Source: Trichodesmium erythraeum GBRTRLIN201
GTDB lineage: Bacteria; Cyanobacteriota; Cyanobacteriia; Cyanobacteriales; Microcoleaceae
Length of the DNA: 64,000 nucleotides
NCBI GenBank assembly: GCA_018457135.1
Contig: JAGGDU010000176.1
Location: 1-64,000 of the forward strand
Direction of reading: 5' to 3'
A model generated the notes under the pieces. It ran no database searches and was not told the DNA's origin. It saw only the letters and a program-made list of their open reading frames with translations. This document shows positions 1-64,000 of the stretch, piece after piece (position 1 is the stretch's first letter; every line of letters begins with the position of its first letter). The position numbers and the translations under genes are program-made.

Positions 1-438
1 AAAGAGGTTTCCTCGTTCCCTTATTCCTTTATTACGATTGATTTAGTGGGGTAAACTCTCCCGGAGGCCTTGAATGGTTGTTGACATAAACCAATGGATA
101 TTTATGCCCATTATTCCTCTGACTTTCGTCCTACATTCCACAGCTACCTTTGGAATGGTCCTGTATGACGGGAGTTTGATTACCTTCCTGTTCGTCCACT
201 TGTCAACCTTTGCTCGCGGTATCGTTCCTCGGTAACTGGTATTTTCCCGCTTTTAAACCAGCTTCAGGGATTGATGTTCAGTCGCTACCCTGTGGTCTAC
301 GCTGTCAACCTAACAACAAGGTGGATGGAATTTCACCATCAAGGTAATAAGAGTTGTTCTAAATCGGGGTATCCCATGTATTGATTTAGGACGGTCATTT
401 ATACCCAGTTTCCTGGTTTAGTGACCAACGAGTCGCAC
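1..438 (-). ncRNA. HEARO / IscB omega-RNA-like element, copy 1 (runs off left edge)
   Basis: This is a structured, non-coding stretch read on the minus strand. It begins with GTGCGACTCGTT at 438-427, contains the hairpin GATGGTGAAATTCCATC (340-324) and GGTTGACAGC (310-301), then GGTAGCGACT (289-280) and CATCAATCC (276-268), and later several GC-rich stems. The same blocks occur in the same order in a second copy beginning at 1565, so this is a repeated RNA-like element and not chance. Order, size and style resemble HEARO RNAs, now known as IscB-associated omega-RNAs. An iscB gene would be expected left of position 1, outside the window. The identification is from memory of the family; the homology between the two copies is seen directly. 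Confidence 0.55.
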
Positions 439-956
439 CCATTGTTTACAGTTAGTTTTCCCTTCTGTGTTGACAATTAATTGTTCAATAAACTGGTCAG
501 TATGTTTATTTACTCGCTTCACTTAAATTTAATAGGCTGGATGAAGCTTGAGTGATGCCTATCCCACAGTCACCTTCTGTCAATTTATTCATGTGACCAT
601 GTTTTTGTTTTTTTGAACAAATGACCAAAATTTATCACTGCTAACCTGTGAGGTTTTCAGATTTTCTACATGGCCATTATGAATCATTTCTCCCTTTTAA
701 AAGGTCGTCCTCACCAAACTGACTACCGTCTTATAGGCCAGGTTTACTGTTCAACTAGTTCCTCTTAAACTACTAACCTCAACATGAGCCTGTAGAACCA
801 TAGGGATTTTTTCATGTCCAACTTTTCGCCAGTAGTAAAGAGCGTCAAAAGTATCGGTGAAAGTTTGTAGGCATTCAGGACAATAATATCGTTGAGAACA
901 TTACTAGTCTTTCCATGTTTATGATTTTCCTGATGGCCACAAAAAGGACATTTCAT
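439..956 (-). pseudogene. IS1-family transposase fragment, interrupted by the omega-RNA-like element
   Basis: The minus-strand frames encode an N-terminal zinc-finger start (MKCPFCGHQENHKHGKTS), then in shifted frames segments like VENLKTSQVSSD, LTEGDCGIGITQASS and TDQFIEQLIVNTEGKTNC, the typical order of an IS1-family transposase. Several stops and frame changes break it. The coding match ends at about 439, where the element starting GTGCGACTCGTT begins. A second decayed IS1 copy at 13046-13743 continues past this point, so the junction can be read as an insertion into IS1. It is not functional. Confidence 0.75.
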
Positions 957-1323
957 AATAATTGAGAGTATTTCTTGAAAGTATTTAGGGATAATACTCA
1001 TACTATTATTCCTAAACTTTCTTGATGCAGTACCGAAATTTCTATAGGATATATAGAAAGAAAAATCTATAGCACTCACCTCAATATTTACAAATTTGAA
1101 GGAACAATCATTTTGCACTTATAGACATAATTTTATAGTTTATCTACAGAACTCTTAAGCTTAAAAAAATGTCTGAGGATAAAACAATCTTTCACTTCTA
1201 ACGGCAATTCTCAACCAGAGTTAGTCCAGAATATACAAAAGTAATTAAGCAACTAAGCAAAATTTGTGATAAAACGATAGAATTATAAGCCGTAGTATCT
1301 GGCAATATAATCTGAAACTTACT
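957..1323. other. AT-rich gap without a gene
   Basis: No supported gene is seen. The upstream part of the IS1 relic probably extends a short way into it. The remainder precedes the small gene at 1324 and may carry its promoter. Confidence 0.5.
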
Positions 1324-1584
1324 ATGAATGAAACAACTAACGAATTAGTCGAAAATATGCCTAGGGAGCAGAGGGTTGGGCAACTGCGTAACTTAATTGA
1401 AACCCTACATATAGCCGATGAAGTGGCCAATAAAGGCTATCTAATCACTAGCTCTGAACTGGCAGATTTAATGGATATCAATGCCAGTGCAGTTACTAGT
1501 CGTGGAGATCATTGGGTATGGCGGAACTGGGTTGTATCTAGAGTCCGTCGTGAAGGGAACCAAAGTGCGATTCGTTTCTGCTAA
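1324..1584 (+). CDS. Small conserved cyanobacterial protein, C-terminus disrupted by an element
   Basis: This encodes 86 residues from an ATG start. The central part (SSELADLMDINASAVTSRGD, followed by WVWRNWVVSRVRREGNQ) looks like a small helix-turn-helix protein known to me as a conserved hypothetical in cyanobacteria. The last codons after GNQ (about position 1563) are derived from the inserted omega-RNA-like element, whose left end GTGCGATTCGTT starts at 1565. The native C-terminus has therefore been replaced by five foreign residues and a stop. A DNA-binding role is only inferred from the HTH-like pattern. It may be a pseudogene or a still functional truncated protein. Confidence 0.5.
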   Translation: MNETTNELVENMPREQRVGQLRNLIETLHIADEVANKGYLITSSELADLMDINASAVTSRGDHWVWRNWVVSRVRREGNQSAIRFC

Positions 1585-1717
1585 AAGTTAGGGTCATAGT
1601 ACCAAGATGTGAGCAGAGTAAGGCCATTAGCCTTATAACTAAATGACCTTGGAGGTGTGATTCCTCCTGCCCAGGTGCAGGGTTGACAGCATCACCCCTA
1701 CGGTAGCGACTAGCCAT
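1565..1717 (+). ncRNA. HEARO / omega-RNA-like element copy 2, 5' exon
   Basis: It starts with GTGCGATTCGTT, shares with copy 1 the block ACCTTGGAGGTGTGATTCCT (hairpin 1651-1667), then GGTTGACAGC (1681-1690) and GGTAGCGACT (1702-1711). It ends at CAT (1715-1717), where a group II intron enters. Joining 1717 to 4182 restores CATCAATCC exactly as in uninterrupted copy 1. If it acts as an omega-RNA, the guide would be the flanking sequence just upstream of 1565, as is known for IscB systems. No iscB gene is present on its 3' side in this window, so this would be a stand-alone or orphaned copy. Confidence 0.5.
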
Positions 1718-2353
1718 GTGCGATGTGAAAATCGTATATCCAACGTGTACAACACGCTAAGAATGAGGAGCTGTCTCCTCCAAGGGATTCTCTCCCCTTG
1801 TCCCCATGTAAAGGAGTCACTGACTCTGCCTACGTCAACAGTAAGTAATGAAACTGACGGAATGCAAGGCACAAAAGTCCAAGCTACAAAACCTGAATTG
1901 TAAGGAAGACAAGGGGAAGATTGAGAAGGATTAACGAAAGTAAACCATTATTGATAGTCCCGTAATTCGCTCTAAGAGTGAAACCAGGTTGATACACTCT
2001 GACCAAAAGGTAAGCAGGTTGGTTATGACAGTATGGCTGGTCATAATGAGAGAACTAAACTCCTGCCGGGATAGAGATGGAATCCTAACTCAATTGAAGT
2101 TCAGATGTACGGGACACAGTAAGCCCTATAGGTTCTCAGGTGAAGGTCCAAAACTTGAGTAGGTCAACTGTAAAGAAGACGGAATTATCTAGAGGGTAAA
2201 GGAAGGTGGAGAAAGCAAATGCTTCTGTGTAATACAGGAGATAGGGGTACCCTTCAAGAAGCCTGAGGGCTAAAATATTTGCCCTACATTGAAAGATGGC
2301 AGACTTCCACCAGGTCTCAAACGATAAAACTTCAAAGAAGGAACTGAGCCGAA

Positions 2354-3823
2354 GTGAAAGATAGATTCAGTAATGAAATCGGAGCTAAGGAACCATTAAA
2401 AGAGTGGTTGGACATTAATTGGAAGACCATTAAAAAGTGTGTTAGGAACCTAAGACGGAGAATTTATCGTGCTAAACAGAACAGTCAGTGGAATAAGGTT
2501 CGCAGCCTAATGAAACTGATGCTACGCAGTTACTCCAACCTACTACTGTCAGTGCGAAGGGTGACTCAAGAAAACCAAGGGATACGAAGGATGGGGAGAG
2601 ACGCTCAGACGGCAAAGACTTCTGTAGAAAAAGTCAAACTTGTCAAAGAAATGCTGACATATAGGCTGTGGCAAGCCAAACCAGCTAAAAGGGTATACAT
2701 CCCCAAGGCAAACCGTCAACAAGGTCCACTAGGCATCCCCACAGTCAAAAACCGAGTTGCTCAGGCAGTTGTTAAGAATGGGTTAGAACCAATTTGGGAC
2801 GCAGAATTCGAGACAAATTCCTACGGATTCCACCCAGGTAGAAGTTGCCATGATCCTCTTGAACAATTCTGGATTAGACTCCAAAAAGGAAAGGATACAT
2901 GGATACTAGATGTCGATATTAAACAAGATTTTGACAATATTACCCATGAATACATCCTCAAAGCTATCGGAGAAATCCCTGGTAGAGAGTTAATCAAGCA
3001 ATGGCTAAAAGCAGGGTATTTAGAAGCCGAAGTTTTCCACAAGACAGAGGGGGGGACTTCTTCAAGAGGCATAATTAGCCCCTTACTTGCCAACATAGCC
3101 TTTGATGGGATGGAAAGATTGTTAGCTAGGTACAAAACAGTGAAAACCTATCAATGTACAAGGCCGACAACGGATGAGGAATACACCAAGAAAAAGAAGT
3201 TAGATAAATACGGATTTATCCGATACGCTGATGACTTCATAATCACCGCTCGAAGTGAGGAAGACATCAAAGCGATAATCCCCACTATTGAAAAATGGCT
3301 ATCAGAAAGAGGATTAGAACTTAATAAGGACAAAACCAACTTAGTTCATATTGAACAAGGATTCAACTTTTTAGGGTTCAATGTCCGCCAGTTCAACGGT
3401 AGCTGCTTCATAGTTCCACAAAAAGAGAAAGTTAAGGAATTTCTCACACTAATTCGGGGGTGGCTCAAAGCACACCCGACCAGTACACAAGAAGCAGTAA
3501 TTGCAAACCTTAATTCAATTATTAGAGGATGGGGGAACTACTACAGACATGGTGTAAGTCAACGAATATTTTCCTATGTTGACCACGAAATTTGGAAATC
3601 ACTCTGGCAATGGTCATTAAGAAGACACTCGAAGCGAGTGGGGAAACAAAAAGGAAAAGGTAAGGAATGGGTGCGAAAGAAATACTTCAAAACCGTCAAC
3701 GGAAACAAGTGGACTTTCGCAACAAACATAAGCAATAGGTATGGCAAGAAGGAAACAATAGCCATCTGCCGACTAGGAAAAGTTCCCATTCAACGTCATG
3801 TAAAAATTAAAGGCACGGCATAG
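2354..3823 (+). CDS. ltrA: Group II intron reverse transcriptase/maturase (endonuclease domain lost)
   Basis: The intron-encoded protein has 489 residues with a GTG start. It shows the RT fold in order: N-terminal RT0 region, SYGFHPGRS (about 156-164), the aspartate motif LDVDIKQDFDNI (185-196), ISPLLANIAFDGME (241-254) and the catalytic YADD (291-294). The maturase X domain follows, with IRGWGNYYRHG and KSLWQWSLRRH. RT and maturase parts look intact, so it could help the intron splice and copy itself. The usual C-terminal HNH endonuclease is cut off by a stop after KIKGTA, and its decayed remains follow at 3824-4105. GTSSRG replaces the more usual GTPQGG before the ISPLL motif. Confidence 0.9.
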   Translation: MKDRFSNEIGAKEPLKEWLDINWKTIKKCVRNLRRRIYRAKQNSQWNKVRSLMKLMLRSYSNLLLSVRRVTQENQGIRRMGRDAQTAKTSVEKVKLVKEMLTYRLWQAKPAKRVYIPKANRQQGPLGIPTVKNRVAQAVVKNGLEPIWDAEFETNSYGFHPGRSCHDPLEQFWIRLQKGKDTWILDVDIKQDFDNITHEYILKAIGEIPGRELIKQWLKAGYLEAEVFHKTEGGTSSRGIISPLLANIAFDGMERLLARYKTVKTYQCTRPTTDEEYTKKKKLDKYGFIRYADDFIITARSEEDIKAIIPTIEKWLSERGLELNKDKTNLVHIEQGFNFLGFNVRQFNGSCFIVPQKEKVKEFLTLIRGWLKAHPTSTQEAVIANLNSIIRGWGNYYRHGVSQRIFSYVDHEIWKSLWQWSLRRHSKRVGKQKGKGKEWVRKKYFKTVNGNKWTFATNISNRYGKKETIAICRLGKVPIQRHVKIKGTA

Positions 3824-4105
3824 CCGGAGAACCCCTCTTTAACCAAATATTTGAAATAACGTTATACAAAATATGACAAAGCTCATCGGGTCAAGGTTCA
3901 AAATACTACAAAATTACCTAAGCTCAGAGCTGGAAATGTTCCTATGAGTGGTGAACACTTATTTAACTGAGAGAAACTGCACACCCATCAAAAAAATAAG
4001 GGTGAAAGACGGTGGCATGGACAAAATTTATGGCCTAGTCCACTTGTATAAATGTTGTCACAAATATATATACACAGGCAAATGTTCTGTAAGGCAAGAG
4101 GCTTG
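3824..4105 (+). pseudogene. Decayed HNH endonuclease domain of the intron-encoded protein
   Basis: Reading on in frame past the stop gives a recognisable ancestral continuation: PENPSLTKYLK, RYTKYDKAHRV, SGEHLFN, EKLHTH. After a frameshift it continues VKDGGMDKIYGLVHLYKCC and HKYIYTG. This is the zinc-finger/HNH domain of related intron proteins. It carries three nonsense codons, at least one frameshift, and loss of the two Cys normally before GEHL (now V and S). The ancestral stop would overlap the start of domain V near 4105. The domain that cuts the second DNA strand during retrohoming is therefore gone. Confidence 0.75.
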
Positions 4106-4181
4106 AGCCGGATGATGGGACAACTGTCAAGTCCGGTTCTTAGGGGGGAGAGATACGGCGACGTACTTTCTCCTACCCAAC

Positions 4182-4470
4182 CAATCCGTAAAGCGGGGTG
4201 AAAAGGTGGTACAACTGACAGCTTAGGTTGGTTCCCATCGAGCAAAATACCCATTGGATAGCTATAGTGCGAAGATGTGAGTGAAGCGTCGTTACGTTCA
4301 ACCAGTGAAATAAGCTGTGACACTGGAGCCAAAAGGCAAAGGATAGGGAGTTAGCGAGATTTGGTTCGACTAACAAGCACTTCCCCTAAACCCGGCGCAA
4401 AGCATCATCCTAAAGGTATATAGATAAGGTCATTTGGAACGAAGTAACCCATGAAAAACTCTTGAATAGC
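4182..4470 (+). ncRNA. HEARO / omega-RNA-like element copy 2, 3' exon (diverged)
   Basis: The first bases CAATCC...AAAGCGGG match copy 1 (CAATCC...GAAGC). Further down, similarity becomes patchy: CGAGCAAA, GGAACGAAG, and AAACTC appear in both. The right end is not clear; the similarity fades near 4470. There is no open reading frame for an IscB-type protein after it. Confidence 0.35.
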
Positions 4471-5082
4471 TATTTATTAACACTCAGCCACAGAAGTCAC
4501 AATTAAAAAGTAGGGGCTTTCTGGCCATTACCCCGTACATTCTTGTTATGACAATATTTGAGAGGCGCGAGAATCTCAATTACTCTGGGAAGTGCTATAA
4601 TTCTTTTTTTTAGTGCAATACTTGAGTAAAAAATAAGCTTTTAAGCTTCCTATTTGAAGTTATCTGTTATCAGAAACTTCTGAAAATATTGTGGGGAGCA
4701 ATGCAAAAGGGAGCAGCGCAAAAGGGAGAAAGAGTATAGTAGGTTGGCAGGTTGCTGCAAAACTACTTAATTTATCAAAAAAATGTATTTTTCAATGCAC
4801 TTTGTTCTCCTGAAAAAGTCTCTCAAAGACTTAAAGATAACTTGTCTATTTTGCCCAAGTTTTTTTAAGAAAGATGTTTATATAATAAAGCATTTTAAGG
4901 GAATAACAAAAATCAACTGAGGTACTGATAACTGATAACTGAGATAGTAAATTCAAGTAGGTGCTAACCGTATGTTTGATTGGGAGGGATTGTGTCACAA
5001 GCAAAAGCCCTTTGTTAATTTAATGGGATATGCAGACGGACACACGGTGATTTGGAATGTAGAGTTTGAGTAAGTAATATAA
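4471..5082. other. Gap between intron elements
   Basis: AT-rich, without a convincing gene. A 33-codon frame at 4972-5073 (MFDWEGLCHKQKPFVNLMGY, then ADGHTVIWNVEFE) precedes the RT gene and is of unknown meaning. The short repeat TGATAACTGATAACTGA is at about 4926. The folded domain I expected upstream of an intron ORF is not seen here. Confidence 0.4.
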
Positions 5083-6432
5083 ATGTCTAATACGAGTTTA
5101 AAGACTACGGGGGAATGGAAAGAGTGGCGTGAGATTAATTGGACAAAAGTTGAGCGTCGGGTCTTCAAGTTACAGAAAAGAATCTACAGAGCCTCTCAAC
5201 GTGGTGATGTTATTGCAGTTCGTAAGCTCCAAAAAATGCTGATAAAATCTTGGTATGGGAGGTTGTTGGCGGTGCGTAGGTTTAGTCAAATTAACCAGGG
5301 TGAGAAAATAATAGAAGTTGGTGGTGTTCAATTATTGTCTCCAGACAAATGTTTTGCCTTGGCTAAAAGATTAAAACTAAATAGCAAAGTTAAACCAATG
5401 ATAAGTACTGTTAAGGACCAACCCTTGCAAATACTTGTCAAGATGTCTCTAGAGAACCAATGGGAAGCAAAGTTTGAACTTTCTTCTTATGGGTTTAAGC
5501 TACCGAAGTCATGTCAGGACGCTATGAAAGCAATTGTTAATTGTGTTAAGTTTCATCCGAAATATTTACTGAAAGCTGATATAAGTCAATGCTTTAAGTG
5601 TTTTGATCATGAACAACTATTAAAAAAATTAGATACCTATCCCACTTTACGCAAACAAATTCGAGTTTGGTTAAAAGATGGTTTGATCAATGGTAAAGAC
5701 TTGTTTAAATGGGAGGAAGTCATTTCTCCACTACTGGCAAATATAGCTTTCCATGATACAGAAGAAAAAATCAAACATTACACTAAAGCACTGAGTGATC
5801 AATGTGAAGGTTTAAGTTTGATTCGTTATGGAGGTAACTTGGTGATCGCTCACAAAAATATTGAGGTAGTTCAAAAATGCCAATATATAATTAGAGAGTG
5901 CTTATCTGACTTATGTTTGGAATTAAAACCTAGTCAAATTATTATTTATCACACACTATATAGGTGTGGTGAAGAAGAACCTGGATTTGATTTCTTGGGG
6001 TTTAATATTAGACAACATAAGGTTAGTAAAAACCAAAGTAAGCTGGGTTTTAAAACCAAAATCAAACCAAGTACGGGGATGATCAGAAGTCATTATTGTC
6101 ACATTGCTGAGGTGATAGATAAATATAAGTCTGCATCACAAGCTGTCTTAATCAGAAAACTCAACCCTATTGTTAAAAGTTGGGTAAACTATTACTCGAA
6201 ATTATTTGTGAGTAAGAAAATTTTCCAGGATTTGGATAATTTAATATTCCAAAAACTCTGGGGTTGGGCAAAAAGAAGACACCCTAATCAAAATAATCAT
6301 TGGATTTATCAAAAATATTGGCAAAGTATTGGGGAAAACAAGAGAGAATTTTTTGGTAGTGACAAGAATGGCAGTCAAGTTAGATTATTGAGGCACGCAA
6401 ACTTGATTTATTGGAGCATAGAATTGGCATAG
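5083..6432 (+). CDS. Group II intron RT-like maturase with destroyed RT active site
   Basis: 449 residues from an ATG. It has the same layout as the 2354-3823 protein: N-terminal INWTKVERRVFKLQKRIYRA, SSYGFKLPKS, ADISQCFKCFDHE (165-177), VISPLLANIAFHD (213-225), DFLGFNIRQ, and the maturase stretch KSWVNYYSKLF plus QKLWGWAKRRH. The catalytic YADD is replaced by YGGN (249-252), and the GTPQGG region is missing. It should not reverse transcribe, yet the frame stays open for 450 codons with a recognisable X domain. A splicing-only maturase is possible. The HNH region after it is decayed. Confidence 0.8.
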   Translation: MSNTSLKTTGEWKEWREINWTKVERRVFKLQKRIYRASQRGDVIAVRKLQKMLIKSWYGRLLAVRRFSQINQGEKIIEVGGVQLLSPDKCFALAKRLKLNSKVKPMISTVKDQPLQILVKMSLENQWEAKFELSSYGFKLPKSCQDAMKAIVNCVKFHPKYLLKADISQCFKCFDHEQLLKKLDTYPTLRKQIRVWLKDGLINGKDLFKWEEVISPLLANIAFHDTEEKIKHYTKALSDQCEGLSLIRYGGNLVIAHKNIEVVQKCQYIIRECLSDLCLELKPSQIIIYHTLYRCGEEEPGFDFLGFNIRQHKVSKNQSKLGFKTKIKPSTGMIRSHYCHIAEVIDKYKSASQAVLIRKLNPIVKSWVNYYSKLFVSKKIFQDLDNLIFQKLWGWAKRRHPNQNNHWIYQKYWQSIGENKREFFGSDKNGSQVRLLRHANLIYWSIELA

Positions 6433-6688
6433 CAGAAGTCAGAAATAAAATTCTTACTGTGAATAAATTTGAGAGTGTGAGAATTTCCTAAGTTCCCTGA
6501 TGACTGCTATAAAAAGACAAAGTGCTAACTGCAATTTATGGACATTACTACGATGTAAAAACTGTTTATTATGACAGTGGAGGTACTCTTTTAATCAGGG
6601 CCTAATCACTGAGGAGCCGGATGAGGTGAAAGTCTCACGTCCGGTTCTGAAGACGAGCAGTTCTGGTGATAGAATTGCTTAGTTTAAC
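6433..6688 (+). mobile_element. 3' end of a 5'-truncated group II intron (decayed ORF tail, domains V and VI)
   Basis: Domain V is a clear hairpin at 6614-6649 (GAGCCGGATGAGG...CCGGTTCTG), and domain VI follows at about 6651-6685 with a candidate bulged A at 6681; the 3' end is probably 6687-6688. The frame across domain V reads EEPDEVKVSRPVLK followed by TSSSGDRIA and a stop, a typical C-terminal tail of cyanobacterial intron proteins that overlaps domains V-VI. Just upstream, GHYYDVKTVYYDSGG is the relic of its HNH end. No 5' GUGYG end or domain I is recognisable before the ORF. Confidence 0.75.
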
Positions 6689-7475
6689 TTCTCTGGCAAT
6701 TAGAAAGGGTAGATTAACTTTACCCATTACTTCCTATTTAATTAGGAATTTTAAAATTAGCGATCGCTTATCTTCATCAGTTGAGGAGCGATCGCTTATA
6801 CTAAGTTTTGTAACTTTTACTACAAATTTATACTAGTTAATCATTAATAGTCATTAAAAGTATATATTAGTTATAATTTTTTGTCATCAAATAAATAATT
6901 ATAGTATACTATGCATCTAACTTAAACTATTTAAGGAGTAATTTTTTCTAGATTATCTTTTGGTTCTATCTTCAGAGATACCTTCAATACCCCGAACTCT
7001 TCTAATGATTAAAATCTCTAAAGATTATCACTTCGCTTTATGATTAGCAACTATAATTTTACCTTGATTTTTCTTTTAGAGAGGTCTATGACTTACTATT
7101 ATAATGCACCATTAATGCACCATTTTCCCTATTTCAGTCAATTAGGAGGAACGGTAAATATTTCTAATATTGTTAACATACCAATCATATAATTGACTAT
7201 TGCTAAAATGATTTTGATTATATTCAACTAAATATTTATATTTTTCACAGCCAGACTAATATCACAGAGTTTTTCTTCTTCCTATTTTATTTTTAGGTTA
7301 GGAACGTAAATTAAATAATACCGGAAATTTGTAGTTTTTGCCTGGGAAATTTCTTGAGCTTAATTAATTTTTATGGCTTTATTTTGTTCTCATTTCTTAG
7401 CTTAAATTTCATCATTGATCTTGAAGTCAATCTCTTTGATTATCTCCTCAAGCACTTTTTGGTTTAGTCGAGCTT

Positions 7476-7718
7476 TTGATAAGATTACAATTATTATTAT
7501 ATTTAATTTCCCGATCTAAAACTATACAAATTTCAAAGTTAACTAATTACTTTCAGCTACCAATCAAATCTGAAAGTAAGGGAAAATATATACAAAATAT
7601 TGAACAAGAATTAAAGCTATGTCAAAGATTAAAAAGCTGTACAATTGTTGACTTTTTAGGATTAATTAAAATTAATAAAAGTAACTTTTTTTCTAATATT
7701 GTTGGCGATTATACTTGA
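7476..7718 (+). pseudogene. Possible IS4-type transposase N-terminal relic
   Basis: The 80-codon frame starts IRLQLLLYLISRSKTIQISK and continues LTNYFQLPIKSESKGKYIQ. This recalls the N-terminal helix region of cyanobacterial IS4-like transposases (LQLL...HKQ.RIE.LA..FP.PI..ESRRR). After about 45 residues the match is lost. It is a weak call from memory. Confidence 0.3.
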
Positions 7719-8462
7719 AAATTTATTTAATACAAGCAGTAGGTGTGATATGATGCTGGTAATGCAACGCTGTCCAACCGCACTACACTCACATATATTC
7801 TCAATAAGCGTTCCCTTTCTGTTTAAGTGTTCCTTGCTTTCAACAGGCAAATCATTCTCTACATATAACTTTCAACTAGCTTGTCACCCCTTCAATAAAT
7901 TTCTATATATAACTCTATTTTGAATACTGAGTGCTACTCTTTTTTCCTCTCTGATTAATATATGTCTGAAAATATTATTGTTATGTTAGTCAAGCCTTTT
8001 TGTTAAGGTAAAAAAATTTTTCTGAGAGTATGAACCCTCTGAAAAGCTATCCTTAGAACTTTTGCGACATTTGTTTGAGTTAATTTATCTTTCATAGTTG
8101 GGATATGGGTCTTGTTGAATAAATCTGAAATTTACATCTAATATCTGAGTAGGTAGACACAATTAATTACACATTTTATCAAAGGGAGTCTCTTATACTA
8201 CATATCTCACATGAAATTAGGTAGGTAAACAATTTTTTTTAAGTGCTTATATTAATTACTTATTTAGATATTTGAGATTTTATAGTATCATCGTAAATAT
8301 TAAAATTAAAAGCTTCTATAGTCGCATTACTTGACTTTGAATATTTTATTTGTAATCAACAATTATATCTAGCCTAGAAAAATTACTTAAATACTAAACT
8401 AATAGTAATTCCCCAAAAAAATGTATACTGATATGATGCTTTAATTCTTATAGTAGTTCTGG

Positions 8463-8616
8463 AGTTAAGTAAATAGCCATGAAAAAAATTAGCTATTAAG
8501 ATTTGTAGACTGAGTTTAAGATATTCTCTTCTACAGATTTGATTTGAGATAAATTTATATTTTGTTACATAGTAACCAATTTCAACACTAATTTCAACAC
8601 TAACTTACTTCATTAG
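8463..8616 (+). repeat. Dispersed intergenic repeat, copy 1
   Basis: This copy is about 150 bp, with the blocks TTAAGTAAATAGCCATGAAA, ATTAAGATTTGTAGACTGA, TCTACAGATTTGATTTGAGA, TTTTGTTACATAGTAACCAA and AACACTAACTTACTT. The same order of blocks recurs at 40851-40982, in part at 35231-35306, and reversed at 59155-59250. It has no coding frame. Confidence 0.7.
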
Positions 8617-9231
8617 TTTAGAGCAGAGTTAATCAGGTACAAAGGTTTTAAGAATTTAGGGAATAGAGAATAAAGATAAGTATTAAACTACACCTAACCA
8701 TCCTCAAAAGTATTATAAGTAATTAAGACGGTACAAATAATTTTCTTGATAATTACGAGCTAGTAATATATTAATTATTCTTATGTTTACTTCTTGACCC
8801 CTATCCCACTCCTTACAGAGATAAGTTTTGAACAAAGGGGAGAGGAATCATTTTTATTTAGTATAAAATATCAAAAAAAAGCCTGATTTTTAAGATAATA
8901 GATGTGTGGAAATTAATGCAAAAATTAATATATTCAAGATTTTTTGATAAAATTTTAGAAGAAAAGTAAAAAACATACTTTTGTAATATTAAGTCTCATT
9001 AATTAGCCATAATAAAAATACATTTCTCACATCAATTGCTCCCAATTCCCAATTCCCTAAAATTTTCCCAAAGTGGGTATTTAAAGAAATATGATATAAA
9101 CTCCTCTACTCACTTACTTCTTTTTTCAATTCATTGTAAAAATATCTTCTCCCTCCAAACTCTTCACAAACTCTGGTAGTTTGAGAATAATAACTAACTA
9201 GATTTAGCATAATATATTCTAAGATTAAGGC

Positions 9232-10092
9232 ATGACAACTATTTGGGAACTAGACTTTTACAGTCGTCCAATACTTGATGAGAGACAAAAAAAACTTTGG
9301 GAACTATTAATTTGCCAAAGTCCCATAGGTATTAATGACACTACAGACTCTTTATATCGTTATTCAGAGTTTACAAATAGCCAAGAAGTCAACTCCATTT
9401 GGCTACGGAGTGCTATTGAAAAAGCGATCGCTCAAGCTCCCGAACCCCCTGAAAGAATACGGTTCTTCCGTCGCCAAATGAATAACATGATTACCAAAGC
9501 TTGTGGAGAACTGGCCATACCGATAGCCTTAAGTCGTCGCACTTATTTACTTAATCAGTGGCTAGAACAAAGAATGGAAGAAGTTTATCCAACTTACCCC
9601 GGTTATCAACCAGGAACAAATCCTTCAGGTCAATATATGAATTCTGCACCACAACCTTTACCAGATGCATTAATTGGAGAGAGGTGGACATTTGTTAGTT
9701 TAGAAGCAGGGGCCTTTACGGAAATGTCAGAGTGGGATATTGATTTTGGGGAAGCTTTTCCCCTCAGTATGATGAATCTAGCACCATTATCTGCTATTCC
9801 TGGTTTAATAATCTATTCATCTAGGGCACAAGCTTTAGCAGCTTGGATGTCAGGATTAGAGTTAGCTTTTATCAAATTTTCACCTGCCTCTCCAGCTAGG
9901 TTACTATTAAATACTGGAGGTAATGATTGTTGGATTTTAGCTAATCTGAGTAATCCATCTACTATTGCCGAAGCTAAAAGATTTTCCGAAGCCAAGTCAA
10001 AGGCCAAAGAAGTTCATTTTCTGGCAGTACAGTCAAATCCAGAATCAGAATCATTTGCTGGTTTTTGGTTATTACAAGAAATTAATGTTTAG
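9232..10092 (+). CDS. Tab2/Atab2-like RNA-binding protein (DUF1092)
   Basis: 286 residues. The opening TTIWELDFYSRPILDERQKK and the later WELL, TYLLNQWLE, YPGYQPGTNP and PLPDALIGERW are typical of the Tab2 family. In algae and plants, Tab2/ATAB2 binds psaB or other photosystem mRNAs and aids their translation. Cyanobacterial members are conserved but less studied. C-terminal residues (GLIIYSSRAQALAAWMSGLE and GGNDCWILA) also fit. It stands alone with 80 bp before the next gene, on the same strand, so it may share a transcript with the pmbA-like gene. Confidence 0.85.
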   Translation: MTTIWELDFYSRPILDERQKKLWELLICQSPIGINDTTDSLYRYSEFTNSQEVNSIWLRSAIEKAIAQAPEPPERIRFFRRQMNNMITKACGELAIPIALSRRTYLLNQWLEQRMEEVYPTYPGYQPGTNPSGQYMNSAPQPLPDALIGERWTFVSLEAGAFTEMSEWDIDFGEAFPLSMMNLAPLSAIPGLIIYSSRAQALAAWMSGLELAFIKFSPASPARLLLNTGGNDCWILANLSNPSTIAEAKRFSEAKSKAKEVHFLAVQSNPESESFAGFWLLQEINV

Positions 10093-10172
10093 TTAAGCTT
10101 TGGGTATTGGACACTGATACAATCCTACTAGTAATTCGATTTTTTAAAATCAAAAATTCCAAACAGAATGTT

Positions 10173-11468
10173 ATGACCGAATTAGCAGAACAACTGCTAG
10201 AACTAGCGGCTAAAGGAGGGGCTGAGGCAGCAGAAGTATTTCAAGCGCGATTATACTCCCGGCCCATATTTTTTGAGAGTAATAGACTCAAGCAACTAGA
10301 AAGTATCCAGTCAGAAGGAATAGCACTGAGACTTTGGCGAAATGGACGTCCAGGACTAGCTGTAGCTTATGGACCCGTGGAAACAACAGCTTTAGTAGAA
10401 CGAGCTATGTCTATAAGTAATTTGAATGAACCAGAATATATTGAATTAGTCTCAAAAGCCAAAAATCGTCATTATCCTAGCCAAGGTATATATGTACCCA
10501 TAGAACAACTGATCAAGTGGGGGAAAGAGGCAATTGCATTAATTCGAGAATTTTATCCAGATGTGATTTGTAATGGAGAATGGGATTATGAAATTGAATC
10601 TACCCGTTTGATTAACTCATTAGGACTAGATTGTAATCATATAGATACAACTTTAAGTGGTTATGTAGAGGCTAATTGGGTAAGGGGTGATGATTTATTA
10701 AATATATCTGATGGTCAAATCCAAAGAAATAGCCTCGATCCTAAGAAGGTCGCTAACCGAATCTTACAACGATTAAATTGGGCACATAAGAATGTAACGT
10801 CCCCTAGTGGTAGGTTACCTATTTTATTTACAGCTAAAGCCGCAGATTTATTATGGAATACTATATCTGGAGCTTTGAATGGCAAACAGGTACTAGAAGG
10901 TGCTTCTCCTTGGAGCAAACACCTTGGGAAACTTGTCACTAATCAGCAAATTACTATTTCTCAACAACCAGACAAAGGACCATTTAGTTGTCCTTTTGAT
11001 GATGAAGGTACTCCAACCCGCTCTATAGAATTTATTCAAAAGGGTGTTTTACAACTGTTTTATACAGACACAACTACTGGGAGATTATTAGGTAGTGGGA
11101 CTACTGGTAATGGGTTTCGCCCGGACTTAGGTAGATATCCTACACCAGAATTATTTAATTTTATAGTTAAGCCAGGGAAGCGATCGCTACATGAACTAAT
11201 AGGGATGTTAGATGATGGAATTATAGTGGATCAAATTCTAGGTAGTGGTGCCGGTATTTCTGGTGAATTTTCTATTAGTGTTGAACTTGGGTATCGTGTT
11301 AGAAAAGGTGAAATAGTTGGTAGAGTAAAAAATACTATGATTACGGGTAATGTTTATACAGCATTAAAGCAATTAGTAGAGTTAGGAAATGATGGGGAAT
11401 GGAATGGATCTTGTTACACTCCTCATGTAATTGTAGAAGGATTATCTACTATTAGTAAAGTGGATTAA
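10173..11468 (+). CDS. pmbA: TldD/PmbA family metalloprotease-like protein
   Basis: The ATG at 10173 gives 431 residues starting MTELAEQLLELAAKGGAEAA, the expected PmbA/TldE beginning; an upstream TTG at 10107 would add an unlikely leader. Later motifs include FFESNRLKQLESIQSEG, GNGFRPDLG and GEIVGRVKNTMITGNVY, all usual in TldE-type proteins. The HExxxH metal motif of TldD is not seen, so this is probably the TldE-like partner, which works with TldD on peptide processing or degradation. No TldD gene is in the window. Confidence 0.85.
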   Translation: MTELAEQLLELAAKGGAEAAEVFQARLYSRPIFFESNRLKQLESIQSEGIALRLWRNGRPGLAVAYGPVETTALVERAMSISNLNEPEYIELVSKAKNRHYPSQGIYVPIEQLIKWGKEAIALIREFYPDVICNGEWDYEIESTRLINSLGLDCNHIDTTLSGYVEANWVRGDDLLNISDGQIQRNSLDPKKVANRILQRLNWAHKNVTSPSGRLPILFTAKAADLLWNTISGALNGKQVLEGASPWSKHLGKLVTNQQITISQQPDKGPFSCPFDDEGTPTRSIEFIQKGVLQLFYTDTTTGRLLGSGTTGNGFRPDLGRYPTPELFNFIVKPGKRSLHELIGMLDDGIIVDQILGSGAGISGEFSISVELGYRVRKGEIVGRVKNTMITGNVYTALKQLVELGNDGEWNGSCYTPHVIVEGLSTISKVD

Positions 11469-11789
11469 ATTACTTGTGCGAATTTAATATAGCTATCCTA
11501 GGACTTTGGAGATCAAAAATATGATTTTTACGCGATGTTTAACTTATTATTGATTTATGCCACAAAAATTTTTCTGAATATTTTTGACAATATTTCTGCT
11601 TTTTATATACGAGTAAATTATATGCTCTCTATTACAGATGATTTTTTGATTCAATAATAGTTGGGCTTCACCGACATTTACTTTTAATTCTGATAGTTGA
11701 TAATATTGTCTCCCTCACTTAATCATGGTTGATTTTTTTGTGTCAAAATTCATCATCCTTGAGGGTTAACGGCTAGGAATATTTCAACC
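11469..11789. other. Intergenic gap between convergent genes
   Basis: AT-rich and without a gene. The flanking genes converge, so transcription should end here from both sides, but no clear hairpin with a T-run was found. Confidence 0.4.
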
Positions 11790-12203
11790 TTACCAATAAG
11801 GTCGTCCTTTCCAAAAAACCCCTATAGCTAAACTTATTAATGAAGCTTTAGACGCAGCTACTAATATACTAGGCAAAGGAAATAAAGATTTTAATAATAA
11901 ACCGATAAATAAACATAAAACTAGGGCCCAAAGACTAGAATTGTTTAGTAACCATTTTTTCTGCCACCATTCCAATAAATAAACTGCTAATGCTCCCATT
12001 CCCACTCCTACTACTATTGGTATTAATAGTCCAAAAATAGGAGATAAAAGTAACATATTTAATGGTTTAATAATCACCAAAAAATAAGTATAGCTGAGAA
12101 TTAATAATACTTCTGAAGCTAAGACTGTTAAAGTAGCAATAAAACTAACTAAAAATAGTTCTGGCCAAGGTAATTTTTTCAAATGTTGCCAAATATTATT
12201 CAT
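11790..12203 (-). CDS. Small conserved cyanobacterial membrane protein
   Basis: The ATG at 12203 gives 137 residues starting MNNIWQHLKKLPWPELF; an upstream ATG at 12365 would add 54 residues with no family match. There are three or four hydrophobic segments (LVSFIATLTVLASEVLLILSY, LLSPIFGLLIPIVVGVGMGA, LWALVLCLFIGLLLKSLFPL) and the ending GVFWKGRPYW, which I recall from a conserved cyanobacterial family of unknown role. A function cannot be given from sequence. It is a monocistronic unit. Confidence 0.7.
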   Translation of the reverse strand: MNNIWQHLKKLPWPELFLVSFIATLTVLASEVLLILSYTYFLVIIKPLNMLLLSPIFGLLIPIVVGVGMGALAVYLLEWWQKKWLLNNSSLWALVLCLFIGLLLKSLFPLPSILVAASKASLISLAIGVFWKGRPYW

Positions 12204-12430
12204 TGGTTTTAGATTTGTATGATTAAGAAAATAAAGTTTATCTGAAATTAGATACTTTTGGATACAATATAACCTTGGATATAAACCGACTTTTGTACTC
12301 AAGAAATATAAAAACAAAAGGGCGATCGCCGAGAGTTTTTCTAGCATCTTTTTCCATAATATCAAGGTTAGCTCCTATATAAGAATCTAAGTTAATCCTG
12401 TTAATCACAAGTAGGCAAGATTTAGTAATC

Positions 12431-12620
12431 TCTAAATTCTCCTTTTATAGGTATTTTATACCAAGCAGCTACATCAATAATATCAATGGTTAAATATACT
12501 AACTCAGGGCTAAAAGTTACTGCTAGGAGATAACTGCTACTTTCAACAAATACTAAATTTAGATTAGTCAGTTTGTTTTCTAATTTATCAATAGCAATAT
12601 AGGAATTGAAAAATCAATGA
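12431..12620 (-). pseudogene. Short ORF remnant of unknown family
   Basis: The minus-strand frame reads FNSYIAIDKLENKLTNLNLV, then FVESSSYLLAVTFSPELVYL and [17 protein letters not shown], then a stop. It has no start codon and looks like the C-terminal end of a lost gene. I do not recognise it. Confidence 0.25.
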
Positions 12621-12654
12621 TGTACAGTATCAAAATACCTTAATCAGAAGAAAA

Positions 12655-12830
12655 AATAATTTAAATATTCAATAGATTTCACACATTTTTTTTCTCGGTA
12701 TTGTTTGAATAAACTACAAGGTAATAAATATTGTAATATATCTATCCAATAATGAAAGATATTATTTGCTGTTGACTCACTGATACCAAAAGATATTCCT
12801 AGTATGAGCAAATGTGAGCATATGAGGTGA
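12655..12830 (-). pseudogene. IS5-like (DDE_Tnp_4) transposase fragment
   Basis: The minus strand encodes HLLILGISFGISESTANNIF, followed by HYWIDILQYLLPCSLFKQ. This is the helix-turn-helix region of a common cyanobacterial transposase family. Only about 50 residues remain. Confidence 0.6.
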
Positions 12831-13045
12831 ATAAAATAAAGTTAAGATGATTTTTATTTGACTTTTAACCTTTTTTTTCCCGACTACTCCGTTAATTAAT
12901 CTTTTTTCTTGACTGTCGTTCCCGTAGGGTTCCGTAGGGAATACCCTATCTTTATAATTTTAGTTTTTTGTTGATGTGTTGGTAGTCCATCAAGAAAGTG
13001 TGGGAATGATTTGATGAATATAGTCCCATTATTGTGGAAATAATT

Positions 13046-13743
13046 ATGGAATTTCCTCTGTGTGGTCATCATAAACCCCATAAGCACGGAAAAACCAGTA
13101 AAGGAACTCAACCATACTATTGTCCCGAATGTGGACAAACTTTCAAGCTCTACTTTTGACACTCTATAGTATCGTCGGCAAATTGAACCAGAAAAAATGC
13201 CCTAGGTTGCTACAAGCTCATGTTGAGGGCAGCTACCTTGAGAGGAATTAGTCCCACATTTAACAAGGCTTATAATACAGTAGTTAGTTTGGAGTAGAGC
13301 AGCCTCTCAAAAAGGGCAAATAATTCATAATGCCCATGTACAAAACATAGAAACCTCACAAATCAGTAGTGACCAATTTTGGTCATTCGTCCAAAAAAAC
13401 AAAAACACTGTCAGATGAATGAATTGACAGAAGGTGATTATTGGATTGGGATGACTCAAGCATCATCAAGTGGATTGATTTTGGCCACTCGTGTCGGCAA
13501 ACACACTGACCAGTTCATCGCAGAATTAATTGCCAACACAGAAGGGAAAACTAACTGTAAACATTGGTATACTGATGATTGGGGTGGGTACGAGGGAGTG
13601 CTCCCTCCTGAAGTCAAGCACATCATTGGGGCATACCAGACGCAGCATAAGGAGCGAATTAACGGTATTCTCAGACAGCAGATAGGTAGATGGCACCGCC
13701 GACAGAATAAATTTGGTAAGGTCTGGGCACACTCGGTGAGATA
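13046..13743 (+). pseudogene. IS1-family transposase pseudogene
   Basis: The start MEFPLCGHHKPHKHGKTSKG, then YYCPECGQTFKLYF, is the zinc-finger domain. A stop follows, then relics of the middle domain in other frames. An open frame (13379-13743) carries ELTEGDYWIGMTQASSSGLI, TDQFIAELIANTEGKTN and WYTDDWGGYE, ending in the DDE region with HKERINGILRQQIGRWHRRQ. It has internal stops and frameshifts. It holds the unoccupied version of the site at which copy 1 of the omega-RNA-like element entered the other IS1 copy. Confidence 0.85.
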
Positions 13744-13817
13744 ACAGTGAGGTTAGCGATAGAATAAATTTGGTAAGGTCTGGGCACACTCGGTGAGATA
13801 ACAGTGAGGTTAGCGAT
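13704..13817 (+). repeat. Perfect 57-bp tandem duplication
   Basis: Two adjacent identical 57-bp units, 13704-13760 and 13761-13817, start with AGAATAAATTTGGTAAGG and end with GGTTAGCGAT. The first lies in the end of the IS1 pseudogene. The identity points to a recent slippage or recombination event. Confidence 0.95.
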
Positions 13818-13899
13818 CGCCTATTTCAATTGAATTTGGGTTCATAGTCGCAAAGAAAATACTGCTGCACAAGGAGCTGAGTTGGCGATCGCTCCTTGG

Positions 13900-14450
13900 A
13901 GTTGGAACGACTATTATACTTATCCCACACTTTACTGGTGCACTACCCAATAATCAACCGATCGCCTAAACATATATTGTGGTACTATTGGATAGTCACC
14001 TCTTCCATAACAATAACAAGAACCATCTTGCCAGATAATACTTCCTGCTTCCTGAAGAGTGCCATTGGGGAAAATAATTCTGCCACCGACAGCACCAATA
14101 TTGTCTGAAGATTTTATGGTTTCAACTGCCGCAGTAATACTATTTCCTAAAATCTGATCATCGTTATTTAAAAATAAGAGAAAATTACCTTTCGCTAACT
14201 TAGCTGCCTGATTACAGGCTAGAATATAATGATAATTTTCAGGATTAAAGATAATATTTACTCCTTTAATTTGTGACAGTAGTTGCTGAGTTCTATCTGT
14301 AGAACAGTTATCAAAAATAACTACTTCAAAGGAGCTAAAACTATTTGTCAGAATTGAATTTAAACAGCTTCAGGTTAACTCTGCACGATTATGTAAAATC
14401 AGAATAATACTAACTACTGGATTATATATTTCAGTAAAAGTAATTTTTTA
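13900..14450 (-). pseudogene. Group 2 glycosyltransferase pseudogene
   Basis: The minus-strand frame reads SFSSFEVVIFDNCSTDRTQQ, NPENYHYILACNQAAKLAKG, FLLFLNNDDQILGNSI and IGAVGGRIILPNGTLQEAGS, followed by IIWQDGSCYCYGRGDYP. These are the nucleotide-sugar-binding region and LNNDD of a GT2 protein. A stop codon before the start region, and loss of the frame after YMFRRSVDYW, show that it is dead. It probably formed one protein with the adjacent TPR relic. Confidence 0.7.
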
Positions 14451-14459
14451 ATCTGTATT

Positions 14460-15180
14460 TAAACATGCTTCTAAGGCTATTTAACTAAATTTATCTAGAT
14501 ATTTTTTAGATTATTATAGTGGAAATAGTTGGTTAACTTGAAGATGATAGATATTTTTTTGTATGTTTAATAGGGTTTCTAATTTTAAAGCTACTTCAGA
14601 GTGAGTGGGTTTTATTCAAAGTACTTTTTTGTCGGTGTTAATTCCCTGATGAATTTCTCCCTTTTTCTCTAGAGTATTAGCCAAACTAAAACATAATTTG
14701 ACATCATTAGGTTGAATTTCTCAAGCTAGATTATAAATATGAATATTGTCAGGGTTTTCTTGAGTTTCTTGTCTATAAGTATTTAGCATTACTACCGGAT
14801 ATGCGGTAAATTTTTGATGAAATGCATCACCTAGTTTTTGATAGATATTAGGTAAATTTGGGTTAAGTTCTAAAGCGCGTTGGTAAGTAGTGATCGCCTA
14901 TTGCCACTGTCCTAATTTAATCAATGTTTCCCCTAACTGATAATGAAACCAATCGAAATTTGGGTTAAGTTAAATAGCATGACGGTAAGAAGTAACTGCA
15001 TTTTACCAACTTTTGATCTCAAACAAAGCATTTCCTAAATTTTGGTAAACTTCCCAGTTATTAGGTTGCAGTTTAGCCAATTTTTTATAATAGGATATAA
15101 CCTTTTCCCATTTTCTTTTATCAGAATAGTTTTTAGCATATTCTAAGTAAGTTTCAGCAAGTTACATCTGAATTATTAAA
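14460..15180 (-). pseudogene. TPR-repeat protein pseudogene
   Basis: The minus strand encodes repeated 34-residue units with stops between them: LAKLQPNNWEVYQNLGNALF, then AVTSYRHAI, LNPNFDWFHYQLGETLIKLG, AITTYQRALELNPNLPNIYQ, and LGDAFHQKF. At least four in-frame stop codons are seen. It lies upstream of the glycosyltransferase relic in the direction of transcription, as in known cyanobacterial TPR-glycosyltransferase fusions. Confidence 0.7.
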
Positions 15181-15484
15181 GTTTTGAGATTAATTAGAAT
15201 AAAGACAATTATAAATAAAGAAAACTCTCGTTTTTAACCTCCTAATTTTTGTTAAAAACTAAGTAGGAAAAATGAGAGTTACAGCAAAAATTTATTGAAC
15301 CTTTATATGGTTTATCAATTCACTTGAAAATTTTTACAAACAGTTTAAAACTTTAGACGTGAAATAATTTCCTCAAATTAATGAGGGCTTCAAAGTTTTA
15401 AAAAATTAAAATATTAATGTATAAATGCATGAATGTATAACTCCTGTAAAACGGTATTCTTTAGAGGGAAATCAAAGCGATATT

Positions 15485-16354
15485 CTAAATTAAAGCAGCT
15501 TTTTGGTAATATTGAGCAGCTTCCGTAGTCCGATTTTGTTCTGTTAAAATATCACCTATTAAACGATATAAACTGGGAGAATTTGGATTAATTTCTATCA
15601 CCTTGTTATAACAATTTATTGCATCATTGAATAATCTTTTTTGTTTTAAAGCATCCCCCATATTTTTGTGGGCAGCTACAGAATTCGGATCTAATTCAAC
15701 GGCTTTTCCATAAGTAGCGATCGCTTCCTCTAGTTGCCCCTGTTTGAGTTGAGCTTTCCCTAACTTCACATAAATTCCTGCACCCAAATTTGGTTTTACT
15801 TCTAACGCTTTTTGATATGAAACAATAGCTTCTTCAAAGCGTTTCTGTTTTTGCAGAGTGTCAGCCAGTCTAATATGAACCTGGGGGGGGAAATTAGGTC
15901 TCAGTTCCACAGCTTTTTGATAAGCTGCGATCGCATCATTAGTCCGAGCTTTTTGGTTTTTGGAGCTTTTTAGTTGAATAAACAAATCTCCTAATTCTTT
16001 GTAATTTCGAGCTCTCAGTACATTTTTATTTATTTCAATAGCTTCTTGAAATGCAGCTATTGCCCCATATAGTTTATTTTGTTGCTTCAGAGCTCTGGCC
16101 TGTTGTAGATAAGCTCTAGCATTATTGGGCTGGAAAGCCACAATTTTTCTGCAACATTTAACCACTTCTTTCCAGTTTTTTTGAGCTTCATAAGCTGAAG
16201 CCAACTGGATCAAAGCCGGTATATTGTCCGGTATCAGTTTAAGAGCCATATTGTATTTGGCGATCGCTTCTTGAAACGAACCCTTTTTTTTAAGCTCTTT
16301 GCCTCTTTCCAGATTTTTTTGAGCAGCAGCGACTTTTTTGAAAGATAATGACAT
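15485..16354 (-). CDS. TPR-repeat protein
   Basis: 289 residues made almost entirely of tetratricopeptide repeats: for example AIAKYNMALKLIPDNIPALI, ARAYLQQARALKQQNKLYGA, AIAAYQKAVELRPNFPPQVH, AIATYGKAVELDPNSVAAHK, and AINCYNKVIEINPNSPSLY. About seven units cover residues 10-289. There is no signal peptide and no catalytic domain, so it is likely a cytoplasmic scaffold or adaptor. Its partner is unknown. It reads in the same direction as the dead TPR/glycosyltransferase gene beside it, and may be a relative that survived. Confidence 0.85.
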   Translation of the reverse strand: MSLSFKKVAAAQKNLERGKELKKKGSFQEAIAKYNMALKLIPDNIPALIQLASAYEAQKNWKEVVKCCRKIVAFQPNNARAYLQQARALKQQNKLYGAIAAFQEAIEINKNVLRARNYKELGDLFIQLKSSKNQKARTNDAIAAYQKAVELRPNFPPQVHIRLADTLQKQKRFEEAIVSYQKALEVKPNLGAGIYVKLGKAQLKQGQLEEAIATYGKAVELDPNSVAAHKNMGDALKQKRLFNDAINCYNKVIEINPNSPSLYRLIGDILTEQNRTTEAAQYYQKAALI

Positions 16355-16967
16355 AATTAAAACCTGACAATTTGTTTTAGTCTATATATTCCATTATAAT
16401 AGCACTATTATAGTTTTAATAATTTTTAGCAACATAGCTAAAACATATAATTATAGCATTTATTATTTCTTCCTCCCTAGGAGTAGGAAACCAGAATTAT
16501 ACCGCTCTGCTGAACCTACCCAAAACGATATTTTAGCCCTTAATACAAGCTTCCTATTTTTGTTGAATACCACTATCCCATGGCTGTCACCTATCTTCAC
16601 AGCTGATCCATAAAGAATATTTCAAGAAAGCTTACTTCTAGTCAAATTAAGTGTTACCCTTGAGTATAGTCGAGCTATATTGTAACCAATTAGTCGTCTA
16701 CCTGCGATACAGCTAAAGTTCAGCCAGCCTTAAAATTAATAAATATAGAGAATTTAATATCACTCAAGCACACTATAGCAATCTTAAAATTGTAATATTT
16801 TTGTGATAGTTAGAACTCAAGAGTAAGTAGTCATAATTTTAACAATTTTCAAGGTGTTTTCCCTTCAAATTAACTGTTATAAAAGCTATCAATTAACACG
16901 CGTTCTATATTACTAGGTAAGATGCCCCCACTATAGAGTCAGGAGCAAAAATGAGAATTACAACTTA
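16355..16967. other. AT-rich intergenic gap
   Basis: No gene was recognised. It holds the upstream region of the TPR gene and the downstream end of larB, with no clear terminator. Confidence 0.4.
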
Positions 16968-17753
16968 TTATTCTGCTAAATTTCTATTAGCTAACTTCTC
17001 AGCCGTTCTAATAATTTGTCCTGCCAAAATAGCTGCCCCAAAACCATTATCAATATTCACAACACCTATTCCCGGTGCACAAGAATTTAACATTGTCAAT
17101 AGGGAAGCCAAACCATTAAAGTTAGCACCATAACCTACACTTGTAGGTACTGCAATAACAGGAGAATCTGCTAAACCTGCCACTACACTGGGTAAAGCAC
17201 CTTCCATTCCTGCTACTACAATTAATACATCAGCTTCCGCAATTAAATGTTGATGGCTCAATAACCGATGAATTCCTGCTACCCCAACATCCCAAAGACG
17301 CTTAACCTGAAAACCACAAAGAGTCGCCGTAACTGCTGCTTCTTCTGCCACTGGTAAATCAGCAGTACCAGCACTTAAAATTGTAATTATACCTTCATAT
17401 TTTTGCCTAGGAAAATCTGACATAACTACACATATTTTGGCATCCTGATAATAATAAAGATTAGAAACTTTATCTTGCAATTGTTCATATATTTCTGGTT
17501 CAATTCTAGTTGCCATGACTACGGGATTATGTTGTCTCATAACCTCCATAATTTTAACTATTTGTTCTGTTTTTTTGCCTGGCCCCCAAATAACTTCTGG
17601 AAAACCTGTTCTAATATTTCTATGGTGATCAATTTTGGCAAAATCTTCGACCTTTTCAAAATCAAAATTCTTGAATTTTTCAAAAGCTGCCTCTGGAGTT
17701 ACATCACCTAGAGCAATTGCCTCTAATAGTTTTTTTAATGCTTTAGATTCCAT
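16968..17753 (-). CDS. larB: LarB, nickel-pincer nucleotide biosynthesis (carboxylase/hydrolase)
   Basis: 261 residues, usual length. The N-terminal half carries FAKIDHHRNIRTGFPEVIWG, and the C-terminal half is PurE-like with GTADLPVAEEAAVTA, WDVGVAGIHRLL, VVAGMEGALPSVVAGL and VPTSVGYGANFNGLA. LarB carboxylates nicotinic acid adenine dinucleotide and removes AMP, the first step in making the nickel-pincer cofactor of lactate racemase and related enzymes. A larE gene lies at 55614-56477. LarC, which inserts nickel, is not in the window. It is monocistronic as far as can be seen. Confidence 0.93.
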   Translation of the reverse strand: MESKALKKLLEAIALGDVTPEAAFEKFKNFDFEKVEDFAKIDHHRNIRTGFPEVIWGPGKKTEQIVKIMEVMRQHNPVVMATRIEPEIYEQLQDKVSNLYYYQDAKICVVMSDFPRQKYEGIITILSAGTADLPVAEEAAVTATLCGFQVKRLWDVGVAGIHRLLSHQHLIAEADVLIVVAGMEGALPSVVAGLADSPVIAVPTSVGYGANFNGLASLLTMLNSCAPGIGVVNIDNGFGAAILAGQIIRTAEKLANRNLAE

Positions 17754-17842
17754 GGAAAAAGTTTGATTATAAGTTGATAATTATAATTATAAGTATTTTC
17801 GGACAAAAATAATAGCTAACTTCTTAGATATAAAAATTAGAG

Positions 17843-19544
17843 TTAATCAGAGATTTGCAATTCATATAAATTCCCGAATCCCCTACCATATTTACCAGAC
17901 TTAATATCTTTAACTCTATTTCTTATCGCCTCAAATTATAAAGGAATTACCATATAGATAAAAGGTAACTATTCTGTAATAATTTGCTCTGCTTTAGTAT
18001 AAAGTTGTTTCCGTTTTTTTTATCTAGGACTTGAGATGCTCTGACATATAAATCATCTATTTATTGTTCCTATTCTGTTACCTTTCTACCTTCTATTACT
18101 TTTTCTCCAGGTTGGCTTCCTTGATTAAAAGTGTGTAGTCTGCCATTTACAGACCGGATCATATAATCACCATGAAGTTCTACACCTCCTCCTACAAAAA
18201 CACCTAGATAAGCTTCCCAGTTTCTAGACAAATTTAGTCGTTTCACTTTGGTATTCAAACTAAGAAAATGTAGATTTATTTTAATTCCTATTGTTGCTAA
18301 ATCTTGATTGATTTGTATTGCCATTTTTTCTGCGAATTTTCTACCAGCAGTTAATAGCAATGTAAATTATACTCTATTATCTTGACTGTCTAATAATTCA
18401 CCATTTTAGTTATATTTAAAACCAGCACTAACTAATAGTGCATTTGCTTTTTATAGATTATATTTATAGACTTTCAGACCTACTTTCGGGGATAGATAAA
18501 AATTACTTTTAACAGGAATTAGTGAATAAAAGGGCACCTAATTCACGATATATATTGTTTACTATTGTTTTCCTGTTAATAGCATAAGCTATCCCTTGTC
18601 TAAAAATTTTTTATTAAACCATTTAGACTTAATCGAATTTATAAATGACTTACCTTGAGCATTACGACCCTGATTCAGATTAAAAGAGATAAAACTGATG
18701 AAAACCAACCATTATAAATAATATACTTACCTCGTTTTTCTTCTCTTTTTAATAAATTAAAAATTTCTGGTTATACTTTAATTGTATCTAGCTCCCCAGA
18801 GCAAAAATTTAAGATTTGATTATCTCTATTTGAGATAACTTGCCAGACAATATTCTCAATATAAGGCTGAGTATTTCCTTGCTCATTCTTACGACAGTAA
18901 AAAGGGTTATTTTCTAAGATAATTCGTTGATGTAGAGTATAACTTTTGAGTCTATACATACCATTAATAATAATTTCTTTTACCGGGGTATCAGTTAACC
19001 ATTTTCTTAGATAGTTTAATTCTTCTTTAGAGTTAATAGTACGAACTGATTCTTGTAGGGCACGTGCAGGTAAAATTGGTAGTCTTCCAGCATATCTAAT
19101 CAAAGGAGAAAAAGGTTCTACTGTATAAAATTTTATACGGTAATTATCGATTTTTTTGACATTTAGTAAAGCACAACTTTGACCAATTTTAATAGAATCT
19201 TGAAATCTGGCAATAATTTGCTAACTTAGATAGATTTTATTATAGGAAAATACCACATCATTAGAAGTTACAGTTTCTCCATTTTATTATTTTAATCATG
19301 CTTTTAATTTAATAATTATTTGTTGTCCGTCTCTAGAAAATTCCCAAGATTAAGCTAAATCTGCTTCTAATTCTCCTGTGACAACATTTTCAATAATTAA
19401 TGGTTCATAAATATAGCTAAAAAATTTATATACTGAAGGATTTAATGGATAGTTAAAATTAGAAGTATTACTATGTATAGATATAAATAGAAAAGATTGA
19501 TAATTTGATGGTATTCGTTGAAATCTTTTAAGTATAATTACCAC
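17843..19544 (-). pseudogene. Decayed peptide ABC-transporter substrate-binding protein
   Basis: This is a colinear, broken copy of the intact gene at 20319-22094. Surviving stretches match it closely: GELEADLA, VVFSYNKIYLS, RYAGRLPILPARALQESVRT, ELNYLRKWLTDTPVKEIIIN, GMYRLKSY and IENIVWQV. The tail HLHFLSLNTKVKRLNLSRNW, LGVFVGGGVELHGDYMIRS and QIS also matches. Many stops and frameshifts occur. A tandem duplication followed by decay of one copy is the simplest reading. Confidence 0.88.
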
Positions 19545-20318
19545 AATAATTGTAACTTAAGATTATTGCTATAGGGTAGTCAATATTTAGTGAGTAGTTG
19601 ATAATCTTAACTTTATTTCTTGACCATCAGATACTCTTATATAGCATTTCTTTAAATATATGAAGTACATTTTTATGTCTTCCTCGCCCCCCTTAAAAAG
19701 CTATCCTTTGAGGAGAGAATAAGCGCTAAATTACGAAATTATCAAAAAACCTATTTTTACAATACATCTACTCTTCCGAAATATTTATTAAATTGCCTAA
19801 TTATAACTTCTCTCTTTTTTCACATTTTATGTTAATAAATATCTTTATAAACCATGGCTTAAAAAGAGGAGAGCCTTCAAACTCCCCTTTTTTAAGAAGC
19901 ACAGGACTTACACAAAAGATAAAGTTATATACCAAAATTAGGGGTTAACCACCGGAGTGCTCCACAACATGAAAATCCCTACTATATATGTTGGTGGCTG
20001 TGTAATTTAAGTCTAGGAGGATAAAATATGCCTCATTAGTAAGCATTTAGCTGTCAGCTATCAGCCTAGTTGGAAAATTTAACCTCCAAGAAGAATTAAA
20101 AGTCCCACACGAAAAAGATGATCAGCAATTCCTTTATAATTTATTACTTTCATGGATATTTTTGCACAGCATGATCTAGGAAAAGCGCTCGAGCTGACTG
20201 CAGCATTGCTAAATGCTTACCCTCATTAAACAGAGAAATACTATATTTAGTTTTAAGTAGTCAAAGGAAAAAATAAATTATCAATTAATTTCCACATCTT
20301 TTTCATTTTTATAGTTAC
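19545..20318. other. Gap between intact and decayed SBP copies
   Basis: No intact gene. A fragment near 20160-20230 reads FAQHDLGKALELTAALLNAY on the plus strand and may be a relic of an unknown gene. The sequence before 19860 is AT-rich. Confidence 0.35.
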
Positions 20319-22094
20319 TTAATCAGAAATTTGCAACTCATATAAATTCCAAAATCCTCCACTTAGCTCAGTATAATTAATACCTTTAATTCTATTTCTT
20401 ATAGCATCAAATTCCAGAGGATTTACCATATATATAAAAGGTAATTCCTCAGCAATAATCTGTTGTGCTTGACCATAAAATTCCTTTCGTTTATCTTCAT
20501 CAAAAACTTGAGATGCTTGAATATAAAGATCATCTATTTGTTGTTCCCAGTCATTTACTTTCCAACCTTCTATTTTTTCATCTCCCGGTTGAGGTCCTTG
20601 ATTAAAAGTATGTAATCTACCATTTACAGACCAAATATTATAACCACCATGAGGTTCGATACTTCCTCCTGTAAAACCTCCGAGATAAGCATCCCAATCT
20701 TTGGATAATGTGAGCTTTCTTACATAAGTATTAAAACTTAAAAACTGCATATTTATTTTAATACCTAATTTTGCCAAATCTTGATTAATTTGTGTTGCCA
20801 TTTGTTCCCTGACTTTCCTCCCTGCACTTGAGAGTAAAGTAAATTCTACTTGGTTACCTTCACTATCTAATAACTCACCATTTTGATTATATTTAAAACC
20901 AGCACTAAGCAAAAGTTTTTTAGCTTTTTCCGGGTCGTAATTATAAATTTTTAAACCCTCTTCTGGAGATAAATAAAAAGGACTTGTAACAGGAATTGGA
21001 GAATACTGGGGCGCACCTAATCCACGATATATATTATTTGTCATAGCCTCTCTATTAATACCATAGGCCATCGCTTGTCGAAAGGCTTTATTATTAAACC
21101 ATCGAGATTTAATCGGGTCTACCAATGGTTTTCCTTGAGCATTTTTCCCTTGATTTATATTAAAACAAATAAAGCTAGAAGTAGATGTCGGACCACCATT
21201 ATATATAGTATATTTGCCTCGATTTTCTTCTCGTTTTAACAGAGGAAACATTTCTGCTGCTACCTTAATTGTATCTAGTTTTCCAGAACGAAAATTTAAT
21301 AGTTGATTATCTGTATTTTCGATTACTTGCCAAACAATATTTTCAATATAAGGCAGATTATTTCCCTGGTCATCTTCGCGCCAATAAAAAGGATTTTTTT
21401 CTAAAATAATTCGTTGATTTGGAGCATAACTTTTGAGGCGATACATACCATTACCAACAATTTCTGTGACTGGGGTATCAGTTCCCCATTTTGTTAGATA
21501 GTTTAATTCTCCTTCCGAGTTAGTAGTACTAACTGATTCTTTTAAAACATGAGCAGGTAAAATATTTAACCCTCCTGCATATCTGAGAAAAGGAGCAAAA
21601 GGTTCGGGCGTAGAAAATTCTACACGGAGATTATCAATTTTTTTTACTGTTGGTAAAGCACCACTTTTACCAATTCTAAGAATGTCTTTAACGCTACTAG
21701 GAATTTTATCATTCAGATATATTTTGTTATAGGAAAATACCACATCATCAACAGTTAAAGGTTCTCCATCTGACCACTTTAAATCTTTTTTTAAAGTGAT
21801 AACTATTGTTTGTTCATCTTCGGAAACTTCCCAAGATTCAGCTAAGGCTGGTTCTAATTCTCCTGTCACACCATTTTCAATAATTAAGCCCTCATAAATA
21901 TAACCAAAAACACTATATGCTGACTGATTTAATGGATAGTTAAAAGTAGAAGTATCACTTGGAGTAGAAACAACAAAACGAGATTGATAATTTGATGTTG
22001 CTTGCCTACAAGAACTCAGGAAAAATATTAAAATAACTGTGAATAAAATTGCTAATTTACGAAAATAGTTTTGTTTAATATTAAGTTGAATCAT
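20319..22094 (-). CDS. Peptide/oligopeptide ABC transporter substrate-binding lipoprotein (SBP_bac_5)
   Basis: 591 residues. Residues 12-29 form a lipoprotein signal ending in the lipobox LSSC, with Cys29 as the lipid anchor. Then come STFNYPLNQSAYSVFGYIYE, GELEPALAESWEVSEDEQTI, LKWSDGEPLTVDDVVFSYNK and the late GNLEAIDDLYIQASQVF-like region, with the family ending in a motif near ELPFIYMVNPLEFDAIRNRI. Such proteins bind peptides or nickel/opine ligands outside the membrane and hand them to an ABC permease. No permease or ATPase gene adjoins it, so the partner is elsewhere. Two decayed copies flank it. Confidence 0.9.
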   Translation of the reverse strand: MIQLNIKQNYFRKLAILFTVILIFFLSSCRQATSNYQSRFVVSTPSDTSTFNYPLNQSAYSVFGYIYEGLIIENGVTGELEPALAESWEVSEDEQTIVITLKKDLKWSDGEPLTVDDVVFSYNKIYLNDKIPSSVKDILRIGKSGALPTVKKIDNLRVEFSTPEPFAPFLRYAGGLNILPAHVLKESVSTTNSEGELNYLTKWGTDTPVTEIVGNGMYRLKSYAPNQRIILEKNPFYWREDDQGNNLPYIENIVWQVIENTDNQLLNFRSGKLDTIKVAAEMFPLLKREENRGKYTIYNGGPTSTSSFICFNINQGKNAQGKPLVDPIKSRWFNNKAFRQAMAYGINREAMTNNIYRGLGAPQYSPIPVTSPFYLSPEEGLKIYNYDPEKAKKLLLSAGFKYNQNGELLDSEGNQVEFTLLSSAGRKVREQMATQINQDLAKLGIKINMQFLSFNTYVRKLTLSKDWDAYLGGFTGGSIEPHGGYNIWSVNGRLHTFNQGPQPGDEKIEGWKVNDWEQQIDDLYIQASQVFDEDKRKEFYGQAQQIIAEELPFIYMVNPLEFDAIRNRIKGINYTELSGGFWNLYELQISD

Positions 22095-22771
22095 CTTTAA
22101 GTAACTGTCAGTTTATTTATTAATTTACTTATAGCTAAAGTCTGTTTTAATTGCGCATTTGATTTTTTTATTTATCATAATATCATTTGGAAACAAGTTT
22201 ATAATATGAAATTTTCTAAGGCTTACTTCCTAAATTCATATTCTAGCACTATTTTGTCACTCTTGATAATAAGTAATACCAAGTATGGTGACTTAAAGCT
22301 ATCTTTTATTCTCTCTAAGCCTATCTCATATTTATAGTATAGCCAATCTTTTCATCGATATAAATATACTCTCAAAACTGCATTTAGTATGGTGAAACTA
22401 CTAGCAAATATAGCTGTTTTCTTAATAAGAATTACAATTATTTTTTTTATTAGTTCAAGTTTACAGAAATAATATTAGGCAGAATAATTTATTTGAAACT
22501 GAAAAAAATGAAGAGATAATTATTTTCTTTAGAGTTGATGTCTTTCACCAACGATGTTGCTCTATCAGCCCTTCGGTATAATGACTCGAAATTAATCTTT
22601 TGTACTCATGAATTTCTCAATGTAGCCAACAATGACCATAATAAAAATTGGATAATAGTTAGTATGGCAGATAGCTGTGATCCTGAATTCGTTGATATTG
22701 TTGCTCAGGTGAAGAATGCCACTAATGAAATTATTTAACCCAAGGGCAAGTTCTCCAGGAGATAATTAGTC
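22095..22771. other. Gap with a short unrecognised ORF
   Basis: Mostly AT-rich. An ORF at 22535-22738 (plus) encodes 67 residues starting MMSFTNDVALSALRYNDSKL and including NKNWIIVSMADSCDPEFVDI. I do not recognise it, and it may be a relic. Confidence 0.3.
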
Positions 22772-22870
22772 AATTAAAATTGTGATGCGGAGATTATTAA
22801 TTTTTTTTACTGTTGTTAAAGCATCACTTTTACCGATTTTGAAAACGTCTTTAAAGCTATTAGGAATTCG
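22772..22870 (-). pseudogene. Third, short fragment of the SBP gene
   Basis: The forward text here (TGATGCGGAGATTATTAAT, TTACTGTTGTTAAAGCA, AAAGCTATTAGGAATT) matches 21620-21710 of the intact SBP gene with few changes. It covers the region encoding roughly KSGALPTVKKIDNLRVEF. Only about 100 bp remain. Confidence 0.75.
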
Positions 22871-22915
22871 TATTATCTTAGCTAAGTTTGAGGCTGAAAA
22901 TTAAACAGGTGCACT

Positions 22916-25900
22916 CTACTCTTTTATTAAACTAAAATCTAAACTAGAGCAAGCTGGGTTTTGAGACTCCACAACTTCCACAAGAACTGCTTGACCAGCA
23001 ATTTCTCCTTCTGGATTAAATTTAAGATGTTCTCCAGAGGTTTCATTAGCTGGAACATTTACCTCTTTAAGTTTTTCCAACACTTTAGACCTGGTGGGAT
23101 CATCGCCAGAATTAGATAACGCAGAAATAAAAGCCTTAGTTGCATCATAACTAGTAGCAGTGCGCCAGCCAACCTCCTCCTCCTCTCCCCACTGCTCTTT
23201 TGCTCTAGCTACAAACTCTTTTGCTGTATCTAATTGTTTATGCCACGGTATTGATAAAATCAAACCTTTAAGTGGTTCCCCACCTTTGTCTAAGATATCA
23301 CAATTATAAAAACTATCACCAGCAATTAATTTTAATCTTTGGCTTTCTGGCAATTTAAAATTAGCTTTAGCAACCTCTATTGCTAAGTCAATTGTTCCTA
23401 TGTTTGCAAATAGCGCTCCAGCTTCAACTTGGTTATTGGCTGCCACCCGAACTTCCTTATTGAGATCAAAAGACGATTGTTTCAAATCTATACTTTTAAC
23501 CTTTATGTCAGGCTTCAAAGTTGTTAAGTAAAAATCAAAAAAACCATTGATACTTTTACTAAATGAACTTTCTTTGTTATAAAAAATCACAATCTTTTCT
23601 ATAGATCGAAATTTGACATATTCAGCTAGCTTTTTACTTGCTACAGAGTCATCAATCACCGTTCTAAAAAAAGTATCACCTTTTAATTCTATACTTGTGC
23701 TAGTAGAAGAAATAACTGCCAATTTTTCTTTTTGATATACTTCTAATGCTGCCTTAGTAGCATCACTATAATTATGTCCTATTACCCCTAAAATTTCTTT
23801 ATCTCTGACTATTCCTTGAGCTACTTTTGGAGATATTTCATCATCATTACTGTCATTGACAATAATAATTTCCAGTAATCTACTATTTCCTGAGAAATAG
23901 TAGTTTTTATTGTATTCATTTTGTGCCTGAGCAACACCTCGCAAAATTGCTTTAGCTCTTTGACTGTTCTTATCTGCTGGTACAACTACAGCTATTTTTA
24001 AAGGATTATTATTATTCTCGCGAGCTAGAGAATTGTTATAGTAAATCAATGGCTCTGGGTCGTTGCGATTAGAATTTACAAATTCTTGAAAACAACTAAC
24101 TGCTTCTTTGTAATTAGAAACTTTAAATTTTACATTACAACTTATAAACTTAATATTATCATCTGTGTTGTTATACCAATCAAACATTCTTTTTTCGCCA
24201 CTGCTAAATCTTTCTATTTCTAGCTGATCCAGCTCTGATTTTCCGAGTATAAAATCTGGATCTTGTTTAGTTTTTAATCCCCAAAATATTCCTATTCCAA
24301 TCAGCAGAGGAGCTGCTAAAGCTGCTGTCAAAAATACATTACGAATTGGAATTGTTTTAGACTTCTTACTGACAGAAAATAGAGCATTTTCCTTGTCTTT
24401 AATATCTTTAAGTTTCTCTTGAGCTTCCATATTGTATGGTTCGATTTTTAGGACCGTTTCGTATAGCTTTTTAACTGCACTTAACTTTGTCTCTATAGAA
24501 CCATTTTCTTGAATTAAATGATCACCATAACCAAACAATAACTCTATGTATTCCTCTTTCCCACGTTGTGAATGAATTTTATAAACTCTCTCGTATAGTT
24601 CTAATGCTGCCTGAAATCTTTGCTTTTTTTTGTATCGTGCAGCCAACCGGAATAAAGCACTAAAGTGGTTAGGATTAAGTTCTAAAGCCATATTATAATG
24701 CTCTAACTCACGATCTATATCCCCTCGTATCCGCCATTTATCAGCTCCTTCGTAATAATTATTAGCTTCATCATCAAGCTTCTCCAATTCCCATATTTCT
24801 GAGCGTAGTGGATAATATTTGATTAACCAAAGACGAACAAACTCAACTGTAACTTTGTACCCAGATGGATCTAAAAAATCATTTTCACTCAAAGCTTGTT
24901 GTGCCTGAAGTAGTTGCTCACGAAGTAGTTGTTTTATTTGAACTCCATATCTTTCAAGCAAATTGAAGAAGTTTTCCGGAGGTGACTGAATTTGCTTAAC
25001 ACTCTCTTGAGCTGCTGCTACTGCTGAAAATAAAACTCTTTCTAGTCTCAGCAAACCTCCCCGAAACCAATCCAACCCTCCTTCGCTTAACTCCATAGCC
25101 TTCTCGATCGCCCTGCCTACATCACTCTCCAAAATCTCACTTTTTTCCTCTTCCCGTGCTTGTACAAACACAGCGTAACATATAGCTTGTGTAAAGTAAG
25201 GATGGCCCGCTGAAAGTCGAAAAATTTCGTTTATTGCTCCCTCATTGTATTGCAGAAATTTTCTAGCAGGTTGTGTAATCAACCTTTTCGTACTTACTCT
25301 TTCTAGTAATCCTATTTCCTGCTTAGGCGCACCCTTAAACAATCTTAGAAGTTTCGGCATATCATCTAGTCGCCTTCCCACAACAGGAATAATAAAAAGT
25401 TGCTTTTCCTCAGACACAATTGTCTTTAAGTATCCAAAGAAATCTTCAAATGTTGAGTCATTATTGTTGCCTGCAAATACATCAAACTCATCCAGTAATA
25501 ATACTAAATTTTTACTCCCCAATTTTTGGACTATCGAATGCAATAATTCTCTGAATTCATTGGGATCTTTTTCTAAGCCTTCAAGTGAAACTAAATCAAT
25601 ACTATGTGTGGTATCTTCCGAATTCTCAAAAATTTCTTGAGCAACTTTTTGGATAATATAATGGAAAATTTGATCGAGAGACCATTGGAATTTATCTTGA
25701 AAATCTAACAGAATAAAAACAAATTGATTATCCAAACGTACCTGTTTAGGAATTTGCTTTAATACAGAAGATTTACCTATACGTCTTTGACCATGTAGAA
25801 GAATAATTCGTTGATTATTATTCAAATTATCTTCAATAACACGAAACAAACTTTCTCGACCAAAAAACAATTTTGGTTCATCAATAGAACCACCAATATT

Positions 25901-25939
25901 ATAAGGATTTCGCCAATTTTCTGTAGATGTCATATTCAT
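22916..25939 (-). CDS. AAA/STAND-type ATPase fused to TPRs, one membrane segment and a periplasmic ligand-binding domain
   Basis: 1007 residues. Residues 11-30 (NPYNIGGSIDEPKLFFGRES) lead into a P-loop (GQRRIGKSS, 50-58), Walker B (LVLLLDEFD, 145-153) and a LSAGHPYFTQ helical region (242-251). These resemble Orc1/STAND-like ATPases of cyanobacteria. TPRs follow at about 395-510 (LEHYNMALELNPNHFSALFR). A single hydrophobic segment at 535-555 separates the inside from the outside. Residues 650-1000 form a type 1 periplasmic binding domain (Peripla_BP_6, amino-acid-like ligands: KIAVVVPADKNSQRAKAILR, VIGHNYSDATKAALEVYQ, TATSYDATKAFISAL). I infer a sensor that couples an outside ligand to an inside ATPase. 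The neighbouring ATPase gene is on the same strand. Confidence 0.85.
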   Translation of the reverse strand: MNMTSTENWRNPYNIGGSIDEPKLFFGRESLFRVIEDNLNNNQRIILLHGQRRIGKSSVLKQIPKQVRLDNQFVFILLDFQDKFQWSLDQIFHYIIQKVAQEIFENSEDTTHSIDLVSLEGLEKDPNEFRELLHSIVQKLGSKNLVLLLDEFDVFAGNNNDSTFEDFFGYLKTIVSEEKQLFIIPVVGRRLDDMPKLLRLFKGAPKQEIGLLERVSTKRLITQPARKFLQYNEGAINEIFRLSAGHPYFTQAICYAVFVQAREEEKSEILESDVGRAIEKAMELSEGGLDWFRGGLLRLERVLFSAVAAAQESVKQIQSPPENFFNLLERYGVQIKQLLREQLLQAQQALSENDFLDPSGYKVTVEFVRLWLIKYYPLRSEIWELEKLDDEANNYYEGADKWRIRGDIDRELEHYNMALELNPNHFSALFRLAARYKKKQRFQAALELYERVYKIHSQRGKEEYIELLFGYGDHLIQENGSIETKLSAVKKLYETVLKIEPYNMEAQEKLKDIKDKENALFSVSKKSKTIPIRNVFLTAALAAPLLIGIGIFWGLKTKQDPDFILGKSELDQLEIERFSSGEKRMFDWYNNTDDNIKFISCNVKFKVSNYKEAVSCFQEFVNSNRNDPEPLIYYNNSLARENNNNPLKIAVVVPADKNSQRAKAILRGVAQAQNEYNKNYYFSGNSRLLEIIIVNDSNDDEISPKVAQGIVRDKEILGVIGHNYSDATKAALEVYQKEKLAVISSTSTSIELKGDTFFRTVIDDSVASKKLAEYVKFRSIEKIVIFYNKESSFSKSINGFFDFYLTTLKPDIKVKSIDLKQSSFDLNKEVRVAANNQVEAGALFANIGTIDLAIEVAKANFKLPESQRLKLIAGDSFYNCDILDKGGEPLKGLILSIPWHKQLDTAKEFVARAKEQWGEEEEVGWRTATSYDATKAFISALSNSGDDPTRSKVLEKLKEVNVPANETSGEHLKFNPEGEIAGQAVLVEVVESQNPACSSLDFSLIKE

Positions 25940-26025
25940 TATTAATTTTTATCCCGATTATATTTTTACCATTACCAATTAACATAATTTTTTTTTCAAC
26001 ATCTAACAATATATAAATTAAGTAA

Positions 26026-27309
26026 TTATAAAAACTTTGCGCAGTACGTTGCTAGCTTACTTACCCATTTCACAACAGATTTTATAGCTTCTTTGTTTTC
26101 TGACAAATACTTAATCACACTTGTTACTTTTTTTACTTGTTTATGACTCATCAAATTGAGAAATACTTTCTCTCTCTCTTTAAGTGTTTCTACATTAGTA
26201 TTTTCAACTTCTTTAATTACCCACCACTCCATAATTGTTGAAGAAAATAAATAACCTGTATTTTCTTGTTCTCTATTTCCTTTAATAACTCCCCTTTCCT
26301 CTAAATCTATTAATTCTCGAGATTTCTGACTAAAAATAACATTAATATCACCTAAATTATAGCGTTTATTTTGTACGCGACCTTCTAAATTAGATAAAGA
26401 AACTAACATTAATAAAGTCTGTTCTAACTCATTAGCAAGTTGCCATGTGCCTTGAAAAATATGGTCTGTTGCTGTTATCAAATCCCTGGTAAATTTCTCA
26501 GCACTAAGTGTTTCTTCAGACCGCACTTTATCATAATAAAGAAATCCAGCATTTTGTAGTAATAGTGGATTTCCGCCAGCAATTTCTTGAATCCCATCAC
26601 ATAGTCCAGGTGGCATGTCCATTTTACTAAGCAAAATCTCGACCTCCTTTTGATTCAATGGTTTTAATGGTTGAAATGCATAATGATTATGCCAAGGAGA
26701 TTTCTCTGGTGTCAGACCAGGACCAGTTTCACTTAGGCGTCGCAATGAAGTCACAATCATTGATAGATACTTTCTCTCTGAGCAATGATATGCCAAATTC
26801 CGACACTCACTTAAAAATATTTCTACCTCAGTTTCACTATACTGAGAATGGAAACGAAAAGTCGCATCATAATCATCTAAAAGTAGCACTAAAAATTTAT
26901 TTTGCTCACCTAATTTTTTCAACACAAAACGTAGGTAATCTTTAGTTATTTTTGGCTTTTTTAGTAAATCTTGAATTATAGGTTGTAGGATAGAATTATC
27001 TTTAGTTTTTTCTCTAATTAAATTAATAATCCTGCGCCAGAAACTAGCAGGCGTGAAAGGATTAATTTCTTGGCAATTTAGATAAATAATTACCGCTTCA
27101 GATGGATTTATATTTTTTGAAAGCCAGACTTCTTCAGACGTCAGAAGCTGAAGGAAAGAAGTTTTTCCCATACCAGGACCGCCCCAAACAGCCAAATTAC
27201 TGCGACGATATATTTAGTCAAATGCGATCGCGATTAAACTCTTGCGCCCCACAAAATGTTCTGGAGCAACTGGCTGACCTACAGTGAAAGGATTTCTTAG
27301 ATATTCCAT
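26026..27309 (-). pseudogene. AAA/STAND-type ATPase gene with an in-frame stop codon
   Basis: An ATG at 27309 starts MEYLRNPFTVGQPVAPEHFV followed by GRKSLIAIAFD, then TAA (27216-27214), then in the same frame IYRRSNLAVWGGPGMGKTS with the P-loop GGPGMGKT. The remainder (Walker B FLVLLLDDYDA, a GGNPLLLQNAG helical region) is open to 26026. The TAA sits where Gln would be expected (one base change). It shares the N-P-F/Y...F-x-G-R opening with the 1007-residue protein downstream. It is either inactivated, rescued from an internal start (M at 27195), or a sequencing error. Confidence 0.75.
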
Positions 27310-27367
27310 TATGTTTTAACTTTAAAATTTGACGAAAGAACTCCAGATCATTCTAGTATTTTCATTA

Positions 27368-27865
27368 TTATGCTTTTCTGATCTCAGTATATTTCTGTAG
27401 CAAAACCACCGCATAAGCAGCAATACCTTCTTCTCTGCCCACAGGACCTAATTTTTCATTAGTAGTAGCTTTAATACTAACCTGATCTGCTTCTAGCTCT
27501 AAAGTAGTAGCCAAGCGCGATCGCATTTTCTCTATATGTGGTTTCAACTTAGGACGCTCTGCCACCACTACCGAGTCAATATTACTAATTCGCCAGCAAA
27601 CACCCCTAACTAAATCATTAACACGCTTCAATAAATCTATACTATCAGCCCCAGCCCATTGTGGATCGCTGGGAGGGAAATAATGGCCAATATCTCCCAA
27701 ACTTAGAGCCCCTAACATTGCATCCATAATAGCATGAGTCAGAACATCCGCATCACTATGGCCAATCAGCCCCATTTCATGGTCAATTTTAATTCCTCCC
27801 AAAATCAATGGTCTTTCTGGCCCTAATTTATGAATATCGTAGCCATTACCTATACGAACGTTCAT
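27368..27865 (-). CDS. ispF: 2-C-methyl-D-erythritol 2,4-cyclodiphosphate synthase
   Basis: 165 residues, usual length. [53 protein letters not shown] and the C-terminal [20 protein letters not shown] are the IspF signature, including the metal-binding Asp and His of GYDIH and the conserved His of GHSDAD. It converts CDP-ME-2P to MEcPP with release of CMP in the MEP pathway of isoprenoid synthesis. The other MEP gene here is ispE at 42089. It is divergent from the PqqD-like gene at 27977. Confidence 0.97.
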
Positions 27866-27976
27866 ATTCTTAACTATTACCTAATAGAAAATAATTATTT
27901 AACTATTGTATGATATAATTTTTTAAAGGTAAAATAGTATTATTTAAATTAATTTAATTGGTATTCGAGGTAAGTT

Positions 27977-28297
27977 GTGAACATTTCATTCACTCAAAAA
28001 GTAGTATTAACAGATAATTTTTTTCTAGCAGAAGATGAAGGAGGAATTTTTATAGTTAATGCTCAACAGGAAGGTCAAGATTTTCTGTTAGATGATGTAG
28101 CAGCTCAAATGTTATTTGCCTTAGTAGGATCTGATTCTATTCAAGAAGCTTATGAAGATATTTTAGAATTAGAAGAAGTCGATCCCGAGGTGTTCAAAAA
28201 TGATTTGTTAGAATATATTGAAGATTTAAAAAATGATGGAATCATCAAAATAATCCACCAAAAAGATAAACTTTATCAAGAAGATATGGTTTCTTAA
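27977..28297 (+). CDS. PqqD-like small protein (RiPP recognition element)
   Basis: 106 residues. The pattern EDEGGIFIVNAQQEGQDFLL, DDVAAQMLFALVGSDSIQEA, then DVDPEVFKNDLLEYIEDL-like repeats up to GIIKII, matches PqqD-type folds: a winged beta-hairpin followed by helices. In RiPP pathways such domains bind leader peptides and deliver them to radical SAM or other enzymes. No such enzyme or precursor lies nearby, so it is an orphan. It stands alone, divergent from ispF with about 110 bp between. Confidence 0.6.
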   Translation: MNISFTQKVVLTDNFFLAEDEGGIFIVNAQQEGQDFLLDDVAAQMLFALVGSDSIQEAYEDILELEEVDPEVFKNDLLEYIEDLKNDGIIKIIHQKDKLYQEDMVS

Positions 28298-28584
28298 TAA
28301 TAAAGTCAGAAGCCAAAAGTAAAAAAAATTTTTGAGCAATGGAAATTAGGAAATGACTAAAAGTAACTTGAGTATAAATTATCATTACTGAAAGCTACAA
28401 ATTAGTCTTACAGGGGATATTCTGCCTTATTTAATCTCATAAATATCAAAATCTGATTAATATAGTGATTAATTATTCAATCTAATTTTTTGAGAAAATA
28501 TCAAGAGAAGTTTGTCGAAAAAATTATTAAAATCCTTAAATAAATCTTTCAAAATCATTATTTATAGAGCAATTTATTAATAAT
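28298..28584. other. Gap between convergent genes
   Basis: AT-rich and gene-free, between the plus-strand PqqD-like gene and the minus-strand SH3 gene. No convincing terminator was found. Confidence 0.4.
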
Positions 28585-29028
28585 CTAATCCAACTTTTTA
28601 GTATTACCTCCTGAAACCCAACCTATACGATCGCTCCCATCATCTACCCGAACTTTTTGCCATCTCTTATCAGAACTCTCTTCAAGAACTATAACTTTCT
28701 CCTTATAAGAAATACCTCCAATACGAATAGCATTTCTACTAGGAGTATCGCGAAGAATTAAACCAATAGGTTCTACTACAACAGCTCTATAAGTTCCAGT
28801 CTCTAACTCATTTTGATTTTCTGATTTTTCATTGCTAGTAGCTAAAATTGGTTGAGAAGACTTAGCAACATTTTCCACTACAGGTTTTTCATTTTCAAAG
28901 ATTGGTTTTTCAGGTATTTTTGTGAGTTTAGCCGCAAAATAGAGAACTGCTGTTGCACTAGCTCCAGCTAGTAAAAGTATTGCTAAAATAAAGCCTACTA
29001 AAAACTTAAAAAATGCATACAAATTCAT
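28585..29028 (-). CDS. SH3b-domain membrane-anchored protein
   Basis: 147 residues. Residues 5-32 form one membrane segment (FFKFLVGFILAILLLAGASA). A linker (about 40-80) precedes a C-terminal bacterial SH3 domain with YRAVVVEPIGLILRDTPSRN, EKVIVLEESSDKRWQKVRVD and RIGWVSGG. SH3b domains bind peptidoglycan or peptides outside the cytoplasm. It follows the Ycf46 gene by 20 bp in the rpmH-to-SH3 cluster and is probably the last gene of that transcript. Confidence 0.8.
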   Translation of the reverse strand: MNLYAFFKFLVGFILAILLLAGASATAVLYFAAKLTKIPEKPIFENEKPVVENVAKSSQPILATSNEKSENQNELETGTYRAVVVEPIGLILRDTPSRNAIRIGGISYKEKVIVLEESSDKRWQKVRVDDGSDRIGWVSGGNTKKLD

Positions 29029-29048
29029 AATTTTTCAGTGTCTTTCTA

Positions 29049-30548
29049 TTAAAACTTACCTTTAAAGCCATCATATCTAGAAGCAAGACGGGCCTTACCA
29101 GCCGCAGCCCAATCTTGTAAAAACTTAATTTGTTCTTCAGCAGTTCTAGCTAAAGGAATAATTTGACTAGCAGACTCCAAAATATCCTCAGTAGTAAACT
29201 CACGATTTTGACTAAACCCAATATGCATAGCTTCTATTAAAGACTGTTCTATTTCTGCACCAGAAAAATCTGGAGTTTCATAAGCTAGCCGCTCCATATC
29301 ATAACTCTTAATATTATAAGGTCGTAACCGAGATAAATGTACTTCAAAAATAGATTTTCTTTCCTTCTGATTAGGTAAACCCACAAAAAATATTTCATCA
29401 AACCTACCCTTTCGTAATATTTCTGGCGGTAAAGATTGAATATTATTAGCAGTAGCTACCACAAAAACAGGAGATATTTTTTCAGCTAACCAAGTAATAA
29501 AAGTACCAAAAACTCGACTCGTAGTACCTGCATCCCCTTGACTTTTAAACCCAGCAAAACCCTTATCAATTTCATCTATCCAGAGAACACAAGGCGCCAA
29601 AGCTTCAGCAATAGAAATCATCTGTCGGGTACGAGACTCCGACTCTCCCACCAAACCTCCAAATAAACGGCCCACATCCAAACGTAATAAAGGTAAATGC
29701 CAATGATGAGCGATCGCCTTAGCAGTAAGAGATTTACCAGTACCCTGTATTCCTACCAAAAGTAAACCCCTAGGATGAGGCAAACCATATTGCCTAGCTC
29801 GTTCAGAAAACGCCCCTCCCCGTCGCAATAACCAATCTTTGAGGTTATCCAAACCCCCAATATCAGAAATATTTTCATGAGCAGGATAAAAGTCCAATAT
29901 TTGAGTTTGACGAATAGTTTGGCGTTTTTCTTCTAAAATTAAATCAACATCATCAAGCTCTAATTTTCCGTGAGTAGCGATCGCCCTAGCCAAAACTCTT
30001 CTAACTCGTTCTAGAGATAATCCAAGAGAAGCCCGAACTACTTCATCTAATAAACGTTTTTCCACATATTGACCCATAGCCACTAAAAGACGTTCTACCT
30101 CTTGGGAAATTTCTTGACTATTTGGTAGTGGGAATTCTATAATTGTAATAACTTCATTTAAATCCTCTGGAATAGATATTTTAGGAGCTAAGATTACCAA
30201 ATTTTTAGGTTGAGACTTTAACTTTTTTGCCAAATTCCTCAGCTTCCTTGAAATAGAAATATCCTCCAAAAATCTTTGAAAATCTCGCAATATAAATATT
30301 GCCGGAGCTGACTCCGGCAACTTTTCCACAAGTTCTAAACCTTGAAGAGGATTTCTTTTTCCCCAACCTATATCATTAGGATTATTTTCATATCCTTCTA
30401 CAAAATCCCAAATATATACTGCTCTGTTACCTTGTTTTTTCGCTAATTCAGCAATTGTCTTTTCTACTCGTTCTTCCTCCCTTGTCTGGACATAAATTAT
30501 TGAATAGCACGAACGTAATAGTAGTTCAAACTCTGCTTGAAAATTCAT
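29049..30548 (-). CDS. ycf46: Ycf46-like AAA+ ATPase
   Basis: 499 residues. The N-terminal half (about 1-210) opens [20 protein letters not shown] and is specific to the Ycf46 family. The AAA+ module carries Walker A (GIQGTGKS, near residue 270), Walker B ([14 protein letters not shown]), the second region of homology with [20 protein letters not shown], and the arginine finger. Ycf46 is encoded in cyanobacteria and red algal plastids; a link to inorganic-carbon use has been reported. The mechanism is not known. It precedes the SH3 gene, on the same strand, 20 bp apart. Confidence 0.88.
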
Positions 30549-30866
30549 AATATTTTTTTCAGTCGCTATTTACAGCAAGTTGCAGGTAAGTTGCAGGTAA
30601 GTTGCAGTAAATATTAATAATAAAGTCTTTAATTTATTAAGATATTGCTCACCATCGGTTGAGCTCATACTATATGAAACAAATACTCAGATAAATTTAG
30701 CTTGTTGGGAGTTCACAAAACATTTGTACAGCCTGTTTTCTACAATACTAACTAATCTGATATCCCAATAATTAGTTATCAAAAAAATCTCCCTTCTCAC
30801 CTTTTTTTTCTGTTTCCTGCCTTCCTTTTAATTTCATAATTAACAAGCAACTTTAATATTAAACTA
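30549..30866. other. Gap with an 11-bp tandem repeat
   Basis: At 30577-30607 the unit AAGTTGCAGGT occurs twice and then partially. No gene is seen. It separates ycf46 from the DUF177 gene. Confidence 0.6.
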
Positions 30867-31376
30867 TCAACTATTATTCAGTTGTTTTTTTACCGCCTCT
30901 AAAGCTGCCCATCGACTATCTAAAACCGATGATGAAGTATTCGTACCAGATAATTTTATCCCTTGGCAATTATTCTTACATAACTTTCTTGAAGGAACTT
31001 CTAAACAAACCTGTTCATATACCCATTTTTTGGGGTTAAAATTTCCCTCTGGAGGCAAAGTTTCTACTAAATGTTCCACAGAATTTTCCGCCTCTATGTG
31101 GAATAACTCTTTTTGAGTTGTAACTTTATTTAACCAAATTAACTCCTTTGGATTAATCACTAATTTATAGTTATACTGTTTTAAACATCTATCACAAGTG
31201 AGGGTAATAATTGTTTCTGATTTTCCTTTAACTTCCAGATAATTTCCACAATGAGTTACTTGTAAATAACCCCTAACTGGACTCAGTGTTTCCAAATCTA
31301 ATATAAACTCTTCAAACCTGATAAATTCAGTCTGATTGTTTTTTTTCAATAGACTGGGAATAGATATTAATTCCAT
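30867..31376 (-). CDS. YceD / DUF177 family protein
   Basis: 169 residues. The core shows LEVKGKSETIITLTCDRCLK (Cys-x2-Cys) and a later CKNNCQGIKLSG (Cys-x3-Cys). The pattern ...LDSRWAALEAVKKQ at the end matches DUF177, linked to 23S rRNA accumulation and 50S assembly in bacteria and plastids. It lies in the rpmH-rnpA-yidC-jag cluster, where DUF177 is common in cyanobacteria. A 14-bp inverted repeat sits between it and jag. Confidence 0.8.
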   Translation of the reverse strand: MELISIPSLLKKNNQTEFIRFEEFILDLETLSPVRGYLQVTHCGNYLEVKGKSETIITLTCDRCLKQYNYKLVINPKELIWLNKVTTQKELFHIEAENSVEHLVETLPPEGNFNPKKWVYEQVCLEVPSRKLCKNNCQGIKLSGTNTSSSVLDSRWAALEAVKKQLNNS

Positions 31377-31406
31377 TTAGCTTCACCTCACTCAATTCAT
31401 AACCAG

Positions 31407-31440
31407 AAATTCAGAATTCTTAATACAGAATTCTGAATTT
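31407..31440. other. Perfect 14-bp inverted repeat between jag and DUF177
   Basis: AAATTCAGAATTCT (31407-31420), a six-base loop TAATAC, then AGAATTCTGAATTT (31427-31440). It forms a strong hairpin in RNA from either strand. There is no T-run beside it, so it is not a standard terminator. It may stabilise or process the operon mRNA. Confidence 0.7.
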
Positions 31441-31508
31441 TCTGTACTCAAATTAATAATTTTAATCTTTACAAATCATATTTTTTTCCCAATTATTATA
31501 ATTTTTTA

Positions 31509-32009
31509 CTAGTTTCTAATTTTCACTACTAAACGACGGTCCGGTTCCTGTCCATGGCTGTAAGTTTCTAGGTCTTCACAGTCCTTAAGCATAGTATGTA
31601 TTTGACGACGTTCCGTAGAAGATAGAGATGTTAATTCATACTCCTGACCAGTCAAACGTACTTTTTTAGCTGCATACTCAGCCATTAATAATAGTTCTTC
31701 TTGGCGACGAGCTCGATAGCCTGCTATTTCAACAGTATAAGCCAAATGTTGTTCTGAATTATCATTATTTATATTCAGAATTGTATTGGTGAGGTACTGG
31801 ATAGCATCGATTACTTTACCATCAACTCCAACTAAAACAGAAACTTGTTCTTGTGTCAGGTTAGTTTGATCTATAGTCAGCCAATAAGAATCTTCTTGTT
31901 GTTGAGCTATGACTTTTGCGGGAATTTTTGCTAAATTTAGCAGTTTCTCTAGCCATTGCTGTCCTTCATCTAACCCTTGATAATTATAAATATCGCTCAT
32001 TACTAGCAT
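31509..32009 (-). CDS. jag: Jag/KhpB-like KH-R3H RNA-binding protein
   Basis: 166 residues. The KH region has VSVLVGVDGKVIDAIQYLTN (GxDG-type loop), and the C-terminal R3H domain carries ELTSLSSTERRQIHTMLK followed by YSHGQEPDRRLVVK (R-x3-H). Jag-type proteins bind RNA and affect cell-wall and membrane biogenesis. The start ATG overlaps the yidC stop in a TAATG junction at 32007-32011, indicating translational coupling. A second ATG lies four codons on. Confidence 0.88.
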   Translation of the reverse strand: MLVMSDIYNYQGLDEGQQWLEKLLNLAKIPAKVIAQQQEDSYWLTIDQTNLTQEQVSVLVGVDGKVIDAIQYLTNTILNINNDNSEQHLAYTVEIAGYRARRQEELLLMAEYAAKKVRLTGQEYELTSLSSTERRQIHTMLKDCEDLETYSHGQEPDRRLVVKIRN

Positions 32010-33157
32010 TAAGCTTTCTTCTTAGAACGTCCTGGTTCAAAGGGCAGTGCTTGTCTTCCCTTTCCTATTTTTGTTGTTTTTGGTTGTGACTCTTCTACTA
32101 ATTTCTGAAGATTTTCAGGTAATGGTTCTTTGGATAAGATATATGCCTGAATAGTTTGAAATATGTTAGCTATCAGCATATAAAGTAAGACACCTGCAGG
32201 AAGAGGAGTAAACAGAAATATTCCTGAAAATAAAATTGGAGTAATTTTGTTTATAGAGTCTTGATTTGGATTAGCATTGTTAGCTCCAGGTCCTTTACCT
32301 GATATTGTTTGGCTAGCATATATACTAACTCCAAAACCAATCACCATAATTAATATATCCCAATGAATGTTCCCATTCTCATCAAAGGCGCCCACACGAC
32401 CCAAAGCTTTAATAAATAGAAATCCTTTATTTGATGCAATTCCTGGTATTGTACCTTGAATTGTAGCTTCCCCTGGTTCTAAAGCTACTAAACTACCATC
32501 TTGATCTATTTGAACTCTTTCAGCACCTTTGGTTACAGTCCATAAAGGCTTAATTTCAGATTGATTATATTCCTCCATGAGAGTATTTAAAGACTTACCC
32601 TCTACTGTTTGAAATTCAACTTTAGTTTTATCTCCAACAATTAACTTATCCCCATTAGGACTCAAAGCCAAAATTTGGTAGTGAACACCATCATTAATAT
32701 ATATATTTTGAGGTGAAGTTGTATAAGCTTGTGGTTGAATTCGTTCTAACTGTTCTTGAGGAAATATTTGTAAATCTACAGTATAATTAATATTAGTAAA
32801 AGGTGAGCCACGCAGAGTAGCAAATAAAGCAAAAAGTATAGGCATTTGAAATAGCAGAGGTAAACATCCTGCTAATGGATTAAACTCTTTCATCAGTTTA
32901 CCCATTTCTTCCTGCTGTTTTTGGGGATCATCTTTATAACGTTTTTGAATCTCCTCTTGTCTTTTCTTCATCAAAGGTTGCGTAACTTTCATCTTACGCA
33001 TATTCCGAATTGACCCAGCATTTAATGGGTAGAGACTTGCACGAATTACAAGAGTTAAGGCTACAATTGCTAAACCATAGCTTGGTACGATCCCATAGAA
33101 AAAGTCTAAGATCGGTAGCATTATGTTGTTGGAAATAAATCCTATACCAAAATCCAT
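32009..33157 (-). CDS. yidC: YidC/Oxa1 membrane protein insertase
   Basis: 382 residues. [20 protein letters not shown] starts the insertase core, with [20 protein letters not shown] (cytoplasmic coiled region) and [20 protein letters not shown]. Then come a larger external loop (residues about 130-255), and TM segments near [15 protein letters not shown] and [20 protein letters not shown]. It inserts thylakoid and plasma membrane proteins, alone or with Sec. The tail SKKKA-like basic end follows. It lies upstream of jag with an overlapping stop/start. Confidence 0.95.
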
Positions 33158-33341
33158 TATTTTATGTTTACCTTGGGGCTGGTTATATTTCTAATTTTGA
33201 CGATTTTAAATTATTTACTACTACTAATCCCAATATCTAGTTAACTATCTGTAAATCCAATAATTTATCAGTATTTTATCTGGATTAATATTATAGTAGC
33301 TAATTGAAAAATTTATCTACTAATAATTAGTTAAATTCCTA

Positions 33342-33731
33342 TCAATTAGTAGTACTATCCGCTTTTTGAGTTTTGGCCACTATTTTTTCAGTTATGTAAT
33401 CTTCAATTTCTCTAAATCTTGGTATTGCCCTTAATTCTAAGCGAGTACCATTTCTCAGAGTAATTGCTAAATCACCCCAAGCACCTAATCCTCTAGGTAC
33501 TTTTGCAACTTTTATAATTTCTGAGTAAATAATATCTGTACGATCTTGTCCCATCCAGCCACCTGTGACTGAAACTCGGCGATTAGTAATCCGATATCTT
33601 AACCATAAGGCCCGAACAACAGCCGCAACCGTTAGAGGAAGGCCAATGATTGTCAGGCCAATTAATAAATTAAAGATTAAATCTCCTATATGGGGGCCGC
33701 CCTCATAGAAGGCTTCCTCTCGAATACCCAT
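33342..33731 (-). CDS. PH-domain membrane protein (DUF304-like)
   Basis: 129 residues. A hydrophobic pair (IGDLIFNLLIGLTIIGLPLT and VAAVVRALWLRYRI) is followed by a bacterial PH-like domain with TNRRVSVTGGWMGQDRTDII, DLAITLRNGTRLELRAIPRF and REIEDYI. The function is unknown, but the gene is regularly found between rnpA and yidC in cyanobacteria. Its start overlaps the rnpA end by 29 bp (33703-33731), suggesting coupled translation. Confidence 0.8.
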   Translation of the reverse strand: MGIREEAFYEGGPHIGDLIFNLLIGLTIIGLPLTVAAVVRALWLRYRITNRRVSVTGGWMGQDRTDIIYSEIIKVAKVPRGLGAWGDLAITLRNGTRLELRAIPRFREIEDYITEKIVAKTQKADSTTN

Positions 33732-34110
33732 GCAACACCTCCACTTGTGCCAATAACTTCTCTAATTGTTGCAGAAATTCATAATAATTGCACTGTTTGG
33801 CTGTTGGTTTTACTACTATTACTAGATCCCATCCTTTTGATATATACGGCAACATTTGTCGTAAAGCTGCCCTAATTTGGCGTTTAATTCGATTTCTGAC
33901 TACTGCTCCTTTATTCACCTTTTTGCTAATAGAAATTCCTATGCGGGTAGGTCTGTCAGGATATAATTGATCTGAGTGTTCAATTAATTGAGGCTGTTGC
34001 ATATGACGCAGAGCCCTTAAACTTAGATGAGAAGTATTCTTACGAATTCCTTTCTGATATACAGCACTAAAGTCTTTATGATGACGAAGCCTACTTTCAT
34101 CTGGCAACAT
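33703..34110 (-). CDS. rnpA: Ribonuclease P protein component
   Basis: The ATG at 34110 gives 135 residues starting MLPDESRLRHHKDFSAVYQK. The upstream in-frame ATG at 34182 would overlap rpmH and adds residues without family match. The RNR signature is here as GAVVRNRIKRQIRAALRQML, the expected RNA-binding motif. RnpA assists RnpB RNA in cleaving 5' leaders from pre-tRNAs. It is preceded by rpmH, the usual order. Confidence 0.95.
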   Translation of the reverse strand: MLPDESRLRHHKDFSAVYQKGIRKNTSHLSLRALRHMQQPQLIEHSDQLYPDRPTRIGISISKKVNKGAVVRNRIKRQIRAALRQMLPYISKGWDLVIVVKPTAKQCNYYEFLQQLEKLLAQVEVLHGYSRGSLL

Positions 34111-34159
34111 GGTAAGATTTTCTAATATTTTTCCACCAATCAGAATTTTCTGTAAATTT

Positions 34160-34300
34160 CTAATATACTGCCAGACGCTCACGCCCTTTTTTCCGACGAG
34201 CTCTAATTACTGCTCGGCCATTTCTCGTACGCATCCTTACCCTAAAACCAGATACTCTTCTCCTCTTTCTACAGGTACCATGTAAAGTCCGCTGAGTCAT
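34160..34300 (-). CDS. rpmH: 50S ribosomal protein L34
   Basis: 46 residues, basic: [46 protein letters not shown]. The [19 protein letters not shown] pattern is characteristic of L34. It is the first gene of the rpmH-rnpA-PH-yidC-jag-DUF177-ycf46-SH3 run on the minus strand, and its short length explains why it may be missed. Confidence 0.97.
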
Positions 34301-34417
34301 TTTTCTCTACTCCTTAACCATCAATATAATAATTTCAAATTCACGATCCCTAATCATAGCATAAATATCTAGATCAAGTTAATTCTTAACCATAACTTCT
34401 ATTGCTGAAGTATTTAT

Positions 34418-34945
34418 TTACTCTATACTCAAAAGCCATGTGCCAATATAACGTAGTAAAGGTACATCTCCAGGAGTCCTAATATTAGCATTAAAGTGAT
34501 ACATTCCCCCAAATCTGGGGTTTTTGACATTGTGGAGAACTACTTCGATTTTATTACCAGCCGGAATTGGTTCAGAAGGATAAATTTCTATAAAATTATC
34601 TTCTTGGTTCCATACTACATCATCTATAGGTATTGACTCTGGTTTTTTAGAGTTTCCTGTCCCAACACGAATTTCTATTTTATCAGTATCAAATATACCT
34701 TTATAATAATTAGGATAAGAAATTGATAACTGAGCAACAGCTAAATTTAATTTTTTGGCTGGTATTCTTAGTCGATAACGATCCCAACTCCCAGATTTAC
34801 CAGAATCTAAACGGAAGTTTAACTGATTTTTCTGTTCTGGCCCACCAAAGAGTGTAAAGCCTGGCATTCCCTGAGCTAAACTTGCCATTGAGAAGCCTGT
34901 TAATAAGCAACTGCTAACCATCAATGTAGAAAGTATACGTTTCAT
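34418..34945 (-). CDS. DUF2808 exported protein
   Basis: The ATG at 34945 gives 175 residues with a signal peptide (MKRILSTLMVSSCLLTGFSM, ASLAQG). An upstream in-frame ATG (35050) adds 35 residues that do not look like a signal sequence. Conserved stretches are FTLFGGPEQKNQLNFRLDSG, YRLRIPAKKLNLAVAQLSIS, YYKGIFDTDKIEIRV and EVVLHNVKNPRFGGMYHF. DUF2808 is common in cyanobacteria and its role is unknown. It probably lies in the periplasm or is anchored to the envelope. Confidence 0.8.
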   Translation of the reverse strand: MKRILSTLMVSSCLLTGFSMASLAQGMPGFTLFGGPEQKNQLNFRLDSGKSGSWDRYRLRIPAKKLNLAVAQLSISYPNYYKGIFDTDKIEIRVGTGNSKKPESIPIDDVVWNQEDNFIEIYPSEPIPAGNKIEVVLHNVKNPRFGGMYHFNANIRTPGDVPLLRYIGTWLLSIE

Positions 34946-35738
34946 AGATTTTTTTTTACTTGAAAATCTCCTTATTAAGACTTTATCAAGATTTGATAAA
35001 TAAACAAGATTTAATAAATAAATAGGTATACAAGGAAATTGCTTAACCATATTAGAGTTGTTGGGAATGGGAATTAAGGAAAAAAAATGGCTAAAACCCT
35101 AACCCTTATGAGGTTTATAGTAATCTGATCGATCTAAAATTATCAAACCTTTCTAGATTAAGCTTTTGATAATTTTAATTTTTCCCACACCAAACAACTC
35201 TATCAAATTTTATCAAGTAACTTGAAGCCTATCTAGAAATTTGATTTGAGAGTAAATTTATATCTTGTTAAATAACAATAAATTCTAACACCTACCTATC
35301 TTATGTAACTAAAAAAAATACCCTCTCACAAAGTTAGTTGGATATTTGGTATGAAATCATGAATATGACTTAGGGTGTCAAAATCTTGATTTTGACACCT
35401 ATCAACAAAAATCTCATACCTAATACCCCCTTGAAATTAATTGAATGGAAATTTGTTAAATATTTTACAGCAGTTTTTATATAGGTAGACCACAGTAGAA
35501 ACCTTGTATTAGGGCATACCTAGAAGCTTTTGGTTATGGCTATGTAATTCATCAATTTGAAAAGTGCTGTAATAATGATTTTGGGAATTATAAAGTAACC
35601 ATTTTTTTTAGCTGGCCACTTTGAATTCATAAGATAAGTTAAAGATAGCAATGAGCAACGAAATATAAGCCTGATAATTTTAGATAATAAGCAAATAGTA
35701 AAAAACTATAATCTAAAGACTGCTTTAAGGGAGAATTT
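34946..35738. other. Gap upstream of pnt, with a perfect 12-bp inverted repeat and a dispersed repeat copy
   Basis: It holds a partial copy of the dispersed repeat (35231-35306). GGTGTCAAAATC (35374-35385), TT, GATTTTGACACC (35388-35399) make a perfect hairpin with almost no loop. TATAAT at 35707-35712, upstream of a GGAG ribosome site, could be the pntA -10 box. No gene was recognised. Confidence 0.5.
35231..35306 (+). repeat. Dispersed intergenic repeat, partial copy 3
   Basis: The blocks TCTAGAAATTTGATTTGAGA, ATTTATATCTTGTTAAATAA and TTCTAACACCTACC match the right part of the copy at 8463-8616. The left half is absent. Confidence 0.5.
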
Positions 35739-36881
35739 ATGAAAATATCGGTAGCTAAGGAAATTTTGGTCAATGAATGTCGTGTGGCCTTAGTTCCTGA
35801 TGTTATAGCCAAATTAGTTAAACAAGGGCTAGAAATACAAGTAGAAGCAGGTGCAGGAGAAAAATCTTTTTTCTTTGATAGAGCTTATGAACAAGCTGGA
35901 GCAAAAATCATTTCTGATAGTAATGCTCTGTGGGGTAAAACTAAGGTGCTCCTAAAAATTGGAGTACTAGAGGAATCAGAAGTGGACAAATTACGGGAGG
36001 GCAGCATTGTTATTAGTTTCCTCAACCCCCTAGGAAACCCAACTATTGTAAAGCGTTTAGCTGAAAGGAAAGTAACTGCATTTAGTATGGAGCTAATTCC
36101 TCGTACTAGTAGAGCACAAGTTATGGATGCTTTATCTTCCCAAGCTAATATTGGTGGATATAAGGCGGTTTTGCTGGCGTCTGCTGCTTTACCTAAGTTT
36201 TTCCCAATGTTAACTACCGCAGCAGGTACTATTAAACCTGCTAAAGTATTAGTGATGGGGGCAGGAGTTGCTGGTTTACAGGCGATCGCTACTGCTCGTC
36301 GTCTTGGTGCTGTAGTAGAAGCATTTGATATCCGTCCAGAAGTTAAAGAACAAGTACAAAGTTTGGGAGCAAAATTTGTAGATGTGAGCCTCAAAGAAGA
36401 TACTGTTGCTGAGGGAGGATACGCAAAAGAACTTTCCGAGCAAGCTAAACAGCATACTCGTGAAGTTCTGACACAGCATGTTGCTGTTTCAGACATTGTC
36501 ATTACCACTGCTCAAGTTCCTGGTAAAAAAGCACCATTGCTAGTAACTAAGGAAATGGTAGAGCAAATGAAACCAGGAACAGTAATAGTTGATATGGCAG
36601 CTGGACAAGGAGGTAATTGTGAATGTACTCAACCAGGTAAAGATGTACAGTGGAATGGCGTGACTATTATTGGTCCTTTAAATTTACCAGCAACTATGCC
36701 AGTTCACGCTAGTGAATTATATGCTAAAAATATTTCTGCTTTACTCAAGTTGATGATTAAAGATGGAGAACTCAATCTTGACTTTGAAGATGATATCATT
36801 GCTGGTGCTTGTGTTACCCATGGAGGTGAAATTCGCAATCAAAAAGTCAAAGATGCTCTAAGAGTTACTATTGGTGGTTGA
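35739..36881 (+). CDS. pntA: NAD(P) transhydrogenase subunit alpha part 1 (NAD-binding)
   Basis: 380 residues. It starts MKISVAKEILVNECRVALVP; VLVMGAGVAGLQAIATARRL is the Rossmann glycine motif, and VEAFDIRPEVKEQVQSLGAK and ITTAQVPGKKAPLLVTKEMV follow. It belongs to the split alpha type, where the NAD(H)-binding domain I is a separate protein. With PntA2 and PntB it transfers hydride between NAD(H) and NADP(H), driven by the proton gradient. The ribosome site AAGGGAG lies about 8 bases upstream. Confidence 0.96.
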   Translation: MKISVAKEILVNECRVALVPDVIAKLVKQGLEIQVEAGAGEKSFFFDRAYEQAGAKIISDSNALWGKTKVLLKIGVLEESEVDKLREGSIVISFLNPLGNPTIVKRLAERKVTAFSMELIPRTSRAQVMDALSSQANIGGYKAVLLASAALPKFFPMLTTAAGTIKPAKVLVMGAGVAGLQAIATARRLGAVVEAFDIRPEVKEQVQSLGAKFVDVSLKEDTVAEGGYAKELSEQAKQHTREVLTQHVAVSDIVITTAQVPGKKAPLLVTKEMVEQMKPGTVIVDMAAGQGGNCECTQPGKDVQWNGVTIIGPLNLPATMPVHASELYAKNISALLKLMIKDGELNLDFEDDIIAGACVTHGGEIRNQKVKDALRVTIGG

Positions 36882-37091
36882 TCAAAAAAGTATTAAGTGA
36901 TCGGCATTCAGCAGGAGGGTTTTTTATTGTTAAGAAGGAGATTTTCACAAAGGTAGACTACAAAAAACTTCTGCACTCTACCTTTTACTTTATGTCTTTT
37001 TCAATTAAAATATCTGTATTTTTAAATAATGAAAACTGCTATAAAGCTTTCCCAATAACAAAAAAATCAATAATTAACTTTAAAAAAAACA

Positions 37092-37385
37092 ATGAGTGAA
37101 ACATTAATTGCAGCTTTATTTGTATTCGTCTTGGCTTCATTTGCCGGATTTGAGGTTATTAACAAAGTACCGCCAACTCTGCACACACCCCTGATGTCTG
37201 GAGCTAATGCTATTTCAGGAATTGCAGTTTTAGGGGCATTAATTATTGCTGGTGACAAAGATTGGAATGTCACTGTAATTTTAGGTTTAATTGCTGTAGT
37301 CTTTGCCACCATTAATGTAGTTGGTGGCTTTTTGGTAACGGATAGAATGTTGCAAATGTTTAAGAAGAAGGAGGCTACATCATGA
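37092..37385 (+). CDS. pntA2: NAD(P) transhydrogenase subunit alpha part 2
   Basis: 97 residues, three membrane segments: LIAALFVFVLASFAGFEVIN, ISGIAVLGALIIAGDKDWNV and VILGLIAVVFATINVVGGFL. It forms part of the proton channel (domain II) with PntB. The last four bases (ATGA, 37382-37385) overlap the pntB start, so the two are translationally coupled. The gap from pntA (about 210 bp) has a small unlikely frame that I did not accept. Confidence 0.95.
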   Translation: MSETLIAALFVFVLASFAGFEVINKVPPTLHTPLMSGANAISGIAVLGALIIAGDKDWNVTVILGLIAVVFATINVVGGFLVTDRMLQMFKKKEATS

Positions 37386-38788
37386 CTGACTTTATACCAA
37401 CTGGAATTCAGTTAAGCTATCTGGTAGCGGTATCTCTATTTTTTGTAGGCCTGAAAAAGCTGGGTTCTCCAGCTACGGCCCGGAATGGTAATTTGTTAGC
37501 ATCAGTAGGAATGTTGATTGCTATTGTAGCAACCCTACTAGAAAAAGAAGTTTTGAACTATGAGATGATTTTATTGGGTATTGTCATCGGTTCAATTATT
37601 GGAGCGATCGCTGCAGTGAAAGTAGAAATGACTGCCATGCCTCAAATGGTTGGTTTATTCAACGGTTTGGGTGGTGCTGCTTCTGCAATGGTTGCAGTCG
37701 GTGAATTTTGGAGGTTTCTAGCTGTTGGGAGCTCACCCCCATTACCCACTACTATTACGGCATTACTAGGGGTATTAATTGGTGGGGTAACTTTTACCGG
37801 CTCCTTAATTGCTTTTGCCAAACTACAGGGAATTATAAGTGGTTCTCCGATTACTTTCCCATTGCAACAACCTGTTAATGCTCTATTATTTGGTGGGTTT
37901 ATTGTTGCCAGTGTTTATATGTGTGTCACACCATTTAATGTACCCGTATTTTTGGCATTGCTAGGTGTGTCTTTGGTATTAGGTATAATGTTTGTGGTTC
38001 CCATTGGTGGCGGTGATATGCCAGTGGTAATTTCTTTGTTGAACTCATTCTCTGGATTAGCTGCTAGTGCTGCTGGTTTTGTGGTGATGAACAATATGTT
38101 AATCATCGCTGGTGCATTAGTTGGTGCTTCTGGTATTATTCTTACAGTTATCATGTGTAAGGGTATGAACCGTTCCTTAACTAATGTACTATTTGCTGCA
38201 TTTGGTACTGGTGAAGGTGGTAGCGTTGCTGCCGGTACAGGTGGCAAGACTGATAATACGGTTCGTAGTATTGACCCAGAAGAGGGTGCAATGATGTTGG
38301 GTTATGCTCGCTCTGTAGTAATTGTGCCTGGTTATGGTATGGCCGTTGCTCAAGCTCAACATTCTGTCCGGGAATTATCAGACCAGTTGGAAGGATTAGG
38401 GGTTGAGGTTAAATATGCTATTCACCCAGTTGCTGGCCGGATGCCTGGACACATGAATGTATTATTAGCAGAAGCAAATGTCCCTTATCCTCAATTATAC
38501 GATATGGATGACATCAATCCTCATTTTGACCAGGCAGATGTGGCCTTAGTGATTGGGGCTAATGATGTGGTAAATCCGGCAGCTCGTGCGGACCAGAATA
38601 GTCCTATATATGGAATGCCAATTCTAGATGTAGATAAGGCTAAGCATACTATTGTGATTAAACGCGGCCTCAGCACTGGTTTTGCTGGAGTGGACAATGA
38701 TTTGTTCTACAAGGACAAGACTATGATGCTGTTTGGCAGTGCTAAGGATATGGTTGCTAAGTTGGTTTCTGAGGTCAAACAACTTTAA
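37382..38788 (+). CDS. pntB: NAD(P) transhydrogenase subunit beta
   Basis: 468 residues. The N-terminal part has eight or more membrane helices with MPQMVGLFNGLGGAASAMVA; the C-terminal part is the NADP-binding domain III with VVIVPGYGMAVAQAQHSV, HPVAGRMPGHMNVLLAEANV, VALVIGANDVVNPAARADQN and HTIVIKRGLSTGFAGVDNDL. It is the partner of PntA and PntA2 and ends the operon. Two strong hairpins follow it. Confidence 0.97.
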   Translation: MTDFIPTGIQLSYLVAVSLFFVGLKKLGSPATARNGNLLASVGMLIAIVATLLEKEVLNYEMILLGIVIGSIIGAIAAVKVEMTAMPQMVGLFNGLGGAASAMVAVGEFWRFLAVGSSPPLPTTITALLGVLIGGVTFTGSLIAFAKLQGIISGSPITFPLQQPVNALLFGGFIVASVYMCVTPFNVPVFLALLGVSLVLGIMFVVPIGGGDMPVVISLLNSFSGLAASAAGFVVMNNMLIIAGALVGASGIILTVIMCKGMNRSLTNVLFAAFGTGEGGSVAAGTGGKTDNTVRSIDPEEGAMMLGYARSVVIVPGYGMAVAQAQHSVRELSDQLEGLGVEVKYAIHPVAGRMPGHMNVLLAEANVPYPQLYDMDDINPHFDQADVALVIGANDVVNPAARADQNSPIYGMPILDVDKAKHTIVIKRGLSTGFAGVDNDLFYKDKTMMLFGSAKDMVAKLVSEVKQL

Positions 38789-38833
38789 TATTTAGAATAA
38801 CTTATTCTATTAATCCTGCCCTATCTATATTTA

Positions 38834-38933
38834 ATGAACAATGCTGAATGCTTCTGCAAGTGTTACTCAGCAAGCTATTGTTCAGTTTTTAATGGTTATC
38901 ATATTATATATAATGATGTGATAACCTTTTTTT
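38834..38933 (+). terminator. Double hairpin terminator after pntB
   Basis: The first hairpin pairs TGAACAAT (38834-38841) with ATTGTTCA (38877-38884), with GCTGA/TCAGC inside, and is followed by GTTTTT. The second pairs GGTTATCA (38894-38901) with TGATAACC (38919-38926), directly followed by seven T (38927-38933), a textbook Rho-independent pattern. Confidence 0.8.
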
Positions 38934-39157
38934 ATCAATCTTAGAGCTTCATAAAATGTTTCAATGTTATAGGAGTTCATGTATCTTCACAAAAATATTT
39001 GAATATTTAGTATATCTTGTGTTAGAATATATAGTGATAATGAGAAAGAGATCGGTTGTAATGTTTGTTCATATTGAGGGTTACTGTCCTGTCGTTATTG
39101 GCAAGCTTCTCTCCGAAGTCTAAATCTCTACACATCTCTAAATTTGGGAGAAAATCT

Positions 39158-39466
39158 ATGTCAATTTATGTAGGTAACTTATCCTACGATGTCACACAAG
39201 AGGACTTATCTGAGGTTTTTGCAGAATATGGTACTGTCAAGAGGGTTCAGTTACCAACTGATCGAGAAACAGGACGTCCCCGTGGCTTTGGATTTGTAGA
39301 AATGAGCAGTGAAGAAGAAGAACAGAAAGCTATTGATGCACTTGATAGTGCTGAATGGATGGGTCGTGATATAAAGGTTAATAAGGCTAAGCCTCGTGAA
39401 GATCGTGGTTCTGGTGGTAATCGGCGCAATAGTCCTAATTATTCACGAGGAGGTAAATTTCAATAA
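39158..39466 (+). CDS. RRM RNA-binding protein (Rbp type), copy 1
   Basis: The ATG at 39158 gives 102 residues: MSIYVGNLSYDVTQEDLSEV (RNP2: IYVGNL), then GRPRGFGFVEMSSEEEEQKA (RNP1: RGFGFVEM) and a Gly/Arg/Asn-rich tail (DRGSGGNRRNSPNY). Cyanobacterial Rbps are small, often cold- or stress-induced, and bind mRNA. The 5' leader of about 100 bp is nearly identical to that of copy 2 at 40066. The core coding sequence is identical to copy 2; only the tails differ. The pair is a tandem duplication. Confidence 0.93.
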   Translation: MSIYVGNLSYDVTQEDLSEVFAEYGTVKRVQLPTDRETGRPRGFGFVEMSSEEEEQKAIDALDSAEWMGRDIKVNKAKPREDRGSGGNRRNSPNYSRGGKFQ

Positions 39467-39550
39467 TTCTTCACGAGAAGACCGAGACCGTGGTAGTCAG
39501 CAGCAGTGATAGGGATATGAGTCCTGATGTTTATAGTTTGAGATATGAAA

Positions 39551-39663
39551 GGCGTTGCTTCTTCAAGGTATGAAAATCAAAACTGAATAATTTCAAATAC
39601 TTGTTATTCAATAGTTTAGTAACTGCCAAAAAATACAAATCATACCCACCCATCAGCAACGCC
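39551..39663 (+). mobile_element. 113-bp MITE with inverted termini and 11-bp target duplication
   Basis: The ends are GGCGTTGCTTCTTCAAGG on the left and, reversed, GGCGTTGCTGATGGGTGG on the right, a shared GGCGTTGCT terminus. GAGATATGAAA stands directly before (39540-39550) and directly after (39664-39674), a perfect 11-bp direct repeat. There is no ORF. The terminus is like that of IS-derived small elements known in cyanobacteria, and it inserted between the two rbp copies. Confidence 0.85.
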
Positions 39664-40065
39664 GAGATATGAAACTACTAATCATGCTACGCTCTAACAA
39701 ATAAAGTAGTTAGGAGTGCCGGCGCCAGGCCACGCTTGTAGCCCCTCTCATGATAACTCACACCGCTATCCTGGTCAAGCAATTAACTTCTATGACTGCC
39801 AAAAGCCAAGGCGACATATGTAGTAAAAGTGTTTACAAGATTTTCTTGTAAACATTGAGAGATAACCCCCGACCATCTTGTAGTTTATATATTTTCACAG
39901 AAATTTCTGAATGTTTAGTATCTCTTGTGTTAAGATATGGGATGACAATGAGAAAAAGATCGGTTATAATGTTTGTTCATATTGAGGGTTACTGTCCTGT
40001 CGTTATTGACAAGCTTCTCTCCGAAGTCTAAATCTCTACACATCTCTAAATTTGGGAGAAAATCT

Positions 40066-40359
40066 ATGTCAATTTATGTAGGTAACTTATCCTACGATGT
40101 CACACAAGAGGACTTATCTGAGGTTTTTGCAGAATATGGTACTGTCAAGAGGGTTCAGTTACCAACTGATCGAGAAACAGGACGTCCCCGTGGCTTTGGA
40201 TTTGTAGAAATGAGCAGTGAAGAAGAAGAACAGAAAGCTATTGATGCACTTGATAGTGCTGAATGGATGGGTCGTGATATAAAGGTTAATAAGGCTAAGC
40301 CTCGTGAAGAACGTAAACCAAGCAATCGAAGGGATCCCGGTGCCGGTGGAAGATATTAA
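40066..40359 (+). CDS. RRM RNA-binding protein (Rbp type), copy 2
   Basis: The ATG at 40066 gives 97 residues, identical to copy 1 through KVNKAKPRE. After that comes a shorter tail (ERKPSNRRDPGAGGRY). The coding sequence is base-for-base identical to copy 1 over about 250 bp, including silent sites, whereas the upstream 70 bp and the tails differ. It is the same RNP1/RNP2 protein type. Similar sequence follows both genes (AAGCAAT.AACTTCTATGA), so the duplication unit is about 900 bp. Confidence 0.93.
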   Translation: MSIYVGNLSYDVTQEDLSEVFAEYGTVKRVQLPTDRETGRPRGFGFVEMSSEEEEQKAIDALDSAEWMGRDIKVNKAKPREERKPSNRRDPGAGGRY

Positions 40360-40850
40360 GCCATTTATTCTGTGAATATAAAGTACTGATACTACCTTAG
40401 CAGTGAGTGTTAAGCATCTGGCTGATAAGGTTTATAGTTTTGTAGCCAAAGTTAGTAACCATACTATAGTCTAATACGCCAGAGTAGTTAGAGGTTCTGT
40501 CTCTAGTTAACGATGAGTTTTCCCCTATTTTGATAAATAACTGCTAGTCTAGTCAAGCAATCAACTTCTATGAGAGCCCACAACCAAGATGAAATATGTA
40601 GTAAAAGCTCAAATAAGAAAACTTTGTTAACATTAGGATCTCTCCCCTCAGTAGATAAAGTTCTACTGTACATACATTACTAATAGAAAAGTGTTAGCAC
40701 TCATAATATCTGTTAACCAAATGTAATTTAATTTTCTGATACGTAAGTTTTTGGCCAGGGATGATATTCTCTGGCTATTTTTTTTATGGCTATTTTTTAA
40801 GATTGGTCACGACATACCCAAAGGCACTATACGTCAGATCAACTCAAAAA

Positions 40851-40982
40851 TTAAGTAGCTAGGCATGAAAAAGCTTGGCCATATTAAGATTTGTATACTG
40901 ACTTCAAGCTCATCTACAGAGTTGATTAGAGGTGAATTTACATGTTGTTACATAGCAATCAATTTCAAGACCAACTTACTTG
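40851..40982 (+). repeat. Dispersed intergenic repeat, copy 2
   Basis: TTAAGTAGCTAGGCATGAAA, ATTAAGATTTGTATACTGA, CTACAGAGTTGATTAGAGG, ACATGTTGTTACATAGCAAT and ACCAACTTACTT match the order of blocks in copy 1 (8463-8616). Confidence 0.7.
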
Positions 40983-41185
40983 GCTGTTTTTAATCCGCTT
41001 GGTCAAGTCATTGTAGCAATGAAACCTGAATCATTTATAGCCCCAACCATTGTCACATTTTTTCTTTGATTTCGGTCGGCGTTTATTATTGATCCTTTCT
41101 CATGCAAGGCTTCTGGCATATATTCTATTAATTACCTAATTTTACCCTGTTTCGTTAAGAAAAATCAGGTTTCTGAGATCTATCA

Positions 41186-41381
41186 ATGGTATGTCTTATT
41201 AAACTAGATATTCTTGAATCAGTCGCAGAACTTAAAAAATATTATCTTAACAGATAGCAATTATTGTTCAAGCAAAAAGCACAAGCATTATATTGGTTAA
41301 AAATAGGAGCAGCAAATACCCTTGAATATATATCAACATTAGACTTGTCGCTAAATAAGATCTTAAAACTAGGAAAATAAT
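41186..41381 (+). pseudogene. IS630-type transposase N-terminal relic
   Basis: The frame reads MVCLIKLDILESVAELKKYY, a stop, then FKQKAQALYWLKIGAANTLE and YISTLDLSLNKILKLGK. It is the typical N-terminal helix-turn-helix of cyanobacterial IS630-like transposases (VQALYWLK.GAA.TV). One stop and the missing catalytic part mark it as dead. Confidence 0.6.
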
Positions 41382-42088
41382 ATTGTCAAATTTTCCGCTG
41401 TACCCACTAACCTAGGCTACTATCAAGTAGAAATTTCAGAGTCCTACAGCAGCTAACATAAAGCGATCGTCTAAATCTTTCATCCGATTTCATTCTTATT
41501 GTTGTTGTTTTCCTTACCAAATACTACACAAAACCATAAGGAGTGCCGATAGTATTCGCTCTCAAGTTTCCATTTTTTACCTCCTACCCGAGGGATATCT
41601 CTCTTGCATCTCGTATCTCAGCTGAGGTGGAGCATTACAATTTCGGGCGTTGCCTAATTACGGCATTTTTGTGAGGTGAAATGGTTGGTTTGCCTCTCCG
41701 CTAGCTAGCTACTTTTTAAAATTTGTACTTATCATCAGCACTATCCCTATCAAACTTGGAAAATCTTACCTTCAGCTTCGGATATGTAAGTCTCAAAAAA
41801 CTTCGTCATCATTAACATAATTAGTTGTTACCACAGCTGTGACACATAACAATTTCTCCTATTGCCTAATCTACTCCCAAATGCAACTTAAGTAGAGTCA
41901 GGCGCTTACCTAGACAATAAACCATGGTTTTCCATTTTCCCTGACCATGTAATTTTCTCTGGACTTTGGCCTTATTTTATTGTGCAACTTACTGCTGTAA
42001 TATTACTCTAATTTCTCTTTTTTGTACAACAAAGCTCCATACTAATATAAATTAAAATAATAAAACTATCTAAACTAAACCACTTAAA

Positions 42089-43033
42089 ATGCGTTCCTAC
42101 TCATTAATTGCTCCTGGCAAAATTAATCTGTATCTGGAAATTATCGGCGATCGCCCAGACGGTTATCACGAATTAGCAATGGTCTTGCAAAGCATTAGTC
42201 TAGCAGACAAAATACATATTCGTTCGATTGGCATTGAGACTATTGTAGTGCGATGCGACCATCCTTTAGTGCCTCAAGATGTAGACAATATTGCTTACCG
42301 AGCAGCTTCCCTGATGAGCAAAGAATTTCCAGAAGTATTTGCTCGATACGGAGGTGTTGAAATTACTATCAATAAGTATATTCCTATGGCAGCCGGGTTA
42401 GCAGGAGGTTCGACAAATGCAGCGGCAGTATTAGTTGGTCTAGACTTAATGTGGGAACTGGGTTTAACTCACAGGGAATTACAAGAGTTGGGAGCACGGT
42501 TGGGTTCAGACGTTCCTTTCTGTATTGGTGGGGGAACTGCATTGGGAACGAGGCGAGGTGAAATACTTTCTCCACTGCCAAATTTAGACCATATTTATGT
42601 GGTTTTAGCTAAATACAAAAATCTCTCTATTTCTACACCTTGGGCATATAAAACTTATCGTCAAAAGTTTGGCCATACTTATATTAGCGATACAGAAAGT
42701 CAGAAAAGTAGTAGGCAAAGAGTACATTCTGGACCGATGGTATCGGCGATCGTTGAGCACAACTATAAGGAAGTTGGTGAACTATTGCATAATGATCTAG
42801 AAAAGGTGGCTTTGTCAGAATATCCCCAATTATTAAAATTAAGGGAGGCTTTTGCCTCGGAAAATGTATTAGGAACTATGATGTCTGGTTCAGGACCAAC
42901 TATGTTTGCTTTAACAGAATCTCAATCTCAAGCAGAAGAAGTGAGGGCAGCGGTAAAAGAGAAAATGGCTGACCCAGATTTAGAATTTTGGATAGCACAG
43001 TTTAATTCTAGTGGTATTAGTATTGCACATTAA
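42089..43033 (+). CDS. ispE: 4-diphosphocytidyl-2-C-methyl-D-erythritol kinase
   Basis: 314 residues. It starts MRSYSLIAPGKINLYLEIIG, DRPDGYHELAMVLQSISLAD; the GHMP ATP loop is PMAAGLAGGSTNAAAVLVGL. LGSDVPFCIGGGTALGTRRG and TMMSGSGPTMFAL complete the kinase. It phosphorylates CDP-ME in the MEP pathway, the step before IspF. The gene is monocistronic. Confidence 0.97.
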   Translation: MRSYSLIAPGKINLYLEIIGDRPDGYHELAMVLQSISLADKIHIRSIGIETIVVRCDHPLVPQDVDNIAYRAASLMSKEFPEVFARYGGVEITINKYIPMAAGLAGGSTNAAAVLVGLDLMWELGLTHRELQELGARLGSDVPFCIGGGTALGTRRGEILSPLPNLDHIYVVLAKYKNLSISTPWAYKTYRQKFGHTYISDTESQKSSRQRVHSGPMVSAIVEHNYKEVGELLHNDLEKVALSEYPQLLKLREAFASENVLGTMMSGSGPTMFALTESQSQAEEVRAAVKEKMADPDLEFWIAQFNSSGISIAH

Positions 43034-43454
43034 TATTAGGAGTCATTTGAAGAAATAAGCTCTTTCAGTTATTAGTTATTAGTACTAAGGGAACTCAGCA
43101 AAGAATTGAAATATGTATGGCATTTTATTCATCCCTTGAAAAGGATAGATTTGAGACTTTATTTTTTTGTTATGAGTAATATCAAAGATTATGTTTTTTT
43201 TTATGGTGATTATAAATAATTAACAATGGTCGGTTTTATTGACGTTAGGAAACTCAAAAAAAATAGGTAAAAAAACAAAAATTTTATTATAGCTAATGCA
43301 GCAATAAAACCTATGAATATATATTTTTGAAAGGCACATTTAATTAAAAGGTAATTATTATGTTTAAAACTATATTAAAACTTAAAAAACAATTCCAACT
43401 CAAGACAACTGAGAATAACTAATGACTTTTGAATTTTAACAGCGTTAGAGACTG
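43034..43454. other. AT-rich intergenic gap
   Basis: No gene was seen. It lies between ispE and the IS5 relic. Confidence 0.4.
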
Positions 43455-44095
43455 GTTGTAAAACAAATATTAAGAACGGCCTGAGTTTTTAGTACCAAGC
43501 TTTCCTAACATCAATGTAATCATTGCAGTCTAAATAATAGCTTTACTAATCTTAGATAATTGTTCATAGCTCATAGCTAAAGGTCGGTTCTGAACGAGCT
43601 ATGGAAAAGTTTTCTCTACTACCCATCGTCTAGCTAAGACTTCAAATTCTTGAGTATTAACCTTGAGTATTTCCACTCTTCTAAAATCAGGTCTGCGATC
43701 GCCATAGCAAATTTTGGTACTCTATAACCAGACTCAGTCTAGACTAATTCGTCCTTCTGGAATATTTACACCCTGTTCCTAGACCAGGGCTGTAGACCCT
43801 AATGGTCTCCTATATTTGCCTCACTTATTACTACTTCTAGTAGTCTTCCTTGAGTATCAACCAAGATATTACCCTTAGGACTTTTTACTTTTTTACCACC
43901 ATCTACGAAAGTAATTTGACACAGTTTACCAAAGAGGTAGCTCCTGGGGCAAAGAACACCAATAACAAGCAGGCTAAAGGATATAGAATATACCATTTAC
44001 TACTTTTTTGAGATTAGCATTTGGTTTTGGCCTTCGTTGAGAGAGGTTTTGGTAGCAGAGGTTGGAGTAGTTACCACTGGTGAGAGTTTAGAGCC
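43455..44095 (-). pseudogene. IS5-family transposase pseudogene
   Basis: Minus-strand pieces in family order: SNLCYQNLSQRRPKPNANLK, VVNGIFYI, VDGGKKVKSPKGNILVDTQG, RLLEVVISEANIGDH, then EFEVLARRWVVEKTFP, LAMSYEQLSKISKAII and TAMITLMLGKLG. That is a nearly full-length IS5-type DDE protein, broken by several stops and frameshifts. Confidence 0.75.
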
Positions 44096-44320
44096 CTAAC
44101 TAAAAATTTTCGGGACATTTATTTGATAGTGCTCATTGTTTCCATTTTTCCTAACTTCAATACTTCTTCATGGCCATCTTTAGCTTTTTTTGACAAACAG
44201 TCTGTTATGAGCAAATGTTTTATGTTAAAAAAGCCAAATCAATTGAATTAATTGAATGAATTGTTTATATGGCATTATCTTTAAGATTTAGCCAAGATAG
44301 AGAACCTCATGATCTAAATT

Positions 44321-44775
44321 ATGGCGAGGTATAGTAAATATTGGTTAGCTACACTTGGAGTTAAAGTAGTAGATAATTGTACAGTGTGTCTTAATGCTGA
44401 CAATAAACCTAAACTTAATGCTTTATTGAAAATCACTAAGAATGGATAATCTATAAATTAGCAAAGATGGCTATGTATAAGATACCCCAGAGTTAATTGT
44501 AGAAATGTTAGCTAGTACCGCCTAATTTGATATACATGATAAGTTAAAAGCTGATCGAAGTAATCAAGCTTAAGAATATTTAGTTTAGGGAGTTTATGAT
44601 GGATAATTTGATTGGTTTTGGTTAAAGCAAGGTAAATATATTCAACTTAAACCGAATGAAAAAGCTATTAATAGCATGTGAATATTTACCTAAATTATTC
44701 TTGGAATAAGCGAATTTAATTACAGGAGATTTAGCAGGATTATCAGTAACTTTAAAGCTGGATAAAAAATCTTCA
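44321..44775 (+). pseudogene. Uma2-family (DUF820) nuclease-like pseudogene
   Basis: The plus-strand text reads MARYSKYWLATLGVKVVDNC, TVCLNADNKPKLNALLKI, KDGYV, DTPELIVEMLASTA, FDIHDKLKADRSNQA and EYLV...VYDG, then WLKQGKYIQLKPNEKAI. This is the PD-(D/E)XK-like Uma2 fold seen in many cyanobacterial copies. About eight stop codons interrupt it. Confidence 0.8.
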
Positions 44776-44831
44776 TAACATCAATAGTTTGTCAAAAAAA
44801 TAATGACAAAATCTGAAGCAGGAGTGAAGCT

Positions 44832-45638
44832 TTGAAAAATAAAGGTCTGTCAAAAAATTTATTATTAGTTCAGGAAACTGTTACGGATGAAGTTCCAGAA
44901 GCAGTGCGAGATCCTCAAAAGGATGAAGAAATTATCCCAAATCAAACTAACAACAAAAAATGGATTTGGAGTTGGGTGGGAGTGATTTTTTTGGTGGGAG
45001 TAGTTAATCTAGGGTTACGAATTCAATCTAATCTTAAGCAAGTCAATGCTTCATTACTTCAAACTGAAACTGATAGTATTAAGGCGCCTAATTCTTCTAT
45101 GGAAGAATCTCCTATAATTGAAATAGAGAAAAGTCCTTTTGCAGATTTGCCTTATTCACAAATAGTAGAAACAGAATTAGCATATATAGCTGTTGATAGT
45201 GATGTTAGATTGCAATTTAATGCAGCAAAAAAGTTTCAAGAAATGCTTTATGCTGCTAGAAATGATGGTATTAATTTAGTGGCTTTGAAAGGATTTCAGT
45301 CTAAATCAGATTTAGAAGCTTTGATCAGCAATATTAATACTATTCAGGAAAATTATACGGACAAATTTTCACCTCTAAGTTCTGGAGAATATATAACAGG
45401 TTATGCTGTTGATATTGGGGATAAAAATGCACCTGAAACTCACCAAAATTTAGCTTTTGAAAAGACAGGAGCTTTTCAGTGGCTAAAAAATAATGCTGCT
45501 TACTTTAGTTTTGAAATGATGCCTGTTGATTATGAAAAAGATGTTGGTTATGAACCTTGGCATTGGCGTTATGTAGGCAATCGCGATAGTTTAGAAACTT
45601 TTTATAAAAATCTACCTAATACATCTCTAAATAATTAG
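44832..45638 (+). CDS. VanY-like D-Ala-D-Ala carboxypeptidase, probably inactive
   Basis: 268 residues from a TTG start with GGAGTGAAG just upstream. TM segment at 44-62 (WIWSWVGVIFLVGVVNLGLR), then an outside domain of the VanY/DacB family. In the usual motif S-x-H-x-x-G-x-A-x-D the sequence is SSGEYITGYAVDIGD: Tyr187 stands where the zinc His should be, while Asp194 and the EPWHW Glu/His (241, 244) are present. KGFQSK replaces SGYRS. It probably binds zinc poorly and may be a non-catalytic wall-associated protein. The closest alternative is an active enzyme with an unusual ligand. Confidence 0.75.
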   Translation: MKNKGLSKNLLLVQETVTDEVPEAVRDPQKDEEIIPNQTNNKKWIWSWVGVIFLVGVVNLGLRIQSNLKQVNASLLQTETDSIKAPNSSMEESPIIEIEKSPFADLPYSQIVETELAYIAVDSDVRLQFNAAKKFQEMLYAARNDGINLVALKGFQSKSDLEALISNINTIQENYTDKFSPLSSGEYITGYAVDIGDKNAPETHQNLAFEKTGAFQWLKNNAAYFSFEMMPVDYEKDVGYEPWHWRYVGNRDSLETFYKNLPNTSLNN

Positions 45639-45695
45639 AGTTTAGTGCGATAAAATTCCTGATTAAATAGGGGTAAATAATTATAATTTAAGAGA

Positions 45696-46577
45696 ATGAA
45701 AAAAATTAATAAGTTAGCAATTGTCGGGGGAACACATGGAAATGAATTTACAGGCATATACCTTGTAAAAAAGTTTGAAGAGTTTCCAGAATTGATTAGC
45801 AGAAGAAATTTTGATACTCAAACATTATTAGCTAATCCTCAAGGATTTGAATTAGTTAAAAGATACATTGATACAGATTTAAATCGTTGTTTTAAAGTTG
45901 AGGATTTAGAAAATAATACAAGCCTTAACTACGAAGAAAGTAGAGCAAAATTTATTAATCAAATGCTTGGACCAAAAGGTAACCCTAAATTCGATTTTAT
46001 CTTGGATTTGCATACTACTACTGCTAATATGGGGTTAACAATTATTTTGGTAAATTATCATCCCTTTAACTTAAAAATTGCTACTTATTTAAGTTCAGTT
46101 GAGCCGAATTTGAAAATTTATACTTGTTTTAATCCAGAAGTAGAAAATACTTTTATAAATTCTATTTGTGAGCGTGGTTTCGCGATTGAGGTTGGTCCGA
46201 TCGCTCAAGGTATTTTGCAGGCAGATTTATTTTATAAAACTGAAAAATTAGTTCAGATAAGTTTAGATTTTATTGAACATTTTAATGAAGGTAAGCTAGA
46301 TCATATCAATAGGGATATTGTTATTTATAAACATTTAAAAGTTGTGGATTATCCTAAAACTAAGGATGGAGAAATAGTAGCAATGATTCATCCTCAATTA
46401 CAAGGAAGAGATTATCAAAAATTAAGTCCAGGTGAGCCCATGTTTTTGACTTTTGATAATCAAACAATTTATTATCAAGAAGAAAGTCCTGTCTGGCCAG
46501 TTTTTATTAATGAGGCAGCTTATTATGAAAAAGGAATTGCTATGTGTTTGACGAAAAAAGAGAGCATCAGAGTTTAA
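45696..46577 (+). CDS. Aspartoacylase-like amidohydrolase
   Basis: 293 residues. IVGGTHGNEFTGIYLVKKFE carries the zinc motif GGTHGNE; RYIDTDLNRCF (DLNR), DFILDLHTTTANMGLTIIL and AIEVGPIAQGIL are the expected residues of the AstE/AspA family. The reaction is hydrolysis of N-acetyl-aspartate or a related N-acyl amino acid. It is located about 60 bp after the VanY-like gene, and the two may be cotranscribed. The exact substrate is not determined by sequence. Confidence 0.9.
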   Translation: MKKINKLAIVGGTHGNEFTGIYLVKKFEEFPELISRRNFDTQTLLANPQGFELVKRYIDTDLNRCFKVEDLENNTSLNYEESRAKFINQMLGPKGNPKFDFILDLHTTTANMGLTIILVNYHPFNLKIATYLSSVEPNLKIYTCFNPEVENTFINSICERGFAIEVGPIAQGILQADLFYKTEKLVQISLDFIEHFNEGKLDHINRDIVIYKHLKVVDYPKTKDGEIVAMIHPQLQGRDYQKLSPGEPMFLTFDNQTIYYQEESPVWPVFINEAAYYEKGIAMCLTKKESIRV

Positions 46578-46853
46578 ATAATTAGTCTTAAATTATAGCA
46601 ATTTTCTCAAAAAAATGCTATCTTTTATTATTCCTCAAAATCATGGTATAGTTCCTTAAGGTTTCAGTTACTAAGTAAGAGTAATTTTTTTAATGATTCT
46701 GGCGACTAAGTAGAGATAACTTATTTCTAATAATCCTAGGCCTTACGAACGTTGCAGACAACCTCTCTACATAATTATCAACAAAATCTAGCAAGACTTT
46801 TGAAATTTGATATCATAGATAATTAACAAAGATTTTTGACTTTTTATGTGAAT
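46578..46853. other. Gap before yidD
   Basis: Short gap with no gene seen; it holds the probable yidD promoter region. Confidence 0.4.
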
Positions 46854-47072
46854 ATGAAAGTATTATTAGTTAGATTAATTAAAGGTTACAAAATTTTTAT
46901 TTCGCCAATATTACCCCCATCATGTCGTTTTCAACCAACTTGTTCAGAATATGCGATGGAAGCGATAGAAAGATTTGGCATTTTTAAAGGTACTGCAATG
47001 GCAGTTATGCGAATTTTACGTTGTCATCCCTTTCACCCAGGTGGTTATGATCCTGTACCTCCTAAAAAGTAA
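46854..47072 (+). CDS. yidD: Membrane protein insertion efficiency factor YidD
   Basis: The ATG at 46854 gives 72 residues: [60 protein letters not shown] and HPGGYDPVP. The CRFxPTCSxYAxxA and HPGGxDPVP motifs are diagnostic. YidD helps YidC insert proteins. It lies 12 kb away from yidC here, on the other strand. An upstream TTG would add six residues of no likely value. Confidence 0.96.
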
Positions 47073-47102
47073 TAAATAATATTAATTTGTGCCAAAAATT
47101 TC

Positions 47103-48152
47103 CTAACTATCAAGATATTGATGTGTTAGAAAAGGCACTTCAACTATTTCCCCTTCTACGTCTCCTACTTGTACTTTTAAACCAACTCCACCCGCTTTTG
47201 TTTTAATATAAGCTAAACCAAAATAACCTTCATTAGTTTCCGTAAAACTTGTGAGTTTTCCTACTTTTTTATCCCCAATTTGTACAACATTTCCTAATTC
47301 TACTTTTCCATTTAAACGCACTCCCCAAAGTCTTTGTTTAACACCTTTATATGTGTTTAAACGCGCAATGGTTTCTTGACCAATATAACAACCTTTTTCA
47401 AAAGAAATAGTATTCCATAAACCTGCTTCGAGAGGGTTGTAGTCATCTGTAAGTTCATAGTCTGGTGCGGGACGACCTTGTTCTATTCTCAGTTGTTGCC
47501 AAAGGCGATCGCCCATTGGTGTTGCTCCTGCTTCTACCAACATTTGCCAAACTTCAGCAGCATTATTTACAGGTACTATCAAGGTGTACCCCTCTTTTGT
47601 TAACCCACTACCAACAGCGACTCTAACTTCTAAATTTTTCAGACTTATTAACTGATGACTAGCATGGGTTATATCTGAGGGAGTTGTAGCTCCTAATTTT
47701 GCTATCAAGTTTTTGCCTTCTATTCCGATAAGACTAAATATGGCATATTCACTGCTGACATCTTTGACTTCTACCTTATCCATTGGAAAGAGATAACGGT
47801 CAAACCATTCGACTAACTTTTGACAACGGCTGGGAGAAACCAGCAAAAAAACCAAACTTTCGGTAACGTAAGCTGTTGCCAAGTCAATGGTGCGAGCAGT
47901 AGGTGTGACAAAAACTGTCTCACAACTTTGTCCTGGTTGCAAAATATTGAAGTTATTGGTGCTTTGGTTATGGAGAAACCGTAGACGCTCATCGTCAGAA
48001 ATTTGTATTAGTCCCCAATGTGAGCGATCGCATAGAGCTACTCCCTCTTTTGTCGCTTTTATTGCTTGAGTATCGTTACCAAAACTAATGGGAATGGAGT
48101 TTTCCAAAGTTGCTCCATGAGATATTTGAATATTTTGTAATTTCTGGTTCAT
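47103..48152 (-). CDS. ygfZ: Folate-binding YgfZ-type protein (GcvT-like)
   Basis: 349 residues. ALCDRSHWGLIQISDDERLR, FLHNQSTNNFNILQPGQSCE and the diagnostic SFEKGCYIGQETIARLNTYK (K-G-C-Y-I-G-Q-E) show a tetrahydrofolate-binding protein of the YgfZ/IBA57 type. It helps build or repair Fe-S clusters in certain enzymes. It converges with yidD (30 bp between the ends). Confidence 0.92.
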   Translation of the reverse strand: MNQKLQNIQISHGATLENSIPISFGNDTQAIKATKEGVALCDRSHWGLIQISDDERLRFLHNQSTNNFNILQPGQSCETVFVTPTARTIDLATAYVTESLVFLLVSPSRCQKLVEWFDRYLFPMDKVEVKDVSSEYAIFSLIGIEGKNLIAKLGATTPSDITHASHQLISLKNLEVRVAVGSGLTKEGYTLIVPVNNAAEVWQMLVEAGATPMGDRLWQQLRIEQGRPAPDYELTDDYNPLEAGLWNTISFEKGCYIGQETIARLNTYKGVKQRLWGVRLNGKVELGNVVQIGDKKVGKLTSFTETNEGYFGLAYIKTKAGGVGLKVQVGDVEGEIVEVPFLTHQYLDS

Positions 48153-48449
48153 CGTTTTAATTTAATCTGGATTTTTTTTGTACAAATATTTGTTTTTTCT
48201 CAAATAATTTCTCTAGAAATCAAATAAATTTAGCTAAGTTATACCAATGTTATTAACTTGAACTATGCTACTTATCTTATATTGAAATGTGAAATAATTT
48301 TCTGAAATTACTAAGCAGGTCAAATTTTTGAATTTTTAAAGTCTTAATACATGACTTCCAATCTTGGAGGCTAAGAGTGGCTCAGAGAGAATTTTTGTTG
48401 GATATTTAGTTATACCTTTTATTTTAAATTAATATTATACTTAAGTATA
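48153..48449. other. AT-rich gap
   Basis: No gene was recognised upstream of ygfZ. It separates that gene from the truncated FGE-like gene. Confidence 0.4.
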
Positions 48450-49046
48450 TTACCTTATTAAATAATGAACATGGGCTAAATAACTTTTTTGATAATTAAA
48501 TTGCGAGTCCCAGATATTACCGTGCATATCATATAGACCAAAGGCATTGGCTGGAAAAATACCCACATCTGTTGTTTCTCTTCTATATTTTTCTTTAGGA
48601 GCATTGCCGTAAGGACACCCGTAGCCATCAAAGTTAACTAATTCAGATATTATAGTTTCTCCAAAATAGAAAGGTGTAGTTGTTCCTGCGCGACAAGCAT
48701 ATTCCCACTGACTCTCACTAGGTAAACTATATTTTTTACCTGTTTTTACAGATAACTTTTGACAAAATTTTGTGGCATTATCCCGAATTATTTTATTAAA
48801 TGGGAAAGATGTAGAAATCTGAAATTCTACAGGACGGTTTCTTCCTCTAAAATGTGAAGGATTACTACCTGTAATTGCTTGATATTGGTCTTGAGTTATA
48901 GGGTATTTACTCATATAAAAAGGTGGGAGAGTTACTTCATGTTGCAGAGCTTTCCTATCCCCTTCGAATGCTTCATTTTGAGGTAATCCCATAATGAAGC
49001 TTCCCCCAGGAATATAAATCATTGCCAATTTAATTCCATTGCCCAA
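48450..49046 (-). pseudogene. Formylglycine-generating-enzyme-like (SUMF1) fragment
   Basis: 198 codons. The N-terminal MIYIPGGSFIMGLPQNEAFE, YPITQDQYQAITGSNPSHFR, YSLPSESQWEYACRAGTTTP and FGLYDMHGNIWD match the FGE-sulfatase fold. The normal MHGNVWEW..D.H...Y continuation, including the catalytic Cys region, is missing, replaced by the unrelated tail SQFNYQKSYLAHVHYLIR. The upstream end is also cut (the domain usually starts a few residues earlier). It is probably a broken gene. Confidence 0.7.
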
Positions 49047-49309
49047 GTCTTATATTTTTTGTCTAGCGCTTTTCTTGTTACGATTAATAATACTGCCAGA
49101 ATTATTTACTTCTAAACACTTCAAAAGTAAATAATTCTCCCCGTAGCTTTTGGTTTTCTTTTTATAGTTGGAGTAATAGTTCTACTATTTGACGCACTTT
49201 TTCATCTGCAATCTGTTCTAGGTCAATTAATTGTATCATATTCCACTAATTTATCTGATAATAGTTTTTGTTTCATATATCATATTTTATAATGCTAGCT
49301 GTACCTTTT

Positions 49310-49545
49310 ATTTTCTTACCCCGATTTACTAAGCGGATACATTTTTATCATGGTAAAAGCATAGAATAAGTGGTGGAATTAGGAGAATATTCTATATATT
49401 ATTTACCTCCCTATTCACCTGAAAATAATAAAATAGAAAATTAGTGGGCAGCCATAAAAAATATCGATTAAACCAAGATTTTCAGAGTTTGAAACAGTGA
49501 GATAAAAATAGATGCAGTATTTAAAAATTGTCTCTTACATATTTT
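49310..49545 (+). pseudogene. IS630-type DDE C-terminal relic
   Basis: The plus-strand frame reads VELGEYSIYYLPPYSPENNK, IEN, WAAIKN. LPPYSP.NNPIE..WA.IK is the C-terminal signature of IS630-type transposases. It is a short relic with a stop. Confidence 0.6.
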
Positions 49546-49580
49546 TATCATACTATAACTATTAACTTATAAATTATGAC

Positions 49581-49961
49581 TTATGACGGTAAATCTGCTA
49601 TCATATTTTCTACTACTTTCAGAGCCTTTTCATCAAGAAGCTCCCAATTAACATTTCCTTCTTGATTAAGTAGGTTAATGTCAATATCAACTTCTACTAT
49701 TTCATCAGCAGAATGAGTAGAAAAATAGTTACTAAAACAAACTTGATAGCAAAGTTCCCAGAGATTAATACTAATTTTTTGGTCTTGATGTTCTAAATCT
49801 AATCTATAACCTGGAATTGGTGTTTTTACTTCTTCATAAGTACCTTTCCAAGTAGAATTTTCGAGTTTTTTCCGAATATGATCTAGTATTCTAATAAAAG
49901 CAGGCTGCATTAGTAGTTCTGCTTGTTCCCAGGCTATAATATTATTAATTTTTGGCCTCAT
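49581..49961 (-). CDS. Conserved cyanobacterial protein of unknown function
   Basis: 126 residues. IIAWEQAELLMQPAFIRILD, HIRKKLENSTWKGTYEEVKT, PIPGYRLDLEHQDQKISINL, WELCYQVCFSNYF and the end NWELLDEKALKVVENMIADL are familiar from cyanobacterial hypothetical proteins. No catalytic motif or membrane segment is visible. A role cannot be given. It is a single gene between relics and trpS. Confidence 0.7.
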   Translation of the reverse strand: MRPKINNIIAWEQAELLMQPAFIRILDHIRKKLENSTWKGTYEEVKTPIPGYRLDLEHQDQKISINLWELCYQVCFSNYFSTHSADEIVEVDIDINLLNQEGNVNWELLDEKALKVVENMIADLPS

Positions 49962-50459
49962 TTTTTTTATTTATAAATATTCTGATCTTAATTTGGAAAT
50001 AATTATTTGCAATTTATAGTAAATTTAAGGCAGTATTTTGATTTAAAAATAAAGCATATTTATCCGGAACTGAAATAGTAATGGCGAAGATTTTTTACCA
50101 AACCTTAAAAGAGAGGTCTATTGACCTAATTTTTTATTTAATTATTAACTGTTATAGAGAATCTTATCTAGCGTCAGGTAGATTCTAAAGATGGCACGAA
50201 GCACACCCTATGAAAACTTTAAGGTTAATATTTTTACCTCATATCCACAGAATCTACTCTCATCCAAATAATTACCATAAAAATTTGATTTTATCAGCAT
50301 TTCTTGCCTTCCAGTGAAGCCGGAGGTACTAATAACTGATAAGTTAAATAACTTTTGGCTTTTGTTTTTTGACTTCAGTGCAGAGAATATTTAATGAGGT
50401 ACTAAATATGTTATTGTTAATTATTAATTAATTTTGAACAATTTAAAGTTAAAAAAATA
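49962..50459. other. Gap upstream of trpS
   Basis: No gene. There is a small hairpin near 50158-50187 (AGAATCT...AGATTCT). Confidence 0.4.
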
Positions 50460-51479
50460 ATGGGTAAACAGCGAGTACTCTCTGGAGTTCAACCAACTGG
50501 AAACCTTCATATTGGTAACTATTTAGGTGCAATTCGCAACTGGGTAGAAGGGCAAAAAGAATACGATAATTTTTTCTGTGTAGTAGATTTGCACGCTATC
50601 ACAGTACCCCATAATCCTGTTACTCTAGCTACAGATACCTATACTATTGCCGCTTTATATCTGGCCTGCGGTATAGACCTGAACTATTCTACCATATTCG
50701 TTCAATCTCATATTCCTGCTCATAGTGAATTAACATGGTTTCTCAACTGTATTACTCCCCTAAATTGGTTGACAGATATGATTCAATTTAAGGAAAAAGC
50801 AATTAAACAAGGAGAGAATGTAGGTACAGGTTTATTAGATTATCCAGTTTTAATGGCTGCAGATATTCTACTTTATGATGCAGATAAAGTTCCTGTTGGA
50901 GAAGACCAAAAACAACATTTAGAACTTACCCGCGATATAGCAGTTAGGTTTAATCATCAATTTGGTCAGGGAAGAACTATATTAAAATTACCAGATCCTT
51001 TGATTAGAAAAGAGGGTGCGCGGGTAATGAGTTTGACAGATGGTACTAGCAAAATGTCTAAATCTGACCCTTCAGAATTGAGTAGAATTAATCTATTAGA
51101 CCCTCCAGATGTAATTACTAAAAAAATTAAACGTTGCAAAACAGATGTAATTAAAGGCCTGGAATTTGATAATCCTGAACGACCTGAATGTAATAATTTA
51201 TTGACTCTTTATGAATTATTTTCAGCTAAAACAAAGGAAGAGGTAATCACAGAATGTCAAGACCTAGGATGGGGTAAGTTTAAGCCTTTATTAACTGAGG
51301 CAACTATTGAAGCTTTAACACCAATTCAAACAAAATATAAAGCAGTAATGGATGATCAAGGTTATCTCAAATCTGTTTTAGCTCAAGGAAAACAAAAAGC
51401 AGAAGCGATCGCTAATCAAACTCTAGAAAAAGTTAAAAAAGCTTTAGGTTATTCTGTGTTAATAGGCAATAAGGAATAG
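50460..51479 (+). CDS. trpS: Tryptophanyl-tRNA synthetase
   Basis: 339 residues. The class I signature is seen as VQPTGNLHIGNYLGAIRN (HIGN) and the second motif as TSKMSKSDPSELSRI (KMSKS). The remaining text (CIDLNYSTIFVQSHIPAHSE; LMAADILLYDADKVPVGEDQ) fits the bacterial TrpRS. It attaches tryptophan to its tRNA. metF follows 165 bp later on the same strand. Confidence 0.97.
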   Translation: MGKQRVLSGVQPTGNLHIGNYLGAIRNWVEGQKEYDNFFCVVDLHAITVPHNPVTLATDTYTIAALYLACGIDLNYSTIFVQSHIPAHSELTWFLNCITPLNWLTDMIQFKEKAIKQGENVGTGLLDYPVLMAADILLYDADKVPVGEDQKQHLELTRDIAVRFNHQFGQGRTILKLPDPLIRKEGARVMSLTDGTSKMSKSDPSELSRINLLDPPDVITKKIKRCKTDVIKGLEFDNPERPECNNLLTLYELFSAKTKEEVITECQDLGWGKFKPLLTEATIEALTPIQTKYKAVMDDQGYLKSVLAQGKQKAEAIANQTLEKVKKALGYSVLIGNKE

Positions 51480-51644
51480 GGCATATAAAAAAAATTATTT
51501 GTTAATAATTCATGGCTGATAACTTAAGGCTAAATGCTTACTATTGATTAATAACTAACAGCAATTTTTATCAGAGTTAATTTATCCAATAGTCATAACA
51601 AAAATTACCAACTTAACCATAACTAAATAAATAAATACGAATAT

Positions 51645-52535
51645 ATGAATAGATTTCGCAATGCGGTTAAATCAGGAGAATTTTTAATCACTGCTGAAGT
51701 AGCACCACCCAAAGGAGCTGACCCAACTCACATGATTCAAATGGCTGAAACTCTCAAAGGTAGAGTTCATGCAGTTAATATTACTGATGGTAGTCGTGCC
51801 GTATTAAGAATGTCCTCATTAGCAGCTTCTATGATTTTGAAGAATGTGGGCATAGAACCAATATGTCAAGTAGCTTGTCGCGATCGTAACCGTATAGCTT
51901 TACAAGCTGACCTCATGGGAGCTTCAGCTTTAGGACTTCACAATATTTTGGCCTTGACTGGAGACCCTGTCAAAGTAGGAGACCATGAAAAAGCCAGAAG
52001 TGTATTTGACATGGAGTCCATTCGTCTATTACAAATGATTGCTAAGTTAAACCAAGGCATAGACTGGAATGAAAAAGCTTTACCAGATGGATCAACAGAT
52101 TTATTTGTAGGTGCTGCGGTAGACCCTCAGTCTCCTAGTTGGTCAGGATTAAAAAGACGGTTTGAACTTAAATTATTAGCAGGATCTCAATTTTTTCAAA
52201 GTCAATTAATTTCTGATTTTGATAAACTAGAAAAATTTATGAATCAAATTGCAGTTGATAGTAATAAGCCAATTTTAGCTGGAATATTTTTGCTAAAATC
52301 TGCCAAAAATGCTGCATTTATTAATAAATATGTACCCGGAATTGATATACCAGAACATATTATTAATCGTTTAGCAAATGCAGAAAAACCTTTACAAGAA
52401 GGAATAAAAATTGCTGCCGAACAAGTTAAAATTTCAAGCAAAATTTGTCATGGAGTTCATCTTATGGCAGTCAAGAGAGAAGACTTAATTCCCCAAATAT
52501 TAGATATGGCTGAAATTTCTCCAATTTCCAATTAG
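51645..52535 (+). CDS. metF: Methylenetetrahydrofolate reductase
   Basis: 296 residues. FLITAEVAPPKGADPTHMIQ, VHAVNITDGSRAVLRMSSLA, EPICQVACRDRNRIALQADL and LGLHNILALTGDPVKVGDH match the MTHFR (MetF) TIM barrel. It reduces 5,10-methylene-THF to 5-methyl-THF, which feeds methionine synthesis. The terminator hairpin downstream suggests it is the last gene of its unit. Confidence 0.9.
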   Translation: MNRFRNAVKSGEFLITAEVAPPKGADPTHMIQMAETLKGRVHAVNITDGSRAVLRMSSLAASMILKNVGIEPICQVACRDRNRIALQADLMGASALGLHNILALTGDPVKVGDHEKARSVFDMESIRLLQMIAKLNQGIDWNEKALPDGSTDLFVGAAVDPQSPSWSGLKRRFELKLLAGSQFFQSQLISDFDKLEKFMNQIAVDSNKPILAGIFLLKSAKNAAFINKYVPGIDIPEHIINRLANAEKPLQEGIKIAAEQVKISSKICHGVHLMAVKREDLIPQILDMAEISPISN

Positions 52536-52561
52536 AGACTAAATAAAAAAATAATAACTTT

Positions 52562-52593
52562 GTAGGGACTTGGGGTGGAACGTCCCTACTTTT
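52562..52593 (+). terminator. Probable terminator after metF
   Basis: GTAGGGAC (52562-52569) and GTCCCTAC (52582-52589) pair perfectly and are followed by TTTT. The same GTAGGGAC/GTCCCTAC hairpin is a widespread small repeat in cyanobacteria. Confidence 0.65.
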
Positions 52594-52832
52594 GTGATCT
52601 ACTTAAATAAAAGTGGTGTAAGATTTATTTTTATAGATACCTTCTCTTTGTGAAGTTAAATTTTTTGTTCTTTTGAGTAAGATACATAATTAGTTTTTGG
52701 GCTCATAATATAATTACAACGATAATTTCTGATAATTTCAAACTAACTATTAATTAAAGCTCATCATATCGTTTTCTCTTAGTCCTCAAAACAGACTGCT
52801 CTCCCACTACTAAAATTTATACGATGACTTTT

Positions 52833-52874
52833 AAACTTTTAATTTTAAACTTTTAATTTTAAACTTTTAATTTT
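52833..52874 (+). repeat. Three 14-bp tandem repeats
   Basis: AAACTTTTAATTTT occurs three times in a row (52833-52846, 52847-52860, 52861-52874), just downstream of the DUF2358 gene. Confidence 0.9.
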
Positions 52875-52894
52875 TAACTTTGTATTTGAGTATA

Positions 52895-53302
52895 TTACTT
52901 CTGCTGAAAAAACTGCTTTAGTATTTCACTTGGTTTCCTATCCCATGTATCAATATGCTCATAAATTAATCCATCTTGATTCAACTTATAAGTGGAATAA
53001 CCATTAAAAAAAATCTTAGCTTTCCAAGGAACTCTTAAGATACCACGCACAGTCCAATTTGCCACAATTATATCTTCTGCTGTTTGCTGAAGATCATGTA
53101 AATCAAAATAAAGTTCCGTAAAAAATAGCTTTCCATGAAAGCGCAAAGTCCAAAAAATTATTCGGTAATTAAACTTCCATTTAAAAGTATTTACTGGGTC
53201 TTTAAAGAAAATATCTTTAGTATAAATATCGTAAGAAATATCTTTTTCAAACAAAGTTGGTAAATCTAATTTTAGTCTCTCAATAACTTGTTGAACTTGC
53301 AC
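52895..53302 (-). CDS. DUF2358 protein
   Basis: 135 residues. LPTLFEKDISYDIYTKDIFF, DPVNTFKWKFNYRIIFWTLR, VANWTVRGILRVPWKAKIFF and HIDTWDRKP match the cyanobacterial/plant DUF2358, an NTF2-like fold by analogy. The function is unknown. It is a single gene, with no partner visible. Confidence 0.85.
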   Translation of the reverse strand: MQVQQVIERLKLDLPTLFEKDISYDIYTKDIFFKDPVNTFKWKFNYRIIFWTLRFHGKLFFTELYFDLHDLQQTAEDIIVANWTVRGILRVPWKAKIFFNGYSTYKLNQDGLIYEHIDTWDRKPSEILKQFFQQK

Positions 53303-54060
53303 TTAAATTTTCCTCACCACAAAATTATCTAACAGAACAATTGGGTTTAAAGTATTTCCCATGCATAATTGGGTAATTTTTTCGTTAATTATTTCAATAA
53401 ATATGTTATTTTTTTTGAAAAAAAATCTGTTAGTTTTCTAAAAAATTCGAGAATTATATTGGGGCTCTTTTGTATTTTTAAAACTACTACAACGCATTAT
53501 TTTTTGTTTATAACTATAGATGTTTTTTAAGCTCTGGATTAGTTTAAATCCTGAAAGTTTTTTTGTGATTAAACAATTTTTTTATCAAAATCAAGAAGAG
53601 TAAAATATCAAAAAAATTACTCTATTTTTTGCTTAATAAGTTGAACATTTAGATAGTTTAGAGAGACATAAATAAATACTGGAGCTTTTGACATATTTGA
53701 ATTTAAAAATTTGCTTACCACAAAATAGTCAATTTATCCACAATTATGAAAAATGAGAATAGAACAATTAGTTGTTCATCTAAAAGCAAGTTAAAAGCGA
53801 TCGCCTCTCAAAATAACTAAATTATAAGCATTTTTAGGTTCAAATTTTTTTTCGGGAATATTAGTAGCATAAATCATACTACTCTTAATAATATCATATA
53901 AGTGAGGCAAAATTCCAAAAATATTGAAATTTCCTGAGAAAGTTGGGAAAATTTTTCTTGAATTTTGTCATATATTTATGAAACAAATAAAAAAAAATCA
54001 TAGTAAAAACCTCGTATTTATAAATAAAATTTATACTAGTTTTACCCGACTACTGAAATT
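53303..54060. other. AT-rich gap
   Basis: No gene was recognised. A GCGATCGC site lies near 53800. Confidence 0.4.
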
Positions 54061-55191
54061 TCAGAAAATTCCTTTAATTCTTTCAACTGTCCGTTGATTT
54101 TCTTCAGAAGTTCCTATGGTAATTCTTAATCCTCCACCAGTATGACGAATTAGAGTTCCCTGAGTTTTAAGTCGTTGCATTAAACTACTTAAACTCTGAT
54201 CTTGGGAACTTTTACCCATTAACTTTAATCCTTCATCTGTCAGTCTCATATATAAAAAATTAGCCGCACTTTTCCAAACTTTTAAAGCAGGAATTTCCCC
54301 AAAAGTAGCAAATAATTTACTTCTTTCCCTCAAAATTTCTGGGATAAAAGATAGTAAATGTTGACTATGATTAAGTACTAATTGAGCAGCAGCTTGAGAA
54401 AAACTTGGTAAGTTATAAGGAAGGCGAACTTTTTCCAAATTAATAATAATTTCTGGGTGAGCGATCGCATATCCTACCCGTAATGAAGCCAACCTAAAAG
54501 CTTTAGAAAAAGTTCTTAAAATTACCCAATTAGGATGTTGATTTAATTCTTCAGCCAAAGAAGTCTGACTAAACTCAAAATAAGCCTCATCAATTACTAC
54601 TAAAATATCATCAGGCAAACTTCGTAGCCATACTAATTCTTGAGAATTTAAAGCATTGGCAGTTGGAGAATTTGGATGAACAACAAATATCGCTTTAATA
54701 GAGGGATTTTTTGTGTGATTAATAGCATCTTCAGCAGCAGTAATATCTATTTCAAAATTCGATTCTTTTCTCCCCACATTTACCACAGGAATACCTAAAG
54801 TTTGAGCCAGAATAGAATACATAGAGAAAGTAGGAGTTGCTGTCAAAATAGAACCCTCGCCACCTACACAGGTAACAATTAATAGAGAGCGAATTAATTC
54901 ATCTGAACCGTTACCAACAGAAATATTATTAGCAGAAATATTAGCTGAGGGAGTTACCTCATTGACATATTTGGCTATTGCTTCCTTAAGTTTTAAATGA
55001 CTCCCATCAGGATAACGGTTTGTTTCAATTAACTGTTGATAATTTTCTGCTAACTTTTGTTTCAAATTATCTGGCAAATCATAAGGACATTCATTCGTAT
55101 CTAATCTATCCAGAAGTATTTCTGAACTACCAGCAGAATGAGGAGTATAAGCTTTAAGGTTATTAAGGTTTGAACGAATAAAAGTAAACAT
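54061..55191 (-). CDS. hisC: Histidinol-phosphate aminotransferase
   Basis: 376 residues. [69 protein letters not shown] and the PLP-Lys motif [18 protein letters not shown] are typical of HisC. It makes histidinol phosphate from imidazole acetol phosphate in histidine synthesis. No other his gene is near, as is normal in cyanobacteria. Confidence 0.95.
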
Positions 55192-55613
55192 AGTTTAATT
55201 AAATAATTTCTGCTGGTTAATTAGAGTATATCATTTACTATAGACTTTACGGGATTATTCAGAAAATTAAACTACAATAAATAATACCAAACTCAGTTAT
55301 TAAAAGCTAATTATGCAGTTATCTAAAAAGTCAGTATTAACAGGTAATAGATAGAATATATCTGAAAATATATTCCTTAATATTCCTACCCCAAGGAATT
55401 ACTTTTTTTGAGTTTAATTGTCATAGTTATATCAGAGCGATCGCTACTTTTCATAAAGAAGAATAAAAAAATATAAATAATATTTGGTATTGGAGAATAG
55501 TTGATTATAGAGACAAGTTTTTTATTTCCTTTTTGTAGCTTTCAGCTATTAGCCATCAGCTCTTATATTTTTCATCAATGAAGTAAGCATTTGCTTAACT
55601 GACTATTAGTTAG
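55192..55613. other. AT-rich gap
   Basis: No gene was seen between hisC and larE. A GCGATCGC-type site lies at about 55437. Confidence 0.4.
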
Positions 55614-56477
55614 TTAACTTCTAATACTTTGAAACAACCCTGCTCCCAATACCTCCGGCGACAAAACCTGATTTAACTTTCCACTCCGATATCCTTCTAA
55701 ATCTAAAGTCACATAAATAAAGCCAAACTCTTGAAACTTTTTTACTAATTTAGGCAAATCTATTGTCAACACGAATTCCTTAATTTTTTCTGGCAAAATT
55801 TCAATTCGAGCAGTATCTTTTTCTGAACGTACCCGTAAACTTTTTAATCCCAAATTTCGCAAATATCTTTCTCCGCGCCCCACCCTTTGTAACTTTTCTA
55901 AAGTAATTTCTTCTCCATAAGGAAACCGGGAACTTAAACAAGGTTGAGAAGGTTTATCCCACCAAGGTAAATCTAAATCTTTCGCAAGTTGTCTAACTTC
56001 AAACTTACTAATTCCTACTTCTGCTAAAGGCGATCTTGCACCTCTTTCTTTTGCTGCTTGAATGCCAGGACGGTAATCTCGTAGATCGTCAGCATTAACT
56101 CCATCTAATACATAAAAATAACCTCTTTTTAAAGCCAAAGGTTTGAGAGTATCATGCAATTCACTTTTGCAAAAATAGCAACGGTTTATGGGATTAGAAG
56201 TATAATTTTTATTCTCCATTTCATTAGTTTTTACCTCTTCATGAGAAATACCAATAACTGCTGCTTGAATGCGAGCATCTTCCAAATCTTCAGGTAATAA
56301 GGAAGGAGAAACAGCAGTGATAGCTAAAGCCTTATCTCCCAAAATATCATAAGCAACTTTTGCCACTAAAGTGCTATCTATTCCACCAGAGTAAGCAATT
56401 AAAGCTTTCTCCATTTCAGCAAATATATTTTTCAGCTCTTCTAATTTTTTTGTTAACATTATCTTTTTTATTATCAA
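55614..56477 (-). CDS. larE: LarE, sacrificial-sulfur transferase for the nickel-pincer cofactor
   Basis: 287 residues. The PP-loop motif ALIAYSGGIDSTLVAKVAYD is seen, plus NPINRCYFCKSELHDTL (Cys-x2-Cys) and WWDKPSQPCLSSRFPYGEEI with a third Cys. Three Cys of this kind suggest the [4Fe-4S]-cluster form of LarE, an inference. LarE adds sulfur to carboxylated pyridinium mononucleotide made by LarB (16968-17753). An alternative start six codons on (56459) is possible. Confidence 0.93.
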   Translation of the reverse strand: MIIKKIMLTKKLEELKNIFAEMEKALIAYSGGIDSTLVAKVAYDILGDKALAITAVSPSLLPEDLEDARIQAAVIGISHEEVKTNEMENKNYTSNPINRCYFCKSELHDTLKPLALKRGYFYVLDGVNADDLRDYRPGIQAAKERGARSPLAEVGISKFEVRQLAKDLDLPWWDKPSQPCLSSRFPYGEEITLEKLQRVGRGERYLRNLGLKSLRVRSEKDTARIEILPEKIKEFVLTIDLPKLVKKFQEFGFIYVTLDLEGYRSGKLNQVLSPEVLGAGLFQSIRS

Positions 56478-56784
56478 ATAAATAGCATTTTTAAAATTAC
56501 TAAGTAATAATTTTTTTTCTAGTTTATCTCTATCCTCTTTACCAATTTATATTAATTATTACATGTTAATATTATACTCCTTATTTATGATAAATATAAT
56601 CCTAATAACTTTTTGATAATCAATAGCTATTAGCAGATTAATTGTTGTTCTAAAATTACGGATATTATATGGAACATCCCTACCCTCCCACTCTTGATAA
56701 ATTTAGAAAAGTTTTTTCTCAAAAGTCTTACTAAACCACCATCTCTTCTAATCCCTAATCCCTAAAAAAAATGGAATTACTATA
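56478..56784. other. AT-rich gap
   Basis: No gene. A broken copy of the small GGAAC...TCCCTAC repeat is at about 56670. Confidence 0.35.
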
Positions 56785-57573
56785 TCAAAATTCTCGCCTA
56801 GCAAATATAGCAATAGTAATTGATAAAAGCAATATTATATAGAGCAAAGCATAACCAAAATTACTAACTAAATTAGCCATACTTGGCAGTAAACCATAAA
56901 CTGCATCATTTTTCAAATTTAATCTGCTTAAATCTGGCAATATAACATATAATCCCATCATTAACTTTTTAATTCCAGGGTTATCACTTAAATCGCCCAA
57001 CTTCACCAAATCTCTACTTAAATTTCCCATCAAATAGATACCAAATGTAAATAATGTTGCTAATAAAGAACTGGTAAATACACCAAATAAAATTGCCACC
57101 GCCGTAAGTAATGACAACTGAATAAATATAAATATTACAGTTACTAAAATGCTACCTATAGGATAAGAAATTCCACTTAAACTAAGAATCAATCCATATA
57201 TTACAGTCATAACTATCAATAAAACAGCTAAAACTGCCGATAAACCAATATGTTTACCAACAATTAATTCTGAACGACTCAAAGGTTTAGCAACCAAAAT
57301 ATAAACAGTACGTTTTTCAATTTCCTTATTTACTAAATTTGTGCCAATAAAAACTGTCACAATTAAACCTAAAATACTAATAGCTGCCAACCCAAAGTCT
57401 AAAATTATTTTATCATCTGTACCTACAGATAATTCTGGAATTAACCTCACAGCAGCTACCATTAATAAAGCAAATAAACCGATTATATAAAGAATTCGAT
57501 CGCGAATTGCTTCCCCAAATACATTCTTCGCAATTTTAACAATTCTCCCCATATTCATAGAATATTTTCTCAC
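56785..57573 (-). CDS. fraE: FraE-like ABC-2 permease
   Basis: 262 residues. MGRIVKIAKNVFGEAIRDRI begins a six-helix ABC-2 permease; VKEIEKRTVYILVAKPLSR-like text (TNLVNKEIEKRTVYILVAKP) is the family loop. In Anabaena FraE follows FraC and FraD and is needed for filament integrity and communication between cells. Here too it comes after fraC and fraD on the same strand, with 29 bp to fraD. The first seven residues before MGR may not be translated. Confidence 0.85.
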   Translation of the reverse strand: MRKYSMNMGRIVKIAKNVFGEAIRDRILYIIGLFALLMVAAVRLIPELSVGTDDKIILDFGLAAISILGLIVTVFIGTNLVNKEIEKRTVYILVAKPLSRSELIVGKHIGLSAVLAVLLIVMTVIYGLILSLSGISYPIGSILVTVIFIFIQLSLLTAVAILFGVFTSSLLATLFTFGIYLMGNLSRDLVKLGDLSDNPGIKKLMMGLYVILPDLSRLNLKNDAVYGLLPSMANLVSNFGYALLYIILLLSITIAIFARREF

Positions 57574-57602
57574 CTCTCACTTCATTTTTTTTTCATTCAG
57601 AT

Positions 57603-58643
57603 TTAAATCTTTTTCATATTTTCTTGTTGGCTTTCTAATGTAACATTTTTTTTCTCTACAACACCACATTCAACATTACCAACCCTAATTGGTACAGCCT
57701 CATTTTGTGTTGTAGAACCAGAATTTCTTTGAGTAACTTTTTCCCCTATTTTACAACTTTTACTCAGATAATAACTTTCATCTTTTACTGTAGGTCCTAT
57801 CCAAAATAATTGTAACTCCAACTGATATCCAGACTGGTTAGCAACTATTGGTGTTTGTAACTTCCATAAATCATCTTCTTTAACTACAGATATTTCCTTA
57901 GTCACTTCATCTTTAATATTTTCCAATCTCAACTTCATCTTAGGTACTGATAACCCCAACTTTTGACTACCCAAATCATTTTTTAACTTTTGCTCCATTA
58001 AGTTCAAAATTTTTGCACCTCGATAATCATTTATTGAAGGGTTTTTTAATCTATAAACAAAAGTACTTTTACTTAAATTTTTTTCTCCCATTGTTGGGTA
58101 TTGTTCCACCATCATCTGAATCATAAAATGTAATCCTAACCAACAACTAAGCAAAAAGTTTACCAAAATTAAAATTACAAAATTTGGCTTTAATAATTGA
58201 GAAAACTTAGCTGTTTTTTCTGCTTCAGAAGAAGTTAATACTAAAATTACCCCTGCTATACATATAGAAATTATTGGCCAAATAACAATAGCAATATGCT
58301 GAATATTAGTTGCCAAATTTTCAGATAAAAGAAAGCAAATTAATCCTCCAGTCATCCAAGGAGACAAACTTAATTCACCAAAAACAAATGGTTTTTGATT
58401 AGTACGCCATCCCACAGCAATCGTTAAAGATAGCCAACTTAAACTAGAAATAAAATTAATTTCTTCTTGCTTGTCACTATCAACTTCGCTAATAATCATT
58501 GACAGTAACCATAAAATTATCGTCAATACAGAAAATGTCTGCCAGTGCCAAAACTTAGGTGGTAAAATTAAATTTAGTGCATCCTTCAGAAAACCAAAAA
58601 TGCCCCCAAACAAACCAGTCATACTTTTCCAAATTTCTTTCAT
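57603..58643 (-). CDS. fraD: FraD-like septal junction protein (DUF5357)
   Basis: 346 residues. Residues 1-185 hold five membrane segments (FWHWQTFSVLTIILWLLSMI, MTGGLICFLLSENLATNIQH, IVIWPIISICIAGVILVLTS, FVILILVNFLLSCWLGL). The C-terminal half (about 186-346) lies outside and begins with a helical region (KILNLMEQKLKNDLGSQKLG). Anabaena FraD is a plug or cap part of the septal junctions joining neighbouring cells. The ATG overlaps the fraC stop by 4 bp (58640-58643). Confidence 0.85.
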   Translation of the reverse strand: MKEIWKSMTGLFGGIFGFLKDALNLILPPKFWHWQTFSVLTIILWLLSMIISEVDSDKQEEINFISSLSWLSLTIAVGWRTNQKPFVFGELSLSPWMTGGLICFLLSENLATNIQHIAIVIWPIISICIAGVILVLTSSEAEKTAKFSQLLKPNFVILILVNFLLSCWLGLHFMIQMMVEQYPTMGEKNLSKSTFVYRLKNPSINDYRGAKILNLMEQKLKNDLGSQKLGLSVPKMKLRLENIKDEVTKEISVVKEDDLWKLQTPIVANQSGYQLELQLFWIGPTVKDESYYLSKSCKIGEKVTQRNSGSTTQNEAVPIRVGNVECGVVEKKNVTLESQQENMKKI

Positions 58644-59122
58644 GTTAGTTCATACCTCTGTAAAAGTAAAATTAAACATATTACTAAATAGCTACAAATG
58701 TGAGCTACTATAATTACAATAGAATTTGGTGTTCTTAACTTTCTCCAAGCTTGAGATATTTTCATACCAGCACCCCATAATGAATCACACAAATTAAAGC
58801 TGACTAACTTGATAATTAGAGAAATTAAAAAAAACAAAAATATAAAAAGTATAAATATAGGATAAATAGGACCAATCTTACCAAATAAAATATAAGCCAC
58901 TATTTTTTGTTCTAAGGTATTTGTTAGCATACTTACAGCAGAAAAAAATAAAACCCATTTTATACAACTAGAAATTAAATTCATTACAGTTGCATATTCA
59001 ACACTAGCTTTTGGTGTAAAATTAAGTTTTAGTTGAAAAAACCATGATTCAATGGCAATTGCTACTAATAATATTAAAGATTCAGAAAGAATTGCCCTTA
59101 AAGGCAAAATAGTTAAGCTCAT
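58640..59122 (-). CDS. fraC: FraC-like filament integrity protein
   Basis: 160 residues. LPLRAILSESLILLVAIAIE, the conserved N-terminal helix, is followed by ASVEYATVMNLISSCIKWVL and further hydrophobic segments (YPIFILFIFLFFLISLIIKL; IIVAHICSYLVICLILLL). FraC is a septal membrane protein needed for long filaments in Anabaena. With fraD and fraE it forms a three-gene unit on the minus strand; the fraC-fraD overlap of 4 bp suggests coupled translation. Confidence 0.85.
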   Translation of the reverse strand: MSLTILPLRAILSESLILLVAIAIESWFFQLKLNFTPKASVEYATVMNLISSCIKWVLFFSAVSMLTNTLEQKIVAYILFGKIGPIYPIFILFIFLFFLISLIIKLVSFNLCDSLWGAGMKISQAWRKLRTPNSIVIIVAHICSYLVICLILLLQRYELT

Positions 59123-60364
59123 AGTTAATTTTCCTAGATCAAGGAACTAAAATTTACTTGAATTAAGTAAGTGTTTAAATTTGCAGCTATGTAACAAAAT
59201 GTCAGTTTTATTTTAAATCAATTTTCGTCTTAAGCTAGAAGTTACTTGACAAAATTGAATATAGTTAATAATTCTTGTTACCACCTATTTAGTAAATCTA
59301 ATATTTCAGAAATTAGCATTAAGTAATAAAAAAGAACAGATAGTAGTTTAGCTATCAGTTATTAACTTATTCTCACATTTCAGGAGGAACTAGTCTTCAG
59401 AAGAATTGAAAATTATAAATTAAATTATATAAATTAATTTATGCTTTATTCTTTCCAAGGCTAAATGTTTATTACAGATACAGAGGCTTGGTGTTACCTA
59501 TGAGTTACTTTAATTGAGAGTATGATGCCCTGCAATAAAATATTTTCACCATTTACCCTGTAAATTATTTGCTTGCTCATCTGTTATATATGTCCATATA
59601 ATTATCTATTTTTAAACATTATTTATAATAATTTTACTGATGAGCAAACAATTTCCCCATCCTCTGTATGTTTTTATCAATTTTTGGTAGCAAACATAGT
59701 GGGGTATTTCATATTAGATATAATAATTATTATACTGATGATACTATTTATCCATGAAGTTAAACTTAAATTTTGTCTAGGCAAATTTAATTACCATTAT
59801 TGCTTCCCTGTGATTTTTACATATGTAGGTAATCAGCACAAGCAAGTATCTCCCTGTTTATAAATGTTGACCATGTGCTGAGGTAGATAATCATGAGTAA
59901 AGTTCATGAGCAGCCGCATTCAGAGTACTTTTAGAACATTATATGACTGTACTTGATTAATTTTTACACCGCTATATTTATATGTATAAGTGTTTAATTA
60001 ATTTTGCATAACTGCTGATAAAAAGTTTAATACCAATTTCTTCAAGTCAGACTGCATATAACTTTAAATCTTAGCTTTCAAGCCATGATAGATTACTTCT
60101 ACAGGTGAATCTTTAACTTTATAAAACATTTATAATAAGATATGAGTAAAAATTATTAAGGCCATTGTTAAATAAAAATGTTAGAATTAAGTAAAAACTA
60201 TCTAGTCAGATGCTACAAGGTACATCTTAATAATTTTTCCCTTTTTTCAAAGTTTACTCATTTTTCATTCATTCATCCTCCTTCCTTTCTAGCTCATTCC
60301 CATTGAGAAGCGCTATATTAACTAGATAACCAAAATCAAAAATCACAAACCTCAAATAACCCTT
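59123..60364. other. 1.2-kb gap between divergent genes
   Basis: It holds an inverted copy of the dispersed repeat (59155-59250). An AT-rich stretch follows with no gene accepted. It should carry the fraCDE promoter and that of the CobO-like gene. Confidence 0.5.
59155..59250 (-). repeat. Dispersed intergenic repeat, copy 4 (reverse)
   Basis: On the minus strand: TTGATTTAAAATAAAACTGA, ATTTTGTTACATAGCTGCAA and AACACTTACTTAATTC. These match the right half of copy 1 (8463-8616). Confidence 0.6.
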
Positions 60365-61498
60365 ATGAGAAGAAACGGCATTGGTATACGCACTGCACAA
60401 CTCATGTCAGAAAGAATTGTGGGGCAAATTCATGTTTACGATGGAGCAAGTAAAGGTAAATCTCAGGCAGCTTTGGGAGTAGTTTTACGTTCTATTGGCC
60501 TTGGCATACATTCTGACTCTCCTACTAGAGTATTATTACTGAGATTTCTCAAAGGTCCTGACCGCTCCTATGATGAAGATGCTGCGATAGAAGCACTACA
60601 AAAAGGCTTTCCTCATCTGATAGACCAAGTACGCACAGGTCGTTCTGAGTACTTTGGGCCTGAACAAATCACTCAATTTGACCATCAAGAAGCACAACGT
60701 GGTTGGGATGTGGTTAAAGGAGCGATCGCTTCTGACCTCTACTCAGTGGTCGTATTAGATGAATTAAACCCTGTTTTGGACTTAGGTTTATTACCAGTGG
60801 ATGAAGTAATTAATACTATCAAGAACAAACCAGAACAATTAGAAATTATCGCTACAGGTCGTGCAGCTCCTCAAGGTTTGTTGGACATAGCTGACTTACA
60901 TTCAGAAATGAAACCCCATCAAAATTCCACTGCTCAAAGTCATGGTATAACTGGGATTGAGATTTATACTGGTGCTGGTAAGGGCAAATCTACTAGTGCT
61001 TTGGGAAAAGCATTACAGGCAATAGGTCGGGGTATTAGTCAAGACCAGTCTCATAGGGTCTTAATTATACAATGGCTTAAAGGAGGTATTGGTTATACAG
61101 AAGATGCAGCGATCGCTGCTTTGCGCCAAAGTTATCCGAATTTAGTAGATCATCAACGTTGTGGTGGAGATGCCATTGTTTGGCGTGGGCAACAAAAAGA
61201 AATAGATTTTGTTGAAGCAGAAAGAGGTTGGGAAATAGCTAGGGCTGCTATTGCATCTGGTTTGTATAAGACTATTATTTTAGATGAGCTTAATCCTACT
61301 GTAGATTTAGAGTTATTGCCTGTCAAGCCAATAGTTGAAGCTTTATTACGCAAACCAAAAGATACAGAGGTCATTATTACTGGTCGTTGTCTTAACCCGC
61401 CTGATTATTTTGATTTAGCTAGTGTTCATTCAGAAGTCTTTTGCCATAAGCATTATGCTAATCATGGAGTGGAATTAAAACCTGGAGTAGATTTTTGA
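60365..61498 (+). CDS. Double-domain CobO/BtuR-like P-loop protein
   Basis: 377 residues with two homologous halves. Domain 1: P-loop YDGASKGKSQAALG (about 25-38), then VVLDELNPVLDLGLLPVDEV and LLDIADLHSEM. Domain 2: YTGAGKGKSTSALG (about 201-214), then IILDELNPTVDLELLPVKPI and ASVHSEV. Corrinoid adenosyltransferases (CobO/CobA) have one such domain of about 190 residues and move adenosyl from ATP to cobalt. The doubled form suggests an altered role; the LDELN and P-loop residues are kept in both. An in-frame ATG at 60404 may be the true start. Confidence 0.85.
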   Translation: MRRNGIGIRTAQLMSERIVGQIHVYDGASKGKSQAALGVVLRSIGLGIHSDSPTRVLLLRFLKGPDRSYDEDAAIEALQKGFPHLIDQVRTGRSEYFGPEQITQFDHQEAQRGWDVVKGAIASDLYSVVVLDELNPVLDLGLLPVDEVINTIKNKPEQLEIIATGRAAPQGLLDIADLHSEMKPHQNSTAQSHGITGIEIYTGAGKGKSTSALGKALQAIGRGISQDQSHRVLIIQWLKGGIGYTEDAAIAALRQSYPNLVDHQRCGGDAIVWRGQQKEIDFVEAERGWEIARAAIASGLYKTIILDELNPTVDLELLPVKPIVEALLRKPKDTEVIITGRCLNPPDYFDLASVHSEVFCHKHYANHGVELKPGVDF

Positions 61499-61579
61499 AG
61501 AATGAAGGCAGTGCCGGAATAAGCAAGAACTAGGAAGGTAGGTAGGGAAGCAGAAGGTTTGCTAACTACTGATATTTTT

Positions 61580-62355
61580 TTGCTCTCAACTATTCTCAAA
61601 GCAAAATCTTTAACATTTTATCAAGCACCACAACAAAATAGTTGCGCCGAAAAATGGGGTTGCATTTGGTGATCGCCTGTAGTATTGTAAAAATACATCA
61701 GGGTTTTCTCGCCAATTTGTATGACTTATTGTTCAACTTAAAAAAATCTTGGCTCTAGGCTGAATCACTGAAAAAAAAGTTATCCATCATTTTCTTAAGC
61801 TCTAAAAGATATAGCCGCAGCAGAAAACTTAACAGAATAAGTAAAAATTATTTTCGCAGTTGCACTCAATGCAGAATTTGCTTTAACATTCTATGAAGCT
61901 CCCAGTGCCGAATCAAAAAAAGAGGGTTGCATTTAGCAATCACTTGTAGTATTATTAGTTGTAGAGGCTTATTGTACATATGTATGATTTTTTATTCAAC
62001 GCCAAAAAAGTAACTCTAATAGTTTGATACAGCTAAAGCTGTCGGTGAGATTTTTTTCTAGAATTCCCGATCTGGCTAAGATTTAAGCGCTTTTTTTTTC
62101 TAATTCACCATAAACCCAGAAATTACTGAGAAAAAGCTAAATACCATTTTCTTAAGCTCCAGAAAAATAGTCGCCACAGAAAACTTGACAGAACAAGTAA
62201 AAAGTATTTTCGCAGTTGCACTCAATGCAGAATTTGCCTCAACATTCTATGAAGCTCCCCGTGCCGAATCAAAAAAGAGGGTTGCATTTAGCAATCAGTT
62301 GTAGTAGTCTAGATATAAGGGGGCGTTCGTCTATATACATGATTTTTTATTCAAC
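61580..62355 (+). repeat. Three decayed copies of a short repeat upstream of the pptase gene
   Basis: Copies at about 61580-61738 (partial), 61761-62000 and 62118-62355. Shared blocks are GCAGTTGCACTCAATGCAGA, TTTGCTTTAACATTCTATGA (in copy 1 a diverged form), AGTGCCGAATCAAAAAA, GAGGGTTGCATTTAGCAATC, and GTATGATTTTTTATTCAAC. Translating gives the shared peptide LTFYEAPSAESKKEGCI, with stops elsewhere, so the unit may once have been coding. I do not recognise the family. The last copy ends 26 bp before the phosphopantetheinyl transferase start. Confidence 0.8.
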
Positions 62356-62380
62356 TAAAAAAAATACATTCCAAAAATAA

Positions 62381-63118
62381 ATGTTACTTGATCAGGCAGA
62401 AAAAAAATTCGAGCTATCAGAAAATAACGTTCATATATGGAGTACAAACCTAAAATTATCATCTGATAAAATTGAGGAATTATCAACAATATTATCGCCA
62501 GATGAAAAAAATAGAGCCAACAAATTTTATTTTGAAAAAGACAAAAATCGCTTTATAATTGCCAGAGGAACACTCAGAACAATTCTCAGCCGTTACTTAA
62601 ACATTGAACCAAAAAAACTACAATTTACTTATAGCGATCGCGGCAAACCCTACTTAAAAAATACTTCAATATTATTTAACCTATCCCACTCTCAAGACTT
62701 AGCCTTATATGGCATTACCAAAATTAACTTAATAGGAATTGACTTAGAATATATCCGCCCAATGAATGATGCTGTAAATTTAGCAAAACGTTTTTTTTCT
62801 CTTCAAGAATACAAGCTTATTAGTCAACTTCCTCCTCAAAAACAACAAGAAACATTTTTTAAAATATGGACTTGCAAAGAAGCTTATTTAAAAGCAACAG
62901 GAGATGGACTAGCAGGTCATCTAGAAAAAGTAGAAATTTGTTTAACCCCAGAAAAACCAGTAGAATTTTTTAGTATTAATGGAGATATTGAGGCAGCATC
63001 TCATTGGTATTTATATCAATTTATTCCTCAACCCAATTATATAGCTGCCGTAGTAGTAGCAGAGAAAAATCAAAAGTTGAGTTTTTGGCAGATAAATAAT
63101 ACTGACATTGTTTTTTGA
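62381..63118 (+). CDS. 4'-phosphopantetheinyl transferase (Sfp/HetI type)
   Basis: 245 residues. NLSHSQDLALYGITKINLIG, GIDLEYIRPMNDAVNLAKRF and FFKIWTCKEAYLKATGDGL are the three signature blocks (GxDxE metal site and W-x-x-KEA). It transfers the phosphopantetheine arm from CoA to carrier proteins in fatty acid, polyketide or heterocyst glycolipid synthesis. Cyanobacterial members include HetI. The preceding three-copy repeat may hold its promoter. Confidence 0.92.
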   Translation: MLLDQAEKKFELSENNVHIWSTNLKLSSDKIEELSTILSPDEKNRANKFYFEKDKNRFIIARGTLRTILSRYLNIEPKKLQFTYSDRGKPYLKNTSILFNLSHSQDLALYGITKINLIGIDLEYIRPMNDAVNLAKRFFSLQEYKLISQLPPQKQQETFFKIWTCKEAYLKATGDGLAGHLEKVEICLTPEKPVEFFSINGDIEAASHWYLYQFIPQPNYIAAVVVAEKNQKLSFWQINNTDIVF

Positions 63119-63370
63119 AATGCTTATTATCAGAAAATATAGCAATCCCAAATAGGTTAAATAAAACAAAACTTACTCATATAGAATGAGACACAAATAC
63201 ACAAGTATTTAATTATAAATAAAAATTAGATTCAACTAATTTTTAGACTCTAAATTAACTAGAAAATTGAGCTTTATTTTCGTCTATTTTCGAGTTATAG
63301 TTGTTTAAATTAAGATTGATAAAAAAATTGAGTAGAATAATTTTAAGTCAACTAGAAACTATTTTTAACC
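63119..63370. other. Gap before IS630 relic
   Basis: AT-rich; no gene seen. Confidence 0.4.
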
Positions 63371-64000
63371 ATACCTTACAGTTTATACTTCAGATAAAAA
63401 GTCATAAATTTTGTAGAAAATGGTGGTAGGCTTACCGAAGCAGCTCATGTATTTCGGATAGGAATAGCTTCGATATATAGATGGTTATCTCGCACAAAAT
63501 TGGAAGCAACTAAGGTAAAACGTCGTCGAATAAAATTAGATTGGAAAGAATTAGAAAAAGATGTAAAACCAAATCCAGAGTTTAAATTAGCAGACAGAGC
63601 TAAAAAATTTGGAGTTAATCAACCAGCTATATTTTATGCTTTGAAAAAAATGAAATTTCCTTGAAAAAAAACTTCGTTATAGGGAAAGAAATAGAGAAGA
63701 AAGAAAAAATATTATCATAAACAAGGAATAAAAATTTAATAGCACCAATTATATTTAAAGGAACCCTAAATGCCGTGGTATTTGAACAATGGTTAGCTCA
63801 ACATTTATTACCATGATTAAAAATTCCCAGTGTACTAATTATGGAGAATTAACCAATTCATAGAAAAAAGGTTATTAGAGAATTAGTAGAAGCAGGGGGT
63901 CATCAATTACTATTTTTGCGAAAATACTCTCCTGATTTAAATGATATAGAACATGATTTTAGTGTATTAAAAAGAGCTAGAATGTATTCACCTATCAATA
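63371..64000 (+). pseudogene. IS630-family transposase pseudogene (runs off right edge)
   Basis: The frame gives KVINFVENGGRLTEAAHVFR, IASIYRWLSRTKLEATKVKR, LDWKELEKDVKPNPEFKLAD and RAKKFGVNQPAIFYALKKMK, then stops. In another frame come APIIFKGTLNAVVFEQWLAQ, then VIRELVEAGGHQLLFLRKYS and DLNDIEHDF. Both halves belong to a single IS630-type transposase broken by stops and a frameshift. The right end lies outside the window. Confidence 0.8.

Follow-up and report, generated by a model that had tools for sequence, protein, structure and literature searches.

Group II introns are known to home into one another, and the closest described case comes from Trichodesmium erythraeum itself. In the gene Tery_4732, Pfreundt & Hess (2015, PMC4649490) described the twintron Tr.e.I7/Tr.e.I8 and showed by RT-PCR and northern blot that it is spliced sequentially in vivo, the inner intron leaving first and the outer intron next to give a putatively functional mRNA; both junctions, the mature mRNA, an intermediate without the inner intron and the circular inner intron were all detected (PMC4649490). 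The same study found the host gene without an intron outside Trichodesmium (PMC4649490). The twintrons of Thermosynechococcus elongatus, with TeI3 inside TeI4 (Mohr et al. 2010, PMC2882425), resemble this arrangement in that a cyanobacterial group II intron occupies a recurrent conserved site in another, but there the incoming intron lacks an ORF, its target is the region of the IEP ORF (domain IV) and the flanks are non-coding (PMC2882425), whereas the inner intron of Trichodesmium bears an ORF, enters a domain-I loop and lies inside a protein gene. In Methanosarcina acetivorans, nests of up to five group II introns likewise result from repeated site-specific homing into other group II introns, although these nests are archaeal and without coding flanks (PMC4424553).

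We analysed a 64,000-nt stretch of T. erythraeum GBRTRLIN201 DNA (the window), near the start of which lies what is almost certainly a group II twintron, composed of an RT-encoding inner intron in the domain-I loop of an older outer intron, within a small gene. Its features, together with those of a second domain-I copy discussed below, are as follows.

1..438, minus strand: copy 1, the 5′ part (domain I) of a further group II intron, which is multicopy, with its 5′ G near 438
1324..1564, plus strand: host gene exon 1 (Tery_4732+), codons 1-80 plus one base
1565..6688, plus strand: outer (host) group II intron, Tr.e.I7, 5124 nt including the inner intron; 5′ end GTGCGATTCG
1693..1703, plus strand: 5′ arm of the outer intron's domain-I hairpin, from covariation
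1710..1717, plus strand: IBS1 for the inner intron, CTAGCCAT, part of the outer intron's domain I
1718..4181, plus strand: inner group II intron, Tr.e.I8, 2464 nt; defined by 5′ end GTGCGATGTG, 3′ D5-D6 and empty sites in relatives
2033..2040, plus strand: EBS1 of the inner intron, ATGGCTGG, pairing with IBS1 at 8/8 positions
2354..3823, plus strand: inner IEP, 489 aa, with RVT_N, RVT_1 containing YADD, and GIIM (Pfam)
4103..4181, plus strand: domain V-VI of the inner intron (Rfam Intron_gpII RF00029, 48.9 bits), bulged A at 4175
4186..4200 (4186-4190, 4195-4200), plus strand: 3′ arm of the outer intron's domain-I hairpin, from covariation
5083..6432, plus strand: outer IEP, 449 aa, with RVT_N, RVT_1 and GIIM (Pfam); YGGN replaces YADD (motif scan)
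6611..6688, plus strand: domain V-VI of the outer intron (RF04357 64.9 bits, RF00029 59.9 bits), domain V at 6611-6651
6689..6717, plus strand: host gene exon 2, with the rest of the Ile codon followed by LWQLERVD and a stop; published splice junction

Judged by its sequence, this locus is the published twintron, because the spliced product, the outer intron length, the ORF lengths and the mis-annotated tail SAIRFC of the published Tery_4732, also present in the window, are all the same; the phenomenon is thus already known, contrary to the original prediction, which knew of no described case. When joined, the exons encode MNETTNELV...REGNQILWQLERVD, an 89-aa RNase HI-associated conserved cyanobacterial protein that matches the printed Tery_4732 spliced product at 89/89 residues, and uninterrupted homologues with 83-88% identity occur in many cyanobacteria. 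The insertion codon, the domain-I insertion and exon 2 are also equal, as are the outer intron length of 5124 nt (published as 7263622r-7258498r) and the IEPs of 489 and 449 aa. The two descriptions differ by one base: the published account places 154 nt of outer intron before an inner intron of 2463 nt, compared with 153 and 2464 nt here. An off-by-one in the paper seems to be the cause, since the empty sites, the intron consensus and the total length all fit 153. Beyond the published twintron, the present analysis adds loci in Okeania and Hydrocoleum that carry the outer intron alone, the loss of YADD from the outer IEP, and relatives of the inner intron in the same loop elsewhere.

The inner intron had been predicted as a 2464-nt group II intron at 1718-4181, and both the Rfam D5-D6 element and the empty sites in relatives support these borders. 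Joining 1717 to 4182, as had been proposed, reproduces the arrangement in Okeania and Hydrocoleum homologues, in which the two halves are contiguous at exactly this point. The proposed EBS1 pairing with 1710-1717 was likewise recovered at 8/8 positions, one of them a G-U, and intron position 316 also serves as EBS1 in the relative G264b, there pairing over 8 positions with a different target, GCGGTCGG. The predicted domain V and the bulged A seven bases from the 3′ end are both present (A at 4175), and the inner D5-D6 folds more stably than shuffled sequence (z = -4.57). Its IEP keeps YADD and is truncated in the C-terminal DNA-binding/HNH part; a length of 489 aa, compared with 596 aa in other populations, has been published (PMC4649490). 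A genome search recovered one full copy of the inner intron in T. erythraeum.

A second D5-D6 element, which the original prediction missed, outscores that of the inner intron (64.9/59.9 compared with 48.9 bits), and each of the two is preceded by an ORF with RVT_N, RVT_1 and GIIM. One complete intron is located within the other, each with a 5′ GTGCG and D5/D6, as expected of a twintron; the element that had been delimited at 1565-4470 extends much further, as a group II intron with its own maturase ORF that spans 1565-6688. The outer IEP carries YGGN at the RT active site in T. erythraeum, Hydrocoleum and two other loci, and YAGN, YAGD or YGSS elsewhere. YADD has thus been lost from every homologue in which the motif could be read, while in the window the frame is open and GIIM is intact. 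The outer IEP is probably maturase-like and RT-dead, acting as a splicing factor only, and the outer intron itself, probably inherited vertically, would no longer be mobile. Its retention in three genera despite loss of the RT active site indicates that it persists as a splicing-only element. Five of the homologous loci in Okeania and Hydrocoleum (L001, L002, L004, L006 and L008) contain an extra 100-250 nt about 33-40 nt from the outer 5′ end, in basal domain I; in at least one of them, L002, this extra segment includes a short repeat that recurs behind the IEP stop (window ~6429-6475).

The inner intron occupies the 18-nt loop of a hairpin in domain I of the outer intron. To characterize this hairpin we used 21 distinct versions of a 62-nt region, drawn from the window, copy 1, other genome copies, Okeania, G264 and others. 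The 11-bp split hairpin is common to all 21, with 98.3% of cells paired and double changes in 6 pairs, and its covariation score of 0.599 compares with 0.188 ± 0.026 for shuffled alignments (0/500) and at most 0.122 when slid. When sequences of the 66-nt hairpin were folded singly, the z-scores were unremarkable (-0.8 and -0.6); the appropriate test here is the count of covarying pairs. Taken together, the empty sites and the covariation show that a conserved structure of the outer intron is made whole again when the inner intron is taken out. The two copies of the element at the start of the window, which the original prediction had taken for copies of a single element, do align by covariance, although as group II domain I. 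They have a short motif in common, are ~70% identical over 99 nt without gaps and are linked by compensatory changes. Copy 1 belongs to a different intron family; it is truncated by the contig end, as the window begins at contig base 1. Using the joined domain I as a genome query, we recovered ~15 further copies, nearly all of them uninterrupted across the junction, and in the regions examined around such copies, group II D5/D6 elements occur on the strand of the domain-I copy (in L102, for example, D5 elements at 1744 and 5132 come after domain I near 372 and 2784).

We propose that an older, vertically inherited outer intron sits within the 3′ end of a short, conserved cyanobacterial gene, and that the inner RT-encoding intron would have retrohomed, guided by EBS/IBS pairing, into its domain-I hairpin loop. 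As the inner intron splits this hairpin, the scaffold of the outer intron could not form until the inner intron leaves, and the outer ribozyme would be unable to fold before that point. The inner intron would then fold and exit first, allowing the domain-I hairpin to close and the outer ribozyme to become foldable, after which the outer intron, aided by its own maturase ORF, would exit and join the exons for the 89-aa protein. The loci with and without the inner intron provide a natural before/after pair for a splicing order that would be forced by an intron within ribozyme domain I.

We also examined whether other introns have been entered in the same way. Across 391 genomes of the order, the domain-I motif with an inner-type 5′ end directly after it was matched 8 times, compared with 0 for the reversed control; the matches fall in the T. 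erythraeum genome of the window, three Trichodesmium MAGs, G169, G264 and G211 (two fragments). The closest relative of the inner intron beyond Trichodesmium, 85% identical, is that of G169 (genus g2), where it follows ...GGTAGCGACTAGCCAT directly in the same loop of a different host intron. There, in G169:C170 (L145, L169; reversed contig 1-9270), four group II introns are nested, as read from a draft assembly with coordinates given on the reversed contig. At the outermost level, L0, the RT gene is interrupted by L1 (830-8151) inside the YGFRPG motif; L2 (1030-5825), which is the Tr.e.I8 relative, divides domain I of L1, and L3 (3441-5789) in turn divides domain VI of L2. Four D5 elements correspond to the four levels, and with the levels joined the IEP frames of L1, L2 and L3 are open over 601, 588 and 576 codons, while that of L0 is frameshifted. 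In contrast to the Methanosarcina nests, this four-level nest is bacterial and uses the domain-I site.

The match in G264 (family f50; L181, G264:C160, near 3425-3470) is a 24-nt relic, GTGCGATGTGAAGTCGTACATCAC, which lies between the loop halves of another host intron and consists of the first 22 and last 2 nt of the inner intron; it is evidently a nearly precise loss. In G211 (family f39), inner-type 5′ ends were found in two domain-I fragments. More distant relatives of the inner intron (67-70%) occupy group II RT genes in G155 and G172 and TnpB/OrfB genes in G157, G184 and G315, with Pfam run on the hosts in G157, G315 and G172. Domain I of group II introns seems to have served repeatedly as a target for homing, and the lineage of the inner intron quite likely parasitises mobile elements repeatedly, re-using the loop of a conserved domain-I hairpin of other group II introns. 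Recurrent homing of this kind bears on the origin of twintrons. In a literature search of incomplete coverage, we found no published account of domain-I site re-use or of Okeania twintrons.

The original prediction regarded the interrupted element as omega-RNA-like, so that a group II intron would lie within the omega RNA of a HEARO/IscB or TnpB system and the guide RNA would function only once spliced. A short conserved motif does occur in two copies, and relatives of the inner intron elsewhere do occupy TnpB genes. The HEARO covariance model (RF02033), however, gave no match in positions 1-7000 even at E ≤ 5, nor anywhere in the T. erythraeum genome, while as a positive control the same search scored as high as 168 bits and gave matches in 27 of 146 cyanobacterial genomes. 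Rfam returned no RNA families in the window other than those of group II introns, and among the listed ORFs (80 aa or longer) of positions 1-9000 there was no IscB/TnpB-like ORF, the two longest being RT-maturases. Moreover, the 5′ end of the element is of group II type, and the element includes D5/D6 as well as an RT-maturase ORF. The covariance models thus reject a HEARO/IscB omega RNA, the element is domain I of the outer intron, and we regard a guide-RNA reading as having practically no chance of being correct. What stands of the claim that function requires splicing is that the insert splits a structured RNA, which would be able to work only once the insert has been spliced out; this RNA is domain I and not a guide RNA. 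A locus fossilized as two decayed introns that have lost splicing and silenced the host gene is also very improbable. The shortened inner IEP (489 of 596 aa), the outer IEP without YADD and the δ-δ′ mismatch reported for the twintron (PMC4649490) would fit such decay, but both splicing steps and the mature mRNA have been detected by RT-PCR and on northern blots (PMC4649490), the nine-codon exon 2 is still intact in Trichodesmium and Okeania, and the hairpin pairs have been maintained through compensatory changes.

Given a twintron that splices, the order in which its parts arrived can be approached from the empty sites. The outer intron alone was found at the same codon in 7 loci (6 Okeania and 1 Hydrocoleum), each with an exact empty site at 1717/4182, in contrast to the published finding of no intron beyond Trichodesmium, and both introns were found together in three Trichodesmium MAGs, with the search extended to the whole family. 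On the simplest reading, the outer intron would be the older of the two and the inner intron would have arrived after it. Alternatively, the inner intron may be ancestral and have been precisely lost in Okeania and Hydrocoleum rather than gained in Trichodesmium. A tree of domain I, which with 410 columns is too short to decide between one gain and an early gain followed by losses, does not resolve a single twintron clade and does not by itself prove a single gain. The G264 relic of 24 nt, located at this site, demonstrates that losses of this kind take place. In addition, two Okeania alleles (L003 and L006) have CTAGCGAC instead of CTAGCCAT directly before CAATCC at the empty site, and their GAC, which resembles the intron 3′ end, is possibly the scar of a lost inner intron or possibly the product of plain substitutions. 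Yet the target sequence is perfectly intact at several empty sites, and several precise losses are less simple than one gain, and we therefore consider ancestral presence unlikely and favour a later arrival of the inner intron in an outer intron already in place.

Upstream of the host gene, the minus strand of the window contains a 117-aa ORF (765-1118) with a zinc-finger-like stretch, MKCPFCGHQENHKHGKT; the ORF had no match in Pfam and by eye resembles an IS1-type transposase fragment.
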